Shown here in pieces: positions 1 through 64,000 of a DNA stretch of 64,000 bases. The notes beneath the pieces are model-generated. The model saw only the letters and a program-made list of their open reading frames with translations. It was not told the origin of the DNA and did no database searches. Source of the DNA: an uncultured Woeseiaceae bacterium (GTDB lineage Bacteria; Pseudomonadota; Gammaproteobacteria; Steroidobacterales; Woeseiaceae); assembly GCA_947258565.1 (NCBI GenBank), contig CAMYJB010000007.1, positions 1-64,000 of the forward strand. The letters are read 5' to 3'. Position 1 is the stretch's first letter, and the number at the start of each line of letters is the position of its first letter. A program made the position numbers and the translations under genes.

Positions 1-6
1 TCGAGC

Positions 7-48
7 AAAAAAGTACTGCAGGAGCCCGCCGGGCGCGGGCCCCTGCAG
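7..48 (-). terminator. Intrinsic terminator of the TonB receptor gene
   Basis: Read on the minus strand, a 14-bp stem (arms 35-48 and 16-29, one G-U pair) closes a 5-nt loop and is followed by a run of six T (positions 12-7). It begins 6 bases past the stop codon of the receptor gene. This is a textbook Rho-independent terminator. Confidence 0.85.
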
Positions 49-54
49 GGCCGC

Positions 55-2262
55 TTACAGCCTGTAGGTCAGGCCCAGGTAAGCGGTTCGAGGGAGGCCG
101 GGACGCACACCGGCCGGGCGGCGTGCTGCGACATAGGTCTCGTCGAACAGGTTGTCGACTTTCACGTACGTCGAGAGCTGCGGCGTAAACTGCCAGGCCG
201 CAACCATGTCCCAGACCACGTGTGAGTCGATCGATTCTTCGGGGATGAAGGGACCCTGTCCGGCGCGCGTACGCAGCTTGCCGACGTAGTTTGCTGCGAT
301 GTTGAAACGCCACTTGCTGGCCTCGAGGCCGGCTGTGGCGCGCAGCTGGTGTTCGGGGATGTAGGGCAGCTCGTCGCCGACCTGGACGTCGCCCCAGGGA
401 TCGTAGTCGCTCTCGAAGGCGTTCCGGAACTCGGCCTCGGCGGTCCACGTGTAGCGCAGCTCGAGTGGCACGTCGACGGCCTTCAGCTGCCAGTTCCAGG
501 TTCCGGAGAGCTCGAGTCCCGATACACGGACCTCGCCGCCGTCGAACTGGTCGCCGATCTCGCCGCCGCCGCCCGTCGACTCGGTGACGGTGCCGACGAG
601 ATTGTCGTAGTCGTTGAGGAAGTAGATGCCCTCGAAGCTGAGACCGCCGCTGTCATAGCGCGCGCCCGCCTCGAAATTCAGGCTGTCCTCCTCGCTCGCC
701 GAACTGCCTGGCGCGGGCGGGTTGAAGCCCTTGTGCAGGCCCGCGAGCAGCCGCCACTCCTCGGTTACGCGGTACAGTGCACCCATGCCCGGGATCACGA
801 CCTGCGTCGAGCTCTCGCGCACTCTGCTCGGGCCCTGGCTGCGCGACGGATCGTCCGTCGAGTAATCCAGCCGCGTCATGTCGATATCCTCGAAGCGCAC
901 GCCCGGCGACAGGATCCACTTACCCGTGCGAATCTCGGCATCGACGAACACCGCGCGCACGTCCGCCTGGCTAACGCGGTTGGTCTGGGAGCCGGGTGCG
1001 GCGGCAGTCGTGAGCACCAGCGTGCCGTCCTCCATGCGGTAGCCGTCCTGGTGCTGGAAGCGGTCTTCTTCGTCTTCGTGGATGCGCACACCCGTCGTCA
1101 GGGCAATATCGGCGTTACCGAGACCGGTGTCCCACTGCAGGCTGGCCTGCACGCCCTGGGAGTAGTATTCACGGTTATTGGCACGGATCTGCACCGCATC
1201 GTCCGGGCTGGTGACGCCCTGCATGTAGCCGAGCTCGGTGGCGAACGTCTCCGGGTTCTCGAGCACGCTCGAGATGCCTGCACCGCCGACCGACTGCACC
1301 TTGTACCAGTTGCGCCAGAAGTCGTTGCGGTAGGCGGTCACCTGGGCGCGCCAGCTGTTGCCGGGATCGATCACGTAGGTCGCCTGGTACTGCTCGTGTT
1401 CGCTCTGGAAGTTGTCGTTCGCGGACGCCGCGTAGCGGTTGTATGGCGTCGCTGCGAAATCGTCGTCGGTGAGCCCGAGGTAGGTCTCGTTCGAGTCCTG
1501 CTCGGTGTAGCCGAGCTTCACGCGCAGGCTCTGGTAGACGGAGCTGCCGGGATCGCTGTCGATCTGCAGCTTGGCGACGTAGTCCTCGAGGTCGAAACCC
1601 GTGTCGCCGCCGACCGGCCCTTCGATCGTCTTGAAGCCGTCGCTGCCGGCCTGCACGGTCTCGAGCAGCCAGGAAACGCGCTCGCCGCGATTGCCGGCGT
1701 GAACGTGAGCGTCGTTCGTGCCGTGCTCACCGACGCGCACATCGGCCATGACGCCCATGGCATCGGGAATCGGTGTCGAGATCATGTTGATCGCACCGCC
1801 GGTCGTGCGCGGCCCGATTGCCACGGAGGCGGGCCCCTTGAGGACCTCGAGCGCGTTCATGCGCCGCTGGGTGGGGAAATAGTACGCGGATGGCGCGGAA
1901 TAGGGTGCCGGCGCGATGAGGACGCCGTCCTCGAGCAATGCAATACGTGCGCTGCGGTCGAGGCCCGAGCCGCGGATGCCGATGTTCGGCCGCAGGCCGA
2001 AGCCTTCCTCTTCCTGCAGGTAGACGCCCGGCACCGTGCGCAGCGCGCGCAGAATGTCGGCCGTATTGAAGATTTCGAGCTCCTCGCCGTCGATCCGGTG
2101 CGCGGAACCGGGTACGTCGGCGACATCGGTCTGGCGCCCGAATATCGTGATCGTGTCGATCGCGGCGTTGGCACCGTCCTCGGCCGCCGACGCGGCAAAA
2201 GGCAGCATCAGCATCGAGGCGAGGATTGCGCTGCGGACAGCGCGATGTATCTGGTGGTTCAT
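55..2262 (-). CDS. TonB-dependent outer-membrane receptor, FecA-like
   Basis: 735-residue outer-membrane receptor that would import a ferric chelate using TonB energy. The chosen start (2262) gives a clean signal peptide ending near AASAA and has a GGGGGAG ribosome site just upstream; a longer open frame to 2424 would run through the Fur box. A TonB-box-like DTITIFG follows the signal peptide. The plug domain carries IRGSGLDRSARIALLEDGV and LEVLKGPASVAIGPRTTGG, which resemble FecA-type siderophore/ferric citrate receptors. The rest is a C-terminal 22-strand barrel pattern ending GLTYRL. The gene is monocistronic, with a Fur-box-like site upstream and a strong terminator downstream. The ligand cannot be read from the sequence; ferric dicitrate or another ferric siderophore is inferred. 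Confidence 0.9.
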   Translation of the reverse strand: MNHQIHRAVRSAILASMLMLPFAASAAEDGANAAIDTITIFGRQTDVADVPGSAHRIDGEELEIFNTADILRALRTVPGVYLQEEEGFGLRPNIGIRGSGLDRSARIALLEDGVLIAPAPYSAPSAYYFPTQRRMNALEVLKGPASVAIGPRTTGGAINMISTPIPDAMGVMADVRVGEHGTNDAHVHAGNRGERVSWLLETVQAGSDGFKTIEGPVGGDTGFDLEDYVAKLQIDSDPGSSVYQSLRVKLGYTEQDSNETYLGLTDDDFAATPYNRYAASANDNFQSEHEQYQATYVIDPGNSWRAQVTAYRNDFWRNWYKVQSVGGAGISSVLENPETFATELGYMQGVTSPDDAVQIRANNREYYSQGVQASLQWDTGLGNADIALTTGVRIHEDEEDRFQHQDGYRMEDGTLVLTTAAAPGSQTNRVSQADVRAVFVDAEIRTGKWILSPGVRFEDIDMTRLDYSTDDPSRSQGPSRVRESSTQVVIPGMGALYRVTEEWRLLAGLHKGFNPPAPGSSASEEDSLNFEAGARYDSGGLSFEGIYFLNDYDNLVGTVTESTGGGGEIGDQFDGGEVRVSGLELSGTWNWQLKAVDVPLELRYTWTAEAEFRNAFESDYDPWGDVQVGDELPYIPEHQLRATAGLEASKWRFNIAANYVGKLRTRAGQGPFIPEESIDSHVVWDMVAAWQFTPQLSTYVKVDNLFDETYVAARRPAGVRPGLPRTAYLGLTYRL

Positions 2263-2308
2263 GAGCTCCCCCGGAGAGCGTTGTGTTATGCGACGTTCAG
2301 ACGATAAT

Positions 2309-2327
2309 GCAAATGAGAATGATTCGC
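2309..2327 (-). promoter_or_regulatory. Putative Fur box upstream of the TonB receptor
   Basis: The 19-bp site GCAAATGAGAATGATTCGC matches the classical Fur box (GATAATGATAATCATTATC) at 13 of 19 positions and lies 47 bases upstream of the receptor start codon. It implies iron-dependent repression, which fits a ferric-siderophore receptor. The match was counted by eye and not scored against a matrix. Confidence 0.6.
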
Positions 2328-2526
2328 AACTACGGGAAAATACGTATGCGAGCCCGGGGCGTTTTGATGGGCTACCAGACTTATGTAACATCGCTAATGC
2401 TGCGCATGGGCAGGGTTGCAACACAAACAGCGTGACAGCTCACACTTTTCGTCGTGACCGCTACCCTCCACAGATCCTCGCGAACATGGCACCATGGCAG
2501 ACGCTTGGGGATACACGAAGGATGCA

Positions 2527-3918
2527 ATGAGCGAGCAAGCTCACAAACTCCTGATCGTAGAGGATGATCCGGGACTACTCAGCCAGTTGCGCTGGTGTTT
2601 CGAAGACTACGACGTGTGCACGGCCGGCGATCGCGAGGCTGCGATCGCAGAACTCAGGCGCCACGAACCGGCCGTCGTGTTACAGGACCTCGGACTGCCG
2701 CCCAGGCCCGACGGGGTGGAAGAGGGCCTGCTCACGCTGGCAGAGATTCTCAAGCTCTCTCCGTCCACCAAGGTAATCGTCGTTACGGGCCACGGCGACC
2801 AGGAGAACGCGCTGCGTGCCGTGGCGCTCGGCGCCTACGATTTCTACCAGAAGCCCGTCGACACGGACACGCTCAAGCTGATCGTCGAACGGGCATTCAG
2901 CATCAGTCACCTCGAGGCCGAAAACCGCCGGCTGCAGGAAGTGACCAGCGACTCGCCGCTCGACGGCATCGTCGCCGCGAGTGAGGGCATGCTGGCCGTT
3001 TGTCGCATGATCGAGAAAGTCGCGCCTACGGACGTCACGACGCTGCTGCTGGGCGAATCGGGCACCGGCAAGGAGTTGCTGGCCCGGTCCCTGCATCGCC
3101 TGAGCCCGCGCAAGGAAAACGCTTTCGTGGCCATCAACTGTGCGGCGATTCCGGAAAACCTGCTCGAGTCGGAGCTCTTCGGTCACGAGAAAGGCGCGTT
3201 CACGGATGCGGTCAAGACCACGCCCGGTAAGGTGGAACTCGCTGACGGCGGCACGTTGTTCCTCGACGAGATCGGCGACATGCCGCTGCCCCTGCAGGCC
3301 AAGATCCTGCGGTTCCTGCAGGAGCGGGTGATCGAGCGCGTCGGCGGCCGGCAGGAAATCTCCGTGGACGTACGCGTCGTCTGCGCGACCAACCAGAACC
3401 CCGAAGACCTCATCAAGGCCAGCGCGTTCCGCGAGGATCTCTACTATCGCGTCAGCGAGATCACGATCAACATCCCACCGTACCGGGAGCGCGAGGAAGG
3501 GCGCCTCATCCTCGCGCGCACGCTGCTGCAAAACTACTGCAAGAAACAGGGCAGGGCGCTCAACGGCTTCAGCGACGACGCCATCAAGGCCGTCGAGTCA
3601 TACTCCTGGCCGGGCAACGTGCGTGAGCTCGAAAACAAGATCAAGGGCGCCGTCATCATGGCCGACGGCAAACTGGTCACGGCATCGGACCTGGGCCTGG
3701 AGCCGGGCGACGGGGAGCCGGAATCCCTGAACCTGCGCGAAGTCCGGCAACGCGCCGAGTCGAAAGCGATCCGCGTCGCCCTGACGCGCAGCTACGGCAA
3801 TATCTCCAAGGCGGCGGAACTGCTCGGCATCACCCGGCCGACGCTCTACGACCTCATGAACAAGTACGGGCTGACTGCGGAAGCCTATTCCAAGAAGAGC
3901 GTCGTCAACGCCAACTGA
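2527..3918 (+). CDS. prsR: Sigma-54-dependent response regulator, PrsR-like (PEP-CTERM/exosortase regulator family)
   Basis: 463-residue NtrC-type activator. An N-terminal receiver (KLLIVEDDPGL; phospho-acceptor Asp in LQDLGLPPRPDG) is followed by an AAA+ domain with Walker A GESGTGKE and Walker B GTLFLDEIG, then a Fis-type helix-turn-helix (ISKAAELLGITRPTLYDL). The receiver wording, especially QLRWCF and DLGLPPRPDG, resembles PrsR, the regulator of PEP-CTERM/exosortase gene sets. Start 2527 is preferred over 2494 because GAAGGA lies just upstream. The sigma-54 contact loop reads GAFTDA (residues 223-228) instead of GAFTGA. No PrsK-type kinase or exosortase gene is adjacent, so it is an orphan here. 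The family call is from recall of conserved wording and is fairly confident. Confidence 0.78.
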   Translation: MSEQAHKLLIVEDDPGLLSQLRWCFEDYDVCTAGDREAAIAELRRHEPAVVLQDLGLPPRPDGVEEGLLTLAEILKLSPSTKVIVVTGHGDQENALRAVALGAYDFYQKPVDTDTLKLIVERAFSISHLEAENRRLQEVTSDSPLDGIVAASEGMLAVCRMIEKVAPTDVTTLLLGESGTGKELLARSLHRLSPRKENAFVAINCAAIPENLLESELFGHEKGAFTDAVKTTPGKVELADGGTLFLDEIGDMPLPLQAKILRFLQERVIERVGGRQEISVDVRVVCATNQNPEDLIKASAFREDLYYRVSEITINIPPYREREEGRLILARTLLQNYCKKQGRALNGFSDDAIKAVESYSWPGNVRELENKIKGAVIMADGKLVTASDLGLEPGDGEPESLNLREVRQRAESKAIRVALTRSYGNISKAAELLGITRPTLYDLMNKYGLTAEAYSKKSVVNAN

Positions 3919-3944
3919 ATCAGTTCGGACGGCGCAATCCTATC

Positions 3945-5297
3945 TCAGCGGGTTTTGAACTGGTCCGGGTTCAGGTCGTGGCGCGCCAGCAGCTTGTAGA
4001 AATCGGTGCGATTGCGTTTCGCGAGCCGCGCCGCCTGGCTTACGTTACCCGTGGTGATCTGCAGGATCTGCGACAGGTAGTTGCGTGTAAACTCGTCCCG
4101 TGCGTCGCTGAAGGACAGCAGCTTGCCCGAATGTTCGCCGAGCGACTGCTGCACGAGCTCGGCCGAGATGACGGGCGAGCGTGACAGTGCGACGTTCTGC
4201 CGCACCACATTGTAGAGCTGGCGGATGTTACCCGGCCATTCGGCCGTGACCAGCATCTCGACCGCTTCCGGCGCATAGACTTTTCGTTCCTGGCCCGCCT
4301 CTCGAGCGATCTGCTGCAGGAAGTGGGCAACGAGCAGCGGAATGTCCTCGCGGCGCTGGTCGAGCGTCGGGATCTTGATATTGACGACGTTCAGCCGATA
4401 GTAGAGATCCTCGCGGAACTTGCCTTCGCCCATGAGTTCCTGCAGGTCACGGTGCGTCGCCGAGATGACCCGCACGTCGACGTCGATCGCGTCGGTGCTG
4501 CCGACCGGGCGTACCTGGTGTTCCTGCAGCACGCGCAGCAGCTTGACCTGCAGCCGCATCGGCATGTCGCCGATCTCGTCGAGCAGCAGCGTACCGCCCT
4601 CGGCCGCCTGGAACAGGCCCTTGTGGCTGCGCGTGGCGCCCGTGAATGCGCCTTTCTCGTGGCCGAAGAGCTCCGACTCAAGCAGGTTCTCGGCCATGGC
4701 CGAACAGTTGATCGCCACGAACGGCTGCGAGTGCCGCGGGCTGGCATTATGAATGGCTCTCGCGAGCAGTTCCTTGCCGGTGCCGCTCTCGCCGTTGATG
4801 AGGACGCGCGCGTCGGTCGCCGCAACCATCTTGGCCTGGTTGAGGATCTCCTTCATGGCCTGGTTGCGCGTGATGATCTCAGCCGACCAGTCTTCCTCGA
4901 CTTCGACCGAGCCGGACACCTTGATGGCCTTTTTCACGGTCTGCATGAGCTCGTCTTTGTCGATCGGCTTCGTGAGGAAACCGAAGGCGCCACTCTGGGT
5001 CGCCACGACCGCGTCCGGAATGGTGCCGTGCGCGGTGATGATCACGACCCGCAGGCCCGGCGAGCGGGTCTGAAGTTCCTTCAGCAGCCCGATGCCATCC
5101 ATCTTGTCCATGCGCAGGTCGGTGATCACGAGGTCGGGGCTGAAGCGATTGAGGATCGCCAGCGCCTTGTGCGCGGACTCGACGGCCTCGACCTCGTAGC
5201 CCTCGGCGCGCAGGCGGATCGATAGCAGCCGGAGCAGTCCGGGATCGTCGTCAACGAGCAGTATTTTTCCCTCGGTACCGGGATTCTTGTTGGCCAT
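3945..5297 (-). CDS. glrR: Sigma-54-dependent response regulator GlrR (QseF)
   Basis: 450-residue response regulator of the GlrK/GlrR (QseE/QseF) envelope-stress system. Receiver domain (KILLVDDDPGL; Asp in LVITDLRMDKMDG), AAA+ domain with Walker A GESGTGKE, canonical GAFTGA loop and Walker B GTLLLDEIGD, then a C-terminal Fis-type HTH (NVSQAARLAKRNRTDFYKLL). It is the third gene of glrK-qseG-glrR on the minus strand, the same order as in Escherichia coli. In enterobacteria GlrR drives glmY and rpoE promoters; its targets here are unknown. A 101-bp gap separates it from qseG. Its 3' end faces the PrsR-like gene with only 26 bp between the stop codons. Confidence 0.92.
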   Translation of the reverse strand: MANKNPGTEGKILLVDDDPGLLRLLSIRLRAEGYEVEAVESAHKALAILNRFSPDLVITDLRMDKMDGIGLLKELQTRSPGLRVVIITAHGTIPDAVVATQSGAFGFLTKPIDKDELMQTVKKAIKVSGSVEVEEDWSAEIITRNQAMKEILNQAKMVAATDARVLINGESGTGKELLARAIHNASPRHSQPFVAINCSAMAENLLESELFGHEKGAFTGATRSHKGLFQAAEGGTLLLDEIGDMPMRLQVKLLRVLQEHQVRPVGSTDAIDVDVRVISATHRDLQELMGEGKFREDLYYRLNVVNIKIPTLDQRREDIPLLVAHFLQQIAREAGQERKVYAPEAVEMLVTAEWPGNIRQLYNVVRQNVALSRSPVISAELVQQSLGEHSGKLLSFSDARDEFTRNYLSQILQITTGNVSQAARLAKRNRTDFYKLLARHDLNPDQFKTR

Positions 5298-5398
5298 GTA
5301 ATTTGACTAAATGATCGAATCTGGAAGGGTAGTGCTATCCGCGGGCTTCGGCAAGGAACTGCTCGGTACAGAAGGGATCCGGCCGCGGCTCGCCCTTC

Positions 5399-6031
5399 CT
5401 ACTGATCCTGCTGGCGAATCGAGCGCTCGATCGAGGTGATGGCCTCGAGCTTGCTCTCCGCGTCCTCGAGTTCCCGCCGCAGGCGCCGGTTCTCGGCCTC
5501 GACGTTGGCAAGACGCTGATTCATGGCCGCCTCCTCGGTACGCTGTGCGCGGTCTGTCGAGGCCCGCAGGCGGCGGGTTTCGGAACTCAGGAGGATGAGT
5601 TCCTCGGTCGATTTCAGGTAGATGGTTGCCAGCGCAATTTCCGTCGACGTCATGAGCGCCGTCTGCGTCATCAATTCGCGGAGGATGCTCTGCGCCTGTT
5701 GCGGATCGCTCTCGGGATGGCCGGGCGTCGCCAGCACCAGCGCGTAGCGCAGCGTCGTCGAAGGATTCGGCGTCAGCTGTGCGGCCGCCTGCGAGTCCGC
5801 GAATATTTCTGCCTGCAGGGCCGGGTCGCTGGACGAGAGCCCCGAGAGTTCCGAGAGATACTCTTCGGCGGCGGGCGCACCCGGGATGACCGGTTCGCCG
5901 GCTGCGTCCGAATCGCTGCCACGCACGGTATTCAGCCAGCCCCTGGTCTGCGAACAGCCCGACAACAGCGCGACAATCATGGCGGCCGCGACGAATCGTG
6001 TCATGGCTGTTTTCAGGCGTTTCTCAAGCAT
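5399..6031 (-). CDS. qseG: QseG-like outer-membrane lipoprotein
   Basis: Lipoprotein of about 200 residues. A hydrophobic leader ends in the lipobox LLSGC and is followed by a mature protein with a C-terminal heptad-like region rich in Glu/Arg/Leu (AMNQRLANVEAENRRLRREL), consistent with a coiled coil. Its position between the GlrK-type kinase and GlrR identifies it as QseG, the lipoprotein that interacts with the kinase in E. coli. The ATG at 6031 overlaps the kinase stop by 8 nt; an internal ATG at 6004 gives a tighter signal peptide and is an equally plausible start. Sequence similarity within QseG proteins is low, so the symbol rests mainly on gene order and the lipobox. Confidence 0.75.
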   Translation of the reverse strand: MLEKRLKTAMTRFVAAAMIVALLSGCSQTRGWLNTVRGSDSDAAGEPVIPGAPAAEEYLSELSGLSSSDPALQAEIFADSQAAAQLTPNPSTTLRYALVLATPGHPESDPQQAQSILRELMTQTALMTSTEIALATIYLKSTEELILLSSETRRLRASTDRAQRTEEAAMNQRLANVEAENRRLRRELEDAESKLEAITSIERSIRQQDQ

Positions 6032-7490
6032 TGGCTGCCAACTTTTGCTGTGTCGCTATGCGCTCCTGCGGGATGTAAATCCGAAAGTGCGCGCCCGGGA
6101 ATTCTCCCGTATCCACAAGGCTAACCGAACCGTCGTGTGCCTGGATACACTCCAGTACCACCGACAACCCGATGCCCGTGCCGCCCACATGGCCGCCTTG
6201 CTCCCTGCGCCCCTGGAAGAATGCCTCGAAAATCCTCGTGCGCTCTTCTTCGGGTATCCCGGGCCCCGTATCCGCGAAATCGATCACGAAGCTTGTCGGC
6301 TCGCGACGCGCCCGGATCGTAACCATGCCTCCCTTTGGCGTGAATTTCACGGCATTCGACAACAAATTATCGAATACCGTGCGCAGTTTGTCCCGATCCG
6401 CGTTCACATTTATGTCTTCGACTTCCAGGCGCAACTGGATGCCGGCGGACTTGAGCGCGAGCCGCTGCTCCTTGGCGACCCCGATGACCAGCGCGCGCAA
6501 CGGGAAGTCGCTCAGCGTGAGAACCTCGCTCTTGGCCTGCCATGCGCTGAAGCTGAGCAGGTTCTCGATCAACTGCTGCAGTTTGAGACCGTTCATCCGC
6601 AGGATATCCGTAACCTCGCGCTGCGGCCCTTCCAGCTCGCCAACCGATCCGTCGAGCAGGAGTTCGGTGCCCTCGCGGATGTTGGCAAGTGGCGTCTTGA
6701 GCTCGTGGGACATGTGGCGCAGGAAGCGGTTCTTTTCCTGCGCGAGTTCGAGCAGGCGCACGCGCAACCAGTCCAGCTGGCGCCCCAGCCGTTCGAGGTC
6801 GGTCGGCCCCTTGACGATAATCGGCCTCGAGAAGCCGCTCTGGCCGAGCTGGTGAATCGCGTGATCGATCTGGCGAATCGGACGTCCGATCAACAGCGTG
6901 AAGAAGAGCACCAGCAGCAGTGTCCCGGGCACCAGCGCCGCGACCTGCCACGCCGAGATACGCTGCGCGCGGCTCGTCGACTCCTGCAGCGTGCGCAGCT
7001 CGTTGTCGACGAACGTCGTGAGCGTCGAGGTCAGCTGTGCGACCTGTTGCCGCAGCGGACCGAAACGCTCGACGGCGGCCCCGGCATCGGCCGCATTCAC
7101 GTCCTCCCGGGAAACGGTCCGCACGATGTCGCGCGCCTCGCGGCCGATCATGACCGACTTCTCGGTGGCGCCTGCCTGATTCGTCAGGTTCGACATGTCC
7201 TGCAGGCGTTTCTCGATCCGCCGCAGGTCCTGGCGCATGATCGTGCGGCTCTCGTCGTTCCGCAGGATGAAGTACTGGTTCGTGGATCGCTGCAGCTGCA
7301 CGACGTCCTCGGCGAGCAGCCGGTTGTTCTGCGCCGATTCGATGCCCGTGTTAATGATCGTTTCGCTCTGCTGGGCAAGCCGGTCGAGATTGACGAGCGC
7401 CCAGATCACGGCCACCAGCAAGGGCAGCGCAACGATACCGAATCCGACGAGAATCAGTCCGTTAAGCGATCGTGGCCGACGAAATTGCAT
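6024..7490 (-). CDS. glrK: Sensor histidine kinase GlrK (QseE)
   Basis: 488-residue membrane kinase. A transmembrane segment near residues 10-32, a periplasmic helical region of about 150 residues, and a second membrane segment (VAALVPGTLLLVLFFTLLI) lead into a HAMP-like linker, a HisKA domain with the phospho-acceptor in FLRHMSHELKTPLAN, and an HATPase domain with N box (DNLLSNAVKF), DTGPGIP and GTGIGLS. The start at 7490 (MQFRRPRS) avoids overlap with galE. The longer frame from 7571 would begin inside galE. It pairs with GlrR encoded two genes downstream. The input signal is not deducible; envelope stress is inferred from the family. Confidence 0.9.
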   Translation of the reverse strand: MQFRRPRSLNGLILVGFGIVALPLLVAVIWALVNLDRLAQQSETIINTGIESAQNNRLLAEDVVQLQRSTNQYFILRNDESRTIMRQDLRRIEKRLQDMSNLTNQAGATEKSVMIGREARDIVRTVSREDVNAADAGAAVERFGPLRQQVAQLTSTLTTFVDNELRTLQESTSRAQRISAWQVAALVPGTLLLVLFFTLLIGRPIRQIDHAIHQLGQSGFSRPIIVKGPTDLERLGRQLDWLRVRLLELAQEKNRFLRHMSHELKTPLANIREGTELLLDGSVGELEGPQREVTDILRMNGLKLQQLIENLLSFSAWQAKSEVLTLSDFPLRALVIGVAKEQRLALKSAGIQLRLEVEDINVNADRDKLRTVFDNLLSNAVKFTPKGGMVTIRARREPTSFVIDFADTGPGIPEEERTRIFEAFFQGRREQGGHVGGTGIGLSVVLECIQAHDGSVSLVDTGEFPGAHFRIYIPQERIATQQKLAANA

Positions 7491-7519
7491 GCGGTCAGTG
7501 TAGCACCAGGCGGGCTTCC

Positions 7520-8530
7520 TCAGTCCGGCCAGTAGGCGCCCGGGTCGCGCGCGGCGATCTTGCGTTCCCATTCGAGGCTGGTACGAACGATCGTCTCGAG
7601 GTCATCGTACTGCGGCTGCCAGCCGAGCACCGAGCGGACCTTCTCCGCAACCGCGACGAGTTCGGGCGGGTCGCCTGCGCGACGCGCTTCTTCACTGATC
7701 GTCAACGCAGCGCCGTTGACCTTTTCCACAGCCTGCAGGACCTCCCTGACGCTGTAGCCATGGCCGTAGCCGCAGTTCAGCGTCGTGGACTCGCCGCCCT
7801 TGCGCAGGTAGGTCAACGCATCGAGGTGAGCGGACGCGAGATCCTCGACGTGGATATAGTCGCGCAGCCCCGTCCCGTCCGGGGTGGGGTAGTCAGTACC
7901 GAAAATCGACACACCCGGACGCTTGCCGGTCGCCGCTTCGCAGGCAACCTTGACGAGCAGGGTGGCTTTCGGCGTCGACTGGCCGATCGTACCCGTCGGC
8001 TCGCAGCCCGCGACATTGAAATAGCGCAGCGCCACGTAGCTCGGGCCGCCGGCAACGGCGAGGTCCCGCAGCATCCATTCGGTCATCAGCTTGGACGTAC
8101 CGTAGGGGTTGATTGGCCCGGTCGGCGAATCCTCGGCCGCCTTGCCGCCGGGGGGGATGCCATAGACCGCGGCCGTGGAGGAAAAGACGAAGTGTTTAAC
8201 ACCATGCTTCTGAGCCGCCTCGAGCAACGTGCGGCTGGAGCAGGTGTTGTTGCGATAATACTTGAGCGGGTCCGCGACGGACTCCGGAACGATCGTGTGG
8301 GCCGCGAAATGCAGGACCGTGTCGATGTCGTGCTCGGCGAAGATGCGATCCAGCAGAGCGGCGTCGCCCGTCTCTCCCACGATGAGCTCGCCGGCGGTAA
8401 CCGCCTCGCGGAAGCCCGTACAGAGGTTGTCCAGCGTGACGACGTCTTCGCCGGCCTCACCGAGCTGCCTGACGACGTGGCTGCCGATATACCCGGCTCC
8501 GCCGGTCACAAGTAACTTTTTGTTTCGCAT
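7520..8530 (-). CDS. galE: UDP-glucose 4-epimerase
   Basis: 336-residue short-chain dehydrogenase/reductase that interconverts UDP-glucose and UDP-galactose using bound NAD. The glycine-rich NAD site VTGGAGYIGSH is at the N-terminus. The catalytic Ser/Tyr/Lys set appears as SSTAAVYG and NPYGTSKLM. RDYIHVEDLA is typical of GalE. Length matches the family (about 330-340). The protein supplies UDP-galactose for surface polysaccharide. It lies 29 bp upstream of glrK on the same strand and could be cotranscribed with it, but no functional link is evident. Confidence 0.93.
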   Translation of the reverse strand: MRNKKLLVTGGAGYIGSHVVRQLGEAGEDVVTLDNLCTGFREAVTAGELIVGETGDAALLDRIFAEHDIDTVLHFAAHTIVPESVADPLKYYRNNTCSSRTLLEAAQKHGVKHFVFSSTAAVYGIPPGGKAAEDSPTGPINPYGTSKLMTEWMLRDLAVAGGPSYVALRYFNVAGCEPTGTIGQSTPKATLLVKVACEAATGKRPGVSIFGTDYPTPDGTGLRDYIHVEDLASAHLDALTYLRKGGESTTLNCGYGHGYSVREVLQAVEKVNGAALTISEEARRAGDPPELVAVAEKVRSVLGWQPQYDDLETIVRTSLEWERKIAARDPGAYWPD

Positions 8531-8799
8531 AGCTAATTACGTCCCGGGCGCAGGTAAGGTGCGCGAATTGTGATTGCTTCGAAGGAACGGGGAGCAAAGT
8601 CTATCAATACTGGTCCCAGGAGTACGGACCTGGATCGCACAATATTATGTGAGGACAGCAGGCGAGAATAGGCGGACTTGTCGCCAGATTCGTACGCCCC
8701 GGCTTCTGTTACGGTTCAGCTTCCGTCGGTATCATTGACGTTGCCGGCTGGGCCGTTCCGCCGCCGGGCAGGCGCGAACGACAGGGATTCTGATCAAAT
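8531..8799. other. Divergent intergenic region galE / metalloprotease lipoprotein
   Basis: 269 bp between divergently transcribed genes, so promoters for both must lie here. I see short AT-rich patches (around 8635-8655 and 8792-8820) but no convincing -35/-10 pair, operator or structured RNA. Confidence 0.4.
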
Positions 8800-10596
8800 A
8801 TGGATTATTTGAACCAATTATTGCCGAACCGTGTGCGGCTGGGCACCGTTGCCCTGTCGGTGGCGACGCTGCTGCTGGCGGCCTGTGATAGCGGCGGCGA
8901 CGGAGGCAGCGGTAGCTCGAGCGTTTCCCTGTCGGGGATCGTCCAGTACGAGTTCGTGCCGCCAAACCGGAACTGCCAGGGCCTCGATTTTGCCGCTACC
9001 GTGGCGAGGCCGATCCGCGGCGCGACCGTGCAGCTGGTCGACTCCTCGAATACCGAACTCGCGCGGACGGTATCCGGCGAGGACGGCAGCTACCGCTTCG
9101 ACGCTGTCGCGGCGAATAGGGACGTTCGCATCCGGGTTCGCGCCGAGCTGAAGAAGTCGGGTTCGCCGAGCTGGGATGTGGAGGTGCGCGACAATGTCGT
9201 GGACCCGAACGACGCCAGTCCGCCGGCGCTGTCCGACCGCCCGGTTTATGCCATCGTCAGTGACTTCAATACCGGAAGTGCAGATCTTAGCCGTACTCTC
9301 ACCGCCCCGACCGGGTGGGACGGCAGCAGCTATTCCGGCACGCGGGCTGCTGCACCCTTCGCAGTACTCGATACGATCTACTCGGCCATGCAGCTGGTGC
9401 TGAGCGTCGATCCGGAGGCTGCATTCCCGCCCCTCGATGCATTCTGGAGCATAAACAACACGAGTTTCGGCTCGACGATCGACATAGACTCGGGTGAGCT
9501 CACCACGTCCTTCTACAGTCGCGACACCGATTCGCTGTTCCTGCTCGGAGATGCGTCGGTCGACACCGAGGAATTCGACGACCACGTTATCGTGCACGAG
9601 TGGGGCCATTATTTCGAAGACAACTTCTCGCGGACCGACTCGGTCGGCGGCGCCCACGGCATCGGCGATCGCCTGGACTCGCGCCTGGCATTCGGTGAGG
9701 GCTGGGCGTCAGCGCTCGCCGGCATCGCCCTCGACGATCCGCTCTACTGCGACACCGGCCGGCCGGGCACGGCCGAGGCATTGCTGGCGCTCGGGCTGGA
9801 GGACGGCTTTTATGATGCCCAGGGCTGGTACGACGAGGTTTCAATCCTGCGTTTCATCTACGACCTCTGGGACACGACCGACAACCTGATAGATGATCAG
9901 ACCGGCAACGAAATCGTCGGCGGCGAGGCGGACAACGGCTCTATCGGATTCGGCCCGATCTACGACGTGATGGTCGGGCCGCAGGCGTTCACCGAGACAT
10001 TCACGACAATCTTCTCCTTTGCGTCCGAGTTGCGATCCATGCTGCCGCCCGCCGACCAGGCCTTCCTCGACTCGCAGCTCGTGCGCGAGGACATGACGCC
10101 CGGCTTCGATAAATGGGGTGTCGGAGAGCTGAACGACGCGAGTCCGGACGGCCAGCAAAGCCGCGACGTGTTGCCCCTCTATGTCGACATGCCCGCGGAC
10201 GGTACGATCGTCAATATTTGCTCGAACGACGACTATGACGGCGCCAGCGGCGGCAACAAGCTGGCGACCTACCGCTATCTGCGTCTCGACATTCCGGCGA
10301 GTTCCCGTTTCGATGTGCGTGTAATCACCACCACGACCGACAGCATTCCCGGCGACGACGATCCGAATGACCCGCGCGATCGCAGTGATCCGGATATTTT
10401 CATATTCCTGAACGGCGTGCCTGTTGAAGCCGGATTGAGCGGCGCTGCGGACGAGGAAATATTCAGAACGACGACCCTGAGCGGGCCCGACACGTACGTG
10501 GCAGATCTGCGGGAGTTCCGCTACGCCGACCCGGATTCGCCGCCTGATTTTCCGAACAGAATGTGTTTCGATGTTTCGTTTGCGCCGGTGCCATGA
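8800..10596 (+). CDS. Secreted lipoprotein zinc metalloprotease (gluzincin-like)
   Basis: 598-residue lipoprotein. The signal peptide ends in the lipobox LLAAC, followed by a Gly/Ser linker. Residues about 50-130 look like a carboxypeptidase-regulatory-like beta sandwich (RGATVQLVDSS, GEDGSYRFDAV). The core contains HEWGH at residues 266-270 and a downstream Glu in FGEGWAS (Glu300), spaced as in gluzincin metalloproteases (HExxH plus a third Glu about 30 residues on). The C-terminal 150 residues are Asp-rich (GDDDPNDPRDRSDPD), suggesting calcium binding. I do not recognise a named family. It is likely anchored to the outer membrane and acts on proteins in the periplasm or at the cell surface. 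The stop overlaps the next gene by 4 nt, so the two are probably coupled. Confidence 0.75.
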   Translation: MDYLNQLLPNRVRLGTVALSVATLLLAACDSGGDGGSGSSSVSLSGIVQYEFVPPNRNCQGLDFAATVARPIRGATVQLVDSSNTELARTVSGEDGSYRFDAVAANRDVRIRVRAELKKSGSPSWDVEVRDNVVDPNDASPPALSDRPVYAIVSDFNTGSADLSRTLTAPTGWDGSSYSGTRAAAPFAVLDTIYSAMQLVLSVDPEAAFPPLDAFWSINNTSFGSTIDIDSGELTTSFYSRDTDSLFLLGDASVDTEEFDDHVIVHEWGHYFEDNFSRTDSVGGAHGIGDRLDSRLAFGEGWASALAGIALDDPLYCDTGRPGTAEALLALGLEDGFYDAQGWYDEVSILRFIYDLWDTTDNLIDDQTGNEIVGGEADNGSIGFGPIYDVMVGPQAFTETFTTIFSFASELRSMLPPADQAFLDSQLVREDMTPGFDKWGVGELNDASPDGQQSRDVLPLYVDMPADGTIVNICSNDDYDGASGGNKLATYRYLRLDIPASSRFDVRVITTTTDSIPGDDDPNDPRDRSDPDIFIFLNGVPVEAGLSGAADEEIFRTTTLSGPDTYVADLREFRYADPDSPPDFPNRMCFDVSFAPVP

Positions 10597-11186
10597 CGAC
10601 GCCGAAGGTGACAGGTATGAATGCAATCACGACTATCCTTGCCGCAGTCTGTGCAGGCGCGATCATTACGGCCTGTGGGGAAGCAGGCGACCGGCAGGAG
10701 CCGGGTGCAGCCGCCGAGACACCTGTCGCGGTGCTGACGCCCGACGAGAAGTACAGCATTACCGGGAAACCGCAGGGCCCTGTAAAAATCGATTACCGTA
10801 TTATCGGCACGCCGGTCGTCGGCCAGCCGGTCACTGTCGATCTGAAGATCAAGTCCTATGCCGGCGACACGCCGGTCACGCTGAGTTACGGCACGAACGA
10901 TTCGACGGCAATGACCTTTCCGGAATCCCAGCAGCGCACGGTGTCACTCGCGTTCGTCGAAGACGAGCGCCCTGCGGGCCAGCAGATCACCGTGATCCCC
11001 GCGCGGGAGGGACGCCTGTTCCTCAATGTAACCGCCCACATGCAGACGGACACGGGCTCACTGCAGACCGTCACCGCCGTGCCGATCCAGGTCGGCGCCG
11101 CACCGCGCCAGATACAGGGCAACGGTGTCGTCACGACCGACGAACACGGCGAACTCCTCCGCGAAATGCCTGCCGCCGAGAACTGA
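10593..11186 (+). CDS. Small lipoprotein, beta-rich, partner of the metalloprotease (unknown function)
   Basis: About 197 residues. Its ATG overlaps the protease stop (ATGA), suggesting translational coupling; a second ATG at 10617, after ACAGGT, is an alternative. The leader ends in the lipobox IITAC. The mature part has alternating beta-strand-like segments (KIDYRIIGTPVVGQPVTVDL; RLFLNVTAHMQT) that suggest one Ig-like or similar beta-sandwich domain and no catalytic motif. Because it is coupled to a lipoprotein metalloprotease it may be a chaperone, inhibitor or anchoring partner. That is inference from context only. I do not recognise a named family. Confidence 0.7.
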   Translation: MTTPKVTGMNAITTILAAVCAGAIITACGEAGDRQEPGAAAETPVAVLTPDEKYSITGKPQGPVKIDYRIIGTPVVGQPVTVDLKIKSYAGDTPVTLSYGTNDSTAMTFPESQQRTVSLAFVEDERPAGQQITVIPAREGRLFLNVTAHMQTDTGSLQTVTAVPIQVGAAPRQIQGNGVVTTDEHGELLREMPAAEN

Positions 11187-11533
11187 AACCCGATCCGGGC
11201 TCTGTCGCGACTGGGCGCGATGAACAGGCGCCGCGGGGCGTTTTTCGACCGAAGTAAAGCGCAGCTGCGCGCCGCGCAGCGAGCCATGAGGGAGAGAAAT
11301 GGCCGGCGGCGCCTGTGTTCGACAGGGGCGGCGGGCGCATGCATGATCCCGTCACATTATGGTAAGTGCATTACGCAATCGGGAATTATTTCCCAAATTT
11401 TTTTCCAGAAATTGCGCCAATTCACAGACCGAAACTCAATAAATCCCTACCTTTGTCGACAGGCTGCCGGTGAAGCGAAGGGCAATACCCCGTACCGGCC
11501 ACCACGGGTTACGGAAGACGAGCAACTTGGCAC
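11187..11533. other. 347-bp intergenic region before the GGDEF/EAL gene
   Basis: No credible gene. It holds a weak GC hairpin with a T5 tail (11229-11245), possibly terminating the lipoprotein operon; an imperfect hairpin at 11309-11329; a small palindrome GGGAA-TTAT-TTCCC at 11381-11394; and an AT-rich tract at 11385-11450 that probably contains the promoter of the downstream c-di-GMP gene. No confident -10/-35 pair was found. Confidence 0.4.
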
Positions 11534-14500
11534 ATGGATCGGGACCTCAGGGACAGAATCAAGCAGGCTACGGAGTCGTCCGGTATCGAGAAATCGGACT
11601 TCATCGACCTGTTGCGCCTGGTCGACAAGCACTACGATCGCATGGAGGCGACGATCACACAGTCGCTCACCGCGACGACGCCGATCGAAACGATCTTCGA
11701 CAGCGTTTCCGAGGCGCTGATTTCGGTCAGCGAAGCCGGTGCGATCCGTATCTGCAACAAGGTGTGCGCCCGCTATTTCGGCCTGACCAAGGATCAGATC
11801 ATCGGCTCGCAGATCGAGCACCTGCTGCCGGGTGCCAGGGACAAGAGCCTGGCCGAATTCCTGTCGCCGTACATGTCGAGCCCGGACGATACGCGCTTCG
11901 AGTTCAAGGGCGGCGACGTGGAAGGCCGCCGATCCGACGGCGAGTCCTTCGTTGCCGAGATCAACGCGAGCTCGCTGGAAACCGTGGGCGGCCGCATTTT
12001 CGTCATCAGCCTGCGCGATGTGACGGAGCGCAAGGAAGCGGAAAATGCGTTACGGGATAACGAAGAACGCTACCGGGCGCTCGTCGAAAATGCACCCGAG
12101 GCAATCGTCGTCTTCGATGTCGATGAAAACCGTTTCGTCGATGCCAACGAGAACGCCTGCATGCTGTTCAACCTGTCGCGTGCGCGCCTGCTCACCGTAG
12201 GGCCGGAAGCCATCAGCCCGAAAATGCAGCCCGACGGCACGCCGTCTTTCGGCGTGCGTCGCGGCCATGTCGATGCTGCCCTGGACGGCAAGCACCCCAC
12301 CTTCGAGTGGATGCACAAGGACTCCAAGGGCAAGCAGATACCCTGCGAAGTGCGTTTCAGCCGCCTGCCGGCAGGCAAGCGGCGCCTGATCCGGGTCAGC
12401 ATCACCGACATCACCGAGCGCAAGCGCGCGGAGGGCATTGCTTTCGCGCAAAACAAGATCCTCGAGATGATTGCCGCGAGTACGCCGTACGATCGCACCC
12501 TGCGCGCGATTTGCCGCTTCGTAGAGCGCTTCGACGATGGTCTGTACGCAGCGATCATGCGCCTCGACGCGAATGGCGGGAGACTGACGCTGGAACAGGC
12601 GCCGAGCATGCCGGAACCGTTGAAGCTGATGCTGGACTTCGTACCCGTTGCAGAAAACGGCATCACCTGCAGCTCCGCCGTGCATCACGCGAGCGACAGC
12701 ATCAGTGACGATATTGCGAAGGATTCGGGCTGGGCGCCATTGTTGAAAGAAGCCGAAGAACACGGTATCGGCGCCGCCTGGTCGTTCCTGTTGCACGGCG
12801 CCGCCGGCCGCGTCATCGGCACCCTGGACATTTATCTCGCCGAGCCGCGCGGACCCACGACCGACGAGCTCGACAAATTCAGCCGCATGGCGCGACTTGC
12901 AGGTATCGCGATCAAGCGGCAACTGGACGAAGATCGTCTCCGCAGTTCCGAGGCCCGCTACAGGGGGCTGTTCGAAAACGTCGTCGACGGGGTGTATATC
13001 GCCTCGCGCGACGGCGACCTCATTACCGCGAATCCCGCCCTCGTCGAAATGCTCGGCTTCGACAGCGTGGAGGACCTCAAGTCGGCCGGCCGCACCACGA
13101 TGCTTTACGTCAATCCCATCGACCGCGAGCGGGTATTCGCCCGTCTCGAGGCCGAGGGTTACGTCAAGAATTTCGAGTATCGGCTGCGGCGCAAGGACGG
13201 CAAGGAGATCGTCGTGCTGGAGAATGCACGCGCGGTCTACGACGACGATGGCAGCATCGTCGCCCATGAAGGCACGATCACCGATATCACCGAACGCAAG
13301 CACGCGGAAACGCGTATTTTCGAGGAGAAGGAACGCGCCCAGGTCACGCTGCAGTCGATCGGCGACGGCGTTATCACCACCGATGCCGAGGGATGTGTCG
13401 ACTACATCAATCCCGTGGCTCAGGACCTGACGGGTTGGGACATGCGCGGCGCGCGCGGCAAGCCCGTCACCGAAATCATGACGATCATCAACGAGCACAC
13501 GCGCGCAACCGTCGATAACCCGGTCGTGGGATGCCTCAAGGAAGGCCGCGTTATTACGCTTGCCGAGAACTCGGTACTCATTACCCGGGGCGGCGACGAA
13601 GTGCCGATCCAGGACTCTGCCGCGCCGATTCGCGACCGGATCGGCAATATCATCGGATCGGTGATGGTTTTCCACGACACGAGCAAGGAATCACGCCTGT
13701 TCCGGCAGCTCAGTTACCAGGCCTCTCACGATCCCGTGACCGGACTGATAAACCGGCGCGAGTTCGAGAACTGTCTCGTCGGGTCGCTCGAGGAGCTCAA
13801 TGCTACCGCGGACGCCGCGCACGCGCTGCTCTATATCGATCTCGACCAGTTCAAGGTCGTAAACGATACATTCGGACACACGGCGGGCGATGAGTTGCTG
13901 CGGCAACTTTCCGAACTTATCCAGGCGAACATACGCTCGACCGACATGCTCGCCAGGCTCGGTGGCGATGAATTCGCGATATTGCTCGAGCGCTGCAATG
14001 AGCAGCGCGCGATGGAGGTCGCGGAAACTATCCGCGGTTCGATCGAGGGTTATCGCTTCGAATGGCAGGATTCGTTTACGACCGTCCGCTGTTCGATCGG
14101 CGTCGTCATGATCAGCGGCGACGGTGCCGACGTGGCGAGCGTCATGAGCTCCGCCGATGTCGCCTGCTACTCTGCGAAGGACATGGGCCGCAACCAGGTG
14201 CATCTCTACATGGACAGCGACGCGTCGCTGCGGCACGAGGAGATGAAGTGGGTCTCACGGATTACCAGCGCGGTCGAAGAGGATCGCTTCGAGCTGTATT
14301 TCCAGCCGATCATCGGCATCAAGAAATCCGAGGGAGAAAGCCGCGGTCACTACGAGCTGCTTCTGCGGATGCGTGATGAGGGCGGCAAGCTGGTCGGGCC
14401 GGACCAGTTCATTCCGGCTGCGGAACGCTATAACCTGATGTCGACGCTGGACCGCTGGGTGATCCACAAGGCACTGTCCGAGCTGGCCGACCGCAGCAAT

Positions 14501-15025
14501 GAGGACGAGGCACGCTATACGATCGCAATCAATCTCTCAGGCACGTCGCTAAGCGAGGATCGTTTTCTCGACTACGTGATCAACGAGCTCGAGACACAGA
14601 AGTTGCCCAAGGGCGCAATCTGTTTCGAGATTACGGAAACCGCGGCCATATCGAACCTGTCGCGCGTCGTGCATTTCATGCAGACGCTGAAGAAACTCGG
14701 CTGCAAATTCTCCCTCGACGATTTCGGCAGCGGCCTTTCTTCATTTACCTACCTCAAGAACCTGCCTGTCGATTACCTCAAGATCGACGGCCAGTTCATC
14801 CGCAACGTGGTGGACGATACGGTGGATGAGAGCATGGTTCGGGCGATCAGTGAGGTCGGTCACGCGATGGGCATCGAGACGATTGCAGAGCGTGTCGAGA
14901 CCCGCCAGGTCCTGGAAAAACTCAGTTCGCTGGGCGTCGAGTTCGCCCAGGGCTACTACATCGCCAGGCCTGCATCCGTACAGAGCTTCGAGCCCTGGAA
15001 CCCTGCACGGGCAAAGCTCGCATAG
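11534..15025 (+). CDS. Multi-PAS/GAF GGDEF-EAL c-di-GMP signalling protein
   Basis: 1163-residue cytoplasmic protein without obvious membrane segments. Order: PAS domains near residues 50-180 and 180-300 (RDVTERKEAE and ITDITERKRAE linkers), a GAF-like domain about 310-460, further PAS domains about 475-600 and 605-720, a GGDEF domain with intact GGDEF at 810-814 and an upstream RSTD that fits the inhibitory I-site RxxD, then an EAL domain. The EAL signature reads ELL (Glu941), but other catalytic segments remain: INLSG, EITET, LDDFGSG, LKIDGQF and AERVE. It could both make and degrade c-di-GMP. Active-site conservation argues that both domains are functional. The signal is unknown, with redox, gas or small-ligand sensing typical of PAS/GAF. 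Confidence 0.9.
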   Translation: MDRDLRDRIKQATESSGIEKSDFIDLLRLVDKHYDRMEATITQSLTATTPIETIFDSVSEALISVSEAGAIRICNKVCARYFGLTKDQIIGSQIEHLLPGARDKSLAEFLSPYMSSPDDTRFEFKGGDVEGRRSDGESFVAEINASSLETVGGRIFVISLRDVTERKEAENALRDNEERYRALVENAPEAIVVFDVDENRFVDANENACMLFNLSRARLLTVGPEAISPKMQPDGTPSFGVRRGHVDAALDGKHPTFEWMHKDSKGKQIPCEVRFSRLPAGKRRLIRVSITDITERKRAEGIAFAQNKILEMIAASTPYDRTLRAICRFVERFDDGLYAAIMRLDANGGRLTLEQAPSMPEPLKLMLDFVPVAENGITCSSAVHHASDSISDDIAKDSGWAPLLKEAEEHGIGAAWSFLLHGAAGRVIGTLDIYLAEPRGPTTDELDKFSRMARLAGIAIKRQLDEDRLRSSEARYRGLFENVVDGVYIASRDGDLITANPALVEMLGFDSVEDLKSAGRTTMLYVNPIDRERVFARLEAEGYVKNFEYRLRRKDGKEIVVLENARAVYDDDGSIVAHEGTITDITERKHAETRIFEEKERAQVTLQSIGDGVITTDAEGCVDYINPVAQDLTGWDMRGARGKPVTEIMTIINEHTRATVDNPVVGCLKEGRVITLAENSVLITRGGDEVPIQDSAAPIRDRIGNIIGSVMVFHDTSKESRLFRQLSYQASHDPVTGLINRREFENCLVGSLEELNATADAAHALLYIDLDQFKVVNDTFGHTAGDELLRQLSELIQANIRSTDMLARLGGDEFAILLERCNEQRAMEVAETIRGSIEGYRFEWQDSFTTVRCSIGVVMISGDGADVASVMSSADVACYSAKDMGRNQVHLYMDSDASLRHEEMKWVSRITSAVEEDRFELYFQPIIGIKKSEGESRGHYELLLRMRDEGGKLVGPDQFIPAAERYNLMSTLDRWVIHKALSELADRSNEDEARYTIAINLSGTSLSEDRFLDYVINELETQKLPKGAICFEITETAAISNLSRVVHFMQTLKKLGCKFSLDDFGSGLSSFTYLKNLPVDYLKIDGQFIRNVVDDTVDESMVRAISEVGHAMGIETIAERVETRQVLEKLSSLGVEFAQGYYIARPASVQSFEPWNPARAKLA

Positions 15026-15071
15026 ATTCAAATTGCAGCCATTGCACTACCCGTTGCGGTAAACTGGGCCA

Positions 15072-15878
15072 ATGCCCGAGGGTCCTGATAACAACAAAGA
15101 ACTGCTGTGCCCCGGCGAGCCGACACCGTATCGAGTCATCAACCCGCTCGCGGAAACGCCCACACTACTGGTATGCGACCACGCAAGCAGCCGCTTTCCG
15201 CAAGTGCTCGGCGACATGGGCCTCGATCCGTTCGCGCGTCGCTGTCACCTGGCCATCGACATCGGGGCCGGTGAGCTGACCGAGCGGCTTTCCGAGAGTC
15301 TCGGGGTAACGGCGGTACTCGCCCAGTATTCGAGGCTCGTCGTGGACTGCAACCGCGAGTTACTGGATCCGAGCGCTTTTCTGGTCTTTGGCGACGGCAT
15401 CTTCGTCCCCGGCAATAACAATTTGAACGACGCCGCGAAGAAGCAGCGCAGTGACGCGATTTACTGGCCCTATCACAAGGCAATCAGTGACCAGATCGGT
15501 CGGCTCCGGAGTATCGGACCGCCGCCCCTGTTCGTCTCGATTCACAGTTTTACGCCGGTCCTGAATGGCGTTGCCAGGTCGTGGGAAATGGGCGTGCTGT
15601 GGGATGCGGACGAGGAGGTCGCAAAGATTGTCATCGAAGAGCTGCGGCGCGCGGGTTACAAGGTCGGCGACAACGAGCCCTATTCGGGCAAGGCGCCGCA
15701 GGATTACACGGTCGATAATCATGCTGAGGGTGAGGGCTTGCGCCATGCCGCCATCGAGATCCGTCAGGACCTGATTGACGACGACCGTGGCGTCGACGAG
15801 GTGGCGGAGGCCCTGCACCGGGCATTCGAACTCGTCGCGGAGCGAATCGGGTTGCAAGGTCAAGCGAGGACCGCCTGA
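15072..15878 (+). CDS. N-formylglutamate amidohydrolase family protein
   Basis: 268-residue protein of the N-formylglutamate deformylase/amidohydrolase family, a zinc-type carboxypeptidase fold. Conserved signatures are LLVCDHASSRFP near the N-terminus, the HLAIDIGAGELTERL segment, YSRLVVDCNR, VSIHSFTPVL and AIEIRQDLI. True HutG-type enzymes hydrolyse N-formyl-glutamate in histidine breakdown, but no hut genes are nearby, so the substrate is uncertain. It is followed by a GCS2-type ligase gene 28 bp downstream. That pairing suggests a shared role in amino-acid or small-peptide metabolism. Confidence 0.82.
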   Translation: MPEGPDNNKELLCPGEPTPYRVINPLAETPTLLVCDHASSRFPQVLGDMGLDPFARRCHLAIDIGAGELTERLSESLGVTAVLAQYSRLVVDCNRELLDPSAFLVFGDGIFVPGNNNLNDAAKKQRSDAIYWPYHKAISDQIGRLRSIGPPPLFVSIHSFTPVLNGVARSWEMGVLWDADEEVAKIVIEELRRAGYKVGDNEPYSGKAPQDYTVDNHAEGEGLRHAAIEIRQDLIDDDRGVDEVAEALHRAFELVAERIGLQGQARTA

Positions 15879-15906
15879 CGAAGCGGGCGGCGGGAGTGGA
15901 AAGTCG

Positions 15907-17043
15907 ATGCGCAATGTTGGTCCCCCATTCACAATTGGCATAGAAGAAGAGTACCTGCTGGTCGACAAGGAGACGCGCAGCCTGGTCGTCGATCCGCCCC
16001 AGAGCCTCATGACCGAGTGCGAGGAGCGCTGCGGTGCCCAGGTGACGTCCGAGTTGTTGCGTTCGCAGATCGAGATCGGTACCAAGGTTTGTGAAAACAT
16101 CAAGGAAGCAACAGTCGAACTGCGACGGCTGCGCCGGATCATCATCGACGTGGCCGCGAATTACGGCATGGCGCCGATCGCGTCGTCGACACACCCGTTC
16201 AGCCGCTGGTCCGAGCAGAAACAGACCGAGAAGGACCGGTATAACGCCCTGACCGTCGAAATGCAGGCTGCCGCAAGGCGCCTGCTTATCTGTGGTATGC
16301 ACGTTCACGTCGGCATCAACGACGACGAATTGCGCATCGACCTCATGAACCAGATGTCGTATTTCCTGCCGCACCTGCTTGCCTTGTCCTGCTCATCACC
16401 GTTCTGGGAGGGTCGCGATACAGGGCTCAAGAGCTACCGGCTCACTGTCTTTGATTCACTGCCGCGAACGGGCCTGCCGGAGCGATTCGCGAGCTACGCG
16501 GAGTACGAGCGCCACATCAATATCTTAATGAATGCCGGGCTGATCGAGGACGCGACACGCATCTGGTGGGACCTGAGGCCGAGCGCGCGTTATCCGACAC
16601 TGGAGACGCGGGTGATGGACGTGTGCACGCGGCTGGACGACACGATATCCCTGGCGGCGCTGCTCGTGTGTATCCTGCGCATGCTCTATCGGCTGCGGGT
16701 CTCGAACCAGCGATGGCGCATGTACACGCCCATGCTCATTCGGGAGAATCGCTGGCGTGCAATGCGTTACAGCTTCGACGAGGGACTTATCGATCTTGGC
16801 AAGGGCGGGGTCGTCGAGTTCGAAACCCTGCTCGACGAGATTCTGAGCCTGGTGTCGGACGATGCCAGAGCGCTGGACTGCGTCGAGGAGGTCGCAAGAA
16901 CCCGAAATATTTTTACCCGCGGCACCAGCGCGCACCGGCAGCTGAAGTGCTACGAGCTCGAGCTGGCAGACGGCAAGGAAACGGCTGAGTGTCTGCGTGC
17001 GGTCGTCGATATGCTCATATCGGATACCGCCAGGGGCGTTTAG
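15907..17043 (+). CDS. Glutamate-cysteine ligase family 2 (YbdK-type carboxylate-amine ligase)
   Basis: 378-residue ATP-dependent carboxylate-amine ligase of the GCS2 family. The start at 15907 follows a GGGAGTGGA ribosome site and gives the typical N-terminus with FTIGIEEEYLLVD, whose acidic residues bind metal and substrate. HVHVGI, the SSPFWEGRDTGLKSYR segment and TLETRVMDV are family signatures. YbdK-type enzymes have only weak glutamate-cysteine ligase activity in vitro, so the physiological substrate is open. It is probably cotranscribed with the preceding N-formylglutamate amidohydrolase homologue. Confidence 0.85.
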   Translation: MRNVGPPFTIGIEEEYLLVDKETRSLVVDPPQSLMTECEERCGAQVTSELLRSQIEIGTKVCENIKEATVELRRLRRIIIDVAANYGMAPIASSTHPFSRWSEQKQTEKDRYNALTVEMQAAARRLLICGMHVHVGINDDELRIDLMNQMSYFLPHLLALSCSSPFWEGRDTGLKSYRLTVFDSLPRTGLPERFASYAEYERHINILMNAGLIEDATRIWWDLRPSARYPTLETRVMDVCTRLDDTISLAALLVCILRMLYRLRVSNQRWRMYTPMLIRENRWRAMRYSFDEGLIDLGKGGVVEFETLLDEILSLVSDDARALDCVEEVARTRNIFTRGTSAHRQLKCYELELADGKETAECLRAVVDMLISDTARGV

Positions 17044-17084
17044 CGCCTTAATCTTCACGAACGGTAAAACCCCGAAACTGTGAT

Positions 17085-17106
17085 GCGGCGCGCTTTTCAG
17101 CGCCGC
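17085..17106. terminator. GC hairpin downstream of the GCS2-type gene
   Basis: A perfect 7-bp inverted repeat (GCGGCGC / GCGCCGC) encloses an 8-nt loop 42 bp after the stop codon. No T-run follows, so it is a weak terminator or an mRNA-stabilising hairpin rather than a confident intrinsic terminator. Confidence 0.35.
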
Positions 17107-17202
17107 AAATGCGGCACACGTCGCAGCCCGCGCGGGCGCGCACCGATAGCATGGTCCGATGCCATGTAAAACTGACATAATCATGTCCGGAGCAGGCAGC
17201 CG

Positions 17203-19110
17203 ATGACCGTCCTGCAGGCCATGCTGCCGCCGATCTTCGGCTTCGCGGGTGTCATCTATCTTGGCCTCGCGGTCTATGTATCACGCTCCTCACCGCAGAG
17301 CGTGGTCGGATTCCTGATGTTCCTGATGGGCGTCATGGTGGCGGGTACGGCCTTCGCATACGGGGCAACAGACATTACCCTGTTCAACATCGGGCGGGTG
17401 CTGAACTTTGCGGCCGCGGCGCTTCTTCCTGTCGCTTTCTATACGGTTTACCGGCAGTTCACTGCCAGTCCGCCGAATCCGTATGTCCTGGCGCTGTTGC
17501 TCGTCATTCCGCTGAGCACGACCGCGCTGGCTCTCACCAATACATGGCACGGCCTGATCTGGACGGTTACCGAGACGGACAGCGGACTGCAGTTCAGCAA
17601 GACGACAGACAGCCTCTGGTTCAGGCGCGTGCATGCGCCCTATTCATACGGTCTCTTCGGACTCGCCGCGATTGCCCTGATGAGCCGCTTGTCGAGTATT
17701 GCGCCGGCGCAGCGCCGGACGGTCGTTCTGATGCTCGTTTGCGCGCTGTTGCCGTTTTCGCTGAGTATCGCGAACAACTTCCTGGGTTTCGGTTCGCCCG
17801 ACTTTCCGTATACCTCCGGCGGCATCCTCGTGATGCTACCGCTGATCGCGTACGTCGCCCTGTCGCTGCGCGTCTATGAATTCAGTCCGGTCGCCTATCA
17901 AATGCTGTTCGATCACGTGCGCGATCCGATCGTCGTATTGGACAACCATGGCCGCATCATCTGTGCCAACAAGACGGCGAGCGAGATGCTGGGTCAACCG
18001 GAGCGCGAATTGCTCGGGCAAAAGCTCTGGGAAGATTTCCCCGAGGCACGCGCGATACTGGAACAAGCCAAAGATCTCGATCTCACGCAGACACTGACCA
18101 TGGGGGCAGACCGGGTCTACGAACTCAGCGTCGCGCCGCTGATGGACCTGCACGACAAGAAACAGGGGCTTGTCGTCGTGTGCCGCGATGTCACAGAACG
18201 CCGCCGGGCGCTGAGCCGACTGGCGGACAGCGAGCACCTCATCCGAACCCTGATCGAGACTTCGTCGAACGGCATCCTGCGTTTCGCACGCGACGGCAAC
18301 GACCCGCAGCATCGCTTCCGTTGCGTCTTTGCCAATCGCGCAGCGGAGTCCTATCTGTCGGGTGATACGGGCACACTGGTCGGAATGCCGCTGCAGAAGC
18401 TGCAGCAACTCGAACCCGAACTGTTGCTCGCGCATTTTTCGGACCCGCGCGACGCCAAGTCGCCGATCAGCCTGGAGACCAGGAACGAGTCGGCAGAAGG
18501 CGAGGGCTGGTTGCGTATTGTCGGCGAGCCAGTCGGCGAGGACTTTTCGGTAACGCTGATCGATATCACGCAGCGCAAGCGTCACGAACGAAAGATGCTC
18601 GCCGATGCGCTGAGCGACCCTCTGACGGGTGTCCTGAACCGCCGGGGATTCGAGAAAGAGGGCAAGGCCTGTGTACGAAATTGCTCGTCGGGCGCCGTTC
18701 TCTACCTGGACCTGAATGAATTCAAGAGTATCAACGATCGCTTCGGTCACCAGGCCGGTGACGCATTGCTGAAGGCATTCGGGCACCGACTCGGCTTCTG
18801 TTTGCGGCCGGAGGACATACTGGGCCGGCTGGGCGGCGATGAATTCGCAATAGTGCTGCCGGGCGTGACTGTCGAGGATGCCAAACACGTCGCCGAACGC
18901 CTGGTTGCTACCGCGTCCGAGGCTTACATCATTCAGGGCCAGGAAATACGTTGCACGGCGAGCGTGGGGATCGCCCTGTTGCCCAATCATGGCGATGAAC
19001 TCTGGCATCTCATCAGCGTCGCGGACCACGCGATGTACAACGCCAAGTCGGTGCAGAAAGATGCCGCCAATGACACGGCGGCCTACATCGAGGCCGCGGT
19101 CGCCTCGTAG
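17203..19110 (+). CDS. Membrane-bound diguanylate cyclase with 7TM histidine-kinase-type sensor and PAS domains
   Basis: 635 residues. The first 230 residues contain about seven hydrophobic segments resembling the 7TM sensor region found in some histidine kinases (PPIFGFAGVIYLGLAVYV; ALLLVIPLSTTALAL). A PAS domain follows (LFDHVRDPIVVLDNHGRII) with a second PAS-like region about 345-455, then a GGDEF domain with intact RLGGDEFAIVL and an upstream RPED I-site five residues before it. No EAL domain is present, so it should synthesise c-di-GMP, with product inhibition at the I-site. A GGAG site precedes the ATG. It is the second c-di-GMP protein in 8 kb. The stimulus is unknown. Confidence 0.88.
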   Translation: MTVLQAMLPPIFGFAGVIYLGLAVYVSRSSPQSVVGFLMFLMGVMVAGTAFAYGATDITLFNIGRVLNFAAAALLPVAFYTVYRQFTASPPNPYVLALLLVIPLSTTALALTNTWHGLIWTVTETDSGLQFSKTTDSLWFRRVHAPYSYGLFGLAAIALMSRLSSIAPAQRRTVVLMLVCALLPFSLSIANNFLGFGSPDFPYTSGGILVMLPLIAYVALSLRVYEFSPVAYQMLFDHVRDPIVVLDNHGRIICANKTASEMLGQPERELLGQKLWEDFPEARAILEQAKDLDLTQTLTMGADRVYELSVAPLMDLHDKKQGLVVVCRDVTERRRALSRLADSEHLIRTLIETSSNGILRFARDGNDPQHRFRCVFANRAAESYLSGDTGTLVGMPLQKLQQLEPELLLAHFSDPRDAKSPISLETRNESAEGEGWLRIVGEPVGEDFSVTLIDITQRKRHERKMLADALSDPLTGVLNRRGFEKEGKACVRNCSSGAVLYLDLNEFKSINDRFGHQAGDALLKAFGHRLGFCLRPEDILGRLGGDEFAIVLPGVTVEDAKHVAERLVATASEAYIIQGQEIRCTASVGIALLPNHGDELWHLISVADHAMYNAKSVQKDAANDTAAYIEAAVAS

Positions 19111-19143
19111 TCGTCTGGGATTCGGTTTGCGCGCGGGTCGACG

Positions 19144-20490
19144 CTAAAACGGCGGGAGCAGCCTGAATTCCGCGAGGGAAGGCTCGACCCGGTCCAGCAA
19201 CACGGCTTCGAATACGTCCCCCAACGCCACTTCCAGGCTGGTCGGTCCGTCGAGAACCGTCTTTTCCCCGGCTGTCGTGACGTAAATCTCGTAGCTGCCC
19301 GCGTCCAGCGCAAGCGCCGGCGTCTGCGCGCCGTAGCCCAGCGCGATCTGGCGTGGAAACTGATCATCGATCGTCGTACCCGCCTCGACGACGTAAAGGT
19401 CGACGAACTCATGGTTGATCGCGGAATGAAAGAACGTCAGGCGTGCGGTCGTCTCGACCGAACGCCGATCGACCGGGACCTGCGTCCCGACGAGCTCGTC
19501 GGACAGCACCGTGAAGTAGTAGTTGAGACGTGATCCGGCAAACGTCGTCAACGTGTCCTCGAGCAGAATGGCCCCCACGTTTCCGGGCGCGGTGGCGGTA
19601 ATCGGGACGTCGCCGACGGCCAGGTCTATGTCTCCCGTGACGTCACCGAATGCGAGATCGGCGACGATGCGGTTTTGCAGCGCGACATCGTCATAGATGT
19701 CCGACGTGCCGAGGTCCATGGTCGCATGGACGAAGCGCGCGGTCGGCGGGAAACGCGCATCGGTAACCGTAGACGACGCGCCCAGCTGGTTGAACAACCT
19801 TACCGACACGGGTGCCGTATCGTTCGCGTCGCCTTCGAACACGGTCACGATGACGGACTGATTTGCGCGGATTTGCGTCGGCACGGACTGAAATACTATG
19901 TCGGCCGGGTCGCCCACTGACGTTATCGTGATGACATAGACCGCCTCCTCGGCGTCCGTCGGCGCCGAGACCTCGCCCGGAGCCAGCGACGCGACTTGCT
20001 CTCCGAGCACCGGGTCGACGCCCTCGAGACCGACGTAGACGTCGACCGTGCCGAGTGCGTCGGCGGCGTGTCCAATGCGCAACTCGAAGATCGTCTCGGT
20101 GCCGCTGAAGCTGCGCTCGGGGATCTGCCAGACGTCGACGATCGGAGCGTCGAGTGAACCGTGCACCAGAAACGTGTATTCGATATCTCGCGTGACATCG
20201 AGGAACTGGCTGGCGATGCGCGTGGTTTCGCCCTCGAATGGCCGGCTGATCTCGAAATTGAAGGTGTATTCGAGATCGTCCCAGCGTCCCGGTGACGAAC
20301 TGGTCTTGTAAGCCACGCCGTCGAGTGCGCGCTCTTCGATCAGAAACCCGATCTCGGGCGACGTCGGAATCGCGTTGATCATCCGGATGCTGCCCTCGCC
20401 GGTCGCGACCGGCAAGCTGCTCTCGGATCCGCACGCGCCGATGGCGAAGCCGATGACGATAACTGCGAGTAGCTGTGAAAGTCGTGTCAT
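19144..20490 (-). CDS. DUF4397-type lipoprotein
   Basis: 448-residue predicted lipoprotein; the leader ends in the lipobox AIGAC. The mature protein has repeated beta-rich blocks of the DUF4397 kind: IRMINAIPTSPEIGF, ARFVHATMDLGTSDIYDD and LTFFHSAINHEFVDLYVVE, each of which reads as a 'surface display' sandwich. No catalytic motif is visible. The ATG at 20490 overlaps the stop of the aldehyde dehydrogenase gene by one base (TGATG), so translation is probably coupled. An in-frame TTG lies one codon upstream. Function is unknown; secretion to the outer membrane or cell surface is inferred from the lipobox. Confidence 0.75.
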   Translation of the reverse strand: MTRLSQLLAVIVIGFAIGACGSESSLPVATGEGSIRMINAIPTSPEIGFLIEERALDGVAYKTSSSPGRWDDLEYTFNFEISRPFEGETTRIASQFLDVTRDIEYTFLVHGSLDAPIVDVWQIPERSFSGTETIFELRIGHAADALGTVDVYVGLEGVDPVLGEQVASLAPGEVSAPTDAEEAVYVITITSVGDPADIVFQSVPTQIRANQSVIVTVFEGDANDTAPVSVRLFNQLGASSTVTDARFPPTARFVHATMDLGTSDIYDDVALQNRIVADLAFGDVTGDIDLAVGDVPITATAPGNVGAILLEDTLTTFAGSRLNYYFTVLSDELVGTQVPVDRRSVETTARLTFFHSAINHEFVDLYVVEAGTTIDDQFPRQIALGYGAQTPALALDAGSYEIYVTTAGEKTVLDGPTSLEVALGDVFEAVLLDRVEPSLAEFRLLPPF

Positions 20491-21920
20491 CAAGACGCCT
20501 CGAATCCGAAAATTGACTTCACTTCAAGGAATTCCTCGATGCCGTGCGCCCCCCATTCGCGGCCGTTGCCGGACTGCTTGTAGCCACCAAAGGGCGCCAT
20601 CGAATCCAGGTGCGCGCCGTTGATGTGCACCATCCCGGTATGCAGGCGGGCCGCGACCCGGCGCGCACGGTCGAGACTGCCCGACGAAACATAGCCCGAG
20701 AGCCCGTACGGGGTATCGTTCGCGATCTCGACGGCTTCGTCCTCGTCGTCGTAGGGAATGATCGACAGCACCGGACCGAAAATCTCCTCGCGTGCGACGG
20801 TCATGTCGTTGGACACGTTCGCAAACACGGTCGGCCTGGCAAACCAGCCTTGCTCCAGCTCCTCGGGACGTCCCGTCCCGCCGGCAGCAAGCGTGGCGCC
20901 CTCGTCGATGCCTTTGCGGATGAGGGCCTGGACTTTGGTCCACTGCTGCTCCGAAACCAGCGGTCCCACCTCGATACCTTCAGCGCGCGGGTCCCCGACG
21001 CGAATAGCGGTCGCCACTTCGGCGGCGATCGACGCCGCTTCCTCCATTCGATCGCGGGGCACCAGCATGCGCGTCGGTGCATTGCAGGACTGTCCCGTAT
21101 TGTCGAAACACTCTTTGGCGCCCTCGCGCACGGCTTTGGCGAAGTCGGCATCATCGAGCAGGATGTTGGCGGACTTTCCACCCAGTTCCTGCGCCACCCG
21201 CTTGACCGTTGGCGCCGCATTCTGTGCGACCGCCACGCCGGCGCGCGTCGAGCCCGTGAAGGACACCATTGCCACATCGGGATGCTGCGACAGGGCGGTA
21301 CCGACGCCCGGCCCGTCGCCGTTGACGAGATTGAACACTCCGGCCGGCACGCCCGCCGCGTCCAGCACCTCGGCGAATATCATCGCATCGAACGGCGCGA
21401 TTTCGCTCGGCTTGAGCACCATCGTGCAGCCGGCAGCGAGCGCCGGCGCAACCTTGCAGGCGACCTGGTTGACGGGCCAGTTCCACGGGGTAATCAGTGC
21501 GCAGACGCCGATCGGCTCCTTGACGATCAGCGTCGTACGGTTTCGTTGTTCGAATTCGAAGGTCTTCAGCGCGCGGATTGCCGCCTTGATGTGCTGCGGA
21601 CCGCTGCCGGCCTGGGCGCCCTTCGCAAGCCCCCACGGGGCGCCCATCTCGTCCATGATGGCTTCGGCAATGTCGTCGTGGCGCTTGGCAAACGCTGCGA
21701 GTATCGACTCCAGCAGCTCCAGGCGTTGCTCGCGCGTTGTCGCTGCGTAGCCGGGTGCAGCGCGTTTTGCGGCTGCCACGGCGCGGTCGACGTCGGCCGC
21801 CGATCCCAGGCTGATGCGGCCGCACGGCGCTTCGGTTGCCGGATTGATGACGTCCACGGGGTTCGGAGAGACCGGGTCGACCCATTCGCCATCAATATAG
21901 AATGTCAGCATCTCGCGCAT
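20490..21920 (-). CDS. NAD(P)-dependent aldehyde dehydrogenase
   Basis: 476-residue aldehyde dehydrogenase superfamily enzyme. Cofactor-binding TPWNWPVNQ and GSTRAG, the general-base Glu in QELGGKSANI and the catalytic Cys in NTGQSCNAPTR are all present, as is the EEIFGPVL signature. Length matches the family. The start has a GAGGAG site 7 nt upstream. It oxidises an aldehyde to the acid; the substrate cannot be told from sequence. It is followed by, and overlaps, the DUF4397 lipoprotein gene, an unusual partner. A fatty-acid oxidation gene lies upstream in divergent orientation, which could hint at aldehydes from lipid breakdown, but that is weak. Confidence 0.92.
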   Translation of the reverse strand: MREMLTFYIDGEWVDPVSPNPVDVINPATEAPCGRISLGSAADVDRAVAAAKRAAPGYAATTREQRLELLESILAAFAKRHDDIAEAIMDEMGAPWGLAKGAQAGSGPQHIKAAIRALKTFEFEQRNRTTLIVKEPIGVCALITPWNWPVNQVACKVAPALAAGCTMVLKPSEIAPFDAMIFAEVLDAAGVPAGVFNLVNGDGPGVGTALSQHPDVAMVSFTGSTRAGVAVAQNAAPTVKRVAQELGGKSANILLDDADFAKAVREGAKECFDNTGQSCNAPTRMLVPRDRMEEAASIAAEVATAIRVGDPRAEGIEVGPLVSEQQWTKVQALIRKGIDEGATLAAGGTGRPEELEQGWFARPTVFANVSNDMTVAREEIFGPVLSIIPYDDEDEAVEIANDTPYGLSGYVSSGSLDRARRVAARLHTGMVHINGAHLDSMAPFGGYKQSGNGREWGAHGIEEFLEVKSIFGFEAS

Positions 21921-22026
21921 GATTGCTCCTCACACAAGCAGCCGCGAATCATAACGTAAATTGCCGTGGCGGACCCGGTCAGGCGTAGTTTGAATAACGG
22001 ACCCGTGGCGGGTGCGGTTGTTCCGG

Positions 22027-22500
22027 CTAGAAGGCGAGGAATTTCTGCCGGTATTCGGCTGGCGGCATGTTGTACCAGGATTTGAAAGCCGTCGTAAACG
22101 AACTGAAGTTGTTATAGCCGAGCAGCATTGCTACTTCGAGCGCCTTGAGTCGCCGGTCACTCAGGTAACGCACCGCGAGCTCTGCCCGGACTTCCTGCAG
22201 GACCTTCTGGAAACTCGTCTTCTCGGCCTTGAGACGACGCTGCAGCGTGCGCCTCGACAGTTTCATGGCGCGGCAGGCGTAGTCGGCATTGGCTTCGCCG
22301 CGAGCGAGCATGTCCGCCAGCCTTTCCTTGAGCTGCTCGACTATATTATCCTTGTTATTCAAGGACTTGAGGTACTTTTCTACCTGGTCGGTCAAATGCC
22401 GGCGCATAGCAACACCGTGAGAATACTCATCCTTGCCGCGAACCCGGGTAACATACCGTTTGTGGCGGCGCTTGCCAATCGGTGTCCGCCGCCACGGCAT
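22027..22500 (-). CDS. Stand-alone AraC-type DNA-binding domain protein
   Basis: Up to 157 residues consisting essentially of an AraC/XylS C-terminal domain: the first HTH around DYACRAMKLSRRTLQRRLK and the second around ALEVAMLLGYNNFSSFTTAF, ending in the family YNMPPAEYRQKF. The usual N-terminal ligand-binding domain of about 170 residues is absent, and the region upstream is occupied by the divergent gene starting 28 bp away. The start is uncertain: the ATG at 22500 has GGTGAG upstream; an internal ATG at 22407 would leave 126 residues. It probably regulates the divergent fadJ-like gene and/or itself. It may be a truncated relic or a genuine short regulator. Confidence 0.8.
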   Translation of the reverse strand: MPWRRTPIGKRRHKRYVTRVRGKDEYSHGVAMRRHLTDQVEKYLKSLNNKDNIVEQLKERLADMLARGEANADYACRAMKLSRRTLQRRLKAEKTSFQKVLQEVRAELAVRYLSDRRLKALEVAMLLGYNNFSSFTTAFKSWYNMPPAEYRQKFLAF

Positions 22501-22528
22501 TTCCGGCTCACCAGATTAAAGGACCGCA

Positions 22529-24631
22529 ATGACTTCGCCCGTCAGTTACGAGCTCGTCGATGAAATCGGCGTGATTACCGTCGACAATCCCCCTGTCAAC
22601 GCCCTCTCACATGCCGTTCGACAGGGCATCCACGATGCGATCGCGGCGGCACAGGAGGACGCCTCGAAGGCCGTGCTGATCGTCTGCGAGGGGCGGACGT
22701 TCATTGCGGGCGCGGATATTACCGAATTCGGCAAGCCGCCGAAGGAACCGCACCTGCCTGATCTCTGCAACACCATCGAGGCTTCGTCGAAACGCGTCGT
22801 GGCGGCGCTCCACGGCACAGCACTCGGCGGCGGGCTGGAGGTCGCCCTGTCGTGCCACGATCGCTGTGCGGTACCGGGAGCGAAGCTCGGCCTGCCGGAG
22901 GTCAAGCTCGGCCTGCTGCCGGGTGCCGGTGGCACGCAGCGATTGCCGCGGCTGATCGGGGCGAGTGCGGCGCTGGACCTGATGACCAGCGGTAACCCCG
23001 TCGATGCGGGGCAGGCCGCAAAGCTCGGGCTCGTCGATCACGTCGTCGACGGTGAACTCAGGGATGCAGCGTTAGCCTGGTGCCGGGAGCTCATTGCGAA
23101 GGATGCAGAGCGGCGCCGGACCAGCGAACTCACCGTCGAGGACGTTCCGGCTGGCGCCCTCGAGGAGTACCGCAAAGCGCTGGCGCGGCGCACACGTGGA
23201 CAGATTGCGCCGCAGAAGATCGTCGATTGCGTCGAAGCGGCACTGACGCGGCCCTTCGCCGAGGGCCTGCAGATCGAGCGTGAGAAATTCCTCGAATGCA
23301 TGCAGAGCCCGCAGTCCGCCGCTCTGCGGCACATGTTTTTCGCGGAGCGCGAAGCGGCAAAGGTCCGTGGGCTGGCGAGCGATACGCCGCTGCGCGAGAT
23401 GAACAAGGTCGGGGTCATCGGCGCCGGCACCATGGGCAGCGGTATCGCGATGAACTTCGCCAACGCGGGCATGCAGGCAGTGCTGCTCGAAGTTGACGAT
23501 GAAGCACTCGGCAGGGGTTTCGGTATCATCGACCGCAATTACCAGGGCGGCGTGAAACGCGGCAAGATGAGCGAGGAACAGGCGCTCGCGTGTCGCGGAC
23601 GCATCAGCGGCACGACCGACTACGAGTCGTTCTCCGACGTCGACCTGGTCATCGAGGCCGTGTTCGAGAATCTAGAGCTGAAGCAGGAGGTTTTCGCGAA
23701 ACTCGACGCCGTTTGCAGGCAGGGTACGATCCTGGCGACGAATACCTCGTACCAGGATGTCGATCGAATCGCGGCGGCGACGAAGCGGCCGCAGGACGTC
23801 ATCGGTCTGCACTTCTTCAGTCCCGCGCACATCATGAAGCTGCTCGAGGTCGTGCGCGCGGAAAAAACCGCGGACGACGTGCTGGCAACCTGCATGGCAC
23901 TGGCAAAGAAAATCCGCAAGACGCCGGTCGTGTCCGGCGTCTGTTACGGCTTCATCGGCAATCGCATGCTCGGCCATTACGCGCGTGAAGCACAACTTTG
24001 TGTCATCGAGGGCGCGACGCCGGAGCAGGTGGATACGGCGCTGGAAGAGTGGGGGATGGCCATGGGGCCCCTCGCGGTCTTCGATCTCGCCGGTCTCGAC
24101 GTCGGGTACAAGGCCAGGCAGGGACTGCCGGAAGCCGAGCGCGGCGATCCGCGTGCTTTTCGCGTCGCCGATGCACTGGTCGAAATGGGCCGTCTGGGCC
24201 AGAAGACCGGCGCCGGGTTCTACCGCTACGATCCCAAGATCCGGCAGCGCTCGAGCGACCCGGAAGTGCAGACACTGATCGAACGCGAGGCGGCGCTACT
24301 TGGCGTCGAGCAACGGGAGATCGACTCGGAGGAGATCGTCGACCGCCTGATGTTTGCGCTCGTCAACGAGGGTATCAATATCCTGGACGAGGGCATCGCG
24401 CAGCGGCCCGGCGACATCGACGTCGTTTACGTTTACGGCTATGGCTTCCCGGCCTGGCGCGGTGGCCCCATGCATTACGCAGATGCAGTTGGTCTCGCAC
24501 ACGTGCTGCAGCGCATTCGCGAGTTCGAGCAACGCTTCGGGCCCGAGAACTGGACACCGGCGCCATTGCTGGAGAAACTCGTAGAAAGTGGAATTACGCT
24601 CGCGGAGTGGGCGAAATCGAAGGGAAATTAG
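22529..24631 (+). CDS. Bifunctional enoyl-CoA hydratase / 3-hydroxyacyl-CoA dehydrogenase (FadJ/FadB-like)
   Basis: 700-residue beta-oxidation enzyme. The N-terminal crotonase domain has the oxyanion-hole region GRTFIAGADITEFG and both catalytic Glu positions, in GGGLEVALS and LPEVKLGLLPGAGG. After a linker come the NAD-binding Rossmann motif KVGVIGAGTMGSGIA (near residue 293) and the dehydrogenase signature HFFSPAHIMKLLEVV, then the C-terminal 3HCDH domains (VYVYGYGFPAWRGGPMHYAD). It hydrates trans-2-enoyl-CoA and oxidises the L-3-hydroxyacyl-CoA. A partner thiolase (fadI/fadA) is not adjacent. The short AraC-type gene is divergent. FadB and FadJ cannot be separated with confidence here, so no symbol is given. 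Confidence 0.93.
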   Translation: MTSPVSYELVDEIGVITVDNPPVNALSHAVRQGIHDAIAAAQEDASKAVLIVCEGRTFIAGADITEFGKPPKEPHLPDLCNTIEASSKRVVAALHGTALGGGLEVALSCHDRCAVPGAKLGLPEVKLGLLPGAGGTQRLPRLIGASAALDLMTSGNPVDAGQAAKLGLVDHVVDGELRDAALAWCRELIAKDAERRRTSELTVEDVPAGALEEYRKALARRTRGQIAPQKIVDCVEAALTRPFAEGLQIEREKFLECMQSPQSAALRHMFFAEREAAKVRGLASDTPLREMNKVGVIGAGTMGSGIAMNFANAGMQAVLLEVDDEALGRGFGIIDRNYQGGVKRGKMSEEQALACRGRISGTTDYESFSDVDLVIEAVFENLELKQEVFAKLDAVCRQGTILATNTSYQDVDRIAAATKRPQDVIGLHFFSPAHIMKLLEVVRAEKTADDVLATCMALAKKIRKTPVVSGVCYGFIGNRMLGHYAREAQLCVIEGATPEQVDTALEEWGMAMGPLAVFDLAGLDVGYKARQGLPEAERGDPRAFRVADALVEMGRLGQKTGAGFYRYDPKIRQRSSDPEVQTLIEREAALLGVEQREIDSEEIVDRLMFALVNEGINILDEGIAQRPGDIDVVYVYGYGFPAWRGGPMHYADAVGLAHVLQRIREFEQRFGPENWTPAPLLEKLVESGITLAEWAKSKGN

Positions 24632-24719
24632 AGACATAATGCAAGTATCGTGAACCGCGTCACGAGCGCGGCGGCGCCGTTGCGCTATATCTGAACCAAC
24701 GAAGCTGAGGCCGGATTTT

Positions 24720-25352
24720 ATGTATGGTCAAAGCCGCAATGACAGAGTAGTGCAGGTCCAGAACCTGGCCGACTACTTTCGCACCTCGATCGACGGTGTC
24801 ATTTCACGACAGCGCGTCGACGTGGACCCTCATGCCGCGCATTACGTGGTCAATCTTCTGACGCTGTTTTCCCGCTCCGAGGAACTCTACGAAGACCACG
24901 GTGAAAGCTACGGCTTGCGTCCCCTGGCACTGATGATGGCCGACGCTGCGGAAGCGCGAACGGCCGCAGCCAGGAACTACGCGCTACAGCGGATCGGCGA
25001 CGTGGCACTCTTCATCAGCGGCTTCTTTGCCGACAGCCTCGCAAACAAACCTGTCGACGTCGACTACTACATACACATGGGTGGAAACGCCTACGGCTCG
25101 CTGTCCGAAGAAGTCCGCGGGACTTTTCGCGGCAATGCATTTGCAGACATCTACCGTGAGCTGGCCGTCAAGTTCCAGGTCCTCGTCGACGTTCTGAACG
25201 AAGTCCGCGACGAGGCGAGAGGGGAATCGGACCGCGACCTGTTGCGCACCTACGAGATCTGGCTGAAAACGGGCAGCCGCCGCGCGAAACAGCTGCTCGA
25301 GGACAACGGCGTAGTGCCGATTTCCGACGCGGGGCGCAGAGGCCGGCACTGA
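24720..25352 (+). CDS. Unrecognised soluble protein, first of a coupled pair
   Basis: 210 residues, mostly helical in appearance, without signal peptide or membrane segments. Segments such as LADYFRTSIDGVI, VDPHAAHYVVNLLTLFSRS and FISGFFADSLANKPVDVDYY give it the look of a real conserved protein, but I recognise no domain and no catalytic motif. Its stop overlaps the ATG of the next gene (TGATG), so both are very likely translated together. Upstream is the fadJ-like gene (88 bp away) and no other context helps. Codon use looks like its neighbours, so recent transfer is not suggested. Confidence 0.7.
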   Translation: MYGQSRNDRVVQVQNLADYFRTSIDGVISRQRVDVDPHAAHYVVNLLTLFSRSEELYEDHGESYGLRPLALMMADAAEARTAAARNYALQRIGDVALFISGFFADSLANKPVDVDYYIHMGGNAYGSLSEEVRGTFRGNAFADIYRELAVKFQVLVDVLNEVRDEARGESDRDLLRTYEIWLKTGSRRAKQLLEDNGVVPISDAGRRGRH

Positions 25353-25999
25353 TGATCAATCGCCTGCAGCAACACCTGAGCGATATCTACCAGGTGGGCG
25401 GGGTGCACGACGTCCGCGATTTCCTCATCACCGATCCGCGGCTCGCGCAGTGCATCGGCGCAGGGTCGATGCTGTCTGACACCAGCGAGACCTTGCTGCT
25501 GGCGGAAGACGAAGAGGGACTGGCCCTGTCCTTGTTCCTCGATGGCGAACTACTCGAGCGCCTCGAATCCGCTGATCCGCTGAGCCGGCTGCATGCCGAC
25601 CAGCTGGACGATCTCTGGAAGGTCCTCGAGGGCCTGAGTCACTTCAACTGTGTTGTCTGGAAGGCATCCTGCGACCGCCGCGTGTCGTTGCTCGAACTCG
25701 AGCTGCAGGCCGAGATCGACAAGTTCGTCGGCACGACCCTGTTAGCGTTGAGTCAGGGACGGACCGAGTTGCTCAACCATCTGCACGGCTGGTTGTTCGA
25801 CAAGGTGAGTTTTCATGACGAACTCGATGACGAACAGCTCGCGCGCTATCGCGCCGCCAACGAGTATGCGGCGCGGTTCTGTCACGCACTGCGCGGCCGC
25901 CTCGTCGAGGACGGCAGCGCGGTATTGTCCGAACTCAGGCGATTTTTCCGTCTGCCAATGACGGACAAGATCAGCCACATCCACTCGCAAACGCTGTAA
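25352..25999 (+). CDS. Unrecognised soluble protein, second of a coupled pair
   Basis: 215 residues, acidic in its centre, helical in appearance, without leader or membrane segment. It starts at the A of the previous gene's TGA (TGATG). Notable stretches are VRDFLITDPRLAQ, LLLAEDEEGLALSLFLDG and LHADQLDDLWKVLEGLSHFN; the middle part reads like a small alpha/beta domain and the C-terminal third is helical. No known family, metal site or nucleotide-binding motif was seen. Together with the upstream gene it forms an uncharacterised two-gene module. Confidence 0.7.
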   Translation: MINRLQQHLSDIYQVGGVHDVRDFLITDPRLAQCIGAGSMLSDTSETLLLAEDEEGLALSLFLDGELLERLESADPLSRLHADQLDDLWKVLEGLSHFNCVVWKASCDRRVSLLELELQAEIDKFVGTTLLALSQGRTELLNHLHGWLFDKVSFHDELDDEQLARYRAANEYAARFCHALRGRLVEDGSAVLSELRRFFRLPMTDKISHIHSQTL

Positions 26000-26059
26000 G
26001 TCCTCCGGGCGAGATGCCTGGCAGCGGGTAGGCTGCGACGCTCGATCCTGCCAATCACC

Positions 26060-27259
26060 CTAGGCGGTGCGCCAGGGCAATTTGCTTACTGCACCCGCCT
26101 GCATTTGCAGGCGATCCCAGTATCGCTTCAGGTAGCGGGGACGCCGGTCTTCGAGAGCGATCGACGTCAGCCGGCCCCGGCACTGCGCGAGCCAGGCATC
26201 GGCGGTTGTCCATGCCGCTGCCTCGTCGCTTTCCAGGACCAGTGCCTGCACACAGTCACGATCCCCGAGGTATTCAGACAGCAAGTTTCTATCTGCGCCC
26301 AGCATTGCCCGGTGGATTGCCTCGAAGGTCCACCAGAGGCTGTCGTCCTGCCGGCCGGTCGGTGTCCCGACGTCGCGCGGCCGCTGCACAGAGACCGGCC
26401 GGAATACGCTGAGGCACGGTGCTGCAGTGCCGGTGGCCCAGTAGTCCTGCCCGGATTCGCCGAGCTCGGCGACAAAACTGCCGACGGTCTGGCTTGCCGC
26501 CAGCCAGCCGCCCGCGTGCATGCACGGCCCGGACATGGCGCCATTCAGCCGCCGGAAACGTGGGCGCTCATTTCCCTCACCATGGTCCCGCAGCACGGCT
26601 ATCGCATCATGCACATCGGCCGCCGCCTCGGCGAGACACTGCACGCGGCGCCGGCGCCTGGCTGCCGCGGCGACACGGGGCCGGATTCGATCCTCGCGCG
26701 ACACCAGCGCGGGCAGCGTTATGCCGTTGGAAATGGCATAAGCGCCCTGTTCAATACGCCGGGTCGCGACGGTTTTCCCCACGGCTTCGACGACCCAGGC
26801 ACCGCTGGCGTCCGCGATGATGAAGCTGTTGTGGTAGCTGAAGCCCGGCTTGTCGTAGCCGCATCGGCCGCCCTGACCGTGGCACGCAATCAACTCACAG
26901 ATCACGTCCCTGGCCCCGTCGGCGGTCTCTGCACGTTCGAGCCCGAGGCGCACGAGATCCATGCCGAGGAGACCTTCGTCCTGCAGCGCATCGCGCGCGA
27001 ATATCGCCTCATTGCCGATCACCACGCCGTGCTCGTTGGCGCCCATCTCGGCGCCCCACATCCAGAACGGGCGGCACAGCACGACGGCGTGGGAGCGGCG
27101 AACCTGCGGAATCGAGATCCAGGTGCAGTCCAGGCGTTCATCGGTCGGATGCTCGCGAGCCGGCACCCAGCTCAGGACCTGGGCCTCATTCGGATCGCGG
27201 TCGCTGTTCTTCCCGAACAGCACGCGGTCGGGTTTCACGACGACAAACGTGTCACACAT
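26060..27259 (-). CDS. Secernin / peptidase C69-type Ntn hydrolase
   Basis: 399 residues. The protein begins MCDTFVV, which places a nucleophilic Cys at position 2 as in C69 dipeptidases and secernins, where Met removal exposes the N-terminal catalytic Cys. Further family signatures are LFGKNSDRDPNEAQ, ANEHGVVIGNEAIFA and GKTVATRRIEQGAYAISNGI. It probably hydrolyses small peptides or amides in the cytoplasm; no signal peptide is present. It lies 53 bp downstream of the broken glutaryl-CoA dehydrogenase gene on the same strand and may be cotranscribed with it. The substrate is not predictable. Confidence 0.82.
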   Translation of the reverse strand: MCDTFVVVKPDRVLFGKNSDRDPNEAQVLSWVPAREHPTDERLDCTWISIPQVRRSHAVVLCRPFWMWGAEMGANEHGVVIGNEAIFARDALQDEGLLGMDLVRLGLERAETADGARDVICELIACHGQGGRCGYDKPGFSYHNSFIIADASGAWVVEAVGKTVATRRIEQGAYAISNGITLPALVSREDRIRPRVAAAARRRRRVQCLAEAAADVHDAIAVLRDHGEGNERPRFRRLNGAMSGPCMHAGGWLAASQTVGSFVAELGESGQDYWATGTAAPCLSVFRPVSVQRPRDVGTPTGRQDDSLWWTFEAIHRAMLGADRNLLSEYLGDRDCVQALVLESDEAAAWTTADAWLAQCRGRLTSIALEDRRPRYLKRYWDRLQMQAGAVSKLPWRTA

Positions 27260-27312
27260 CTGCCAGGACTAGCGCAGGCTCCGGCGCAGCGGCCGCTCCC
27301 GGCGGCGTGCGC

Positions 27313-28547
27313 TCAGCCGGAGAATGCCTGTATGCCCGTCTGGGCACGACCGAGGATGAGCGCGTGAATGTCGTGGGTGCCCTCGTAGGTGTTCACGGTC
27401 TCGAGGTTCGCCATGTGACGGAACACGATGTATTCGTCCGAGATGCCGTTGCCGCCGTGCATGTCACGGGCGGCCCGCGCGATGTCGAGCGCCTTACCGC
27501 AGGAATTGCGCTTCAGGAGTGAAATCAGCTCGGGTGCAAGCTGGTTATTGTCCTTCAGGCGGCCCGCCTGCAGGCAGCCCTGCAGTCCCAGGCCGATTTC
27601 CGTCTGCATGTCGGCGAGCTTTTTCTGGATGAGCTGATTCGCTGCAAGCGGCCGGCCGAACTGCTTGCGGTCCAGTACGTACTGGCGTGCCGAGTGCCAG
27701 CAGGCCTCGGCCGCGCCGAGCGCACCCCACGCGATACCGTAACGGGCATTGTTCAGGCAACCCATCGGGCCCTTCAGGCCTTCCGTGTTCGGCAGCAGGT
27801 TTTCCTCCGGCACGAACACGCCGTCCATGACGATCTCACCCGTGATCGACGTGCGCAGCGACAACTTACCCTCGATCTTCGGTGCGCTCAGCCCGTCCAT
27901 GCCCTTGTCGAGGATGAAATGAAGCCGCGCACCCGGCCCTCGTCGTTCTTCGCCCAGACGATGAAGACGTCGGCGATCGGTGAGTTCGAGATCCACATCT
28001 TGGTTCCCGTCAGCTTATAGCCGCCGTCGACCTTGCGCGCTCGGGACTTCATGCCACCCGGATCGGAACCGTAGTCCGGCTCCGTCAGGCCGAAACAGCC
28101 GATGAGTTCGCCCGTAGCGAGTTTCGGCAGGTACTTCTCGCGCTGTGCTCCGCTGCCATAGGCGTGGATGGGATACATCACGAGGCTCGACTGCACGCTC
28201 ATCATCGAGCGGTAGCCCGAGTCGACACGCTCGACTTCCCTGGCAATCAAACCGTAGCTGACGTAGCCGAGGCCCGAGCAGCCATAGCCCTCGATGGTGG
28301 GCCCGAGAAGCCCCAGTTCGCCCATCTCCCGGAAAATCGCGGGGTCGGTTTTTTCGTCGCGATAGGCCTCCTGCACCCGTGGCGCCAGCCGGTCCTGCGC
28401 ATACTGCCTCGCGGTATCCATGACCAGCCGTTCGTCGTCCGTGAGCTGGTGCTCGAGCCGAAAGGGATCCTCCCAACTGAAGGATGCCCACGACGCTGCG
28501 GGGTTCGACTTGCTCATCGGGCTCTCTGCCTTTGCTGCGGTACTCAT
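27313..28547 (-). pseudogene. gcdH: Glutaryl-CoA dehydrogenase gene with a frameshift
   Basis: Two overlapping minus-strand frames together make one glutaryl-CoA dehydrogenase. The 5' part (28547 to 27888, 219 residues; [35 protein letters not shown]) ends in an off-frame tail after GRVRGFI. The 3' part resumes at [20 protein letters not shown] and runs to 27313, including the catalytic Glu in [17 protein letters not shown]. At the junction the plus strand has ATGAA twice in tandem (27914-27923); removing one copy restores an uninterrupted frame of 409 residues. GcdH converts glutaryl-CoA to crotonyl-CoA in lysine/tryptophan degradation. The 5' start is supported by AAGGAG seven bases upstream. 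The gene is either a true recent pseudogene or an error in the sequence. Confidence 0.88.
27914..27923. repeat. 5-bp tandem duplication causing the gcdH frameshift
   Basis: ATGAA occurs twice consecutively on the plus strand. Deleting one copy turns the coding strand into an in-frame G-F-I-L-D-K-G, the sequence expected for the family, so the extra copy is the likely lesion. Replication slippage is the obvious mechanism. Confidence 0.85.
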
Positions 28548-28718
28548 GACGGCTCCTTGCTGTGGACGCCTATTATACGGCGGCTACGCCGCAAAAGGCG
28601 TGACGCAAGCGACGATCGTCTCGATCTCGACTTTCGACGTGCGGATATGGGGGAGGGCCGAATGCCCCTGCGGCGGACGTCGCAATGTACCCCGGCGCGG
28701 GTAAGGGCGCCGGACCGG

Positions 28719-30221
28719 TCAGCCGATACGTTCCTCGAGCGCGTCACAGATGGTCTGCAGTATCTTCAGCCGCGCGTAGTGCTTGCTGTCGCCTTCCACG
28801 AGAATCCACGGCGCTGCCCGGGTGCTCGAAAACTGCACCATGTCGTGGGCGGCAGTCTCGTACTGGTCCCATTGCTCACGGTTCCGCCAGTCCTCGTCAG
28901 TAAGCTTCCAGTGCTTGTACGGTGACTCGGCGCGCTCCTCGAAACGCTTGAGCTGTTCGTCCTTGGAGATGTGCAGCCAGAACTTGAGCAACAGGATGCC
29001 CCGGTCGACGATCTGGCTCTCGAAGTCGTTGATCTCGCCGAAAGCCCTGCGCCACTCGTCTTCGGTGGCAAATCCCTCGGTGCGCTCGACGAGGACCCGC
29101 CCGTACCAGCTGCGGTCGAACACGGATACGTTGCCGGCTTTCGGGAGCTTGGACCAGAAACGCCACAGGTAGTGGTGCGCGCGTTCGATATCCGTTGGCG
29201 CGGCAAACTGGTGGATGCGGTAGGTCCGCGCGTCGAGGCTCCAGACCGTGCGCCGGATGGCACCGCCCTTGCCGGCGGCGTCGGGTCCCTCGAATACGAG
29301 GACTGTCGACTGGCCTTGCTCGTGCGCCTTGCGGCCGAGTTCACCCAGCTTTGCCTGGAGTTTCTTTTTCTTCTTCGGGTACTTGCCGTCCGTGAACCGG
29401 ACGGACAGGTCGAGGTTGTCGAAGATGGTCAGTGGCTGCAGCGATTCCTCCACGTCGGACTCGTGCGGCTCGGGCCGCATCGGGACCGAATTCTCCGGCG
29501 AGTTTTCGTGAATCGCGAGATGCCGCTCCAGTTCCGCCCTGATCGTTTCGCCGACGCGGATGTGCCGGTAAAAGGGGTCGACCCCTTCCACGATCGTCCA
29601 CGGAGCGGCCGCGCGATTGGTGCGCGTGATAATCTTTTCGGCAGCATCAATAAAATCGTCGTAGTTTTCGTGATTGCGCCAGTCCTGGTCCTTTACCTTG
29701 TAGCTCAGCATCGGGTCGGCCGAGAGCGCCTCGAGCCGTTCTTTTTGCGCGTCCCGGCTGAGGTGCATCCAGAATTTGAGTATCAGGGCGCCGTCGTCCG
29801 CAAGCGTGTTCTCGAAGCGGATGATTTCCGCGAGCCGGTCGTCGAACTCCGCGTCGTCGATCTCGCCGTAAACGCGCTGCAGCAGTGGGGCGGAGTAACG
29901 CCCGCTGAGGTAGACGCCCATGCGGCCTTTCGGCGCGATGTCGCGCCAGTAGCGCCAGAATCGCGGCCTCGCGTTTTCTTCTTCCGACGGCGGCTGATAG
30001 CCGATGGCCCGTATCCAGCGCGGGTCCATCCACTTGTCCAGCATGTTCATCGTCGTGCCCTTGCCGGCACCATCGACGCCGGCAAAGTCGATGATGATCG
30101 GGAAGCGCGCCATCTCCAGTGCCTGGTACTGGAGTTGCAGGAGGCTCGCGCGCAGTTCGGGCTCGCGTTTCTTGAAGTCTGCCTTCGGGATGCTCTGTCC
30201 GAGCTCTGCGGTGTCAAACAT
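28719..30221 (-). CDS. pap: Polyphosphate:AMP phosphotransferase (two-domain PPK2, class II)
   Basis: 500 residues made of two tandem PPK2 kinase domains, as in Pap enzymes that phosphorylate AMP to ADP with polyphosphate. The first domain has Walker A GVDGAGKG, and the second GPDAAGKGG. Both carry lid or base-binding stretches (GRMGVYLSGRYSAPLL; FDRSWYGRVLVERTEGF) and a KFWLHIS or KFWMHLS segment. In the family the C-terminal domain is the catalytic one. It recycles AMP and draws on polyphosphate. The phosphate-starvation genes 8-18 kb downstream are thematically related but not in the same operon. A TATAAT box lies 44 bp upstream of the start. Confidence 0.93.
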   Translation of the reverse strand: MFDTAELGQSIPKADFKKREPELRASLLQLQYQALEMARFPIIIDFAGVDGAGKGTTMNMLDKWMDPRWIRAIGYQPPSEEENARPRFWRYWRDIAPKGRMGVYLSGRYSAPLLQRVYGEIDDAEFDDRLAEIIRFENTLADDGALILKFWMHLSRDAQKERLEALSADPMLSYKVKDQDWRNHENYDDFIDAAEKIITRTNRAAAPWTIVEGVDPFYRHIRVGETIRAELERHLAIHENSPENSVPMRPEPHESDVEESLQPLTIFDNLDLSVRFTDGKYPKKKKKLQAKLGELGRKAHEQGQSTVLVFEGPDAAGKGGAIRRTVWSLDARTYRIHQFAAPTDIERAHHYLWRFWSKLPKAGNVSVFDRSWYGRVLVERTEGFATEDEWRRAFGEINDFESQIVDRGILLLKFWLHISKDEQLKRFEERAESPYKHWKLTDEDWRNREQWDQYETAAHDMVQFSSTRAAPWILVEGDSKHYARLKILQTICDALEERIG

Positions 30222-30264
30222 GACCGTGATCCGCCGATTTCGATTTCAGTTTCATTGCATATGG

Positions 30265-30270
30265 ATTATA
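30265..30270 (-). promoter_or_regulatory. Candidate -10 box of pap
   Basis: The minus strand reads TATAAT in the 56-bp divergent gap before pap, about 44 bases upstream of the ATG. A good -35 box is not apparent. The same AT-rich stretch (ATTATATAGG) may also serve the opposite-direction dusA. Confidence 0.45.
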
Positions 30271-30313
30271 TAGGTGGATGCACGTTGATTGGGAAAGAAG
30301 CTTGCATAAATCG

Positions 30314-31282
30314 ATGAAGCGCGGGTCAGTGCTGGTGGCGCCGATGATGGACTGGACGGACCGGCATTGCCGGTATTTCCTGCGGCTGCTGAGTCCGAGT
30401 GCAATGCTGTACACAGAGATGGTGACGGCGGCGGCCATTCATCATGGCGACTATGCGGCATTACTCGAATTCGACGCTTCGGAACACCCGGTGGCGCTGC
30501 AGGTCGGCGGCAGCGATCCTGCGCTGATGGCCGAGGCGGCGAGCCGGGGCGCCCAATTCGGCTACGACGAGATCAATATCAACGTGGGTTGCCCGAGCGA
30601 CCGCGTACAGAGCGGGCAGTTCGGCGCATGCCTCATGGCCCGCCCGGAGGTGGTGGCGGATTGCCTGCTGGCAATGCGGTCGCAGTGCGACGCGCCGGTT
30701 ACCGTCAAGACGCGAATCGGTATCGACGACGAAGACAGTTACGAGTTCCTGAAGGCATTTGTCGACGTCCAGCGTCAGGCCGGCTGCCGGAAGTTCATCG
30801 TGCACGCGCGGGTCGCGATTCTCGAGGGCCTGAGTCCGAAAGAGAATCGCTCCGTGCCGCCGCTGAGGTACGAACGGGTCTTTCAGCTCAAGCAGGAACT
30901 GCCGGAGCTCGAGATTATTGTCAACGGCGGGATTACGACGGTAGAGCAGGTCGACGAGGTCCTGGAAAATGTCGACGGTGTAATGATCGGCCGGCAGGCC
31001 TACCACGATCCGTATTTCCTCGCGCACCTGGAGCACCATTTCAATCCCGGCTGGAGGCCGCCCGACCGGCATAACGTCGTCGCACAGATGATTCCCTATA
31101 TCGAGAGAGAACTGGCTCGCGGTGAACGTCTCGGCCGGATCACCAGGCACATGCTTGGCCTGTTTACCGGAAGACCCGGCGCACGCACCTGGCGCCGACA
31201 TATCAGCGAGAATGCATTCAAAGATGCTGCCGGACCCGACGTGTTGATCGACGCGCTGGATAAGATGCCCGTTGCCGCGTAA
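30314..31282 (+). CDS. dusA: tRNA-dihydrouridine(20/20a) synthase
   Basis: 322-residue FMN-dependent tRNA-dihydrouridine synthase of the DusA type. It shows VAPMMDWTDRHCRYFLRLL, MLYTEMVTAAAIHHGD, the catalytic Cys in NVGCPSDRVQSGQFGACLM, VTVKTRIGIDD, LSPKENRSVPPLRYERVF and ITRHMLGLFTGRPGARTWRR, closely following E. coli DusA. The usual HARKAW-type segment reads HARVAILEG, a local variation. An upstream in-frame ATG at 30278 has an adjacent AGGTGG but lies within the AT-rich promoter zone, so 30314 is preferred with modest confidence. It reduces U20/U20a in the tRNA D-loop. Confidence 0.93.
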   Translation: MKRGSVLVAPMMDWTDRHCRYFLRLLSPSAMLYTEMVTAAAIHHGDYAALLEFDASEHPVALQVGGSDPALMAEAASRGAQFGYDEININVGCPSDRVQSGQFGACLMARPEVVADCLLAMRSQCDAPVTVKTRIGIDDEDSYEFLKAFVDVQRQAGCRKFIVHARVAILEGLSPKENRSVPPLRYERVFQLKQELPELEIIVNGGITTVEQVDEVLENVDGVMIGRQAYHDPYFLAHLEHHFNPGWRPPDRHNVVAQMIPYIERELARGERLGRITRHMLGLFTGRPGARTWRRHISENAFKDAAGPDVLIDALDKMPVAA

Positions 31283-31330
31283 GTCCGTTACAATGGCCAA
31301 CCTTTCCAAGCTGCGAGCGTACTACTTCCA

Positions 31331-32149
31331 ATGAGCCTGAATCCCAAGAAGAATCGACCGACGATGGCCGAGCAGGCCGACATTCATGAACTCTACGAAG
31401 AGTCGGTGCAGAACGTCGAAAATGAAGTCGAGTTCATGCAGACGACATTTCGGGAATTGAGTGGCCGTACCGCGCACCTGTTCCGGGAGGACTTCTGCGG
31501 TACCGCGAGTGCCTGCTGTGAGTGGGTACGGCAAGGCAGTGAGTACCAGGCAATCGGCGTCGACATCGATCCGTCTGTGCTCGAGTGGGGACGCACGCAC
31601 AGGGTAGGGCGCTTGCCGAGTGAGGACCAGGCTCGTGTCAGTTTGATCGAGTCGAACGTGCTGGATGTCGAAACGCCGAAGGTGGATGTGCTTGCCGCCT
31701 TCAATTTCAGCTACTGGATTTTCGAAGAGCGCGAGACAATGGTCCGCTACATGCGCTGCTGTTACGACGCACTGAAGGACGACGGTGTCCTGTTCATGGA
31801 TATGTTCGGCGGCCCGGAATCGTTCGAGGAAACCAAGGAAAAGACCAAGTTGGACGGCTTCACGTACATCTGGGAACAGGCCGAGTTCCATCCGGTGACA
31901 AACCACATGAAGTGCCACATCCACTTCAAGTTTCCCGACGGCTCGAAGATAAAGCGAGCTTTCAGTTATTCGTGGCGGCTGTACACGGCGCCGGAGCTTC
32001 GCGACATGTTGCTCGAGGCGGGTTTTTCCAGGGCGACGGTTTACTGGGAAGGCGAGGACGAGGACGGCGAGGGCAACGGCGAGTTTACACCTGAAGACAG
32101 GGGTGAAGCGGATCTTGCGTGGATCGCTTATATCGTTGCCGAAAAATAA
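31331..32149 (+). CDS. Class I SAM-dependent methyltransferase
   Basis: 272 residues. The SAM-binding region is LFREDFCGTASACCEW followed by IGVDIDPSVLEWG, the acidic loop after beta-2, then LAAFNFSYWIFEERETMVRYM and MDMFGGPE, all usual in this group of Rossmann methyltransferases. No domain for a particular substrate is visible. It starts 48 bp after dusA on the same strand and may be cotranscribed. Function beyond methyl transfer is unknown. Confidence 0.8.
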   Translation: MSLNPKKNRPTMAEQADIHELYEESVQNVENEVEFMQTTFRELSGRTAHLFREDFCGTASACCEWVRQGSEYQAIGVDIDPSVLEWGRTHRVGRLPSEDQARVSLIESNVLDVETPKVDVLAAFNFSYWIFEERETMVRYMRCCYDALKDDGVLFMDMFGGPESFEETKEKTKLDGFTYIWEQAEFHPVTNHMKCHIHFKFPDGSKIKRAFSYSWRLYTAPELRDMLLEAGFSRATVYWEGEDEDGEGNGEFTPEDRGEADLAWIAYIVAEK

Positions 32150-32165
32150 CTTGTATATTAAAAAG

Positions 32166-32195
32166 TTGACGGTGACAGGCACAAACCGCTTTAAA
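32166..32195 (+). promoter_or_regulatory. Candidate promoter of the cyclase-FHA gene, possibly leaderless
   Basis: TTGACG (32166-32171) and TTTAAA (32190-32195) are separated by 18 bp. Transcription would start about 7 bases after the -10 box, at or beside the ATG (32203). No convincing Shine-Dalgarno sequence is present, so a leaderless mRNA is possible. Confidence 0.4.
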
Positions 32196-32202
32196 GTCTG
32201 AG

Positions 32203-33099
32203 ATGGCACAGGACCTGGAAGTCGCAATCCTCTTTGCCGACGTGGTTGGCAGCACTCAGCTGTACGACAAGTTCGGCGATACCAAGGCCAGCGAGACCGT
32301 TGCGTTGTGCCTCGATGTCATGAAAGACGCTACCCACAACTACAGCGGCACCGTCATCAAGACGATTGGTGATGAAGTCATGTCGACCTTTGCGACCGTT
32401 GACGACGCCATGGGTGCCGCGGTAATGATGCAGTCCCGGATATCCACGGAAAGCCGGCAGGGCGGCCGCATTCCGGTCTCCATCCGGGTGGGTTGCCATT
32501 TCGGGCCGGTCGTGCAGGAGCAGAATGACATTTTCGGGGCCGCCGTGCATACGGCCAATCGCATGACATCGCAGGCGAAATCGCGGCAGATCGTTATTTC
32601 CGGCGAGACCGTCGAGAAGATGAGCCCGAAACTGCAGGAACAGACGCGGCAGATCGACGTCGCCACCGTGCGCGGCAAAATGGACGAAGTTGCTCTCTAT
32701 GAGTTGCTCTGGAATCCCGAAGAAGCGACGAGCATGCTGCCCACGATCGAGTGGGAGAATCGCGGTCGCAAGGCATCGCGCATGGTACTGAGTGTCCGCG
32801 ACCAGACCGTCGAAGTCAGCGACAAGCGCAAGAGTGTGAATATCGGCCGTGCCGACGACAACGACCTCGTGGTGAAGGGTAATCTTATCTCACGCATTCA
32901 TGCCAAGATCGAACTACGCCGCGGCAAGTTCATTCTCGTCGACCAGAGTACCAACGGTACTTTCCTGCAGAATTTGCAGGGTGAGGAGACGTTTGTTCGC
33001 CGCGATTCCACTGAACTGCACGACGAAGGCACGATAGGGCTCGGCCGTGTGGAGCAGCCGGGCGACAGCCTGGCGATCCACTTCAAAGCCATCGACTAA
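32203..33099 (+). CDS. Class III adenylate/guanylate cyclase fused to an FHA domain
   Basis: 298 residues. Residues about 1-165 form a class III nucleotide cyclase domain: the metal-binding Asp in ILFADVVGSTQ and the second in KTIGDEVMS, and the NDIFGAAVHTANRM segment, suggest adenylate cyclase. Residues about 190-298 are an FHA domain (NIGRADDNDLVVKG, ISRIHAKIE, STNGTFLQN) that binds phosphothreonine peptides. There are no membrane segments. It would make a cyclic nucleotide under control of a phosphorylated partner, which suggests a Ser/Thr kinase elsewhere. The stop codon is the first part of a 36-bp palindrome shared with pckG. The nucleotide product is inferred from family residues only. 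Confidence 0.85.
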   Translation: MAQDLEVAILFADVVGSTQLYDKFGDTKASETVALCLDVMKDATHNYSGTVIKTIGDEVMSTFATVDDAMGAAVMMQSRISTESRQGGRIPVSIRVGCHFGPVVQEQNDIFGAAVHTANRMTSQAKSRQIVISGETVEKMSPKLQEQTRQIDVATVRGKMDEVALYELLWNPEEATSMLPTIEWENRGRKASRMVLSVRDQTVEVSDKRKSVNIGRADDNDLVVKGNLISRIHAKIELRRGKFILVDQSTNGTFLQNLQGEETFVRRDSTELHDEGTIGLGRVEQPGDSLAIHFKAID

Positions 33100-33171
33100 C
33101 AATTAGGGGACAGTGACTTAAAGTGCCAGGCACCAGTGCCTGGCACTTTAAGTCACTGTCCCCTAATTGTT
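33098..33171. repeat. Perfect palindrome with 36-bp arms between convergent genes
   Basis: Left arm 33098-33133 and right arm 33136-33171 are perfect reverse complements around a 2-bp spacer (CA). It includes AATTAGGGGACAGTGACT and AGTGCCAGGCAC. The arms end within the two stop codons: the cyclase TAA (33097-33099) and the pckG TTA/TAA (33171-33173). The RNA would fold into a very long hairpin that could terminate both genes. The wording resembles dispersed REP/BIME-like repeats that I have seen in many proteobacterial genomes, possibly spread by REP-associated transposases; this is recollection, not a search result. Confidence 0.85.
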
Positions 33172-34931
33172 TAGCGCGGCCAGTCTACCGCGTCCAGCTC
33201 CGACTTGATGCGCTGCTGCTCGTCGAGCAAGGCCTGCGGCGTGCGGTCACCAAAGGTCTCGAGGTACTCGCCGATGGCGTCCATTTCCTCGGCCCAGGTC
33301 ACCGGGTTGATCGTCGTGAGCTTGCGTATCGTCGCCGCGTCGATGTCGAGTTCCGAGGTGTCGATATCCTCGGCATTGGGAAGAAAGCCGATCGGCGTCT
33401 CGCGCGCTTCGACGCGACCCTCGACGCGATCGATGATCCAGCGCAGTACGCGCAGGTTCTCGCCGAAACCGGGCCAGATGAACTTGCCGTCCTCATCCTG
33501 GCGGAACCAGTTGACGTGGAAGATCCCCGGCAGCTTGCTGGTGCGCTTTGGAAACGACAGCCAGTGCGACCAGTAGTCGCCGAAGTTGTAGCCGCAGAAC
33601 GGCTTCATGGCCATCGGATCGCGGCGCACCACGCCCACTTCGCCGACCATCGCCGCTGTGGTCTCCGATGCGACGCTGGCGCCGACGAAGACACCGTGCT
33701 GCCAGTCCTTCGCTTCGTACACCAGCGGTGCGAGTTCCTTGCGCCGGCCGCCGAAGACGATGGCCGAGATCGGCACGCCCTCGGGGGCATCCGCGAGCTT
33801 GGAGTAGCTCGGGTTGTTGGTTGCGGCAGCCGTGAATCGCGAATTCGGGTGTGCGGCCGGGCCGTTCGCCGCATCGTATTCGCGCCCCTGCCAGTCGTAC
33901 GCGGGTTCGCCGATTTTCTTGCCTTCCCACCACGGCTTGTTGTCCGCGGTGCGCGCCACGTTCGTGAAGATCGTGTTGTGGTGGATCATGTCGAACGCGT
34001 TCTTGTTGGTTTTCTCGTTGGTGCCGGGCACGACGCCGAAATAGCCGGACTCCGGGTTTATGGCACGCAGAACTCCGTCCTCATCGAGGTGCAGCCAGGC
34101 TATGTCGTCGCCCAGCGTCCAGATCTTCCAGCCGGGCATCGAGTGCGGCGGAATCAGCATCGCGAGATTGGTCTTGCCGCAGGCCGACGGGAAGGCGCAG
34201 GCGATGTAGTGGGTTTCGCCGTCCGGGCTCTCGATCCCCATCAGCAGCATGTGCTCGGCCAGCCAGCCCTCGGTCCGGGCCTGGTGGCTGGCGATCCTGA
34301 GTGCGTGGCACTTCTTGCCGAGCAACGCGTTGCCCCCATAGCCGGAGCCGAAGCTCTGGATCGAGAGTTCCTCCGGGAAATGCACGATGAAGCGCCGCTC
34401 GGGATCGAGATCCCCCGTGGAGTGCAGCCCTTTTACGAAAGTGCCTTCGCGCTCAATCCTCGCGAGCGCGTCGCCGCCCATGCGCGTCATCATCTCCATG
34501 TTGATGACCACGTACGGGCTGTCGGTAATCTCGACGCCGCAGCGTGAATAGGGCGAGTCGATCGGGCCCATGCAGTACGGAATCACGTACATCGTCCGAC
34601 CGCGCATTGCACCGTCGAACAGCGCATCCATCTTCGCGTGCGCCTCGTCCGGGCTCATCCAGTTGTTGTTGGGGCCGGCGTCTTCCTGCTCCGGTGTGCA
34701 GACGAAAGTCAGGTGCTCGACACGGGCGACGTCATTGGGGTTCGACAAGTGCAGGTAACAGTTCGGATAGCCGTTATCGTTGAGCGCGGACAGCGTGCCT
34801 GTCTCGATCATCTCGGCAATGAGACGGTGGTACTCCGCAGATCCTCCGTTGCACCAGTGAACGGAGTCGGGTTGCGTGAGTTCTGCGATCTGGTCGACCC
34901 ATTCCTTGAGGGCCGGGAGCTTGGTAGTCAT
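33171..34931 (-). CDS. pckG: Phosphoenolpyruvate carboxykinase (GTP)
   Basis: 586-residue GTP-dependent PEP carboxykinase, which decarboxylates oxaloacetate to PEP for gluconeogenesis. The hyper-reactive Cys and P-loop appear in AFPSACGKTNLAML. SFGSGYGGNALLGKKC, WTLGDDIAWLHLDEDG, NPESGYFGVVPGTN and KPFCGYNFGDYW are classic GTP-type signatures. The start at 34931 (MTTKLPALKEW) matches family N-termini; an open frame extends to 34970. The gene ends in the 36-bp palindrome that also ends the convergent cyclase gene. GTP-type enzymes are less common than the ATP type in gammaproteobacteria but occur in several environmental lineages. Confidence 0.96.
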   Translation of the reverse strand: MTTKLPALKEWVDQIAELTQPDSVHWCNGGSAEYHRLIAEMIETGTLSALNDNGYPNCYLHLSNPNDVARVEHLTFVCTPEQEDAGPNNNWMSPDEAHAKMDALFDGAMRGRTMYVIPYCMGPIDSPYSRCGVEITDSPYVVINMEMMTRMGGDALARIEREGTFVKGLHSTGDLDPERRFIVHFPEELSIQSFGSGYGGNALLGKKCHALRIASHQARTEGWLAEHMLLMGIESPDGETHYIACAFPSACGKTNLAMLIPPHSMPGWKIWTLGDDIAWLHLDEDGVLRAINPESGYFGVVPGTNEKTNKNAFDMIHHNTIFTNVARTADNKPWWEGKKIGEPAYDWQGREYDAANGPAAHPNSRFTAAATNNPSYSKLADAPEGVPISAIVFGGRRKELAPLVYEAKDWQHGVFVGASVASETTAAMVGEVGVVRRDPMAMKPFCGYNFGDYWSHWLSFPKRTSKLPGIFHVNWFRQDEDGKFIWPGFGENLRVLRWIIDRVEGRVEARETPIGFLPNAEDIDTSELDIDAATIRKLTTINPVTWAEEMDAIGEYLETFGDRTPQALLDEQQRIKSELDAVDWPR

Positions 34932-35091
34932 AATTCTAATGCCGGACGTCGGGAATCGTGGGGGCGGCATTATACCGGGAATGCATACGATTGCAGCCCG
35001 TGTTTTCCGAACTTGATTTGTGCGCGAACCTCGCCGCCGGGGCCGGTAATGCGATACCCAATGCGGGGTTCAAGCGTGTACCCTGTCGCTC

Positions 35092-37011
35092 GTGACCAGC
35101 CTGCCTGAATTTTTCGGCGACGCCAGCCCGCTCAAGGAGTGGCTGCCGGGTTTCCAGCCCCGCGCCGGCCAGGCGTGGATGGCCGAGGCCGTCGCGGATG
35201 CCATTGCAACGGCTGAAAAGCTCGTTATCGAAGCCGGCACCGGCACCGGCAAGACCTTCGCCTACCTCCTGCCCGCGCTGATGAGCGGTCGCAAGACCAT
35301 TATCAGCACCGGCACCAAGGCGCTGCAGGATCAGCTGTATCACCGGGACCTGCCACTGATCGGCAAAGCGGTCGGCCGGCCCGTCAGCACGGCGCTCCTG
35401 AAAGGCCGCGCAAATTACCTGTGCCTGCACCGGCTCGACCAGCTCGACGATATCGCCGCGCCGCTCGCTGGCGATTACACCGAGGTTCGCGAGTGGCGTC
35501 ACCACACCGACAGCGGCGACCGCGCCGAGCTGACCGCGGTTGCGGAGGACTCGGCGATCTGGCCGCTGGTGACGTCGACGAGCGACAACTGCCTGGGGCA
35601 GCACTGTCCGCAATATTCCGACTGCCACGTCGTCAAAGCCAGGCGGCGGGCCCAGGAGGCGGACCTCGTCGTCGTCAACCACCATCTCCTGCTCGCGGAT
35701 CTCGCGATGAAGGAGAGCGGATTCGTCGAGTTTCTCCCGGACGCGGAGGCCGTGATCATCGACGAGGCCCACCAGCTCCCGGACCTGGCCGTGCAGTTCT
35801 TCGGCGTTGCCGTCGGCAGCCGCGAACTGCAGCGTGTCGTGGACGAGGTGCAGGTGGCGACATTACCGTTCCGGGAAGCGGAGCTGCAGCGGCGTGTAGA
35901 CCGGCTGGATACCGCTATCAAGACGCTGCGTCTGGCCGCGCCACGGCAGGAAGGCAGGCACCAGCTGGACGAGCTGATGCCCGACATGCGCGAAGCATTC
36001 GCCGCACTCGGGGCCGCGATCGGCGATGCGGCAAGAGGCCTCGAGGCGCTCAGCGACGGCTCGGCCGACATCGCCAAGCTGCACGAGCAGTTGCAGAGCC
36101 TCGGCGAGCGGCTCGCGCTGCTGGCAAGCGAGGACAGCTGGGACGGCCTGCGCTGGCTCGAGGTCAATCCGCGCAGTATCCGGGTGAACCTGACACCGCT
36201 GGACGTGTCCACGACGCTGTCTGCGCTCATCGGCGCCGGTCACCAGGCCTGGATATTCACCTCCGCGACGCTGGCGGTCGGCGACGACTTTTCGCATTTC
36301 ACGTCGCGAATGGGGCTGGGGGCTGTGGCAGGCCTGGCGTTTCCGAGTCCCTATGCGCTGGCCGACAACGGCCTGGTCTACCTCCCGCGAGGCCTGCCGC
36401 AGCCGTCCGACCCGGCGCACACGGATGCGGTGATGGAGGCTGTGATGCCGCTGCTGGAGCTGACCCGTGGCGGGGTGTTCTGCCTGTTCACCAGCCACCG
36501 CGCACTCAATGCGGCGAAAAAGTGGTTGCGTTCGCGCAAGAAACGGCTCGGTGGCCGCACGCTGTTCGTGCAGGGTGCGGCGCCTCGCGACGACCTGCTA
36601 AGGCGCTTTCGCGATTCCGGCAATGCCGTTCTGCTCGGCACGGGCAGCTTCTGGGAGGGGGTCGACGTCCGCGGCACCGCGCTGACCGTCGTCGCGATCG
36701 ACAAGTTGCCGTTCGCGTCTCCGGCGGACCCCCTGATGATGGCGCGCCTGGAATTCATCCGCCGCGAGGGGGGCAACGGCTTTGCCGAGCACCAGCTGCC
36801 GCAGGCGGCGCTGGCCATGAAACAGGGCGCGGGCCGGCTCCTGCGCGGTGAAAACGACTACGGTGTCATCGTGCTGTGCGATCCGCGCATCACGTCCCGC
36901 GGTTACGGCAAGACGTTTCTCGCGATCCTCGAGCCGATGGGCACGACCACTGACATCAAGGATGTCGAGCGCTTTTTCGAACGTCACCAACGATCGGGCG
37001 CTGTCGCATGA
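35092..37011 (+). CDS. yoaA: DinG-family iron-sulfur helicase YoaA
   Basis: 639-residue superfamily 2 ATP-dependent DNA helicase, XPD-like. Walker A is EAGTGTGKTFAYLLP, the DEAH box is IIDEAHQLPDLA, and late motifs are GSFWEGVDVRG and QGAGRLLR. Four cysteines between motifs Ia and II (NYLCLHR; NCLGQHCPQYSDC) fit a 4Fe-4S cluster. GTG is the likely start; no good ribosome site was seen. The ATG of tsaB overlaps its stop, the same yoaA-tsaB order as in E. coli, which separates it from DinG proper. It acts in DNA repair and replication-fork maintenance. Confidence 0.9.
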   Translation: MTSLPEFFGDASPLKEWLPGFQPRAGQAWMAEAVADAIATAEKLVIEAGTGTGKTFAYLLPALMSGRKTIISTGTKALQDQLYHRDLPLIGKAVGRPVSTALLKGRANYLCLHRLDQLDDIAAPLAGDYTEVREWRHHTDSGDRAELTAVAEDSAIWPLVTSTSDNCLGQHCPQYSDCHVVKARRRAQEADLVVVNHHLLLADLAMKESGFVEFLPDAEAVIIDEAHQLPDLAVQFFGVAVGSRELQRVVDEVQVATLPFREAELQRRVDRLDTAIKTLRLAAPRQEGRHQLDELMPDMREAFAALGAAIGDAARGLEALSDGSADIAKLHEQLQSLGERLALLASEDSWDGLRWLEVNPRSIRVNLTPLDVSTTLSALIGAGHQAWIFTSATLAVGDDFSHFTSRMGLGAVAGLAFPSPYALADNGLVYLPRGLPQPSDPAHTDAVMEAVMPLLELTRGGVFCLFTSHRALNAAKKWLRSRKKRLGGRTLFVQGAAPRDDLLRRFRDSGNAVLLGTGSFWEGVDVRGTALTVVAIDKLPFASPADPLMMARLEFIRREGGNGFAEHQLPQAALAMKQGAGRLLRGENDYGVIVLCDPRITSRGYGKTFLAILEPMGTTTDIKDVERFFERHQRSGAVA

Positions 37012-37703
37012 AGCTACTGGCACTCGATACCTCGTCGCTGGCCTGTTCCGTGGCGCTGCAGCTGGGGAAAAGGGTGGTTTGCCGTCACGAGGAGCAGGCA
37101 CGCGAGCACACCCGCCTCCTCGTGCCGATGATCAATGAGGTGCTGGAGGAAGGTGATATAACACCCGCGGATCTCGATGCGGTCGTGCTCGGCAACGGGC
37201 CCGGATCGTTCATCGGGATGCGGATCGCGGCGTCCGTCGCCCAGGGGCTTGCGCACGGTGCCGGCATCAGGATCGTGCCGGTGTCGTCGATGCTCGCCGT
37301 TGCGGCCCAGGTCATGGATAAAGAGGGTGCCGGGGCGGTCGCCGTCTGCCAGGACGCGCACATGGACGAGGTCTACCTCGGGCTGTATGCCGCCGGCAGC
37401 AGGGGGGTGCCGGCGTTACTCGGCGCCGAACGCCTGCACGGTCAGTCCGTAATGAGCGAACTCGAGCTGGAGCCCGGCCGCTTCACGGCGGCGGGCTTCG
37501 GCTGGCAGCGCTATCCGTTGCTTCTCGAAACCAACCGGGCGCTGCTGGCGGCGGTCAGTTCCGTCAGCCACCCCTCAGCACGGTATCTGCTGGCAGCCGG
37601 CTGTGCGCTGGTCGAAGCCGGCGCCGCGATCGATCCCCAGGAGGTGGTTCCCGCCTACCTTCGCCAGACGGTCGCGCAACCCGCCAGGCCGCCGGGCTCG
37701 TAA
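37008..37703 (+). CDS. tsaB: tRNA threonylcarbamoyladenosine biosynthesis protein TsaB
   Basis: 231 residues; part of the TsaBDE complex that makes t6A at position 37 of ANN-decoding tRNAs. It begins MKLLALDTSSLACSVAL, contains the ASKHA-fold segments NGPGSFIGMRIA and QDAHMDEVYLGLY, and has the family length. The ATG overlaps the yoaA stop (ATGA), so the genes are translationally coupled. The stop codon lies within the Pho box of phoB. Confidence 0.93.
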   Translation: MKLLALDTSSLACSVALQLGKRVVCRHEEQAREHTRLLVPMINEVLEEGDITPADLDAVVLGNGPGSFIGMRIAASVAQGLAHGAGIRIVPVSSMLAVAAQVMDKEGAGAVAVCQDAHMDEVYLGLYAAGSRGVPALLGAERLHGQSVMSELELEPGRFTAAGFGWQRYPLLLETNRALLAAVSSVSHPSARYLLAAGCALVEAGAAIDPQEVVPAYLRQTVAQPARPPGS

Positions 37704-37715
37704 CAGTTCTGTAAT
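37698..37715 (+). promoter_or_regulatory. Pho box upstream of phoB
   Basis: Two 7-bp half-sites, TCGTAAC and CTGTAAT, are separated by AGTT, the 11-bp spacing of PhoB sites (consensus CTGTCAT repeats). A candidate -10 (TAATGC, 37728-37733) lies about 12 bp downstream, as in PhoB-activated promoters lacking a -35 box. It implies autoregulation of phoB-phoR. It overlaps the end of tsaB. Confidence 0.65.
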
Positions 37716-37785
37716 ATAGTACTGCTGTAATGCATCGCGTACGGGCATCGGCCGCCCGTATGTACGCGTGTAACTGGAACAGACG

Positions 37786-38478
37786 ATGGCAGCTGGCAAA
37801 ATACTGATAGTCGAAGATGAGGCGCCGATCCGGGAAATGATCGCGTTCCACCTGGTCAGAGCCGGGTTCGAGACCGTCGAAGCGGCCGACTGCCGCAGTG
37901 CACGGCGGTTACTGGCTGACGAACGCCCGGACCTCGCACTGATCGACTGGATGCTGCCTGACATGAGCGGGCTCGAATTGACGCGTACGCTGAAGCGCGA
38001 ACAAGGCAATGAAGACCTGGGGATCATCATGCTCACCGCGCGCGCCGACGAATACGACAAGGTTGCAGGCCTCGAGGGCGGGGCAGACGACTATGTCACC
38101 AAACCCTTCGCGCCACGCGAGCTGATTGCGCGAATACAGGCGGTTTTGCGGCGGTCGCAGTCCGTGAATGATGAAATATTGCAGTCCGGGGTGCTCGAAC
38201 TGGATGCGGCCGGACACCGGGTGGTGGCCGACGGTTCGGAGATCCGCCTCGGCCCGACCGAATATCGCCTGTTGCGGTTCCTGATGACCCATCCCGATCG
38301 TGTCTACAGTCGCACCCAGTTGCTCGATCGCGTGTGGGGAGCGAACGTGTACGTGGAAGAGCGGACCGTCGACGTCCACGTGCGGCGGCTGCGCAAAGCG
38401 CTCGCGGAGCAGGGCGCCGATGCTTACATCCAGACGGTCCGGGGCGCCGGTTACCGCTTCTCGGTTTGCGATTCCTGA
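37786..38478 (+). CDS. phoB: Phosphate regulon response regulator PhoB
   Basis: 230-residue OmpR-family regulator. The receiver has ILIVEDEAPIRE, phospho-acceptor Asp in LIDWMLPDMSG, and KPFAPREL. The winged-helix domain has LGPTEYRLLRFLMTHPDRVYSR and VDVHVRRLRKAL. The wording and length match PhoB, which activates genes for phosphate scavenging when phosphate is scarce. It is followed after 7 bp by its kinase gene phoR, and a Pho box sits upstream. Confidence 0.95.
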   Translation: MAAGKILIVEDEAPIREMIAFHLVRAGFETVEAADCRSARRLLADERPDLALIDWMLPDMSGLELTRTLKREQGNEDLGIIMLTARADEYDKVAGLEGGADDYVTKPFAPRELIARIQAVLRRSQSVNDEILQSGVLELDAAGHRVVADGSEIRLGPTEYRLLRFLMTHPDRVYSRTQLLDRVWGANVYVEERTVDVHVRRLRKALAEQGADAYIQTVRGAGYRFSVCDS

Positions 38479-38485
38479 GTAGGAT

Positions 38486-39808
38486 ATGCCCGGATCCTCC
38501 CGAAAATTTGTTTTAGGTATAGCCGGCATCCTGCTTGCCGGCGGCCTGATCGGCTGGGTATACGGTCACGCGGCCTGGGGGCTGCTGGTGGCAGCCCTGG
38601 TAATCCTGGTGTGGCAGACACGGCAGCTGCTTAGCTTCAATCGCGCCGTGTATACCCGAGATTTCGAGCAATTCCGATACGGCGAGGGCATCTGGCAGCA
38701 GATGTTCTCACGCTTCAACTACGAACACGAACGTGCATTGCGGTCCAAGCGCGAATACCGTCGGCTGCTCAAGGAAATCCGCCGCTCGACTGACGCGATG
38801 CCCGACGGCGCGGTTATCCTGGACGAAGAAAACCAGATCGTCATGTGCAACAAGGCGGCGAAGCAACTCGGTGGTCTGAAGCGCAAAAAGGACCGCGGTC
38901 AAAGGGTGGACAACATCCTGCGCGATCCGAAACTGACTAAGTTGTTACGGACCGATGCGTTTGCGCAGGAAATCGAGATCCCGTCGCCGGTAAAAGACGA
39001 GGGCTGGCTGAACTGCAGGGTTGTGCCGTATGGAGCAAACCAGAAGCTGCTGTTTCTCAGGGATATCACGGAGCAGATCCGGCTGACCAAGATGCGCCGC
39101 GACTTCGTCGCGAATGCTTCACACGAGCTTCGTTCGCCGTTGACCGTGATCAGCGGCTACCTGGACAGCCTATCCGAGGATCCCGATCTCGAAAGAAACT
39201 GGGCGCAACCTGTCCGCCAGATGCAGGAGCAGGCGCAGCGCATGAATACCGTCGTGAGCGAACTGCTGGAGCTTTCGCGGCTCGAAAGTGCCGGTCCGGC
39301 AAGCAAAGACGAAGTGGTCGACGTTAGCGGCTTGCTTGCCGCGGCAAAAAAATCCTACGCCGGCCAGAAAGATGTCGCTGACATCGAAGTTCAGTCGGAG
39401 TCCTCGGCGCAGTTACTGGCGGCCGGCAATGAGATCGAGTCGCTGATTACCAACCTGTTGTCGAATGCCGTACGGCATACGCCTGCCGATGGTCATATCT
39501 CGCTGACCTGGCGCGTCGACCCGGAGGGCGGCGAAATCATAGTGACGGACACCGGCGAGGGTATCCCCGCCGACCAGATACCGCGCCTGACGGAACGCTT
39601 CTTCCGCGTGCACCGTGGGCGTACCCGGGAAGACGGTGGCGTCGGCCTGGGCCTCGCGATCGTCAAGCACGTCCTAAACCGCCACGATGCGGAGCTTTCG
39701 GTAACGAGTGACCTCGGCAGGGGCAGCGAGTTTTGCTGCCGCTTCCCCGCCGAGCGGGTAGTGCTCGAGCCGCCGGTACCGATCGTCAGCGGCGGGAAGC
39801 GCGGCTGA
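38486..39808 (+). CDS. phoR: Phosphate regulon sensor kinase PhoR
   Basis: 440-residue histidine kinase. Two N-terminal membrane segments (GIAGILLAGGLIGWVYG; WGLLVAALVILVW) with almost no periplasmic loop, a PAS domain (MPDGAVILDEENQIVMCNKA), then HisKA with NASHELRSPLTVISGYLD and an HATPase domain (NLLSNAVRHTP, DTGEGIP, GVGLGLAIV). This layout is typical of PhoR, which senses phosphate through PhoU and the Pst transporter instead of a periplasmic domain. It starts 8 bp after phoB. Confidence 0.95.
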   Translation: MPGSSRKFVLGIAGILLAGGLIGWVYGHAAWGLLVAALVILVWQTRQLLSFNRAVYTRDFEQFRYGEGIWQQMFSRFNYEHERALRSKREYRRLLKEIRRSTDAMPDGAVILDEENQIVMCNKAAKQLGGLKRKKDRGQRVDNILRDPKLTKLLRTDAFAQEIEIPSPVKDEGWLNCRVVPYGANQKLLFLRDITEQIRLTKMRRDFVANASHELRSPLTVISGYLDSLSEDPDLERNWAQPVRQMQEQAQRMNTVVSELLELSRLESAGPASKDEVVDVSGLLAAAKKSYAGQKDVADIEVQSESSAQLLAAGNEIESLITNLLSNAVRHTPADGHISLTWRVDPEGGEIIVTDTGEGIPADQIPRLTERFFRVHRGRTREDGGVGLGLAIVKHVLNRHDAELSVTSDLGRGSEFCCRFPAERVVLEPPVPIVSGGKRG

Positions 39809-39899
39809 TTCACCGGTCATCGCGCAGCGACAGAACCCCACCAACAATCTCTTGTGAAGATTCGGTACGCGCGATTCGGATTACGAGAAGATGATGATT

Positions 39900-39917
39900 T
39901 CGTAACAATTCTGTAAA
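39900..39917 (+). promoter_or_regulatory. Pho box upstream of the porin gene
   Basis: TCGTAAC-AATT-CTGTAAA: the first half-site is identical to that before phoB, with the same 4-bp spacer length. It lies 122 bp upstream of the porin ATG in the 230-bp gap after phoR. The close match to the other Pho boxes suggests that the porin is induced by phosphate starvation. Confidence 0.65.
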
Positions 39918-40038
39918 GAACCCGCGTCAGAATTCCCGACCAGTAGCTTTGCGCATGCACCGCCGCACGCTGCCTGTACGATGCACAGCCGGTCGCGTTC
40001 GATTCGCCTATCGCTCAGGACATAGCCTGGAGTAGCAA

Positions 40039-41340
40039 ATGAAAAGACTATTAATTCCGACCCTGGCCATTGGTCTGCTGGTCTCTCCTGTCACATTTGG
40101 CGCCGTCAGTGAGGCAGAGATCGAAGAGCTGCGCAAGCAACTCGCATTGGTATCGCAACGGCTCGAAGAGCTCGCCGCGGAAAACGCGGAGCTCCGTCGG
40201 GCACAGAGTGCATCGGCGACGGCTATCGCCGAGGTTCAGACCACTGTAGCCGAGGCTGCCCTGGCTGAGGCGCCTGCAGCGAGTGACAGCTGGTCGGATC
40301 GGATCCGGCTCAATGGCGATTTCCGCTACCGCTACGAGAGGATTGATCCCGAGGGCAGCGATACGCGTCGGCGCAACCGGATTCGTGCGCGGGTAAATGT
40401 CCGAGCCGACCTGTCGGACGACATCGAAGTAGGATTCGGGCTTGCGACCGGTGGCGACGATCCCGTTTCGACCAACCAGACACTGGGCGGCGGCGGGTCA
40501 TCGAAAAACGTGGCGCTGAACCTGGCGTATGCGGACTGGGAGATCATGGATGGTCTGCATCTTGTCGGCGGTAAATTCAAGAACCCGCTGTATCGCGTCG
40601 GCAAACAGGCATTGATGTGGGACGGTGACTGGACGCCGGAAGGCATCTCGATGAAGTACAAGCGCGACTGGTACTTCGTAAACGCCATCGGCACGTTCCT
40701 CGAAAGCGACAGCCGCAGAGGCAATGACGCGCTCAGCTGGGGAGCGCAGTTTGGCGCGACCGGCGAGTTCGCGGGCGCAAAGCTGACGGGCGGCGTGGCC
40801 TATTACTCGATACCGACCCAGGGTGACACCACGACTTTCGGTGATCCCTCGGATCCCGGCGACTACTTCGGCAACACGGCCGTGCAGGCCGACGGACAGC
40901 TCTGCGGCACCGTCCCCGGTGAAGATTGCGTGTATCTCTACGACTACCTGCTTACCCAGGTATTTGCCGAGGCTGCCTTCGACCTGGGGGGATGGCCGGC
41001 GGTCGTGTTTGCCGACTTCGTGAATAACAGCGACGCACCGGACAACGATACTGGCTGGACGCTCGGCACCCGCTTTGGCCAGGCCAAGAGCAGAGGCCAG
41101 TGGCAATTCACCTACCTTTACGCCGACAAGGAGGCCGACGCGATGCTGGGCTTGCTGACGGATTCCGACTTTGCCGGCGGCGGCACCGACAACAGGGGCC
41201 ATTTCTTCAAGGTCGATTATGGCGTGAGCAAGAGCTGGACGATCGGCGCGCAGTACTTCATTAACGAGACCGACGTCAGCTCGGGCGACAAACGGGATTT
41301 CAATCGCCTGATGCTCGACGCGCAGTGGAAGTGGAAGTAA
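40039..41340 (+). CDS. Outer-membrane porin, probable phosphate-starvation porin
   Basis: 433 residues. Signal peptide (MKRLLIPTLAIGLLVSPVTFGA), then a short N-terminal coiled coil rich in Glu/Leu (about residues 28-56: IEELRKQLALVSQRLEELAA), then a 16-strand-type barrel with aromatic-basic ladders such as RLNGDFRYRYERID and GVSKSWTIGAQYFINE, ending in WKWK. The family appears to be the 'putative porin' group; no substrate residue is recognisable. A Pho box upstream and its place between phoR and phoU suggest a role in phosphate uptake, comparable to OprP/PhoE but not clearly homologous. No specificity is claimed. Confidence 0.82.
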   Translation: MKRLLIPTLAIGLLVSPVTFGAVSEAEIEELRKQLALVSQRLEELAAENAELRRAQSASATAIAEVQTTVAEAALAEAPAASDSWSDRIRLNGDFRYRYERIDPEGSDTRRRNRIRARVNVRADLSDDIEVGFGLATGGDDPVSTNQTLGGGGSSKNVALNLAYADWEIMDGLHLVGGKFKNPLYRVGKQALMWDGDWTPEGISMKYKRDWYFVNAIGTFLESDSRRGNDALSWGAQFGATGEFAGAKLTGGVAYYSIPTQGDTTTFGDPSDPGDYFGNTAVQADGQLCGTVPGEDCVYLYDYLLTQVFAEAAFDLGGWPAVVFADFVNNSDAPDNDTGWTLGTRFGQAKSRGQWQFTYLYADKEADAMLGLLTDSDFAGGGTDNRGHFFKVDYGVSKSWTIGAQYFINETDVSSGDKRDFNRLMLDAQWKWK

Positions 41341-41427
41341 AGTCGTCTCGATTGTTTTGGCTAAGAGCTTGACGTAACGTTCATTTTAAAGTGACATAGA
41401 GTTCGCTTGGGCAAGCGTGGATATCTT

Positions 41428-42135
41428 ATGGAAGCTTCCAACTTTACCGACCACATCTCGCGGCGATTCAACAAGGACATCGAGGATCTTCGTAACACCG
41501 TCCTCAGTATGGGTGGCCTTGTTGAGACCCAGCTGTCGCGGGCGATCGCGGCGATTGTCAGCGGCGACAGCGAACTCGGCCTCAAGGTCGCGAACGACGA
41601 CTACAAGGTCAACAACCTCGAGGTCGATATCGACGAGGAGTGCAGCCGGATCCTCGCCACACGGGCGCCTGCGGCGGGAGACCTGCGACTGATCGTTGCG
41701 ATCATCAAGACAATCACAGACCTCGAGCGGATCGGCGACGAGGCGGAGAAGATCGGCTTCCTCGCGTCGAAACTCGCGGGCATGGACCGGCCGGCGGATT
41801 CGTACCGCGAACTCAAGAACCTGGGCAGTCACGTTTCGCACATGCTGCGCGACGCCATGAACGCGTTCGCGCGTCTCGATGTGGCCGAGGCCCTTGAGGT
41901 CGTTAAAGAGGACGAGCTCGTCGACGACGAATACGATGCGATTACGCGGCAATGCATCACCTTCATGATGGAGGACCCGCGCAGCATCAAGCGCGTGATG
42001 AACGTTACGTGGGCCGCTCGATCACTTGAGCGGATCGGCGATCACGCGAAAAATATCTGCGAGTACGTCATCTACATGGTTGAAGGCCGGGACGTCCGCC
42101 ACACCGATATCTCGGAAGATCTCGTCGACGAGTAA
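41428..42135 (+). CDS. phoU: Phosphate transport regulator PhoU
   Basis: 235-residue PhoU with two homologous three-helix halves, each with the E/DxxxD-type metal-binding signature (DLERIGDEAEKIGFLA in the first and SLERIGDHAKNICEYV in the second). The ATG at 41428 (MEASNFTDHISRRFN) fits the family N-terminus better than the TTG at 41407. PhoU links the Pst transporter to PhoR and keeps the Pho regulon off when phosphate is plentiful. Normally it follows pstB; here it sits upstream of dsbB and about 1.8 kb from pstS. A weaker Pho-box-like sequence (41372-41389) precedes it. Confidence 0.93.
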   Translation: MEASNFTDHISRRFNKDIEDLRNTVLSMGGLVETQLSRAIAAIVSGDSELGLKVANDDYKVNNLEVDIDEECSRILATRAPAAGDLRLIVAIIKTITDLERIGDEAEKIGFLASKLAGMDRPADSYRELKNLGSHVSHMLRDAMNAFARLDVAEALEVVKEDELVDDEYDAITRQCITFMMEDPRSIKRVMNVTWAARSLERIGDHAKNICEYVIYMVEGRDVRHTDISEDLVDE

Positions 42136-42141
42136 CGCCGG

Positions 42142-42642
42142 ATGACCCTGGATAGCCTGCCGTCACGGCGCGTAGTCAATTTCGCGGGCTTCGCGGTTTG
42201 TTGCGGACTCATGGGCTTTGCCCTGTTTGCGCAGCACGTGCTGTTGCTCGACCCGTGCCCGTTGTGCGTATTCCAGCGTGTCGCCGTCATATCGATCGGT
42301 GTCATCTTTCTCATCGCGGCAATGCACAATCCGTCGGGCGCGGGGCGTATCGTATACAGCGTGCTGCTGGGCGTGGCAGCCATTGCCGGTGGGATCGTCG
42401 CCGGCCGGCATGCCTGGCTGCAGCAGTTGCCGCCCGACAAGGTACCGTCCTGCGGCCCGGGCCTCGATTACATGCTCGAGACCCTGCCGTTTACCGAGGT
42501 GCTGGGTAAAGTTTTCACGGGTTCCGGGGAGTGCGCCGAGATCGTGTGGCAGTTTCTCGGCCTGTCCATGCCGGCCTGGGTCCTGGTCTGGATGGTCGGG
42601 CTGGGCGTCGGCGGTACCTGGAACAATCTCAGGCGCGGTTAG
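42142..42642 (+). CDS. dsbB: Disulfide bond formation protein DsbB
   Basis: 166-residue inner-membrane protein with four membrane segments. The quinone-reducing CPLC motif is in DPCPLCVFQRVAV, and the second periplasmic cysteine pair appears as SCGPG and GSGEC. These are the redox pairs that pass electrons from DsbA to quinones. Its 3' end overlaps the convergent dapE by 14 bp. It lies 6 bp after phoU and may be read from the same transcript, though it has no evident phosphate role. Confidence 0.93.
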   Translation: MTLDSLPSRRVVNFAGFAVCCGLMGFALFAQHVLLLDPCPLCVFQRVAVISIGVIFLIAAMHNPSGAGRIVYSVLLGVAAIAGGIVAGRHAWLQQLPPDKVPSCGPGLDYMLETLPFTEVLGKVFTGSGECAEIVWQFLGLSMPAWVLVWMVGLGVGGTWNNLRRG

Positions 42643-43774
42643 CGCAAACCAGTAACAGCTCCAGGATGCGCTGGTACATCGAAGCCAGCGTGGCTACGTC
42701 TTCCATTCGGACGTGCTCGTCGATCTTGTGGATCGACGCGCTGATCGGACCGAGTTCGACCACGTCGGCGCCGGCCGGCGATATAAACCGCCCATCAGAT
42801 GTACCACCGCCGGTCGATAATTCAGGTGCATGGCCCGTATGTTCTTCGACTGCCCGGCTGACGGCATCGATCAGGGGCCCAGGCTCGGTAAGAAAGGGTT
42901 CGCCGGAGAGATGCCAGCGGAGTTCGTAGTCGATCTCATGGGCGTCCAGGATCGCATGGACGCGCTCCTTCAGCCTGTGCTGGTCCCACTCGGTCGAATA
43001 GCGGAAGTTGAAGCGTGCCGATAGCTGCGCAGGCGTGACATTGGGGGCGCCCACGCCACTCTGGATATTGACCACCTGGAAGCTGGTCGGCGGAAAAAAC
43101 TCGTTACCCTCGTCCCAGACGATGCCGTGCAGTTCGGCAAGTACGGGCGCAAAGCTGCGAATAGGATTGTCGGCGAGATGCGGATAGGCGACGTGGCCCT
43201 GGACACCGCGTACTTCGAGCATGCCGCTCAGTGACCCTCTACGGCCGATCCGGACGATATCGCCCAGCTCAGCATGGCTCGAAGGCTCGCCGATGACGCA
43301 CCAGTCAATGTGTTCGCCCCGACCGTTCAGCGCCTCCATTACTTTCAGGGTGCCGTCTCGCGCACGGCCTTCCTCGTCGCTGGTGATCAGGAAAGCGACG
43401 CTGCCCGGATGACCGGGATATTCAGCAACGAATCTCTCAACCGCCACGATCATGGCGGCAAGCCCGCTTTTCATATCGGCGGCGCCGCGACCGTAGACGT
43501 GTTCGCCGCGGATATCGGGTTCGAACGGGTCCGAGCGCCAGTCGCCGACCTCGCCCGGGGGCACGACGTCCGTATGCCCGGCAAAGCAGAGTAATGGCGA
43601 TGCCGTGCCGCGTCGTGCCCACAGATTGGTTACATCGCCGAAAACCATCGTCTCGCAGTCGAAGCCGACCTGGCCCAGCCTGGATGCGATGAGTTCCTGG
43701 CAGCCGGCGTCATCGGGCGTTATGGAGCGTCGCCGCATGAGGTCGAACAGGAGACTGAGTACGGGATCTTGCAA
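42629..43774 (-). CDS. dapE: Succinyl-diaminopimelate desuccinylase
   Basis: 381-residue M20-family zinc enzyme of the lysine/meso-DAP pathway, which removes succinate from N-succinyl-LL-DAP. Metal and catalytic motifs: GHTDVVPPG, GRGAADMKSGLAA, ITSDEEG, and the C-terminal GGTSDGRF. The dimer-contact and substrate-binding segments are also present. In many gammaproteobacteria dapE follows yffB (and dapD); here pstSCAB and an inverted orientation separate them. The 3' end overlaps dsbB. Confidence 0.95.
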   Translation of the reverse strand: MQDPVLSLLFDLMRRRSITPDDAGCQELIASRLGQVGFDCETMVFGDVTNLWARRGTASPLLCFAGHTDVVPPGEVGDWRSDPFEPDIRGEHVYGRGAADMKSGLAAMIVAVERFVAEYPGHPGSVAFLITSDEEGRARDGTLKVMEALNGRGEHIDWCVIGEPSSHAELGDIVRIGRRGSLSGMLEVRGVQGHVAYPHLADNPIRSFAPVLAELHGIVWDEGNEFFPPTSFQVVNIQSGVGAPNVTPAQLSARFNFRYSTEWDQHRLKERVHAILDAHEIDYELRWHLSGEPFLTEPGPLIDAVSRAVEEHTGHAPELSTGGGTSDGRFISPAGADVVELGPISASIHKIDEHVRMEDVATLASMYQRILELLLVCANRA

Positions 43775-43886
43775 GTGGTCTGCTCCAGGTCCTTACAGCA
43801 ATTCAAGAAGTCATTAATAATCTATTGAAAATAATCGAAAAAATAAGGTTTTTCTGTCTGTGTCGTAGCCGCTATCAACAGGCGCT

Positions 43887-43904
43887 TTGCAACAATTCGG
43901 TAAC
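43887..43904 (+). promoter_or_regulatory. Pho box upstream of pstS
   Basis: TTGCAAC-AATT-CGGTAAC, followed by another AATT, gives an 11-bp periodic repeat like the boxes of phoB and the porin. A -10-like TAAGCT starts 10 bp downstream (43915-43920), the expected distance for a PhoB-activated promoter. The pstS start lies 52 bp farther on. Confidence 0.65.
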
Positions 43905-43956
43905 AATTTGCCGCTAAGCTTTACGCCACGACGCCCAAGAACCCGGAGGATTGATT

Positions 43957-45021
43957 GTGGCAAAGAGAAGCACAGCAAAGCTACTGCTGGCAAGCACACT
44001 GATTTCGATGGCGATCGGCGGTACCGCCGTCGCCCAGTCCGGACGCGACTACGTCTACGTGGTCGGCTCGTCCACCGTATACCCGTTTTCGACTGTCGTT
44101 GCGGAGCGCTTCGGTCGGAGTTCGGAATTCAAGACACCGAAAGTAGAGTCGACCGGTTCGGGCGGCGGACTGAAGCTGTTTTGTGACGGCGTGGGCGTGG
44201 ACTATCCGGACGTCACCAATTCTTCGCGCGCGATCAAGCAGTCCGAGGTCGACACCTGCGCGGCGAACGGCGTCACGGAGATCGTCGAAGTCAAGATCGG
44301 TTACGACGGCATCGTCCTCGCCAATGCAATCGGCGCGCCTGCAGTCTCGCTGACGCGGGCTGACCTGTACCATGCGCTTGCCAAGGAGGTGCCCGGTGGC
44401 GCTGAAGGCGAACTGATCGAGAATCCGAACAGAACCTGGGCGGATATCAATCCGGCGCTGCCGGCGACCCGCATCGAGGTACTGGGACCGCCGCCGACGT
44501 CCGGTACGCGTGACGCGTTCGTCGAACTCGCAATGGAAGGTGGCTGCAAGACGATTCCGTGGATCAAGGAACTGAAGAATACGGACAAGAACCGTTACAA
44601 GGCGATTTGCCACACGATTCGCGAAGACGGCGCGTTCGTGGAAGCAGGCGAGAACGACAATCTGATCGTGCAGAAGCTCGAGGCCAATCCGGATGCGTTC
44701 GGGATTTTCGGGTTCAGCTTCCTGGATCAGAACGCCGAAAAGGTTAAAGGCGCTGCAGTTGACGGCGTCGAGCCGACGTTCGACGCGATTGCAGACGGCA
44801 GCTATCCGGTCTCGCGGCCGCTATACTTCTACGCGAAGAAAGCACACGTGGATGTCATTCCCGGGCTGCGCGGTTTCCTGCGCGAGTTCACGAGCGAACG
44901 CGCGTGGGGTGATGAGGGCTACCTTTCGGATCGTGGCCTGATCCCGATGCCGGAAGACGAACGCAGTGAGGTCGCGGCGAACGTCAGGGAGTTGAAGTCC
45001 CTGACACTCGCCAGCCAGTAA
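43957..45021 (+). CDS. pstS: Phosphate-binding periplasmic protein PstS
   Basis: 354 residues. The GTG at 43957 lies 6 bases after GGAGGA; an in-frame TTG touches that site and is unlikely. A Sec signal peptide (LLLASTLISMAIGGTAVAQ) precedes the binding-protein fold: YVVGSSTVYPF, ESTGSGGGLKLFC and PTSGTRDAFVE are phosphate-coordinating segments typical of PstS. It captures phosphate in the periplasm for PstCAB. A Pho box lies upstream, and a hairpin between pstS and pstC may reduce read-through. Confidence 0.95.
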   Translation: MAKRSTAKLLLASTLISMAIGGTAVAQSGRDYVYVVGSSTVYPFSTVVAERFGRSSEFKTPKVESTGSGGGLKLFCDGVGVDYPDVTNSSRAIKQSEVDTCAANGVTEIVEVKIGYDGIVLANAIGAPAVSLTRADLYHALAKEVPGGAEGELIENPNRTWADINPALPATRIEVLGPPPTSGTRDAFVELAMEGGCKTIPWIKELKNTDKNRYKAICHTIREDGAFVEAGENDNLIVQKLEANPDAFGIFGFSFLDQNAEKVKGAAVDGVEPTFDAIADGSYPVSRPLYFYAKKAHVDVIPGLRGFLREFTSERAWGDEGYLSDRGLIPMPEDERSEVAANVRELKSLTLASQ

Positions 45022-45046
45022 GCCTTATCCCAGCCTCTGAAACCGT

Positions 45047-45069
45047 CGGCGGCTCGGAAAGGGCCGCCG
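45047..45069 (+). terminator. Attenuator hairpin between pstS and pstC
   Basis: A 9-bp stem (CGGCGGCTC with GGGCCGCCG, one G-U pair) encloses a 5-nt loop and is followed by TATTATTT. It starts 26 bp after the pstS stop. Partial termination would make more binding protein than membrane components, as known for several binding-protein operons. Confidence 0.6.
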
Positions 45070-45103
45070 TATTATTTGTCGAGGGACCAGAGCAACAGCG
45101 CAA

Positions 45104-46492
45104 ATGCAGAACCTGACGCTCATATTGCTGCTTGCGGCGATGGCGGGAGGCGCCTTTTTCATGGGGCGCCGGCGTTCCTTCGCCGTGGTAGGCGGGCTGG
45201 CCCATAGTGCGCGGCTGCACTCCCTGCCGGGTTATTACGGCTACTTCACGCTGATCTGGTGCCTGCTGCCGGCGCTCGGCCTGTTTCTCGTGTGGGTGCT
45301 TGTCGAGCCGAAGGTGATTGTTGCGCTGATCATCGAGAGTCTGCCGGGCGCGCAAAGAACGATGTCGGCGGGCGAACTCAACCTGCTCGTTAACAATATC
45401 CAGAACCTTGCCGCCGGCGACGCGATCAGCGGCGAGATCGACGCGGTCATGCGTGATGCTGCCGATCGCTATAACGACTATGTTGCGGCAAGTCGCCGGA
45501 TGCTTGCAGCGCTGACGCTCGGCATCGCTGGCCTCGGCGGGGCGATCGCACTGCGGCGGATCCGTCCCGAGTTTCGCGCCCGCAACCGGGTAGAGCAGGT
45601 CGTGCTCTATCTGCTTATTGCCGCTTCAAGTATCGCGATTCTCACGACGGTCGGTATCGTGCTGTCCGTGTTGTTCGAAGCGATCCGGTTTTTTCGCGAA
45701 GTGCCGCTGACCGAGTTTCTGTTTGGTCTCAGCTGGAGTCCGCAGACTGCCATACGGGCGGACCAGGTTGGCTCGTCGGGCAGTTTCGGTGCGGTGCCGC
45801 TTTTCGCCGGTACGCTGCTCATCACGGCCATCGCCATGGTTGTTGCAGTACCCGTCGGTCTAATGACCGCGATTTATCTTGCCGAATACTCGTCCTCGCG
45901 GGTACGTGCGGTCGCAAAACCGTTGCTCGAGATACTGGCGGGTATCCCGACAGTGGTGTACGGATTCTTTGCGGCACTGACTGTCGCACCCTGGGTGCGT
46001 ACTGCCGGTGAGTCCATTGGACTCGAGGTGGCGTCCGAGAGCGCACTTGCCGCCGGCCTTGTGATGGGCATCATGATCATCCCGCTGGTTTCTTCATTGT
46101 CCGATGATGCGATTCACGCCGTTCCCACTGCGATGCGCGATGGCGCGCTTGGACTTGGTTCGACCCGTTCCGAGGCGATGGTAAGAGTAATGCTGCCTGC
46201 GGCACTGCCCGGAATCGTCGGCGGGATACTGCTCGCCGTTTCTCGTGCAATCGGCGAAACCATGATCGTAGTTATGGCCGCGGGCCTCGCGGCGAACCTT
46301 ACCGCGAATCCCTTCGAAGCGGTGACGACGGTCACGGTGCAGATCGTCACGTTGCTCGTGGGCGACCAGGAGTTCGATAGCGCGAAGACGCTGGCGGCGT
46401 TTGCACTCGGCCTCATGCTATTCGTGGTGACGCTCTGCCTGAACGTTATCGGTCTTACATTCGTGCGCAAGTACCGGGAGCAATACGAGTAA
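45104..46492 (+). CDS. pstC: Phosphate ABC transporter permease PstC (long form)
   Basis: 462 residues. The C-terminal 300 residues are a binding-protein-dependent permease domain: YLAEYSSSRVRAVAKPLLEILAG is the pre-EAA segment and DGALGLGSTRSEAMVRVMLPAA the EAA loop that contacts PstB. E. coli PstC has 319 residues, so this has about 140 extra residues at the N-terminus: one or two membrane segments, a periplasmic stretch about 75-125 and a third helix. Extended forms also occur in Pseudomonas. It precedes pstA by 4 bp. Confidence 0.92.
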   Translation: MQNLTLILLLAAMAGGAFFMGRRRSFAVVGGLAHSARLHSLPGYYGYFTLIWCLLPALGLFLVWVLVEPKVIVALIIESLPGAQRTMSAGELNLLVNNIQNLAAGDAISGEIDAVMRDAADRYNDYVAASRRMLAALTLGIAGLGGAIALRRIRPEFRARNRVEQVVLYLLIAASSIAILTTVGIVLSVLFEAIRFFREVPLTEFLFGLSWSPQTAIRADQVGSSGSFGAVPLFAGTLLITAIAMVVAVPVGLMTAIYLAEYSSSRVRAVAKPLLEILAGIPTVVYGFFAALTVAPWVRTAGESIGLEVASESALAAGLVMGIMIIPLVSSLSDDAIHAVPTAMRDGALGLGSTRSEAMVRVMLPAALPGIVGGILLAVSRAIGETMIVVMAAGLAANLTANPFEAVTTVTVQIVTLLVGDQEFDSAKTLAAFALGLMLFVVTLCLNVIGLTFVRKYREQYE

Positions 46493-46496
46493 CACC

Positions 46497-47777
46497 ATGA
46501 CAGCGAGTCGGAAAAAATCGAGGGAAATCGTCGAAGCGGGCCTCGCGCGCCGCCGCCGTAAAGAGGCGACGTTCCGCGCCACCGGGATGCTGGCGACCGC
46601 GGTGGGCGTGATATTCCTCGGAGTCTTCTTTGCAACCCTCATAGTGCAGGGGGCGTCTGCGTTCAAACAGACTTTCATAAAGCTCGACGTTGTGATGTCG
46701 GAAAGCGTACTCGCCCCCGACGGCGAACTCGACCTGGCCTACGCGGATTTCGACGGACTCGTCCGGAACGCACTGCGCAGGGATTTCCCGAACGTGTCCG
46801 GACGCGGTGAACGACGCGAACTGTACCGGCTCGTAAGTGTCGCGGCGGGCTACGAGCTGCGTGACCTGGTCGCGGGCGATCCATCACTGCTCGGTTCGAC
46901 CGTCGAAATCTGGGTGCCCGCAGCATCGAACGTGGACATGCTCATAAAAGGAAATATCGATCCGTCGATCGATGAATCATTGCGTCCGATCAGTGACGCC
47001 CAGGTAGCATGGGTAGAGTCGCTGCAGCGATCGGATAGACTCGAAACCCGGTTCAACACGGCTCTGTTCACGAACGGTGATTCGCGGGAACCGGAGCTGG
47101 CCGGTATCAGGGGCGCGCTGATGGGCTCGTTTTACATGCTCATTGTAACTGTGGCCCTCGCGTTCCCCATCGGCGTTGCCGCGGCTATCTACCTCGAGGA
47201 ATTTGCGCCAAGGAGCCGGTGGTCAGATCTCATCGAGGTCAATATAAACAACCTGGCGGCCGTGCCATCGATCGTGTTCGGCCTGCTGGGCCTCGCGGTG
47301 TTCATCAACTGGATGGCATTGCCGCGATCTGCGCCGCTGGTCGGCGGACTGGTTCTCTCGCTGCTGACGTTGCCGGTGATCATTATTGCCTCGCGCGCCG
47401 CCATCCAGTCGGTGCCCCCGTCCATAAGGGAAGCCGCACTGGGCCTGGGCGCGTCGAAGATGCAGGTGGTCTTTCATCACGTATTGCCGCTGGCGCTGCC
47501 GGGCATGCTCACCGGAACCATCATCGGTATGAGCCGGGCGCTTGGGGAATCAGCGCCGTTGCTGATGATTGGCATGGTCGCATTTATCGTCGACGTGCCC
47601 GGTAGTTTTACCGATCCCGCGACCGCACTGCCTGTCCAGGTATACCTGTGGGCCGACAGCCCGGAGCGCGCTTTCGCAGAAAGAACCTCGGCAGCGATCA
47701 TCGTGTTGCTGGGATTCTTGCTGATGATGAACCTGGCCGCGGTAATAATTCGGAAACGAATGGAACGAAAATGGTAG
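46497..47777 (+). CDS. pstA: Phosphate ABC transporter permease PstA (long form)
   Basis: 426 residues versus about 300 for E. coli PstA. One membrane segment (residues about 22-45) is followed by a periplasmic region of about 150 residues (46-205), then a permease domain with EEFAPRSRWSDLIEVNINNLAAV and the EAA loop REAALGLGASKMQVVFHHVLP. The long periplasmic segment may contact PstS or sense phosphate; this is inference. Start 46497, 4 bases after the pstC stop; translation is probably coupled. The pstB gene follows. Confidence 0.92.
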   Translation: MTASRKKSREIVEAGLARRRRKEATFRATGMLATAVGVIFLGVFFATLIVQGASAFKQTFIKLDVVMSESVLAPDGELDLAYADFDGLVRNALRRDFPNVSGRGERRELYRLVSVAAGYELRDLVAGDPSLLGSTVEIWVPAASNVDMLIKGNIDPSIDESLRPISDAQVAWVESLQRSDRLETRFNTALFTNGDSREPELAGIRGALMGSFYMLIVTVALAFPIGVAAAIYLEEFAPRSRWSDLIEVNINNLAAVPSIVFGLLGLAVFINWMALPRSAPLVGGLVLSLLTLPVIIIASRAAIQSVPPSIREAALGLGASKMQVVFHHVLPLALPGMLTGTIIGMSRALGESAPLLMIGMVAFIVDVPGSFTDPATALPVQVYLWADSPERAFAERTSAAIIVLLGFLLMMNLAAVIIRKRMERKW

Positions 47778-47807
47778 GCAGAGCATTTGAGCTCGAAAGG
47801 GACCTGT

Positions 47808-48743
47808 ATGAGAATGGCTGGCATGACTGAGACCAAGATCACCGAGGAAGAGGCGGTGCCCGAGGCGAGGCGGGTCGAAACCGACGGTGTGCCGGCGGCG
47901 CAGAAGCCGAACGGTGTGGCGGCGCACACGGTCGTCGAACGCGTTGCGGAACTCGGCGAGAAAACGGTAGGGGAGGTTCGGTGCGACAACCCGTTCATCG
48001 TAACCGAGAACGTGGACGTCTATTACGGCGACAACCATGCGATCCAGAATGTAACGCTTGAAATCGGCAAGAGCGAGGTAATTGCGCTCATCGGTCCTTC
48101 GGGTTGTGGCAAGTCGACGTACCTGCGTTGCCTCAACCGCATGAATGACTCGATCGAATCAGCCCGGGTTACGGGGACGATTACGCTCGACCGTCAGGAT
48201 ATCTATGGTAGCGATCTGGATCCTGTTGCGTTACGGGCACGCGTCGGAATGGTCTTCCAGAAGCCTAACCCGTTCCCGAAAAGCATCTATGACAACGTCG
48301 CATACGGGCCGCGTATTCATGGGCTCGCATCGGATCGCGCCGAACTCGACGAAATCGTTCATACGAGCCTCGATCGTGCGGGATTGCTGAAAGAAGTCAA
48401 GGATCGCATGGACGAGCCGGGGACGGGGTTGTCGGGCGGTCAGCAGCAGCGACTGTGTATCGCGCGCACCATTGCGGTCAACCCGGAGGTCATACTCATG
48501 GATGAGCCGTGCTCGGCACTCGATCCCATCGCTACGGCGCGAATCGAGGACCTGATAGACGAATTGTCGCGTGATTACGCGATCGTCATAGTCACGCATT
48601 CGATGCAGCAGGCTGCGCGTGTATCGCAACGCGTCGCCTATTTCCACCTGGGCCGCCTGGTCGAGGTAGACGAAACGAATAGGATTTTCACCAACCCGCA
48701 GCACAAGCTGACCGAGGACTACATCACCGGCCGCATCGGCTGA
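47808..48743 (+). CDS. pstB: Phosphate ABC transporter ATP-binding protein PstB
   Basis: 311 residues. The ABC ATPase core has Walker [18 protein letters not shown], signature [16 protein letters not shown], Walker [15 protein letters not shown] and the H-loop [28 protein letters not shown] is typical of PstB. The first 60 residues, of low complexity and rich in Glu/Ala/Val, extend beyond usual PstB (about 257 residues). Start 47808 is preferred for its AAAGGGA site; upstream TTG and downstream ATG codons are alternatives. It powers phosphate uptake. PhoU is not next to it. Confidence 0.95.
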
Positions 48744-48762
48744 CGACGAGGCAGGTCGTCAG
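48740..48762. terminator. Palindromic hairpin shared by convergent pstB and yffB
   Basis: CTGACGAC and GTCGTCAG form a perfect 8-bp stem around a 7-nt loop. The pstB stop lies in the left arm and the yffB stop in the right, so the hairpin can end both transcripts. A T4 run follows on the plus strand only. Confidence 0.5.
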
Positions 48763-49112
48763 GCGGTCTTTTCGAGAAAATCGGTAAACCGCTTCTCCGA
48801 GAATCCAACCGCAAAGAAGGCAGGGTGCTCGAGCACCGGCCGTTTTACCAGCGTTGGCTGATCCAGCATTTTCGCAAACGCCCTGTCCCTCGTCATGTCG
48901 CTGCGATCGGCCTCCGGGATCTTACGCCACGTGAGGCTCTTCCTGTTGAGCAGGCGCTCCCACTCGATCCGCGTCGACCAGCGCTCCAGCATCTGTATGT
49001 CCAGGCCGTCTTCGCGCAGGTCGTGAAAGCGGAACTCGATATTGCGGGCGTCGAGGAATTTTCTCGCTCGCCGGCAGGTATCGCAGCTCTTGATGCCGTA
49101 AACGGTCAGCAT
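48759..49112 (-). CDS. yffB: ArsC/Spx-family protein YffB
   Basis: 117-residue thioredoxin-fold protein of the ArsC/Spx family. It begins MLTVYGIKSCDTCRRARKFL, with the CxxC-like active site, and has the length of YffB. YffB-type proteins are usually found next to dapE or dapD, and here it follows dapD by 13 bp. A reductase role with glutathione is suspected for the family but unproven. It ends at a palindrome against pstB. Confidence 0.85.
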   Translation of the reverse strand: MLTVYGIKSCDTCRRARKFLDARNIEFRFHDLREDGLDIQMLERWSTRIEWERLLNRKSLTWRKIPEADRSDMTRDRAFAKMLDQPTLVKRPVLEHPAFFAVGFSEKRFTDFLEKTA

Positions 49113-49125
49113 TGCAAACTCCTAC

Positions 49126-49974
49126 CTATTTCGAGCTTTTCAGGAGCTCGTCTTCCGCATGTCTCAGCAGTTCGTTCAATCCGGTCTTGGCGCGGGTCCT
49201 GGCGTCGACGTGCTTCACGATGACGGCGCAATACAGCGAGTACCTGCCGTCCTTCGACGGCAGATTGCCGGGGACCACGACGGAGCCGGCAGGAACGCGC
49301 CCGTACATGATTTCGCCGGTCTCGCGATCGTAGATCCGCGTGCTTTGACCGATATAGACGCCCATGGAGAGCACCGCGCCCTGCTCGACGACAACGCCTT
49401 CGACGACTTCCGAGCGTGCGCCGATGAAACAGTCGTCCTCGATGATGGTTGGACCCGCCTGCACCGGTTCCAGCACGCCGCCAATCCCGACGCCGCCGGA
49501 CAGGTGCACGTTCCGGCCGATCTGGGCGCAGCTGCCGACGGTCGCCCAGGTGTCCACCATGGTGCCGCTGTCGATGTTGGCACCGATGTTCACGTAACTC
49601 GGCATCAGCACGACGTCCGGCGCGACATAAGCACCGCGCCGCACGATAGCGTCGGGCACGACGCGCACACCGTCGGCGGCGAATTGTTCCGCGTCGTAGT
49701 TCGCATACTTGAGCGGCACCTTGTCGTAGAAATGTGAATATCCGCCTTCGATTACCGCGTTGCTCTTCAGCCGGAACGACAGCAGGACGGCTTTCTTCAG
49801 CCACTGGTGCACGTGCCAGTCGCCGTCGATTTTCTCGGCGACCCGCGCTTCGCCCGAGTCGAGCATGGCGATCGCGGTTTCAACTGCATCTGACAACCGC
49901 TTACGTTCGCTGCCGCTGTCCGTTTTGCCGCCCCGCTCGAATCCGCGTTCGACGATGTCAATGAGCTCTGTCAT
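49126..49974 (-). CDS. dapD: Tetrahydrodipicolinate N-succinyltransferase
   Basis: 282-residue left-handed beta-helix transferase of the succinylase branch of lysine/DAP synthesis. Hexapeptide repeats ([40 protein letters not shown]) form the helix, and the N-terminal domain matches the family. Its ATG overlaps the glnD stop (ATGA), so the two are coupled. dapD and dapE make consecutive parts of the same pathway, though dapE is on the other side of the pst operon. Confidence 0.95.
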
Positions 49975-52601
49975 GCCGGTGTCCGTGTTGCCAAAACCTG
50001 GTTGCCAGCGCTGTCTTCGTCGATCGCCCGGATCAACGCGTCACGCAAACGTGATTTTGCCTCTTCTTCGAGCGGATTGCCCGATTCGTCGCTGATATAG
50101 AAGACGTCTTCGGCACGCTCGCCGATCGTCATGATCTTGGCCGCATCGATGTCGACGCCTTCATCGATGAATACCTTGCCGATCTTGCTGAGAAGGCCGG
50201 GACGGTCGGCGGCATCCAGCTCCATGACCGTCAGGCCACGCGTCGTTTCGGGACTGAATTCGACCTCGGTCTTGGTCGTGAACATCCTGGCCTGCCGGGG
50301 TACCGTGCGCGTCACCTTGGCGACGTCGTCGTCGCTGGCTGTAAGTACACGCGTCAGCGAGCGACGGATCTTGGTCATCCGTGACTCGTCGATATCCATG
50401 CGCTTGTCGAGTTCCATGAAGATGAAAGAGTCCAGGCTGTACTGGTTCTCCAGCGGCACGACCCTCGCGTCGACGATCGTCATGCCGAGTTCGTCGAGCA
50501 AAGCAGTCGCGTGAGCAAAGGTGTGCTTGCTGCGCGGCGTATACAGCACAGCCTCGACACGGTCCCCCCCGGCTTGCTTGCGCACATCGACAAGCCCGAT
50601 TTCCGAGTCGATATCGGAATCCGCCAGCCATTCGGTGTGCCAGGCGATCTCGTTGCTCCGATGACGCAGGAAGTAGCGGTCGTTCATCAGTTGCCAGACT
50701 GCGTCGATGCGCTCGTCGCTGATGTCGCTCTCGCGCAGTAATTCGCGGGCCTGGGCCTGCTTTTCGAGAATCAGCTGGTCCGCGTCGATGGGGTTCTCGA
50801 GGCCGTGCCGGAGCGCGCGCGACGTGAGTTCGTACAGGTCGCGAAACAGGGATGCCTTCCAGGAATTCCAAAGTTTCGGGTTGGTGCCGCGGACGTCGGC
50901 CACCGTCAGCACATAGAGATAGTCGAGATGCAGCTGGTCGCCGACCTGGGCGGCGAACTCATTGATCACGTCGGGATCGCCGATATCCTGCTTCTGCGCC
51001 GTCGTCGACAGGGCCAGGTGGTGCAACACCAGCCACGCCACGGTCCGGGCCTCGTACTTGCTCATGCCGTGCTCGAGGCAGAACGCTTCGGCGTCCACGG
51101 CCCCGAGTTCCGAATGATCGCCACCACGGCCCTTCGCAATATCGTGAAACAGGCCGGACAGGTATGCGATTTCCGGCTTTTCCAGCGACTGCATGATGCG
51201 GCTGCAGTGAGGAAATTCGTGGTCGTAGCGGGAGAGGGCGAATCGCCGCAGGTTGCTGACCACGAACAGGGTATGTTCGTCGACCGTGTAGGTATGGAAC
51301 AGGTCGTATTGCATGCGGCCCACGATTCGGCCGAACGAGGGGATGTACAGACCGAGTACGCCGTACAGGTTCATGCGGCGGAGTTCGTGGGTCACGCCCT
51401 GCGGTGCGCGCAGGATCGACAGGAATAACCGGTGATTTCGCGGGTTCTGGCGAAACTCCTCGTCGATCAGAAACAGGTTGCGCCTGATCTGGCCGATCGT
51501 GTAGGCGCTGACGCCGCGGATATCGGCGTGCTGCTGCAGCAGCAGGAACAGCTCGAGCAGCGCCGACGGGTCGTCGTGGAAGACGTTCTCGTCAACGGTC
51601 TGCAGATAGCCGTTCTTGACCTGGAAACGTTCGTTCAGCGGCTCGGGCGATGCATCCGGGTTCATGAGGATGGCCTCCTCGAACAACTGCAGCAGCATCT
51701 CGTTGAGTCGCGACAGGTCCATCACTGTGCGGTAATAGCGCTGCATGAACTGCTCGACGGCGAGCGTGTAACTGGCGTCCTCGTAGCCGAGCATCTGCGC
51801 GATCCTGACCTGGTGGTCGAACAGCAGCCTGTCTTCGGCACGGCCGGTAAGAAGGTGCAGCGCGAAGCGCACGCGCCACAGGAACGCCTGGCCGCCTTTC
51901 AGCCTCCGCAGCTGCCCGGGCGACAGAAACTGGTGTTCGACGAGCTCGTCGAAGGTCTTGACGCCGAAATGCCGCTTCGCGACCCAGCCGATCATCTGGA
52001 TATCGCGCAGGCCGCCGGGACTGCCCTTGACGTTCGGCTCGAGGTTGTAGCCGGTGTCGTGATAGCGATGGTGCCGGGCGATCTGCTCGCGGCGCTTCTC
52101 TGCGAAGAATTCCTGCGGCGACCAGATCCGCTTCGGCCCGACCGCTGCCTGCATGGCCTCGAACAGTGCCCCGGGGCCCGCGACCAGGCGTGCCTCCATC
52201 AGCGTCGTCGCGACGGTCAGGTCCGCGGTGGCCTGCTCGACGCATTGCTGCACGGTGCGCACACTGTGCCCGATTTCGAGGCCGATATCCCACAGAGAGG
52301 TAATGAATGCCGACAGCGCCAGCTCGGCATCGGCATCGATCGACTCCGGCAGTAAGAGCATGATGTCGACGTCGGAACAGGGATGGAGTTCGCCGCGCCC
52401 GTAGCCGCCCACTGCGACGAGCGCCACGTCCCCGGACAACTCGCCCATATGGGTCTGCCACAGGTCGCATAGCAGATCGTCGATCGCGGTGGCGCGATCG
52501 TGGACGAGATCGACGACGGACTCGCCCGCAATGAACCGACTCTTGAGATCGGCATCGATCGCGGCCAGCGAGGCCCGGCTTTTAGCGTGCGTCTGCACCA
52601 A
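49971..52601 (-). CDS. glnD: Bifunctional PII uridylyltransferase/uridylyl-removing enzyme GlnD
   Basis: 876 residues. The nucleotidyltransferase motif [18 protein letters not shown] near residue 65 (GG...S-D-x-D) attaches UMP to PII. The HD domain [14 protein letters not shown] removes it. Two ACT domains at the C-terminus ([29 protein letters not shown]) sense glutamine. Length matches the family. It is the central nitrogen-status sensor. It overlaps map by 20 bp and dapD by 4 bp, consistent with the conserved map-glnD-dapD order. Confidence 0.95.
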
Positions 52602-53346
52602 GTGTCAGTACTTCGTGGCCTGTTTCGGTGACGAGCACCGTGTGTTCCCACTGCGCGGAGAGGCTGTGGTCCTTGGTTACTACGGTCCAGCCGTCCGGCA
52701 GGAGCTTTACCGCGGCCTTGCCGGCATTGACCATCGGCTCCACGGTCAGGGTCATGCCCGCCCGCAGCTCCATTCCGGTGCCGGGACTGCCGTAATGCAG
52801 GACCTGCGGGTCCTCGTGAAACACCCGGCCGATTCCGTGGCCGCAGTATTCTCGCACCACGGAAAAGCGATTCTTCTCCACGTGATGCTGGATGGCGGCG
52901 CCGACGTCACCCAGGTGCTTGCCGGGCGCCAGCTCCCCGATGCCCAGCCACATGCTCTCGAAGGCGACCTCGGCCAGGCGCTGCGCCTGAATACCGGGCT
53001 TTCCGGCGAAGAACATGCGGCTGGTATCGCCGTGGAAGCCGTCCTTGATGACGGTGATGTCGATGTTGACCGCGTCCCCGGCCTTGAGCCTGCGATCGCC
53101 GGGAATGCCGTGGCAGACGACGTGGTTGACGGAGGTGCAGATCGATTTCGGAAAGCCCCGGTAGTTGAGCGGGGCCGGGATCGCGCCCTGTACCTCCGTG
53201 ATGTACTCGTGGCAGATGCGATCGAGCTCACCCGTCGAGACGCCCGGTTTTACATAATCACCGATCATGTCGAGCACGTCAGCGGCCAGGCGGCCGGCAA
53301 TTCGCATCTTGTCCTGCTCGTCGGCAGTCTTGATTGTCACGGTCAT
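52582..53346 (-). CDS. map: Methionine aminopeptidase, type I
   Basis: 254-residue dinuclear-metal protease that removes N-terminal Met from new proteins. Conserved elements are NHVVCHGIPGDRRLKAGD, HGDTSRMF (metal ligands) and CGHGIGRVFHEDP, and the late TVEPMVN and WEHTVLVTE motifs. Its 3' end overlaps glnD. It is divergent from rpsB, the usual map/rpsB neighbourhood in proteobacteria. Confidence 0.95.
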   Translation of the reverse strand: MTVTIKTADEQDKMRIAGRLAADVLDMIGDYVKPGVSTGELDRICHEYITEVQGAIPAPLNYRGFPKSICTSVNHVVCHGIPGDRRLKAGDAVNIDITVIKDGFHGDTSRMFFAGKPGIQAQRLAEVAFESMWLGIGELAPGKHLGDVGAAIQHHVEKNRFSVVREYCGHGIGRVFHEDPQVLHYGSPGTGMELRAGMTLTVEPMVNAGKAAVKLLPDGWTVVTKDHSLSAQWEHTVLVTETGHEVLTLGADAR

Positions 53347-53403
53347 AGGATTGGGTTCTGTCAGGATCCGCGCCGCCGGGCACGACGTTCACTCGATCAC
53401 GCG

Positions 53404-53432
53404 TTGTTGGCCGCGACGGGCTATGGTATAAA
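53404..53432 (+). promoter_or_regulatory. Candidate rpsB promoter
   Basis: TTGTTG (53404-53409) and TATAAA (53427-53432) are spaced 17 bp, with TGG just before the -10. A GC-rich stretch (GCGCGCGCC) follows at the expected start site, a discriminator typical of stringently controlled ribosomal promoters. Confidence 0.55.
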
Positions 53433-53488
53433 GCGCGCGCCCTAGAGGCAATTAATCCACACGCATACCGTCACATCGCACTGGGTGC

Positions 53489-53535
53489 CCCAACGAAAAA
53501 GGGGTTGGGCGATGGGGTTTGCGGAGGCCTAACCC
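53489..53535 (+). promoter_or_regulatory. Structured leader of rpsB, possible S2 autoregulatory element
   Basis: Two stem-loops can form in the leader: CCCAAC/GTTGGG (53489-53494 with 53504-53509) and GGGTT/AACCC (53515-53519 with 53531-53535), ending directly before the GGAGA ribosome site (53536-53540). Ribosomal protein S2 leaders are known to autoregulate in gammaproteobacteria. Whether this one belongs to that RNA family was not tested. Confidence 0.4.
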
Positions 53536-53546
53536 GGAGAAACGAA

Positions 53547-54869
53547 ATGGCAGACGTAACCATGCGCCAGATGCTAGAGGCTGGCGTGCATTTTGGGCAT
53601 CAGACCCGTTACTGGAATCCGAAGATGGCGCCCTTCATCTTCGGCGAACGCAACAAGATCCATATCATCAACCTCGAGAAGAGCCTGCCGATGGCTCGCG
53701 AGGCCTGCGCCTTTGTCAAGGCGACGGTCGCGGACGGCGGCAAGGTGCTTTTCGTGGGCACCAAGCGCGCAGCGCGCGACTCCATCCGGAATCACGCGAT
53801 TCGCTGCGAAATGCCGTTCGTGAGCCAGCGCTGGCTGGGCGGCATGCTGACCAACTACAAGACCATCCGCCAGTCCGTCAAACGCCTGATGATGCTCGAG
53901 GAAATGGCCGCCGAAGGCGGCTTCGAGGGCCTTACCAAGAAGGAAGTTCTGGGCCTGAATCGCGAGCGCGAAAAACTCGAGAGAAGCCTGGGCGGTATCA
54001 AGGAAATGAAGTCCCTGCCCGACGTGATGTTCGTCATCGACGTCGAGCACGAGGATATTGCGATCCGCGAAGCCAGGAAGCTCGGTATCCCCGTTGTCGC
54101 CGTCGTGGACACCAATTGCTCGCCGGATGGCGTGGACTACATCGTACCCGGCAACGACGATGCGATGCGCGCGATCGAGCTGTACACGTCGCTCATCGCC
54201 GATGCTGTCCTCGATGGCAAGTCGTCGCTGCCGGAGGTCGCTCTCGGCGAGGACGAATTCGTCGAGCTGGACGCAGAGGGCAACGTCAAGAAGGCCGGCG
54301 ACCGCAGGAAGAAGGGGGCGAAGAAGCCGTCCCGCAAGCCGGCCGTGAGGAAAAAGGCCGCGGTGAAGAAGCCGACAGCCGACCAGGTGACCTCGGAGAC
54401 CGCGAAGCCGGCTGCAGAGGCCGCGCCCGCCGAAGAACCGGCAGGGGAGGCCGGGAAGCCCGCCGCAGAAGCTGCGCCCGCCGAAGAGCCGGCAGCGGAG
54501 GCCGGGAAGCCCGCCGCAGAAGCTGCGCCTGCCGAGGAGCCGGCAGCGGAGTCCGGGAAGCCCGCCGTAGAGGCTGCGCCTGCCGAGGAGCCGGCAGCGG
54601 AGGCCGGGAAGGCCGCCGCAGAAGCTGCGCCCGCCAAGGAAACTGCCGCGGAGCAAGCCGCGGCCGCAGAGCCCGAGAAAGCTGCCGAAGAGGCAGCGAC
54701 GGCGGCGCCGAAAAAGAAGGTAGCGAAGAAAGCTGCCAAGAAAACGGCAAAAAAGGCGGCCAAGAAGACCGCCAAGAAGACCGCCAAGAAGACCGCGAAA
54801 AAGGCAGCCAAGAAGACCGCCGCGAAATCCGCGGAGAAGGACGAGGACGATGCGGGCAAGAGCGACTAG
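53547..54869 (+). CDS. rpsB: 30S ribosomal protein S2 with a long repetitive C-terminal tail
   Basis: 440 residues versus about 240 for typical S2. The start ([20 protein letters not shown]) follows CGGAGA. Residues 1 to about 240 are canonical S2 ([46 protein letters not shown]). After a basic linker ([11 protein letters not shown]) come five copies of a 17-residue unit, roughly [17 protein letters not shown] (residues 287-371), then a Lys/Ala segment resembling histone H1 C-termini or AlgP ([19 protein letters not shown]). It ends with an acidic DEDDAGKSD. The frame is continuous to the tsf operon. The tail could bind nucleic acid or membrane; function unknown. Confidence 0.93.
54405..54659 (+). 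repeat. Five in-frame 51-bp tandem repeats in rpsB
   Basis: Units at 54405-54455, 54456-54506, 54507-54557, 54558-54608 and the divergent 54609-54659 each encode 17 residues starting Lys-(Pro/Ala)-Ala and containing AAPAEEP. Units 2-4 are very similar in DNA, so copy number may vary between strains by recombination or slippage. Confidence 0.85.
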
Positions 54870-54916
54870 TTCGTTCAGCCGCCTGAACAGAAAGCCAGAG
54901 ATCAAGAGGTACAGTG

Positions 54917-55801
54917 ATGTCTATTAGTGCATCAATGGTGAAAGAGCTCCGCGAGCGCACCGGCGCCGGCATGATGGAGTGCAAAAAAGCGCTCGTCGAG
55001 ACCGGTGGCGACATGGAAGCGGCAGCCGAGCTCTTGCGCAAGTCCGGGCAGGCCAAAGCTGACAAGAAGGCGGGCCGGGTTGCGGCGGACGGCAAAATCG
55101 TAATCAGGTCGGACGGCGGCAACGCCGTCATCGTCGAAGTGAATTCGGAAACGGATTTTGTCGCGAAGGACCAGAATTTCATCGCGTTCGCTGAGGCGGT
55201 GGCCGATGTCGCAATGGCGTCGGGCACGACCGACGTCGAGGCGCTTGCAGACGAGACACTGGCCGATGGCCGGAGCGTCGAGCAGGCGCGCACCGACCTG
55301 ATTTCGAAGGTCGGGGAAAACATTTCCATTCGGCGCGTCGCTGCCGTCACGTCTGGCGGTCCGCTGGCTCATTACACCCACGGTGCGAAGATCGGTGCCG
55401 TCGTTGCGCTGGAGGGCGGCGATGAGGAACTTGCGCGCGATATCGCGATGCACGTTGCTGCGATCAACCCGACCTGCATCGACGAGAGCGGTGTTCCGGC
55501 AGAAACGCTCGAGCGCGAGCGCCGCATTTTTGCGGAGCAGGCTGCCGAATCCGGCAAGCCAGCGGAGATCATTGAAAAAATGGTCTCCGGACGCGTAGCC
55601 AAGTTCCTCAAGGAAATCACGCTCGTCGGCCAGCCGTTCGTCAAGGACGACAAGATCAGCGTCGGCAAGCTGCTCGACAAGGCCGGCGCGAAGGTCACCG
55701 CGTTCGTTCGGTTCGAGGTAGGCGAAGGTATCGAGAAAAAGCAGGAAAACTTCGCCGACGAGGTAATGAAGCAGATCGCGGATGCGAAGAGCAAGGCCTG
55801 A
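54917..55801 (+). CDS. tsf: Elongation factor Ts
   Basis: 294 residues. The ATG at 54917, with AGAGGT 6 bases upstream, is preferred to the GTG directly before it. Signatures: [19 protein letters not shown] in the N-terminal UBA-like domain and [12 protein letters not shown], the TDFV motif that displaces Mg-GDP from EF-Tu. It regenerates EF-Tu-GTP. It follows rpsB, the conserved order. Confidence 0.96.
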
Positions 55802-55919
55802 TGCGTGGCCAACTTTTCGCAGCTAACTCCTTGATTTGAAGAGATTGCCAACGGCTATTGCGCTAGAATCTACGGTCGCCGGGAGGCGGTTCGAATAACG
55901 ACAACGGGAAGGCTTGCAG

Positions 55920-56642
55920 ATGGGTGACTCCGGGGTGCCATACGGTCGTGTACTGCTCAAACTGAGTGGCGAGGCGCTGATGGGCGAGCTGGATTACGGT
56001 ATCGAGCCCAGGACCATCAAGCGCATCGCCGGCGAAATCGCGACCGCAAGGAAACACGGCGTCGAAATCGCGATCGTCGTGGGTGGAGGCAACATCTTCC
56101 GTGGGGCCGGGCTCGCCGGCGCCGGCATGGACCGGGTTACCGGCGATTACATGGGCATGCTGGCAACGGTCATGAATGCCCTGGCCCTGCAGGATGCGCT
56201 CGAGTCGCTCGATGTTTACGCGCGCGTAATGTCTGCGCTACAGATTCACGATGTTTGCGAGGACTACATCCGCCGCCGGGCGGTACGGCACCTCGAAAAG
56301 GGCCGGGTCGTGATTCTCGCGGCGGGCACGGGTAACCCGTTTTTTACGACCGATACCGCTGCCAGCCTGCGCGCCATCGAGATCGGCGCGGATATTCTTC
56401 TCAAAGCAACCAAGGTTGACGGCGTATACGACTCGGATCCCGTGACCAATCCGGAAGCGAGCCGATACGAGACGGTGTCGTTCGACCAGCTGCTTGCGGA
56501 CAAGCTGCTGGTGATGGACGCGACGGCCGTGGTGATGTGCCGGGACAACGAGCTGCCGCTGCGGGTGTTCGACCTGACGCGGGCGAATGCGCTGGTTCAG
56601 GCGATGACGGGCGACCGTGTCGGCACCTTGGTTACTGCATAA
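55920..56642 (+). CDS. pyrH: Uridylate kinase
   Basis: 240-residue UMP kinase of the amino-acid-kinase family, forming UDP from UMP. Start 55920 follows GGGAAGG by seven bases; an upstream TTG is in frame. Motifs: [36 protein letters not shown] and DGVYDSDP. Length matches the family. It sits between tsf and frr as usual. Confidence 0.96.
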
Positions 56643-56672
56643 ACAAGTCGTACAAAGACTGAGGGCATAGAC

Positions 56673-57230
56673 GTGTTGGAAGAGATCAAGAAGGATGCCG
56701 GTACGCGGATGGCAAAAAGCGTGGCATCGCTACGACAGGAATTGACGAAAATTCGCACGGGGCGCGCCCACACGAGCCTCCTCGACCACATCACGGTCGA
56801 GTACTACGGCAGTGAAGTACCCCTGAACCAGGTTTCCAACGTGGGCGTGGAAGATTCCCGCACGCTGACGGTAACGCCCTGGGAAAAAGACATGGTGCCG
56901 AAGATCGAGAAGGCCATCATGGGATCGGACCTGGGGCTGAACCCCGCTACCGCCGGCACGGTAATCCGTGTGCCCTTGCCGCCGCTCACCGAAGAGCGCC
57001 GTAAGGACATGATCCGGGTCGTCCGCCACGAGGCCGAGGGCGGCCGTATCGCCGTGCGCAATATTCGCCGTGACGCCATTCACGATGTCAAGGAACTCCT
57101 CAAGGAAAAGATGATCGGCGAGGATGACGAACGCCGCGCCGAGGAGGAGATTCAGACCATCACGGACAAGTACATCGCAGAGATCGACCAGACGCTTGCT
57201 GAAAAAGAAAGCGATCTCATGGAAGTCTGA
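56673..57230 (+). CDS. frr: Ribosome recycling factor
   Basis: 185 residues, GTG start after GAGGG. The family signatures [37 protein letters not shown] and the C-terminal helix ([16 protein letters not shown]) are present, with normal length. With EF-G it splits ribosomes after termination. It abuts uppS, whose GTG follows the frr stop directly. Confidence 0.96.
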
Positions 57231-57989
57231 GTGTCCGGATCCGAACCGACATCACCGGCCAGGCCGAACATCCCGCGGCATGTCGCTGTCATCATGGATG
57301 GCAACGGCCGCTGGGCACGGAAGCGCTCGCTTCCCCGCCATGCCGGCCATCGCGCGGGCGTAAAGTCAGTTCGCGAGATTGTCGAGAATTCCGCCCGTCA
57401 TGGCGTCCAATACCTGACGCTGTTCGCCTTCAGCAGCGAGAACTGGCAGAGGCCGGAAGAAGAGGTCGGCATGCTGATGTCGCTGTTTCTCGAGGCGCTG
57501 CGCCGTGAAGTCAAGGAGCTGCACAAGAACAACGTCAGGCTGCGCTTTATCGGCGAGCGCGATCGCCTCGACAGTAAGCTCAATGAAAAGATCAGCGATG
57601 CCGAGGCGGTGACAGCGGAGAATACCGGCCTGCGATTGCAGGTCGCCGTGGCCTATGGCGGGCGATGGGACATCGTCGAGGCAGCGCGAAATGTCGCCGG
57701 CAAGGTGGCTTCGGGAGCTATTGACGCCGATGCCATCGACGAGGCGGCTTTCGCCGCCGAGCTGCAGCTCGGCAGCGCTCCCGACCCGGACCTGCTCATA
57801 CGCACGGGCGGCGAACAGCGCATCAGCAACTTCCTGCTCTGGAATCTCGCATACGCCGAGCTGTGGTTCACTGACGTCCTGTGGCCTGATTTCGGCCACG
57901 CCGAGTTCGAAGCCGCGCTGGCTTACTATTCGCGACGGCAGAGGCGCTACGGCCACACGGGGGAGCAGCTCGAGGCCGTGAAGTGCTGA
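57231..57989 (+). CDS. uppS: Undecaprenyl diphosphate synthase
   Basis: 252 residues, GTG start immediately after frr. The cis-prenyltransferase motifs are HVAVIMDGNGRWAR, LFAFSSENWQRP, and the C-terminal RTGGEQRISNFLLWN. It makes the C55 lipid carrier for peptidoglycan and O-antigen precursors. The 3' end overlaps cdsA by 7 bp. Confidence 0.96.
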   Translation: MSGSEPTSPARPNIPRHVAVIMDGNGRWARKRSLPRHAGHRAGVKSVREIVENSARHGVQYLTLFAFSSENWQRPEEEVGMLMSLFLEALRREVKELHKNNVRLRFIGERDRLDSKLNEKISDAEAVTAENTGLRLQVAVAYGGRWDIVEAARNVAGKVASGAIDADAIDEAAFAAELQLGSAPDPDLLIRTGGEQRISNFLLWNLAYAELWFTDVLWPDFGHAEFEAALAYYSRRQRRYGHTGEQLEAVKC

Positions 57990-58768
57990 AAGAGCGCGTC
58001 ATTACGGCGCTGATCGCGGTCGCCGTATTGCTCTTCGTGCTGTTCGCGTTGCCGCGACTGGCGGCGCAAGCGGTTATCGCGCTCCTTATTCTCGCCGGTG
58101 CGTGGGAGTGGTCCGGTTTCCTCGGCTCTGGCTCGACGCCGATTCGGGCGTTGTACGTGGGTCTCGTAGCCGTTCTGATGGGCCTCGTTACCTGGCTGGC
58201 GCCGCAAATCAACGGTCTCCTGTTCCAGATTGCCCTGGCGTGGTGGGTTTGCGCACTCGTGTGGACGCTCTTCTACCCGACGCCTATTCCCGCAGCCGTG
58301 CGCTGGGTCGCAGGGGCACTGGTGCTGCTGCCGCTCTACAGCGCCCTCGTCGCGCTATACCTGGCGAGCCCGGCCGTCCTGCTCGGCGCATTACTGATTG
58401 TTTGGGCCGCCGATACCGGCGCGTTTGTCGCCGGCAAGCTGTTCGGCCGGGTCAAGCTCGCGCCGCAAATCAGTCCGGGCAAGACGTGGGAGGGCGTCAT
58501 CGGCGGCCTGCTGACGGTCGCGCTGCTGGCGGTCGTTGGCACGTACCTGTTCGATGCGCGCATGGCCGTGCTCGTGCCTTTCTGCCTGGCTGTCGCCTGC
58601 GCCTCGATCGTCGGTGACCTGACGGTCAGCATGTTCAAGCGGACAGCGGGTCTCAAGGACAGCGGCAGCATCTTCCCGGGTCACGGCGGCGTGCTCGACC
58701 GTATCGACAGCGTGGCGGCCGCGGCACCGCTGTTTGCGCTCGGCATCGCCTGGACGGGGCTGCGGTGA
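57983..58768 (+). CDS. cdsA: Phosphatidate cytidylyltransferase
   Basis: 261 residues; a GTG start inside the end of uppS. Multi-helix membrane protein with the signature region SMFKRTAGLKDSGSIFPGH followed by GGVLDRIDS. It makes CDP-diacylglycerol for phospholipid synthesis. The next gene is rseP, 168 bp downstream; the dxr gene often found between them is absent. Confidence 0.94.
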   Translation: MLKERVITALIAVAVLLFVLFALPRLAAQAVIALLILAGAWEWSGFLGSGSTPIRALYVGLVAVLMGLVTWLAPQINGLLFQIALAWWVCALVWTLFYPTPIPAAVRWVAGALVLLPLYSALVALYLASPAVLLGALLIVWAADTGAFVAGKLFGRVKLAPQISPGKTWEGVIGGLLTVALLAVVGTYLFDARMAVLVPFCLAVACASIVGDLTVSMFKRTAGLKDSGSIFPGHGGVLDRIDSVAAAAPLFALGIAWTGLR

Positions 58769-58936
58769 TGCGTTATTCAGGGCAGGTTCATGCGCGACCG
58801 GGCACGCTCCCGGCGATAATGGCGGGAACCGGCGGTCTCTGCCAAAGTCCACTATACAAGGTGGGCCCGGCAGCACCTTGCACGGGCCGAGGCAGCGTTT
58901 TCAACCGCAGGACTGCAATGAGGGAATATTCGTCGC

Positions 58937-60298
58937 ATGGGTAGTGCTTTCGGCAATCTCCTGGCCTTTGTCATCGCCATCAGCGTCCTGGTGGCTGTTC
59001 ACGAGTACGGCCATTACATCGTCGGGCGCTGGACCGGGATGAAGGTATTGCGGTTCTCGATCGGTTTCGGCAAGCCGATATGGATGCGCATCGGCGGCAA
59101 GGACCGCACCGAATACTGCATTTCCGCGATCCCGCTCGGCGGCTACGTTCGATTCCTCGACACCCGCGAAGGTCCCATTCCCGAAGCCGACGAAGGCCGC
59201 GCCTTCAACCAGCGGCCGGTACCCCAGCGGATCGCCGTGCTGCTCGCCGGGCCGGCGTTCAATTTCCTGTTCGCGATCGTCGCGTACTGGGCGCTGTTCC
59301 TGTACGGCATCCCGACGCTGGTGCCGGCCGTCGGCGAAGTCGAGCCGGGCTCCTATGCGGCGCAGGCCGGACTGGAGCAGGGTGACCGCATCGTCGCGGT
59401 GGGCGACGTCGACACGGCGGACTGGGAGTCGGCGCTCGTCGCGATGCTCAACCAGATGGTATCGGACGGCCGCGTGCCCCTGACGCTGGAGGCCGGCGAC
59501 GGCTGGCAGCGCGCCGTGACGATCGACGTAGGTGACGATGCGCGCCGGCTCACCGAACCCGGCTTGTTGTTCGAGGGCCTCGGTTTCCGGCCTTTCGGTG
59601 CCGGCGACCTGCCGGCCGACATCGGCCGGGTCGAGGACGACGGCCCAGCGAAAGCAGCTGGCCTCCGGGCCGGCGATCGCATCGTGGAATTGGACGGTGT
59701 GCCGATACTGGATTTCGCGGACCTGGTGGAGGCTGTGCAGTCGCGGGCGAACAAGACGGTGGCCGTTGATTACTTACGGGACGGGCAGCGCCTGACGACG
59801 ATGCTGGTCGTACAGGAGCGGCGCGTCGAAGGCGAAGTCCGGGGCCGCCTCGGGGTCGCTCATAGCGGCGATTTCAGCGATTTCTATTATCAGCGGCGCT
59901 TCGGGCCGGTCGACTCGATGACCCAGGCCATGGCACGTACCTGGTCGACAACCGTCTTTACGCTGCGGATGCTCGGGCGTATGGTAACTGGCGACGTATC
60001 GATCAAGAACATCAGCGGGCCGATCAATATCGCGCAGTTCGCCGGCGAGTCGGCACAGCGCGGACTGGATTACTTCCTCGGCTTCCTGGCGATCGTCAGC
60101 ATCAGTCTCGGGGTCCTCAATCTGTTACCTATCCCGGTGCTCGACGGCGGGCAGATCGTCTACCAGTCGATCGAAGGTCTGAAGGGCAGCCCGCTGTCGG
60201 AACGCGCCCAGATCCTGGGTCAGCAAATCGGCATATTCGCATTGATTCTGCTGATGAGCTTCGCTTTCTATAACGATCTTGCGAGAATCTTCGGTTGA
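58937..60298 (+). CDS. rseP: Regulator of sigma E protease RseP (site-2 protease)
   Basis: 453-residue inner-membrane zinc protease. The active-site HExxH is in VAVHEYGHYIVGRW and the second metal motif in LNLLPIPVLDGGQ. Two PDZ domains lie between membrane helices (about residues 120-290; EVEPGSYAAQAGLEQGDRI, RVEDDGPAKAAGLRAGDRI). It performs the second cut of anti-sigma E, releasing sigma E. Its stop overlaps no gene but precedes bamA by 25 bp. Confidence 0.95.
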   Translation: MGSAFGNLLAFVIAISVLVAVHEYGHYIVGRWTGMKVLRFSIGFGKPIWMRIGGKDRTEYCISAIPLGGYVRFLDTREGPIPEADEGRAFNQRPVPQRIAVLLAGPAFNFLFAIVAYWALFLYGIPTLVPAVGEVEPGSYAAQAGLEQGDRIVAVGDVDTADWESALVAMLNQMVSDGRVPLTLEAGDGWQRAVTIDVGDDARRLTEPGLLFEGLGFRPFGAGDLPADIGRVEDDGPAKAAGLRAGDRIVELDGVPILDFADLVEAVQSRANKTVAVDYLRDGQRLTTMLVVQERRVEGEVRGRLGVAHSGDFSDFYYQRRFGPVDSMTQAMARTWSTTVFTLRMLGRMVTGDVSIKNISGPINIAQFAGESAQRGLDYFLGFLAIVSISLGVLNLLPIPVLDGGQIVYQSIEGLKGSPLSERAQILGQQIGIFALILLMSFAFYNDLARIFG

Positions 60299-60323
60299 GC
60301 ATGCGACCCCCCGGAAGCTAAGG

Positions 60324-62738
60324 ATGAGATGTAGAAGACAACCGTTGCACGCCGTCGCAAGCGGATCGTTTTTCGGCCTGCTGCTCGCGCTGACGTCTCT
60401 ATCCGCAGTTGCCGACTTCGATGCGTTCGTCGTCAGAGATATGCGTGTCGAGGGTCTGCAGCGGATATCCGAGGGCACGGTTTTCAATTACCTGCCCATC
60501 AATATCGGCGACACGATCGACGATGTCCGCATCGGCGAGGCGATTCGTGCGCTTTACACCCAGGGCCTTTTTGACGATATCGAAATGCGCAGGGACGGCG
60601 ATGCGCTGATCATCGCGGTAAAGGAGCGGCCGTCGATTGAGAGTTTCGAAATCGAAGGCAACAAGGACATCAAGACGGAAGATCTCATGGAGTCCCTCCG
60701 CGGTGTCGGTCTCGCCAAGGGAAGAACATTCGACCGCTCGACGCTCGACAATGTCGCGATGTTCATGCGCGAGCAGTATTACGACCGCGGCAAGTACGGC
60801 GTGCAGGTGGATACGACCGTCGAAGACCGCCCGAACAACACGGTGCGCATCAAGATCGATGTCAAGGAGGGCGACCGCGCGAAGATCAGGCAGGTCAATA
60901 TCGTCGGGAACACCTCGTTCGATGAGGACGAAATACGAGAGGACTTCAATCTCGACACGGCCAACTGGCTGTCGTGGCTGCGTCAGGACGACCGTTATGA
61001 AAAGCAGGGGCTCGAGGGTGACCTCGAAACATTGCGGTCGTTTTACATGGATCGCGGCTATGCGAATTTCAGGATCGAGTCCACCCAGGTGGCCATATCG
61101 CCGAACAAGAAAGATATCTTCGTCACCATTACGATCAACGAGGGCGACAAATATACGATTTCCGACGTCAAGCTCGTCGGTGACATGGTGGTTCCGGAGG
61201 CTTACCTGCGCGCGATGGTGCTGGCCCAGCCGGGTTCGATATTCAATCTCGGCCTGCTGACACAGTCCGCCGAGTTCATGTCGCTGCGACTGGGCGAACA
61301 GGGCTATGCCAACGCTGAGATCGAACCGGTTCCGGAACTCGATCACGAAAACAAGACGGCCGAAATTACGTTCTACGTGGACCCGAAGAGCCGCGTCTAC
61401 GTCAGGCGTATCAGCTTCAATGGCATCGACCAGGTCGACGACGAGGTATTGCGTCGCGAGCTTCGGCAGATGGAAGGCGCATACCTGTCGAACGTATTGA
61501 TCGACCGCTCGAAGTTCCGCCTGCAGCGTCTGCCGTATGTCGAACCGAACGTCGAGTCCGAGACGATTCCGGTACCCGGCAGCCCGGACCTGGTCGACGT
61601 CGACTTCAACATGGAATACCGCATGCCCGGTCAGTTCTCCGGTGGCATTGGATATTCGGAGTCGCAAAAGCTGTTGCTGAACGGCAGCATCGTGCACACC
61701 AATTTCCTGGGAACCGGTAACCGGGTCGCGCTCGAAGTATCGACGGGGCAATTCTCCAAGTTCTACAGCATCTCGCATACTGATCCTTACAGGACGATGG
61801 ACGGTGTCCGGCGTACCGTCAGTCTCAATTACCGCGATATCACGCAGTTCACATCTGCCGCCTCGGATTTCTCCACCACTACCGCGGGCGCCACCATCGA
61901 TTACGGCTATCCCATAACCGAGTTCCAGACGCTGTCGTTCGGGCTCGCTTACCAGCGTTCGGAACTGTTGTCGTCCACGTCGAGCACGCAGCAGTCGCAG
62001 GACTGGGTTGCTAACAACGGCAACCCTTTCATTCAGGATGTCGGTGGCGGGGCCGTATTCTTCGGCACGGAGTTCGATGCCTACGAACTGATTGCGGGCT
62101 GGACATACGACAGCCGCAACCGGGCAATCTTCGCGACGCGGGGCATGCGGCATCAGCTGTTTCTCGCGGGCACGGTTCCCGGCAGCGAGGTGGAGTACTT
62201 CACTGCGCGCTACAACTCGACGATTTACTGGCCGCTCTGGCGCGGTTTCGTCTTGCGCTACAACCTCGAAACCGGGATCGGAGAGGCCCTCGGCGATACG
62301 ACTGCTCTGCCGCCGTACAAGCAGTTCTTTGGCGGTGGACCCGGTTCTGTGCGCGGCTTTCGGGAGTCCTGGCTGGGGCCGCGCGACAGTTTCGGCAATC
62401 CGTATGGTGGAAATGTTTTGGTTGCCAGTCAGTTAGAGCTTATAATTCCGTTGCCGGAGAAGTGGGCCAGCCAGGCGCGGGCGGCAATTTTTTACGACGT
62501 CGGTAACGTTTTCAACTCAGGCGAGGTGGCTTTTACCGACAAGCTCGGCAGTCCGATCGAATACAAGCCCGAGTTTGACGAACTGCGCACATCTGTCGGC
62601 GTAGGCGTTCAATGGCTCGCGCCCATGGGCTTGTTCCGGTTCAGTTATGCTTACCCGCTTAATAACTACGCCGGTAATGACAGGTATTTCGGAGACGAAG
62701 TGGAAAGATTTCAGTTCTCCATTGGTCAAGCGTTTTAA
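60324..62738 (+). CDS. bamA: Outer-membrane protein assembly factor BamA
   Basis: 804 residues; start 60324 follows GGAAG. A signal peptide (GLLLALTSLSAVADF) precedes five POTRA domains (about residues 25-415; VRDMRVEGLQRISEGTVFNY, SFEIEGNKDIK) and a 16-strand barrel with the lid motif GSVRGFRESWLGPRD. The last residues (FSIGQAF) end in Phe as expected for BAM substrates. It inserts barrel proteins in the outer membrane. It lies in the conserved rseP-bamA-skp-lpxD order. Confidence 0.96.
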   Translation: MRCRRQPLHAVASGSFFGLLLALTSLSAVADFDAFVVRDMRVEGLQRISEGTVFNYLPINIGDTIDDVRIGEAIRALYTQGLFDDIEMRRDGDALIIAVKERPSIESFEIEGNKDIKTEDLMESLRGVGLAKGRTFDRSTLDNVAMFMREQYYDRGKYGVQVDTTVEDRPNNTVRIKIDVKEGDRAKIRQVNIVGNTSFDEDEIREDFNLDTANWLSWLRQDDRYEKQGLEGDLETLRSFYMDRGYANFRIESTQVAISPNKKDIFVTITINEGDKYTISDVKLVGDMVVPEAYLRAMVLAQPGSIFNLGLLTQSAEFMSLRLGEQGYANAEIEPVPELDHENKTAEITFYVDPKSRVYVRRISFNGIDQVDDEVLRRELRQMEGAYLSNVLIDRSKFRLQRLPYVEPNVESETIPVPGSPDLVDVDFNMEYRMPGQFSGGIGYSESQKLLLNGSIVHTNFLGTGNRVALEVSTGQFSKFYSISHTDPYRTMDGVRRTVSLNYRDITQFTSAASDFSTTTAGATIDYGYPITEFQTLSFGLAYQRSELLSSTSSTQQSQDWVANNGNPFIQDVGGGAVFFGTEFDAYELIAGWTYDSRNRAIFATRGMRHQLFLAGTVPGSEVEYFTARYNSTIYWPLWRGFVLRYNLETGIGEALGDTTALPPYKQFFGGGPGSVRGFRESWLGPRDSFGNPYGGNVLVASQLELIIPLPEKWASQARAAIFYDVGNVFNSGEVAFTDKLGSPIEYKPEFDELRTSVGVGVQWLAPMGLFRFSYAYPLNNYAGNDRYFGDEVERFQFSIGQAF

Positions 62739-62752
62739 GGAATGGAAACTAT

Positions 62753-63292
62753 ATGAGTTCTATCAAGCGACACCTGCTTAAAGCAGCTGCGGGCATTGCC
62801 CTGGTATTCGTGTTTGCACTGCCAGCTGCCGCGCAGGAAGTAAAGATCGGTGTGGTCAACGTACCCGTATTGTTGGATCGTGCGCCGCAGACGAAAGCAG
62901 TAATGGATTCGCTGCAGGAAGAGTTCGCGCCGCGTCAGCGGGAGTTCATCGCCAAGCAAAAAGAACTCGAAGACTTGACCGCGAAGATTCAAAAAGACGT
63001 TGCCGTGATGGGCGAGACAGAGCGCCGTAACGCGGAGAAGAATCTGCGAGACCTGCAACGTGACGTTGCGCGGCTGCAGCAGGAATTCCGCGAGGACCTC
63101 GAGCTGCGGCAAAACGAAGAGCTTGGCAATCTGCAGCGTTCGCTTCTCAAGGAAGTGCAGGACTATGCGCAGGCCGAGGGCTACGATCTCATCGTTGGCG
63201 ACGGCGTGTTGTTCGCGAGCACGGCAGTGAATATCACGGAAGAAATCCTGCGTGCTGTAGAAGCGAATTTCCAGGCGCAGGGCGCACGCTGA
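62753..63292 (+). CDS. skp: Periplasmic chaperone Skp (OmpH)
   Basis: 179 residues. Signal peptide (AAAGIALVFVFALPAAAQ), a short beta start (VKIGVVNVPVLLDRAP) and long Glu/Gln/Arg-rich helices forming the coiled-coil tentacles of Skp. It carries unfolded outer-membrane proteins to BamA. It starts 14 bp after bamA. Confidence 0.93.
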   Translation: MSSIKRHLLKAAAGIALVFVFALPAAAQEVKIGVVNVPVLLDRAPQTKAVMDSLQEEFAPRQREFIAKQKELEDLTAKIQKDVAVMGETERRNAEKNLRDLQRDVARLQQEFREDLELRQNEELGNLQRSLLKEVQDYAQAEGYDLIVGDGVLFASTAVNITEEILRAVEANFQAQGAR

Positions 63293-63327
63293 GGCGTCGT
63301 CCTGCGGCGTAACCGCTTGCCAGGCTG

Positions 63328-64000
63328 ATGCCGATCAGGCTCGGAGAACTCGCGGCGCAATTCGACTGCGAGTTAATCGGTGATCCCGACGTAACCATCG
63401 ACAATGTTGCGGGCCTGCAGAATGCGGGTCCGGCTTCGCTGAGCTTTCTGTCAAACCCGAGGTTTCGCGAGCAGCTGGCGGCGACCGGGGCGGCGGCCGT
63501 CGTGCTGCGCGCGGAAGACGTCGATGGTTCGCCAACGGCTTCGTTGGTAAGCGACAACCCTTACGCCGATTACGCTCGAATGGCCGGTGTCATCCACCCG
63601 CCGCCGGGTTTCGCGGCGGGTATCGACACGTCGGCCGTGATTTCACCGACGGCGGAAATCTCGCCAACAGCACACATCGCGGCGAATGTCAGTATCGGCG
63701 AGCGGTCGACCATCGGCGCCAATGTCTACGTGGGGCCCGGCACCGTTATCGGGCCGGATTGCAACATCGCGGACGATTGCCGGCTGATTGCTAACGTTAC
63801 ACTGGTTCGCGACGTCAGGCTCGGCCTGCGTGGAATTCTCCACCCGGGCGTCGTTATCGGTGCCGACGGATTCGGCAACGCCATGACGCCGGCAGGGTGG
63901 ATAAAGGTGCCGCAGCTCGGTGGCGTGCGCATCGGCGACGATGTCGAGATAGGCGCCAACACGACGGTCGATTGCGGTGCCATCGAAGACACCGTTATCG
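63328..64000 (+). CDS. lpxD: UDP-3-O-acylglucosamine N-acyltransferase LpxD (partial, runs off the window)
   Basis: The first 224 residues are present. The N-terminal domain ([30 protein letters not shown]) is followed by hexapeptide repeats of a left-handed helix ([29 protein letters not shown]). LpxD adds the second acyl chain in lipid A synthesis. It follows skp by 35 bp, as in many gammaproteobacteria. No stop lies in this window. Confidence 0.93.

What the first reader, a model, noticed from the sequence alone, without database searches (positions are those of the whole stretch)
33098..33171. Perfect 36-bp-arm palindrome exactly spanning the gap of two convergent genes
Arms of 36 bp with a 2-bp loop start in one stop codon and end in the other. 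A chance origin is implausible. The repeat wording (GGGGACAGTGACT, GTGCCAGGCAC) resembles dispersed REP/BIME elements. The element may have inserted so precisely that it now supplies the terminator and possibly part of both stops. No transposase lies nearby, so it would be a non-autonomous repeat.
Basis: partly seen in the sequence, partly recalled or inferred. Interest (0 to 1): 0.55.

Follow-up and report, generated by a model that had tools for sequence, protein, structure and literature searches.

The report
Mobile-repeat hairpin between two converging genes
A perfect DNA palindrome filling the gap between two genes that run toward each other is one of dozens of copies of a small mobile repeat, apparently spread by a single transposase gene elsewhere in the genome; such repeats are a known kind, but related bacteria often fill the same gap with different ones.

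Summary
The palindrome is real: 36-bp perfect arms, 2-nt centre, 33098-33171. It is not unique: the arm occurs at 84 places in this 3.48-Mb genome against 0 for the reversed control, mostly as inverted pairs. The genome has one detected Y1/HUH transposase gene, on another contig, bracketed by the same arm, its stop codon inside that arm. The palindrome is therefore best read as a non-autonomous terminal-inverted-repeat (TIR) dimer of a 'TIRtron' (PMC3733652), REP-like but with a GGGGWSAS head instead of the GTAG foot of classical REP/BIMEs. The element proper is about 33101-33168; the outer 3 bp of each arm look like chance, and both stop codons belong to the host genes here. Of 42 element sites 17 are convergent, 22 unidirectional, 1 divergent, 2 at contig edges. 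At least 33 of 42 are shared with the sister species. Other congeners fill this same gap with other palindromes, two of them shown to be dispersed in their host (G036, G041). A second conserved convergent gap behaves alike. A role as a bidirectional terminator is plausible but unproven. New member of a known kind.

The parts
33098..33171 (.). Perfect palindrome, 36-bp arms and 2-nt centre (TIR dimer plus 3 probably chance-paired bases on each side)
33101..33168 (.). Element proper: AATTA-GGGGACAGTGACTTAAAGTGCCAGGCAC-CA-mirror-TAATT
   Evidence: family consensus and loss of conservation beyond -5
33106..33133 (+). Left TIR unit, GGGGWSAS-type head
33136..33163 (-). Right TIR unit, inverted
32203..33099 (+). 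Upstream convergent gene: adenylate/guanylate cyclase plus FHA domain protein, stop TAA 33097-33099
33171..34970 (-). Convergent gene: GTP-dependent phosphoenolpyruvate carboxykinase, stop at 33171-33173 (start codon uncertain; the gene caller prefers 34931)

Best explanation
The palindrome is one copy of a family of about 40 miniature elements. Most are two inverted TIR units (AATTA-GGGGACAGTGACTTTAAGTGCCAGGC...). The family is the non-autonomous offspring of a single TIRtron: a Y1 (HUH/tyrosine) REP-type transposase gene on contig C11 of the same genome, flanked by the same TIRs. Shown: dispersal, arm identity with the transposase's flanks, inverted-pair organisation, differences in sites and unit numbers between sister species, co-variation of the two arms, and preference for gene 3' ends. 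Inferred: the transposase recognises the GGGG foot and hairpin of single-stranded DNA and copies the dimer as a unit. Also inferred: copies survive mainly just behind stop codons, above all between convergent genes, because there a long symmetric hairpin is harmless, or useful as a two-way transcription end and mRNA 3'-end stabiliser.
For: 84 arm places vs 0 control. One PF01797 match in a 99.69%-complete genome, with an inverted 28-nt arm (2 mismatches allowed) on both sides and the gene's stop codon inside the arm. The protein matches Y1_Tnp, NCBIfam REP_Tyr_transpos at 77.7 bits and TnpA-REP 4er8 at E 4.5e-8. Transposase dN/dS 0.18 vs the sister. Of 42 sites (two of them the transposase's own flanks) 17 are convergent, 22 unidirectional, 1 divergent, 2 contig edge, against 6, 36 and 7 of 49 gene pairs in the window; binomial p 1.7e-6 for convergent among the 40 classed, treating 6/49 as exact. 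At least 33 of 42 sites shared with sister G059. In G000 the arms of a dimer are identical in 30 of 34 vs shuffled mean 17.9, max 24 of 2000. Between species, in 15 dimer pairs, 8 double-sided arm changes vs 0.6 expected if independent, 7 keeping the pair. Of 61 genomes only G000 and G059 have more than 40 arm places, each with one transposase gene; G035 has 7 mostly diverged matches and no Y1 gene found.
Against: No transposition was observed. The clearest empty site (C6:78751) does not give a crisp boundary. The protein scores under NCBIfam's curated cut-off, 77.7 vs 80 bits. The arm-agreement test is weaker in the sister: identical arms in 15 of 25 dimers vs shuffled mean 11.9, max 17, so not beyond the shuffles on that measure, though mismatches (18) are below every shuffle (minimum 20). 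12 arm positions changed on one side only. Against a larger background, the fetched G000 stretches with the elements' own junctions included, convergent pairs are 28 of 120, so the excess is smaller than against the window. The terminator role is not supported by the simple scan; 23 of 76 dimer exits have 5 or more T in the next 8 bases, though both exits of this copy have 5. Co-varying arms could also come from replacement of whole units or template-switch correction, so they do not prove selection on the hairpin.
Confidence: 0.85

Rival explanations
1. An ordinary bidirectional intrinsic terminator of the two genes that happens to be a long perfect hairpin.
For: Position between two stops, very stable hairpin, 5 of 8 T after CCCC on both strands. 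Long palindromes of several kinds sit here in congeners. Stem-loops in general prefer convergent gaps in bacteria (PMC1590033, passages seen).
Against: The same arm occurs at 84 places and brackets a transposase gene. In many congeners the gap is 0-20 bp without such a palindrome. The intrinsic-terminator scan found none.
Confidence: 0.06
2. A classical GTAG-type REP/BIME or REPIN of a GTAG-type RAYT.
For: Inverted doublets, dispersed, extragenic, a Y1 transposase, compensatory arm changes, as in REPINs (PMC3116915, passages seen).
Against: No GT[AG]G foot; the head is GGGGACAG. Transposase motifs NHVH and YVELNP are closer to subclass 2.1 (NHVH, YIELNP or Y[IV]HLNP) than to subclasses 2.2 or 2.5 as tabulated in PMC6006769. 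GTAGGAGC-type REPs occur separately in congeners.
Confidence: 0.05
3. A MITE of an unrelated DDE-type IS whose TIRs happen to match the flanks of the Y1 gene.
For: TIRs of about 28 bp around a short spacer are MITE-like. No search for DDE-type elements with these ends was made.
Against: The arm also holds the Y1 gene's stop codon. Y1 relatives from many phyla carry their own inverted arms: 53 of 79 loci vs 3-8 of 79 in a mismatched-flank control. No target duplication stood out by eye in the sites listed; C8:77485 reads AATT on both sides, which is also its own inverse.
Confidence: 0.03

Closest known systems
TIRtron / TIRYT repeats (Di Nocera, De Gregorio, Rocco 2013, PMC3733652; abstract, sections 15-16 and passages read)
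   Same: Y1 transposase gene flanked by long TIRs with a GGGGWSAS head; dispersed TIR copies as singles, dimers and groups. For REPs that paper also reports 3'-end location and termini that provide stop codons, both seen here for the TIR family.
   Different: Nothing essential. Here one transposase goes with about 40 mostly dimeric copies, and site sharing and turnover against a sister species are documented.
REPINs with RAYTs (Bertels and Rainey 2011, PMC3116915; passages seen)
   Same: Inverted doublets form the unit, spacer variable, compensatory changes on both sides, transposase in trans.
   Different: TIR head GGGG instead of a GTAG-footed REP; the two arms of this copy form one continuous 36-bp perfect stem.
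TnpA-Y1 subclass 2.1 (Quentin et al. 2018, PMC6006769; abstract, section 12 and part 1 of section 15 read)
   Same: NHVH motif, YVELNP close to the tabulated YIELNP, length 227 aa vs median 238.
   Different: That paper reports no REP-like sequences near subclass 2.1 genes in its own searches; here the inverted arms are plain. A C-terminal helix-turn-helix was not detected by Pfam.

Membership tests
TIRtron / TIR repeat family | Y1 (HUH) tyrosine transposase gene in the genome | tested here: met
   One PF01797 match, E 1.4e-13, over cut-off; motifs NHVH and YVELNP read from the translation
TIRtron / TIR repeat family | Transposase gene flanked by inverted copies of the repeat | tested here: met
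   28-nt inverted arm at L031 1353 and 2122 (2 mismatches allowed); also in sister G059 (27 nt)
TIRtron / TIR repeat family | GGGGWSAS head | tested here: met
   GGGGACAG in the consensus; positions 2-8 at 1.00 and position 1 at 0.96 in the arms of the 34 G000 dimers used
TIRtron / TIR repeat family | Repeat dispersed beyond the transposase gene, often as dimers | tested here: met
   84 arm places, 39 inverted dimers in the fetched stretches
TIRtron / TIR repeat family | Transposase cuts or binds the TIR | not testable with these tools
   needs biochemistry
TnpA-Y1 subclass 2.1 | NHVH / W[EQ] / YIELNP-like motifs | tested here: met
   NHVH, WQ, YVELNP against the table in PMC6006769, by eye; V for I in the tyrosine motif
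TnpA-Y1 subclass 2.1 | C-terminal helix-turn-helix-like domain | tested here: inconclusive
   Pfam finds only Y1_Tnp, residues 17-124; no fold was predicted
Classical GTAG REP / BIME | GT[AG]G tetranucleotide at the foot of the hairpin | tested here: not met
   AATTAGGGGACAG consensus
REPIN (doublet of inverted repeats as the unit) | Arms of a pair more alike than arms of different pairs | tested here: met
   G000: identical in 30 of 34 vs shuffled mean 17.9, max 24; G059: 15 of 25 vs 11.9, max 17, with mismatches below every shuffle
Rho-independent terminator | Stem, loop of 3-8, then T-run | tested here: inconclusive
   Scan: none found; 5 of 8 T directly after CCCC on both strands

The most novel reading that the evidence does not exclude
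Conserved convergent gene junctions act as standing docking sites for this whole superfamily. Species after species, a different TIR family with its own cognate transposase (or a GTAG REP) re-colonises the same junction, where it works as a portable two-way transcription end, so that the slot is conserved while the occupant turns over. Arm co-variation in place would then reflect selection on the hairpin.
Probability: 0.35. Interest if true: 0.55.

Novelty: new member of a known kind. Interest (0 to 1): 0.36.

Why it matters
It turns a puzzling perfect palindrome into a mobile-element copy with an identified candidate transposase. It also gives a comparative system, congeneric species with different TIR families in the same gene junctions, in which one can test whether such repeats are merely tolerated at 3' ends or are used by the host as exchangeable bidirectional terminators.

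Tried and rejected
Rfam at gathering threshold finds nothing at the palindrome. 'Unique terminator' was rejected. 'Element supplies both stops here' was rejected by the family consensus and the sister sequence. A target duplication was looked for by eye in the listed sites and none stood out; the outer flanks tend to be inverted, not direct, repeats.

The first two control gaps (window 25999/26060 and 19110/19144) turned out not to be conserved convergent pairs. They were used only as 3'-end controls; a first script crashed halfway and was redone. A third control (3918/3945), chosen as a repeat-free convergent gap, proved in other species to be occupied too, which argues against the focal gap being special and for convergent gaps in general. 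The REPIN-bearing convergent site C6:60441 was searched, but 14 of 61 genomes matched and it was not analysed further. G006's gap palindrome looked like a TIR but is nearly private (4 places, two of them the gap itself) and does not match the arms of its transposase gene. No structure prediction was run, and no search for DDE transposases with these ends. The organism was not identified: the named-genome scan (best 80 of 548 kept) returns relatives of the transposase at 59% identity or less and may leave out the window's own genome.

CHECK AGAINST THE CALLS: on recounting I corrected the C6 cluster from thirteen to twelve sites, added the weaker arm-agreement result of the sister and the larger gene-pair background, and softened 'loops replaced'.

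Full report
WHAT IS THERE. The window holds a perfect palindrome at 33098-33171: arms of 36 bp, 2-nt centre. As RNA it folds at -67.9 kcal/mol against a shuffle mean of -22.65 (z -12.4, 0 of 200 shuffles as good). It fills the 71-bp gap between the stop of an adenylate cyclase-FHA gene (+, 32203-33099) and the stop of a GTP-type PEP carboxykinase gene (-, 33171-34970). Rfam at gathering threshold has no family at the place.

IT IS A DISPERSED REPEAT. The pattern GGGGACAGTGACTTAAAGTG with up to 3 mismatches occurs at 84 places in the window's own genome (3.48 Mb, 53 contigs, 99.69% complete), 40 forward and 44 reverse; the reversed control occurs 0 times. In the fetched stretches most are inverted pairs, with some triplets, quadruplets and single arms. 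Consensus: AATTA-GGGGACAGTGACTTTAAGTGCCAG...; of 39 inverted dimers 32 have 9-29 nt between 24-nt arms. Outside GGGG five bases are biased (A-A-T-T-A) and no base dominates from the sixth on. The element here is therefore about 33101-33168. The outermost three pairs, which carry the palindrome into both stop codons, look like chance; in the sister species the + gene ends in TAG and the pairing is interrupted there.

THE TRANSPOSASE. A Y1_Tnp (PF01797) search finds one match in the genome, at C11:10176-10499 (the ORF is L044:2129-2812, 227 aa). It is bracketed by an inverted copy of the arm, 28 nt with 2 mismatches allowed. Its stop codon lies inside the downstream arm. The protein matches NCBIfam REP-associated tyrosine transposase at 77.7 bits, under the cut-off of 80, Pfam Y1_Tnp above cut-off and PDB 4er8, TnpA-REP, at E 4.5e-8. 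It carries NHVH and YVELNP. dN/dS to the sister copy is 0.18, against 0.05 for the cyclase-FHA gene, so it is constrained. A scan of named genomes kept the best 80 of 548 relatives, from many phyla by their record titles. Of the 79 with usable flanks on both sides, 53 have inverted arms, 29 of them with a GGGGWSAS head; pairing flanks of different loci gives 3-8 of 79.

SITES. With a codon-usage gene caller of my own, 42 element clusters (two of them the transposase's own flanks) fall as 17 convergent, 22 unidirectional, 1 divergent and 2 at contig edges; none lies wholly inside a called gene. The window's own 49 gene pairs are 6 convergent, 36 unidirectional and 7 divergent. Against that background, taken as exact, the binomial p is 1.7e-6 for the convergent excess and 0.04 for the divergent deficit, among 40 classed. 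In the fetched G000 stretches, which include the elements' own junctions, 28 of 120 pairs are convergent, so the excess is smaller by that measure. By hand count, 48 of 56 facing gene ends lie within 25 bp of the core, and in 19 of 56 the gene's stop codon uses at least one base of the core. At the focal site the stops lie 6 and 7 bp outside it. Stem-loops in general prefer convergent gaps (PMC1590033, passages seen), so the preference need not be special to this family.

TURNOVER AND CO-VARIATION. In 61 genomes of the genus the 22-base arm pattern (2 mismatches) is found in 6. Only G000 (84) and its sister G059 (84) have a real population; G035 has 7 mostly diverged matches and three others 1 each. 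G059 has one Y1 gene, in the same neighbourhood; in G035, 95% complete, none was found. At least 33 of 42 G000 sites are shared with G059; only the G059 stretches around its own elements were compared, so the rest are partly unread. At shared sites the arms are nearly unchanged while many loops differ, flank matches are 79-95% identical, and unit numbers change. In the 15 of 29 aligned sites treated as a simple inverted pair there are 8 positions changed on both arms, 7 keeping the pair, against 0.6 expected under independence, and 12 changed on one arm; the loop is identical at 2 of 15, C8:77485 and C11:14502. The focal site is an example: A/T and T/A swap together. Within G000 the arms of a dimer agree fully in 30 of 34 (shuffled mean 17.9, max 24); in G059 in 15 of 25 (mean 11.9, max 17), which does not exceed the shuffles, although the mismatch count does fall below them (18 vs minimum 20). 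Co-varying arms are known for REPINs (PMC3116915, passage seen).

THE SAME GAP ELSEWHERE. The cyclase-FHA/PEPCK junction could be read at 48 loci from 46 of 61 genomes. Seventeen of 48 carry a TIR-like palindrome, a GTAGGAGC-type signature or another long palindrome; one or two of the signatures may be spurious (L061, L204). The occupants differ. G036 has GGGGACAGTCACCCTAACT, which occurs at 34 places in that genome (2 mismatches) and whose near variants flank one of its transposase genes. G041 has GGGGTCAGAGCCC, at 117 places and flanking its transposase gene. G035 has a diverged relative of the focal element on one contig and GTAGGAGC-type sequence on another. G006 has a long palindrome that is nearly private (4 places) and does not match its transposase's arms. 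Several species have a gap of 0-20 bp without such a palindrome. Control 3' ends, scored by the same script but not required to be convergent, show 1 of 24 and 1 of 29; 17/48 vs 2/53 gives Fisher p 6e-5. A second conserved convergent gap (window 3918/3945) was read in 43 genomes and classed by eye and by tblastn, not by that script. Four have TIR-type dimers (G053, G040, G041, G027; the first three match their own transposase's arms; G027's was not fetched). Three have GTAG-type sequence and nine have a Y1 transposase gene or fragment in the gap. So the focal gap is not special; convergent gaps in this genus are repeatedly occupied. Relatedness among the genomes was not corrected for, so the p-values overstate independence.

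HOW IT PROBABLY WORKS. Following the established biology of Y1 transposases and REPs (general knowledge and the papers named), the C11 enzyme would act in trans on single-stranded hairpins formed by the dimers. That step is inferred. New copies would mostly be lost except just behind stop codons. There the hairpin can end or protect transcripts from both sides. For the focal copy the bases after CCCC are 5 of 8 T on both strands, but over the family 23 of 76 exits reach 5, and the standard scan found no terminator. A terminator role therefore remains an inference.

KNOWN OR NEW. Di Nocera et al. 2013 (PMC3733652; abstract, sections 15-16 and passages read) described TIRtrons, TIRYTs, the GGGGWSAS motif and TIR dimers, and for REPs the 3'-end preference and termini that provide stop codons. 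Quentin et al. 2018 (PMC6006769; abstract, section 12 and part 1 of section 15 read) note that 20 of 26 TIRYT examples fall in their subclass 2.1. Nunvar et al. 2013 (PMC3686654; passages seen) report different REP classes around orthologous RAYT genes. The word TIRYT occurs in 2 papers of the library. One search for reports of different repeats in one orthologous convergent gap found none (a single wording), which is weak evidence of novelty.

Noticed in passing
window 3918-3945 and orthologous gaps, e.g. L324, L327, L366-L370, L378, L380: A second convergent gap, between two sigma-54-type response-regulator genes, holds a Y1 transposase gene or fragment in 9 of 43 congeners read and TIR-type dimers in 4 others.
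   Followed up: partly
L059 and L199 (G035 contigs C14 and C87): Two versions of the same gene junction in one assembly, one with a diverged TIR palindrome and one with GTAGGAGC-type sequence: a strain mix or a duplication.
   Followed up: no
G000 contig C6, 41665-85701 (L040-L042): Twelve of the 42 element sites crowd into about 44 kb of one contig; cause unknown.
   Followed up: no
L209 (G047) and L240 (G017): Long near-perfect inverted repeats (arms 42 and 32 nt, 2 and 1 mismatches) without a GGGG or GTAG head in the same gap, with similar loops; possibly another repeat class.
   Followed up: no
window 53440-53533 (+): Rfam t44 RNA (RF00127), 72.5 bits, unrelated to the finding.
   Followed up: no
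L087-L166: Relatives of the transposase from many phyla carry their own inverted arms in 53 of 79 loci (29 with a GGGGWSAS head; control 3-8 of 79), whereas Quentin et al. 2018 found no REP-like sequences near subclass 2.1 genes.
   Followed up: partly
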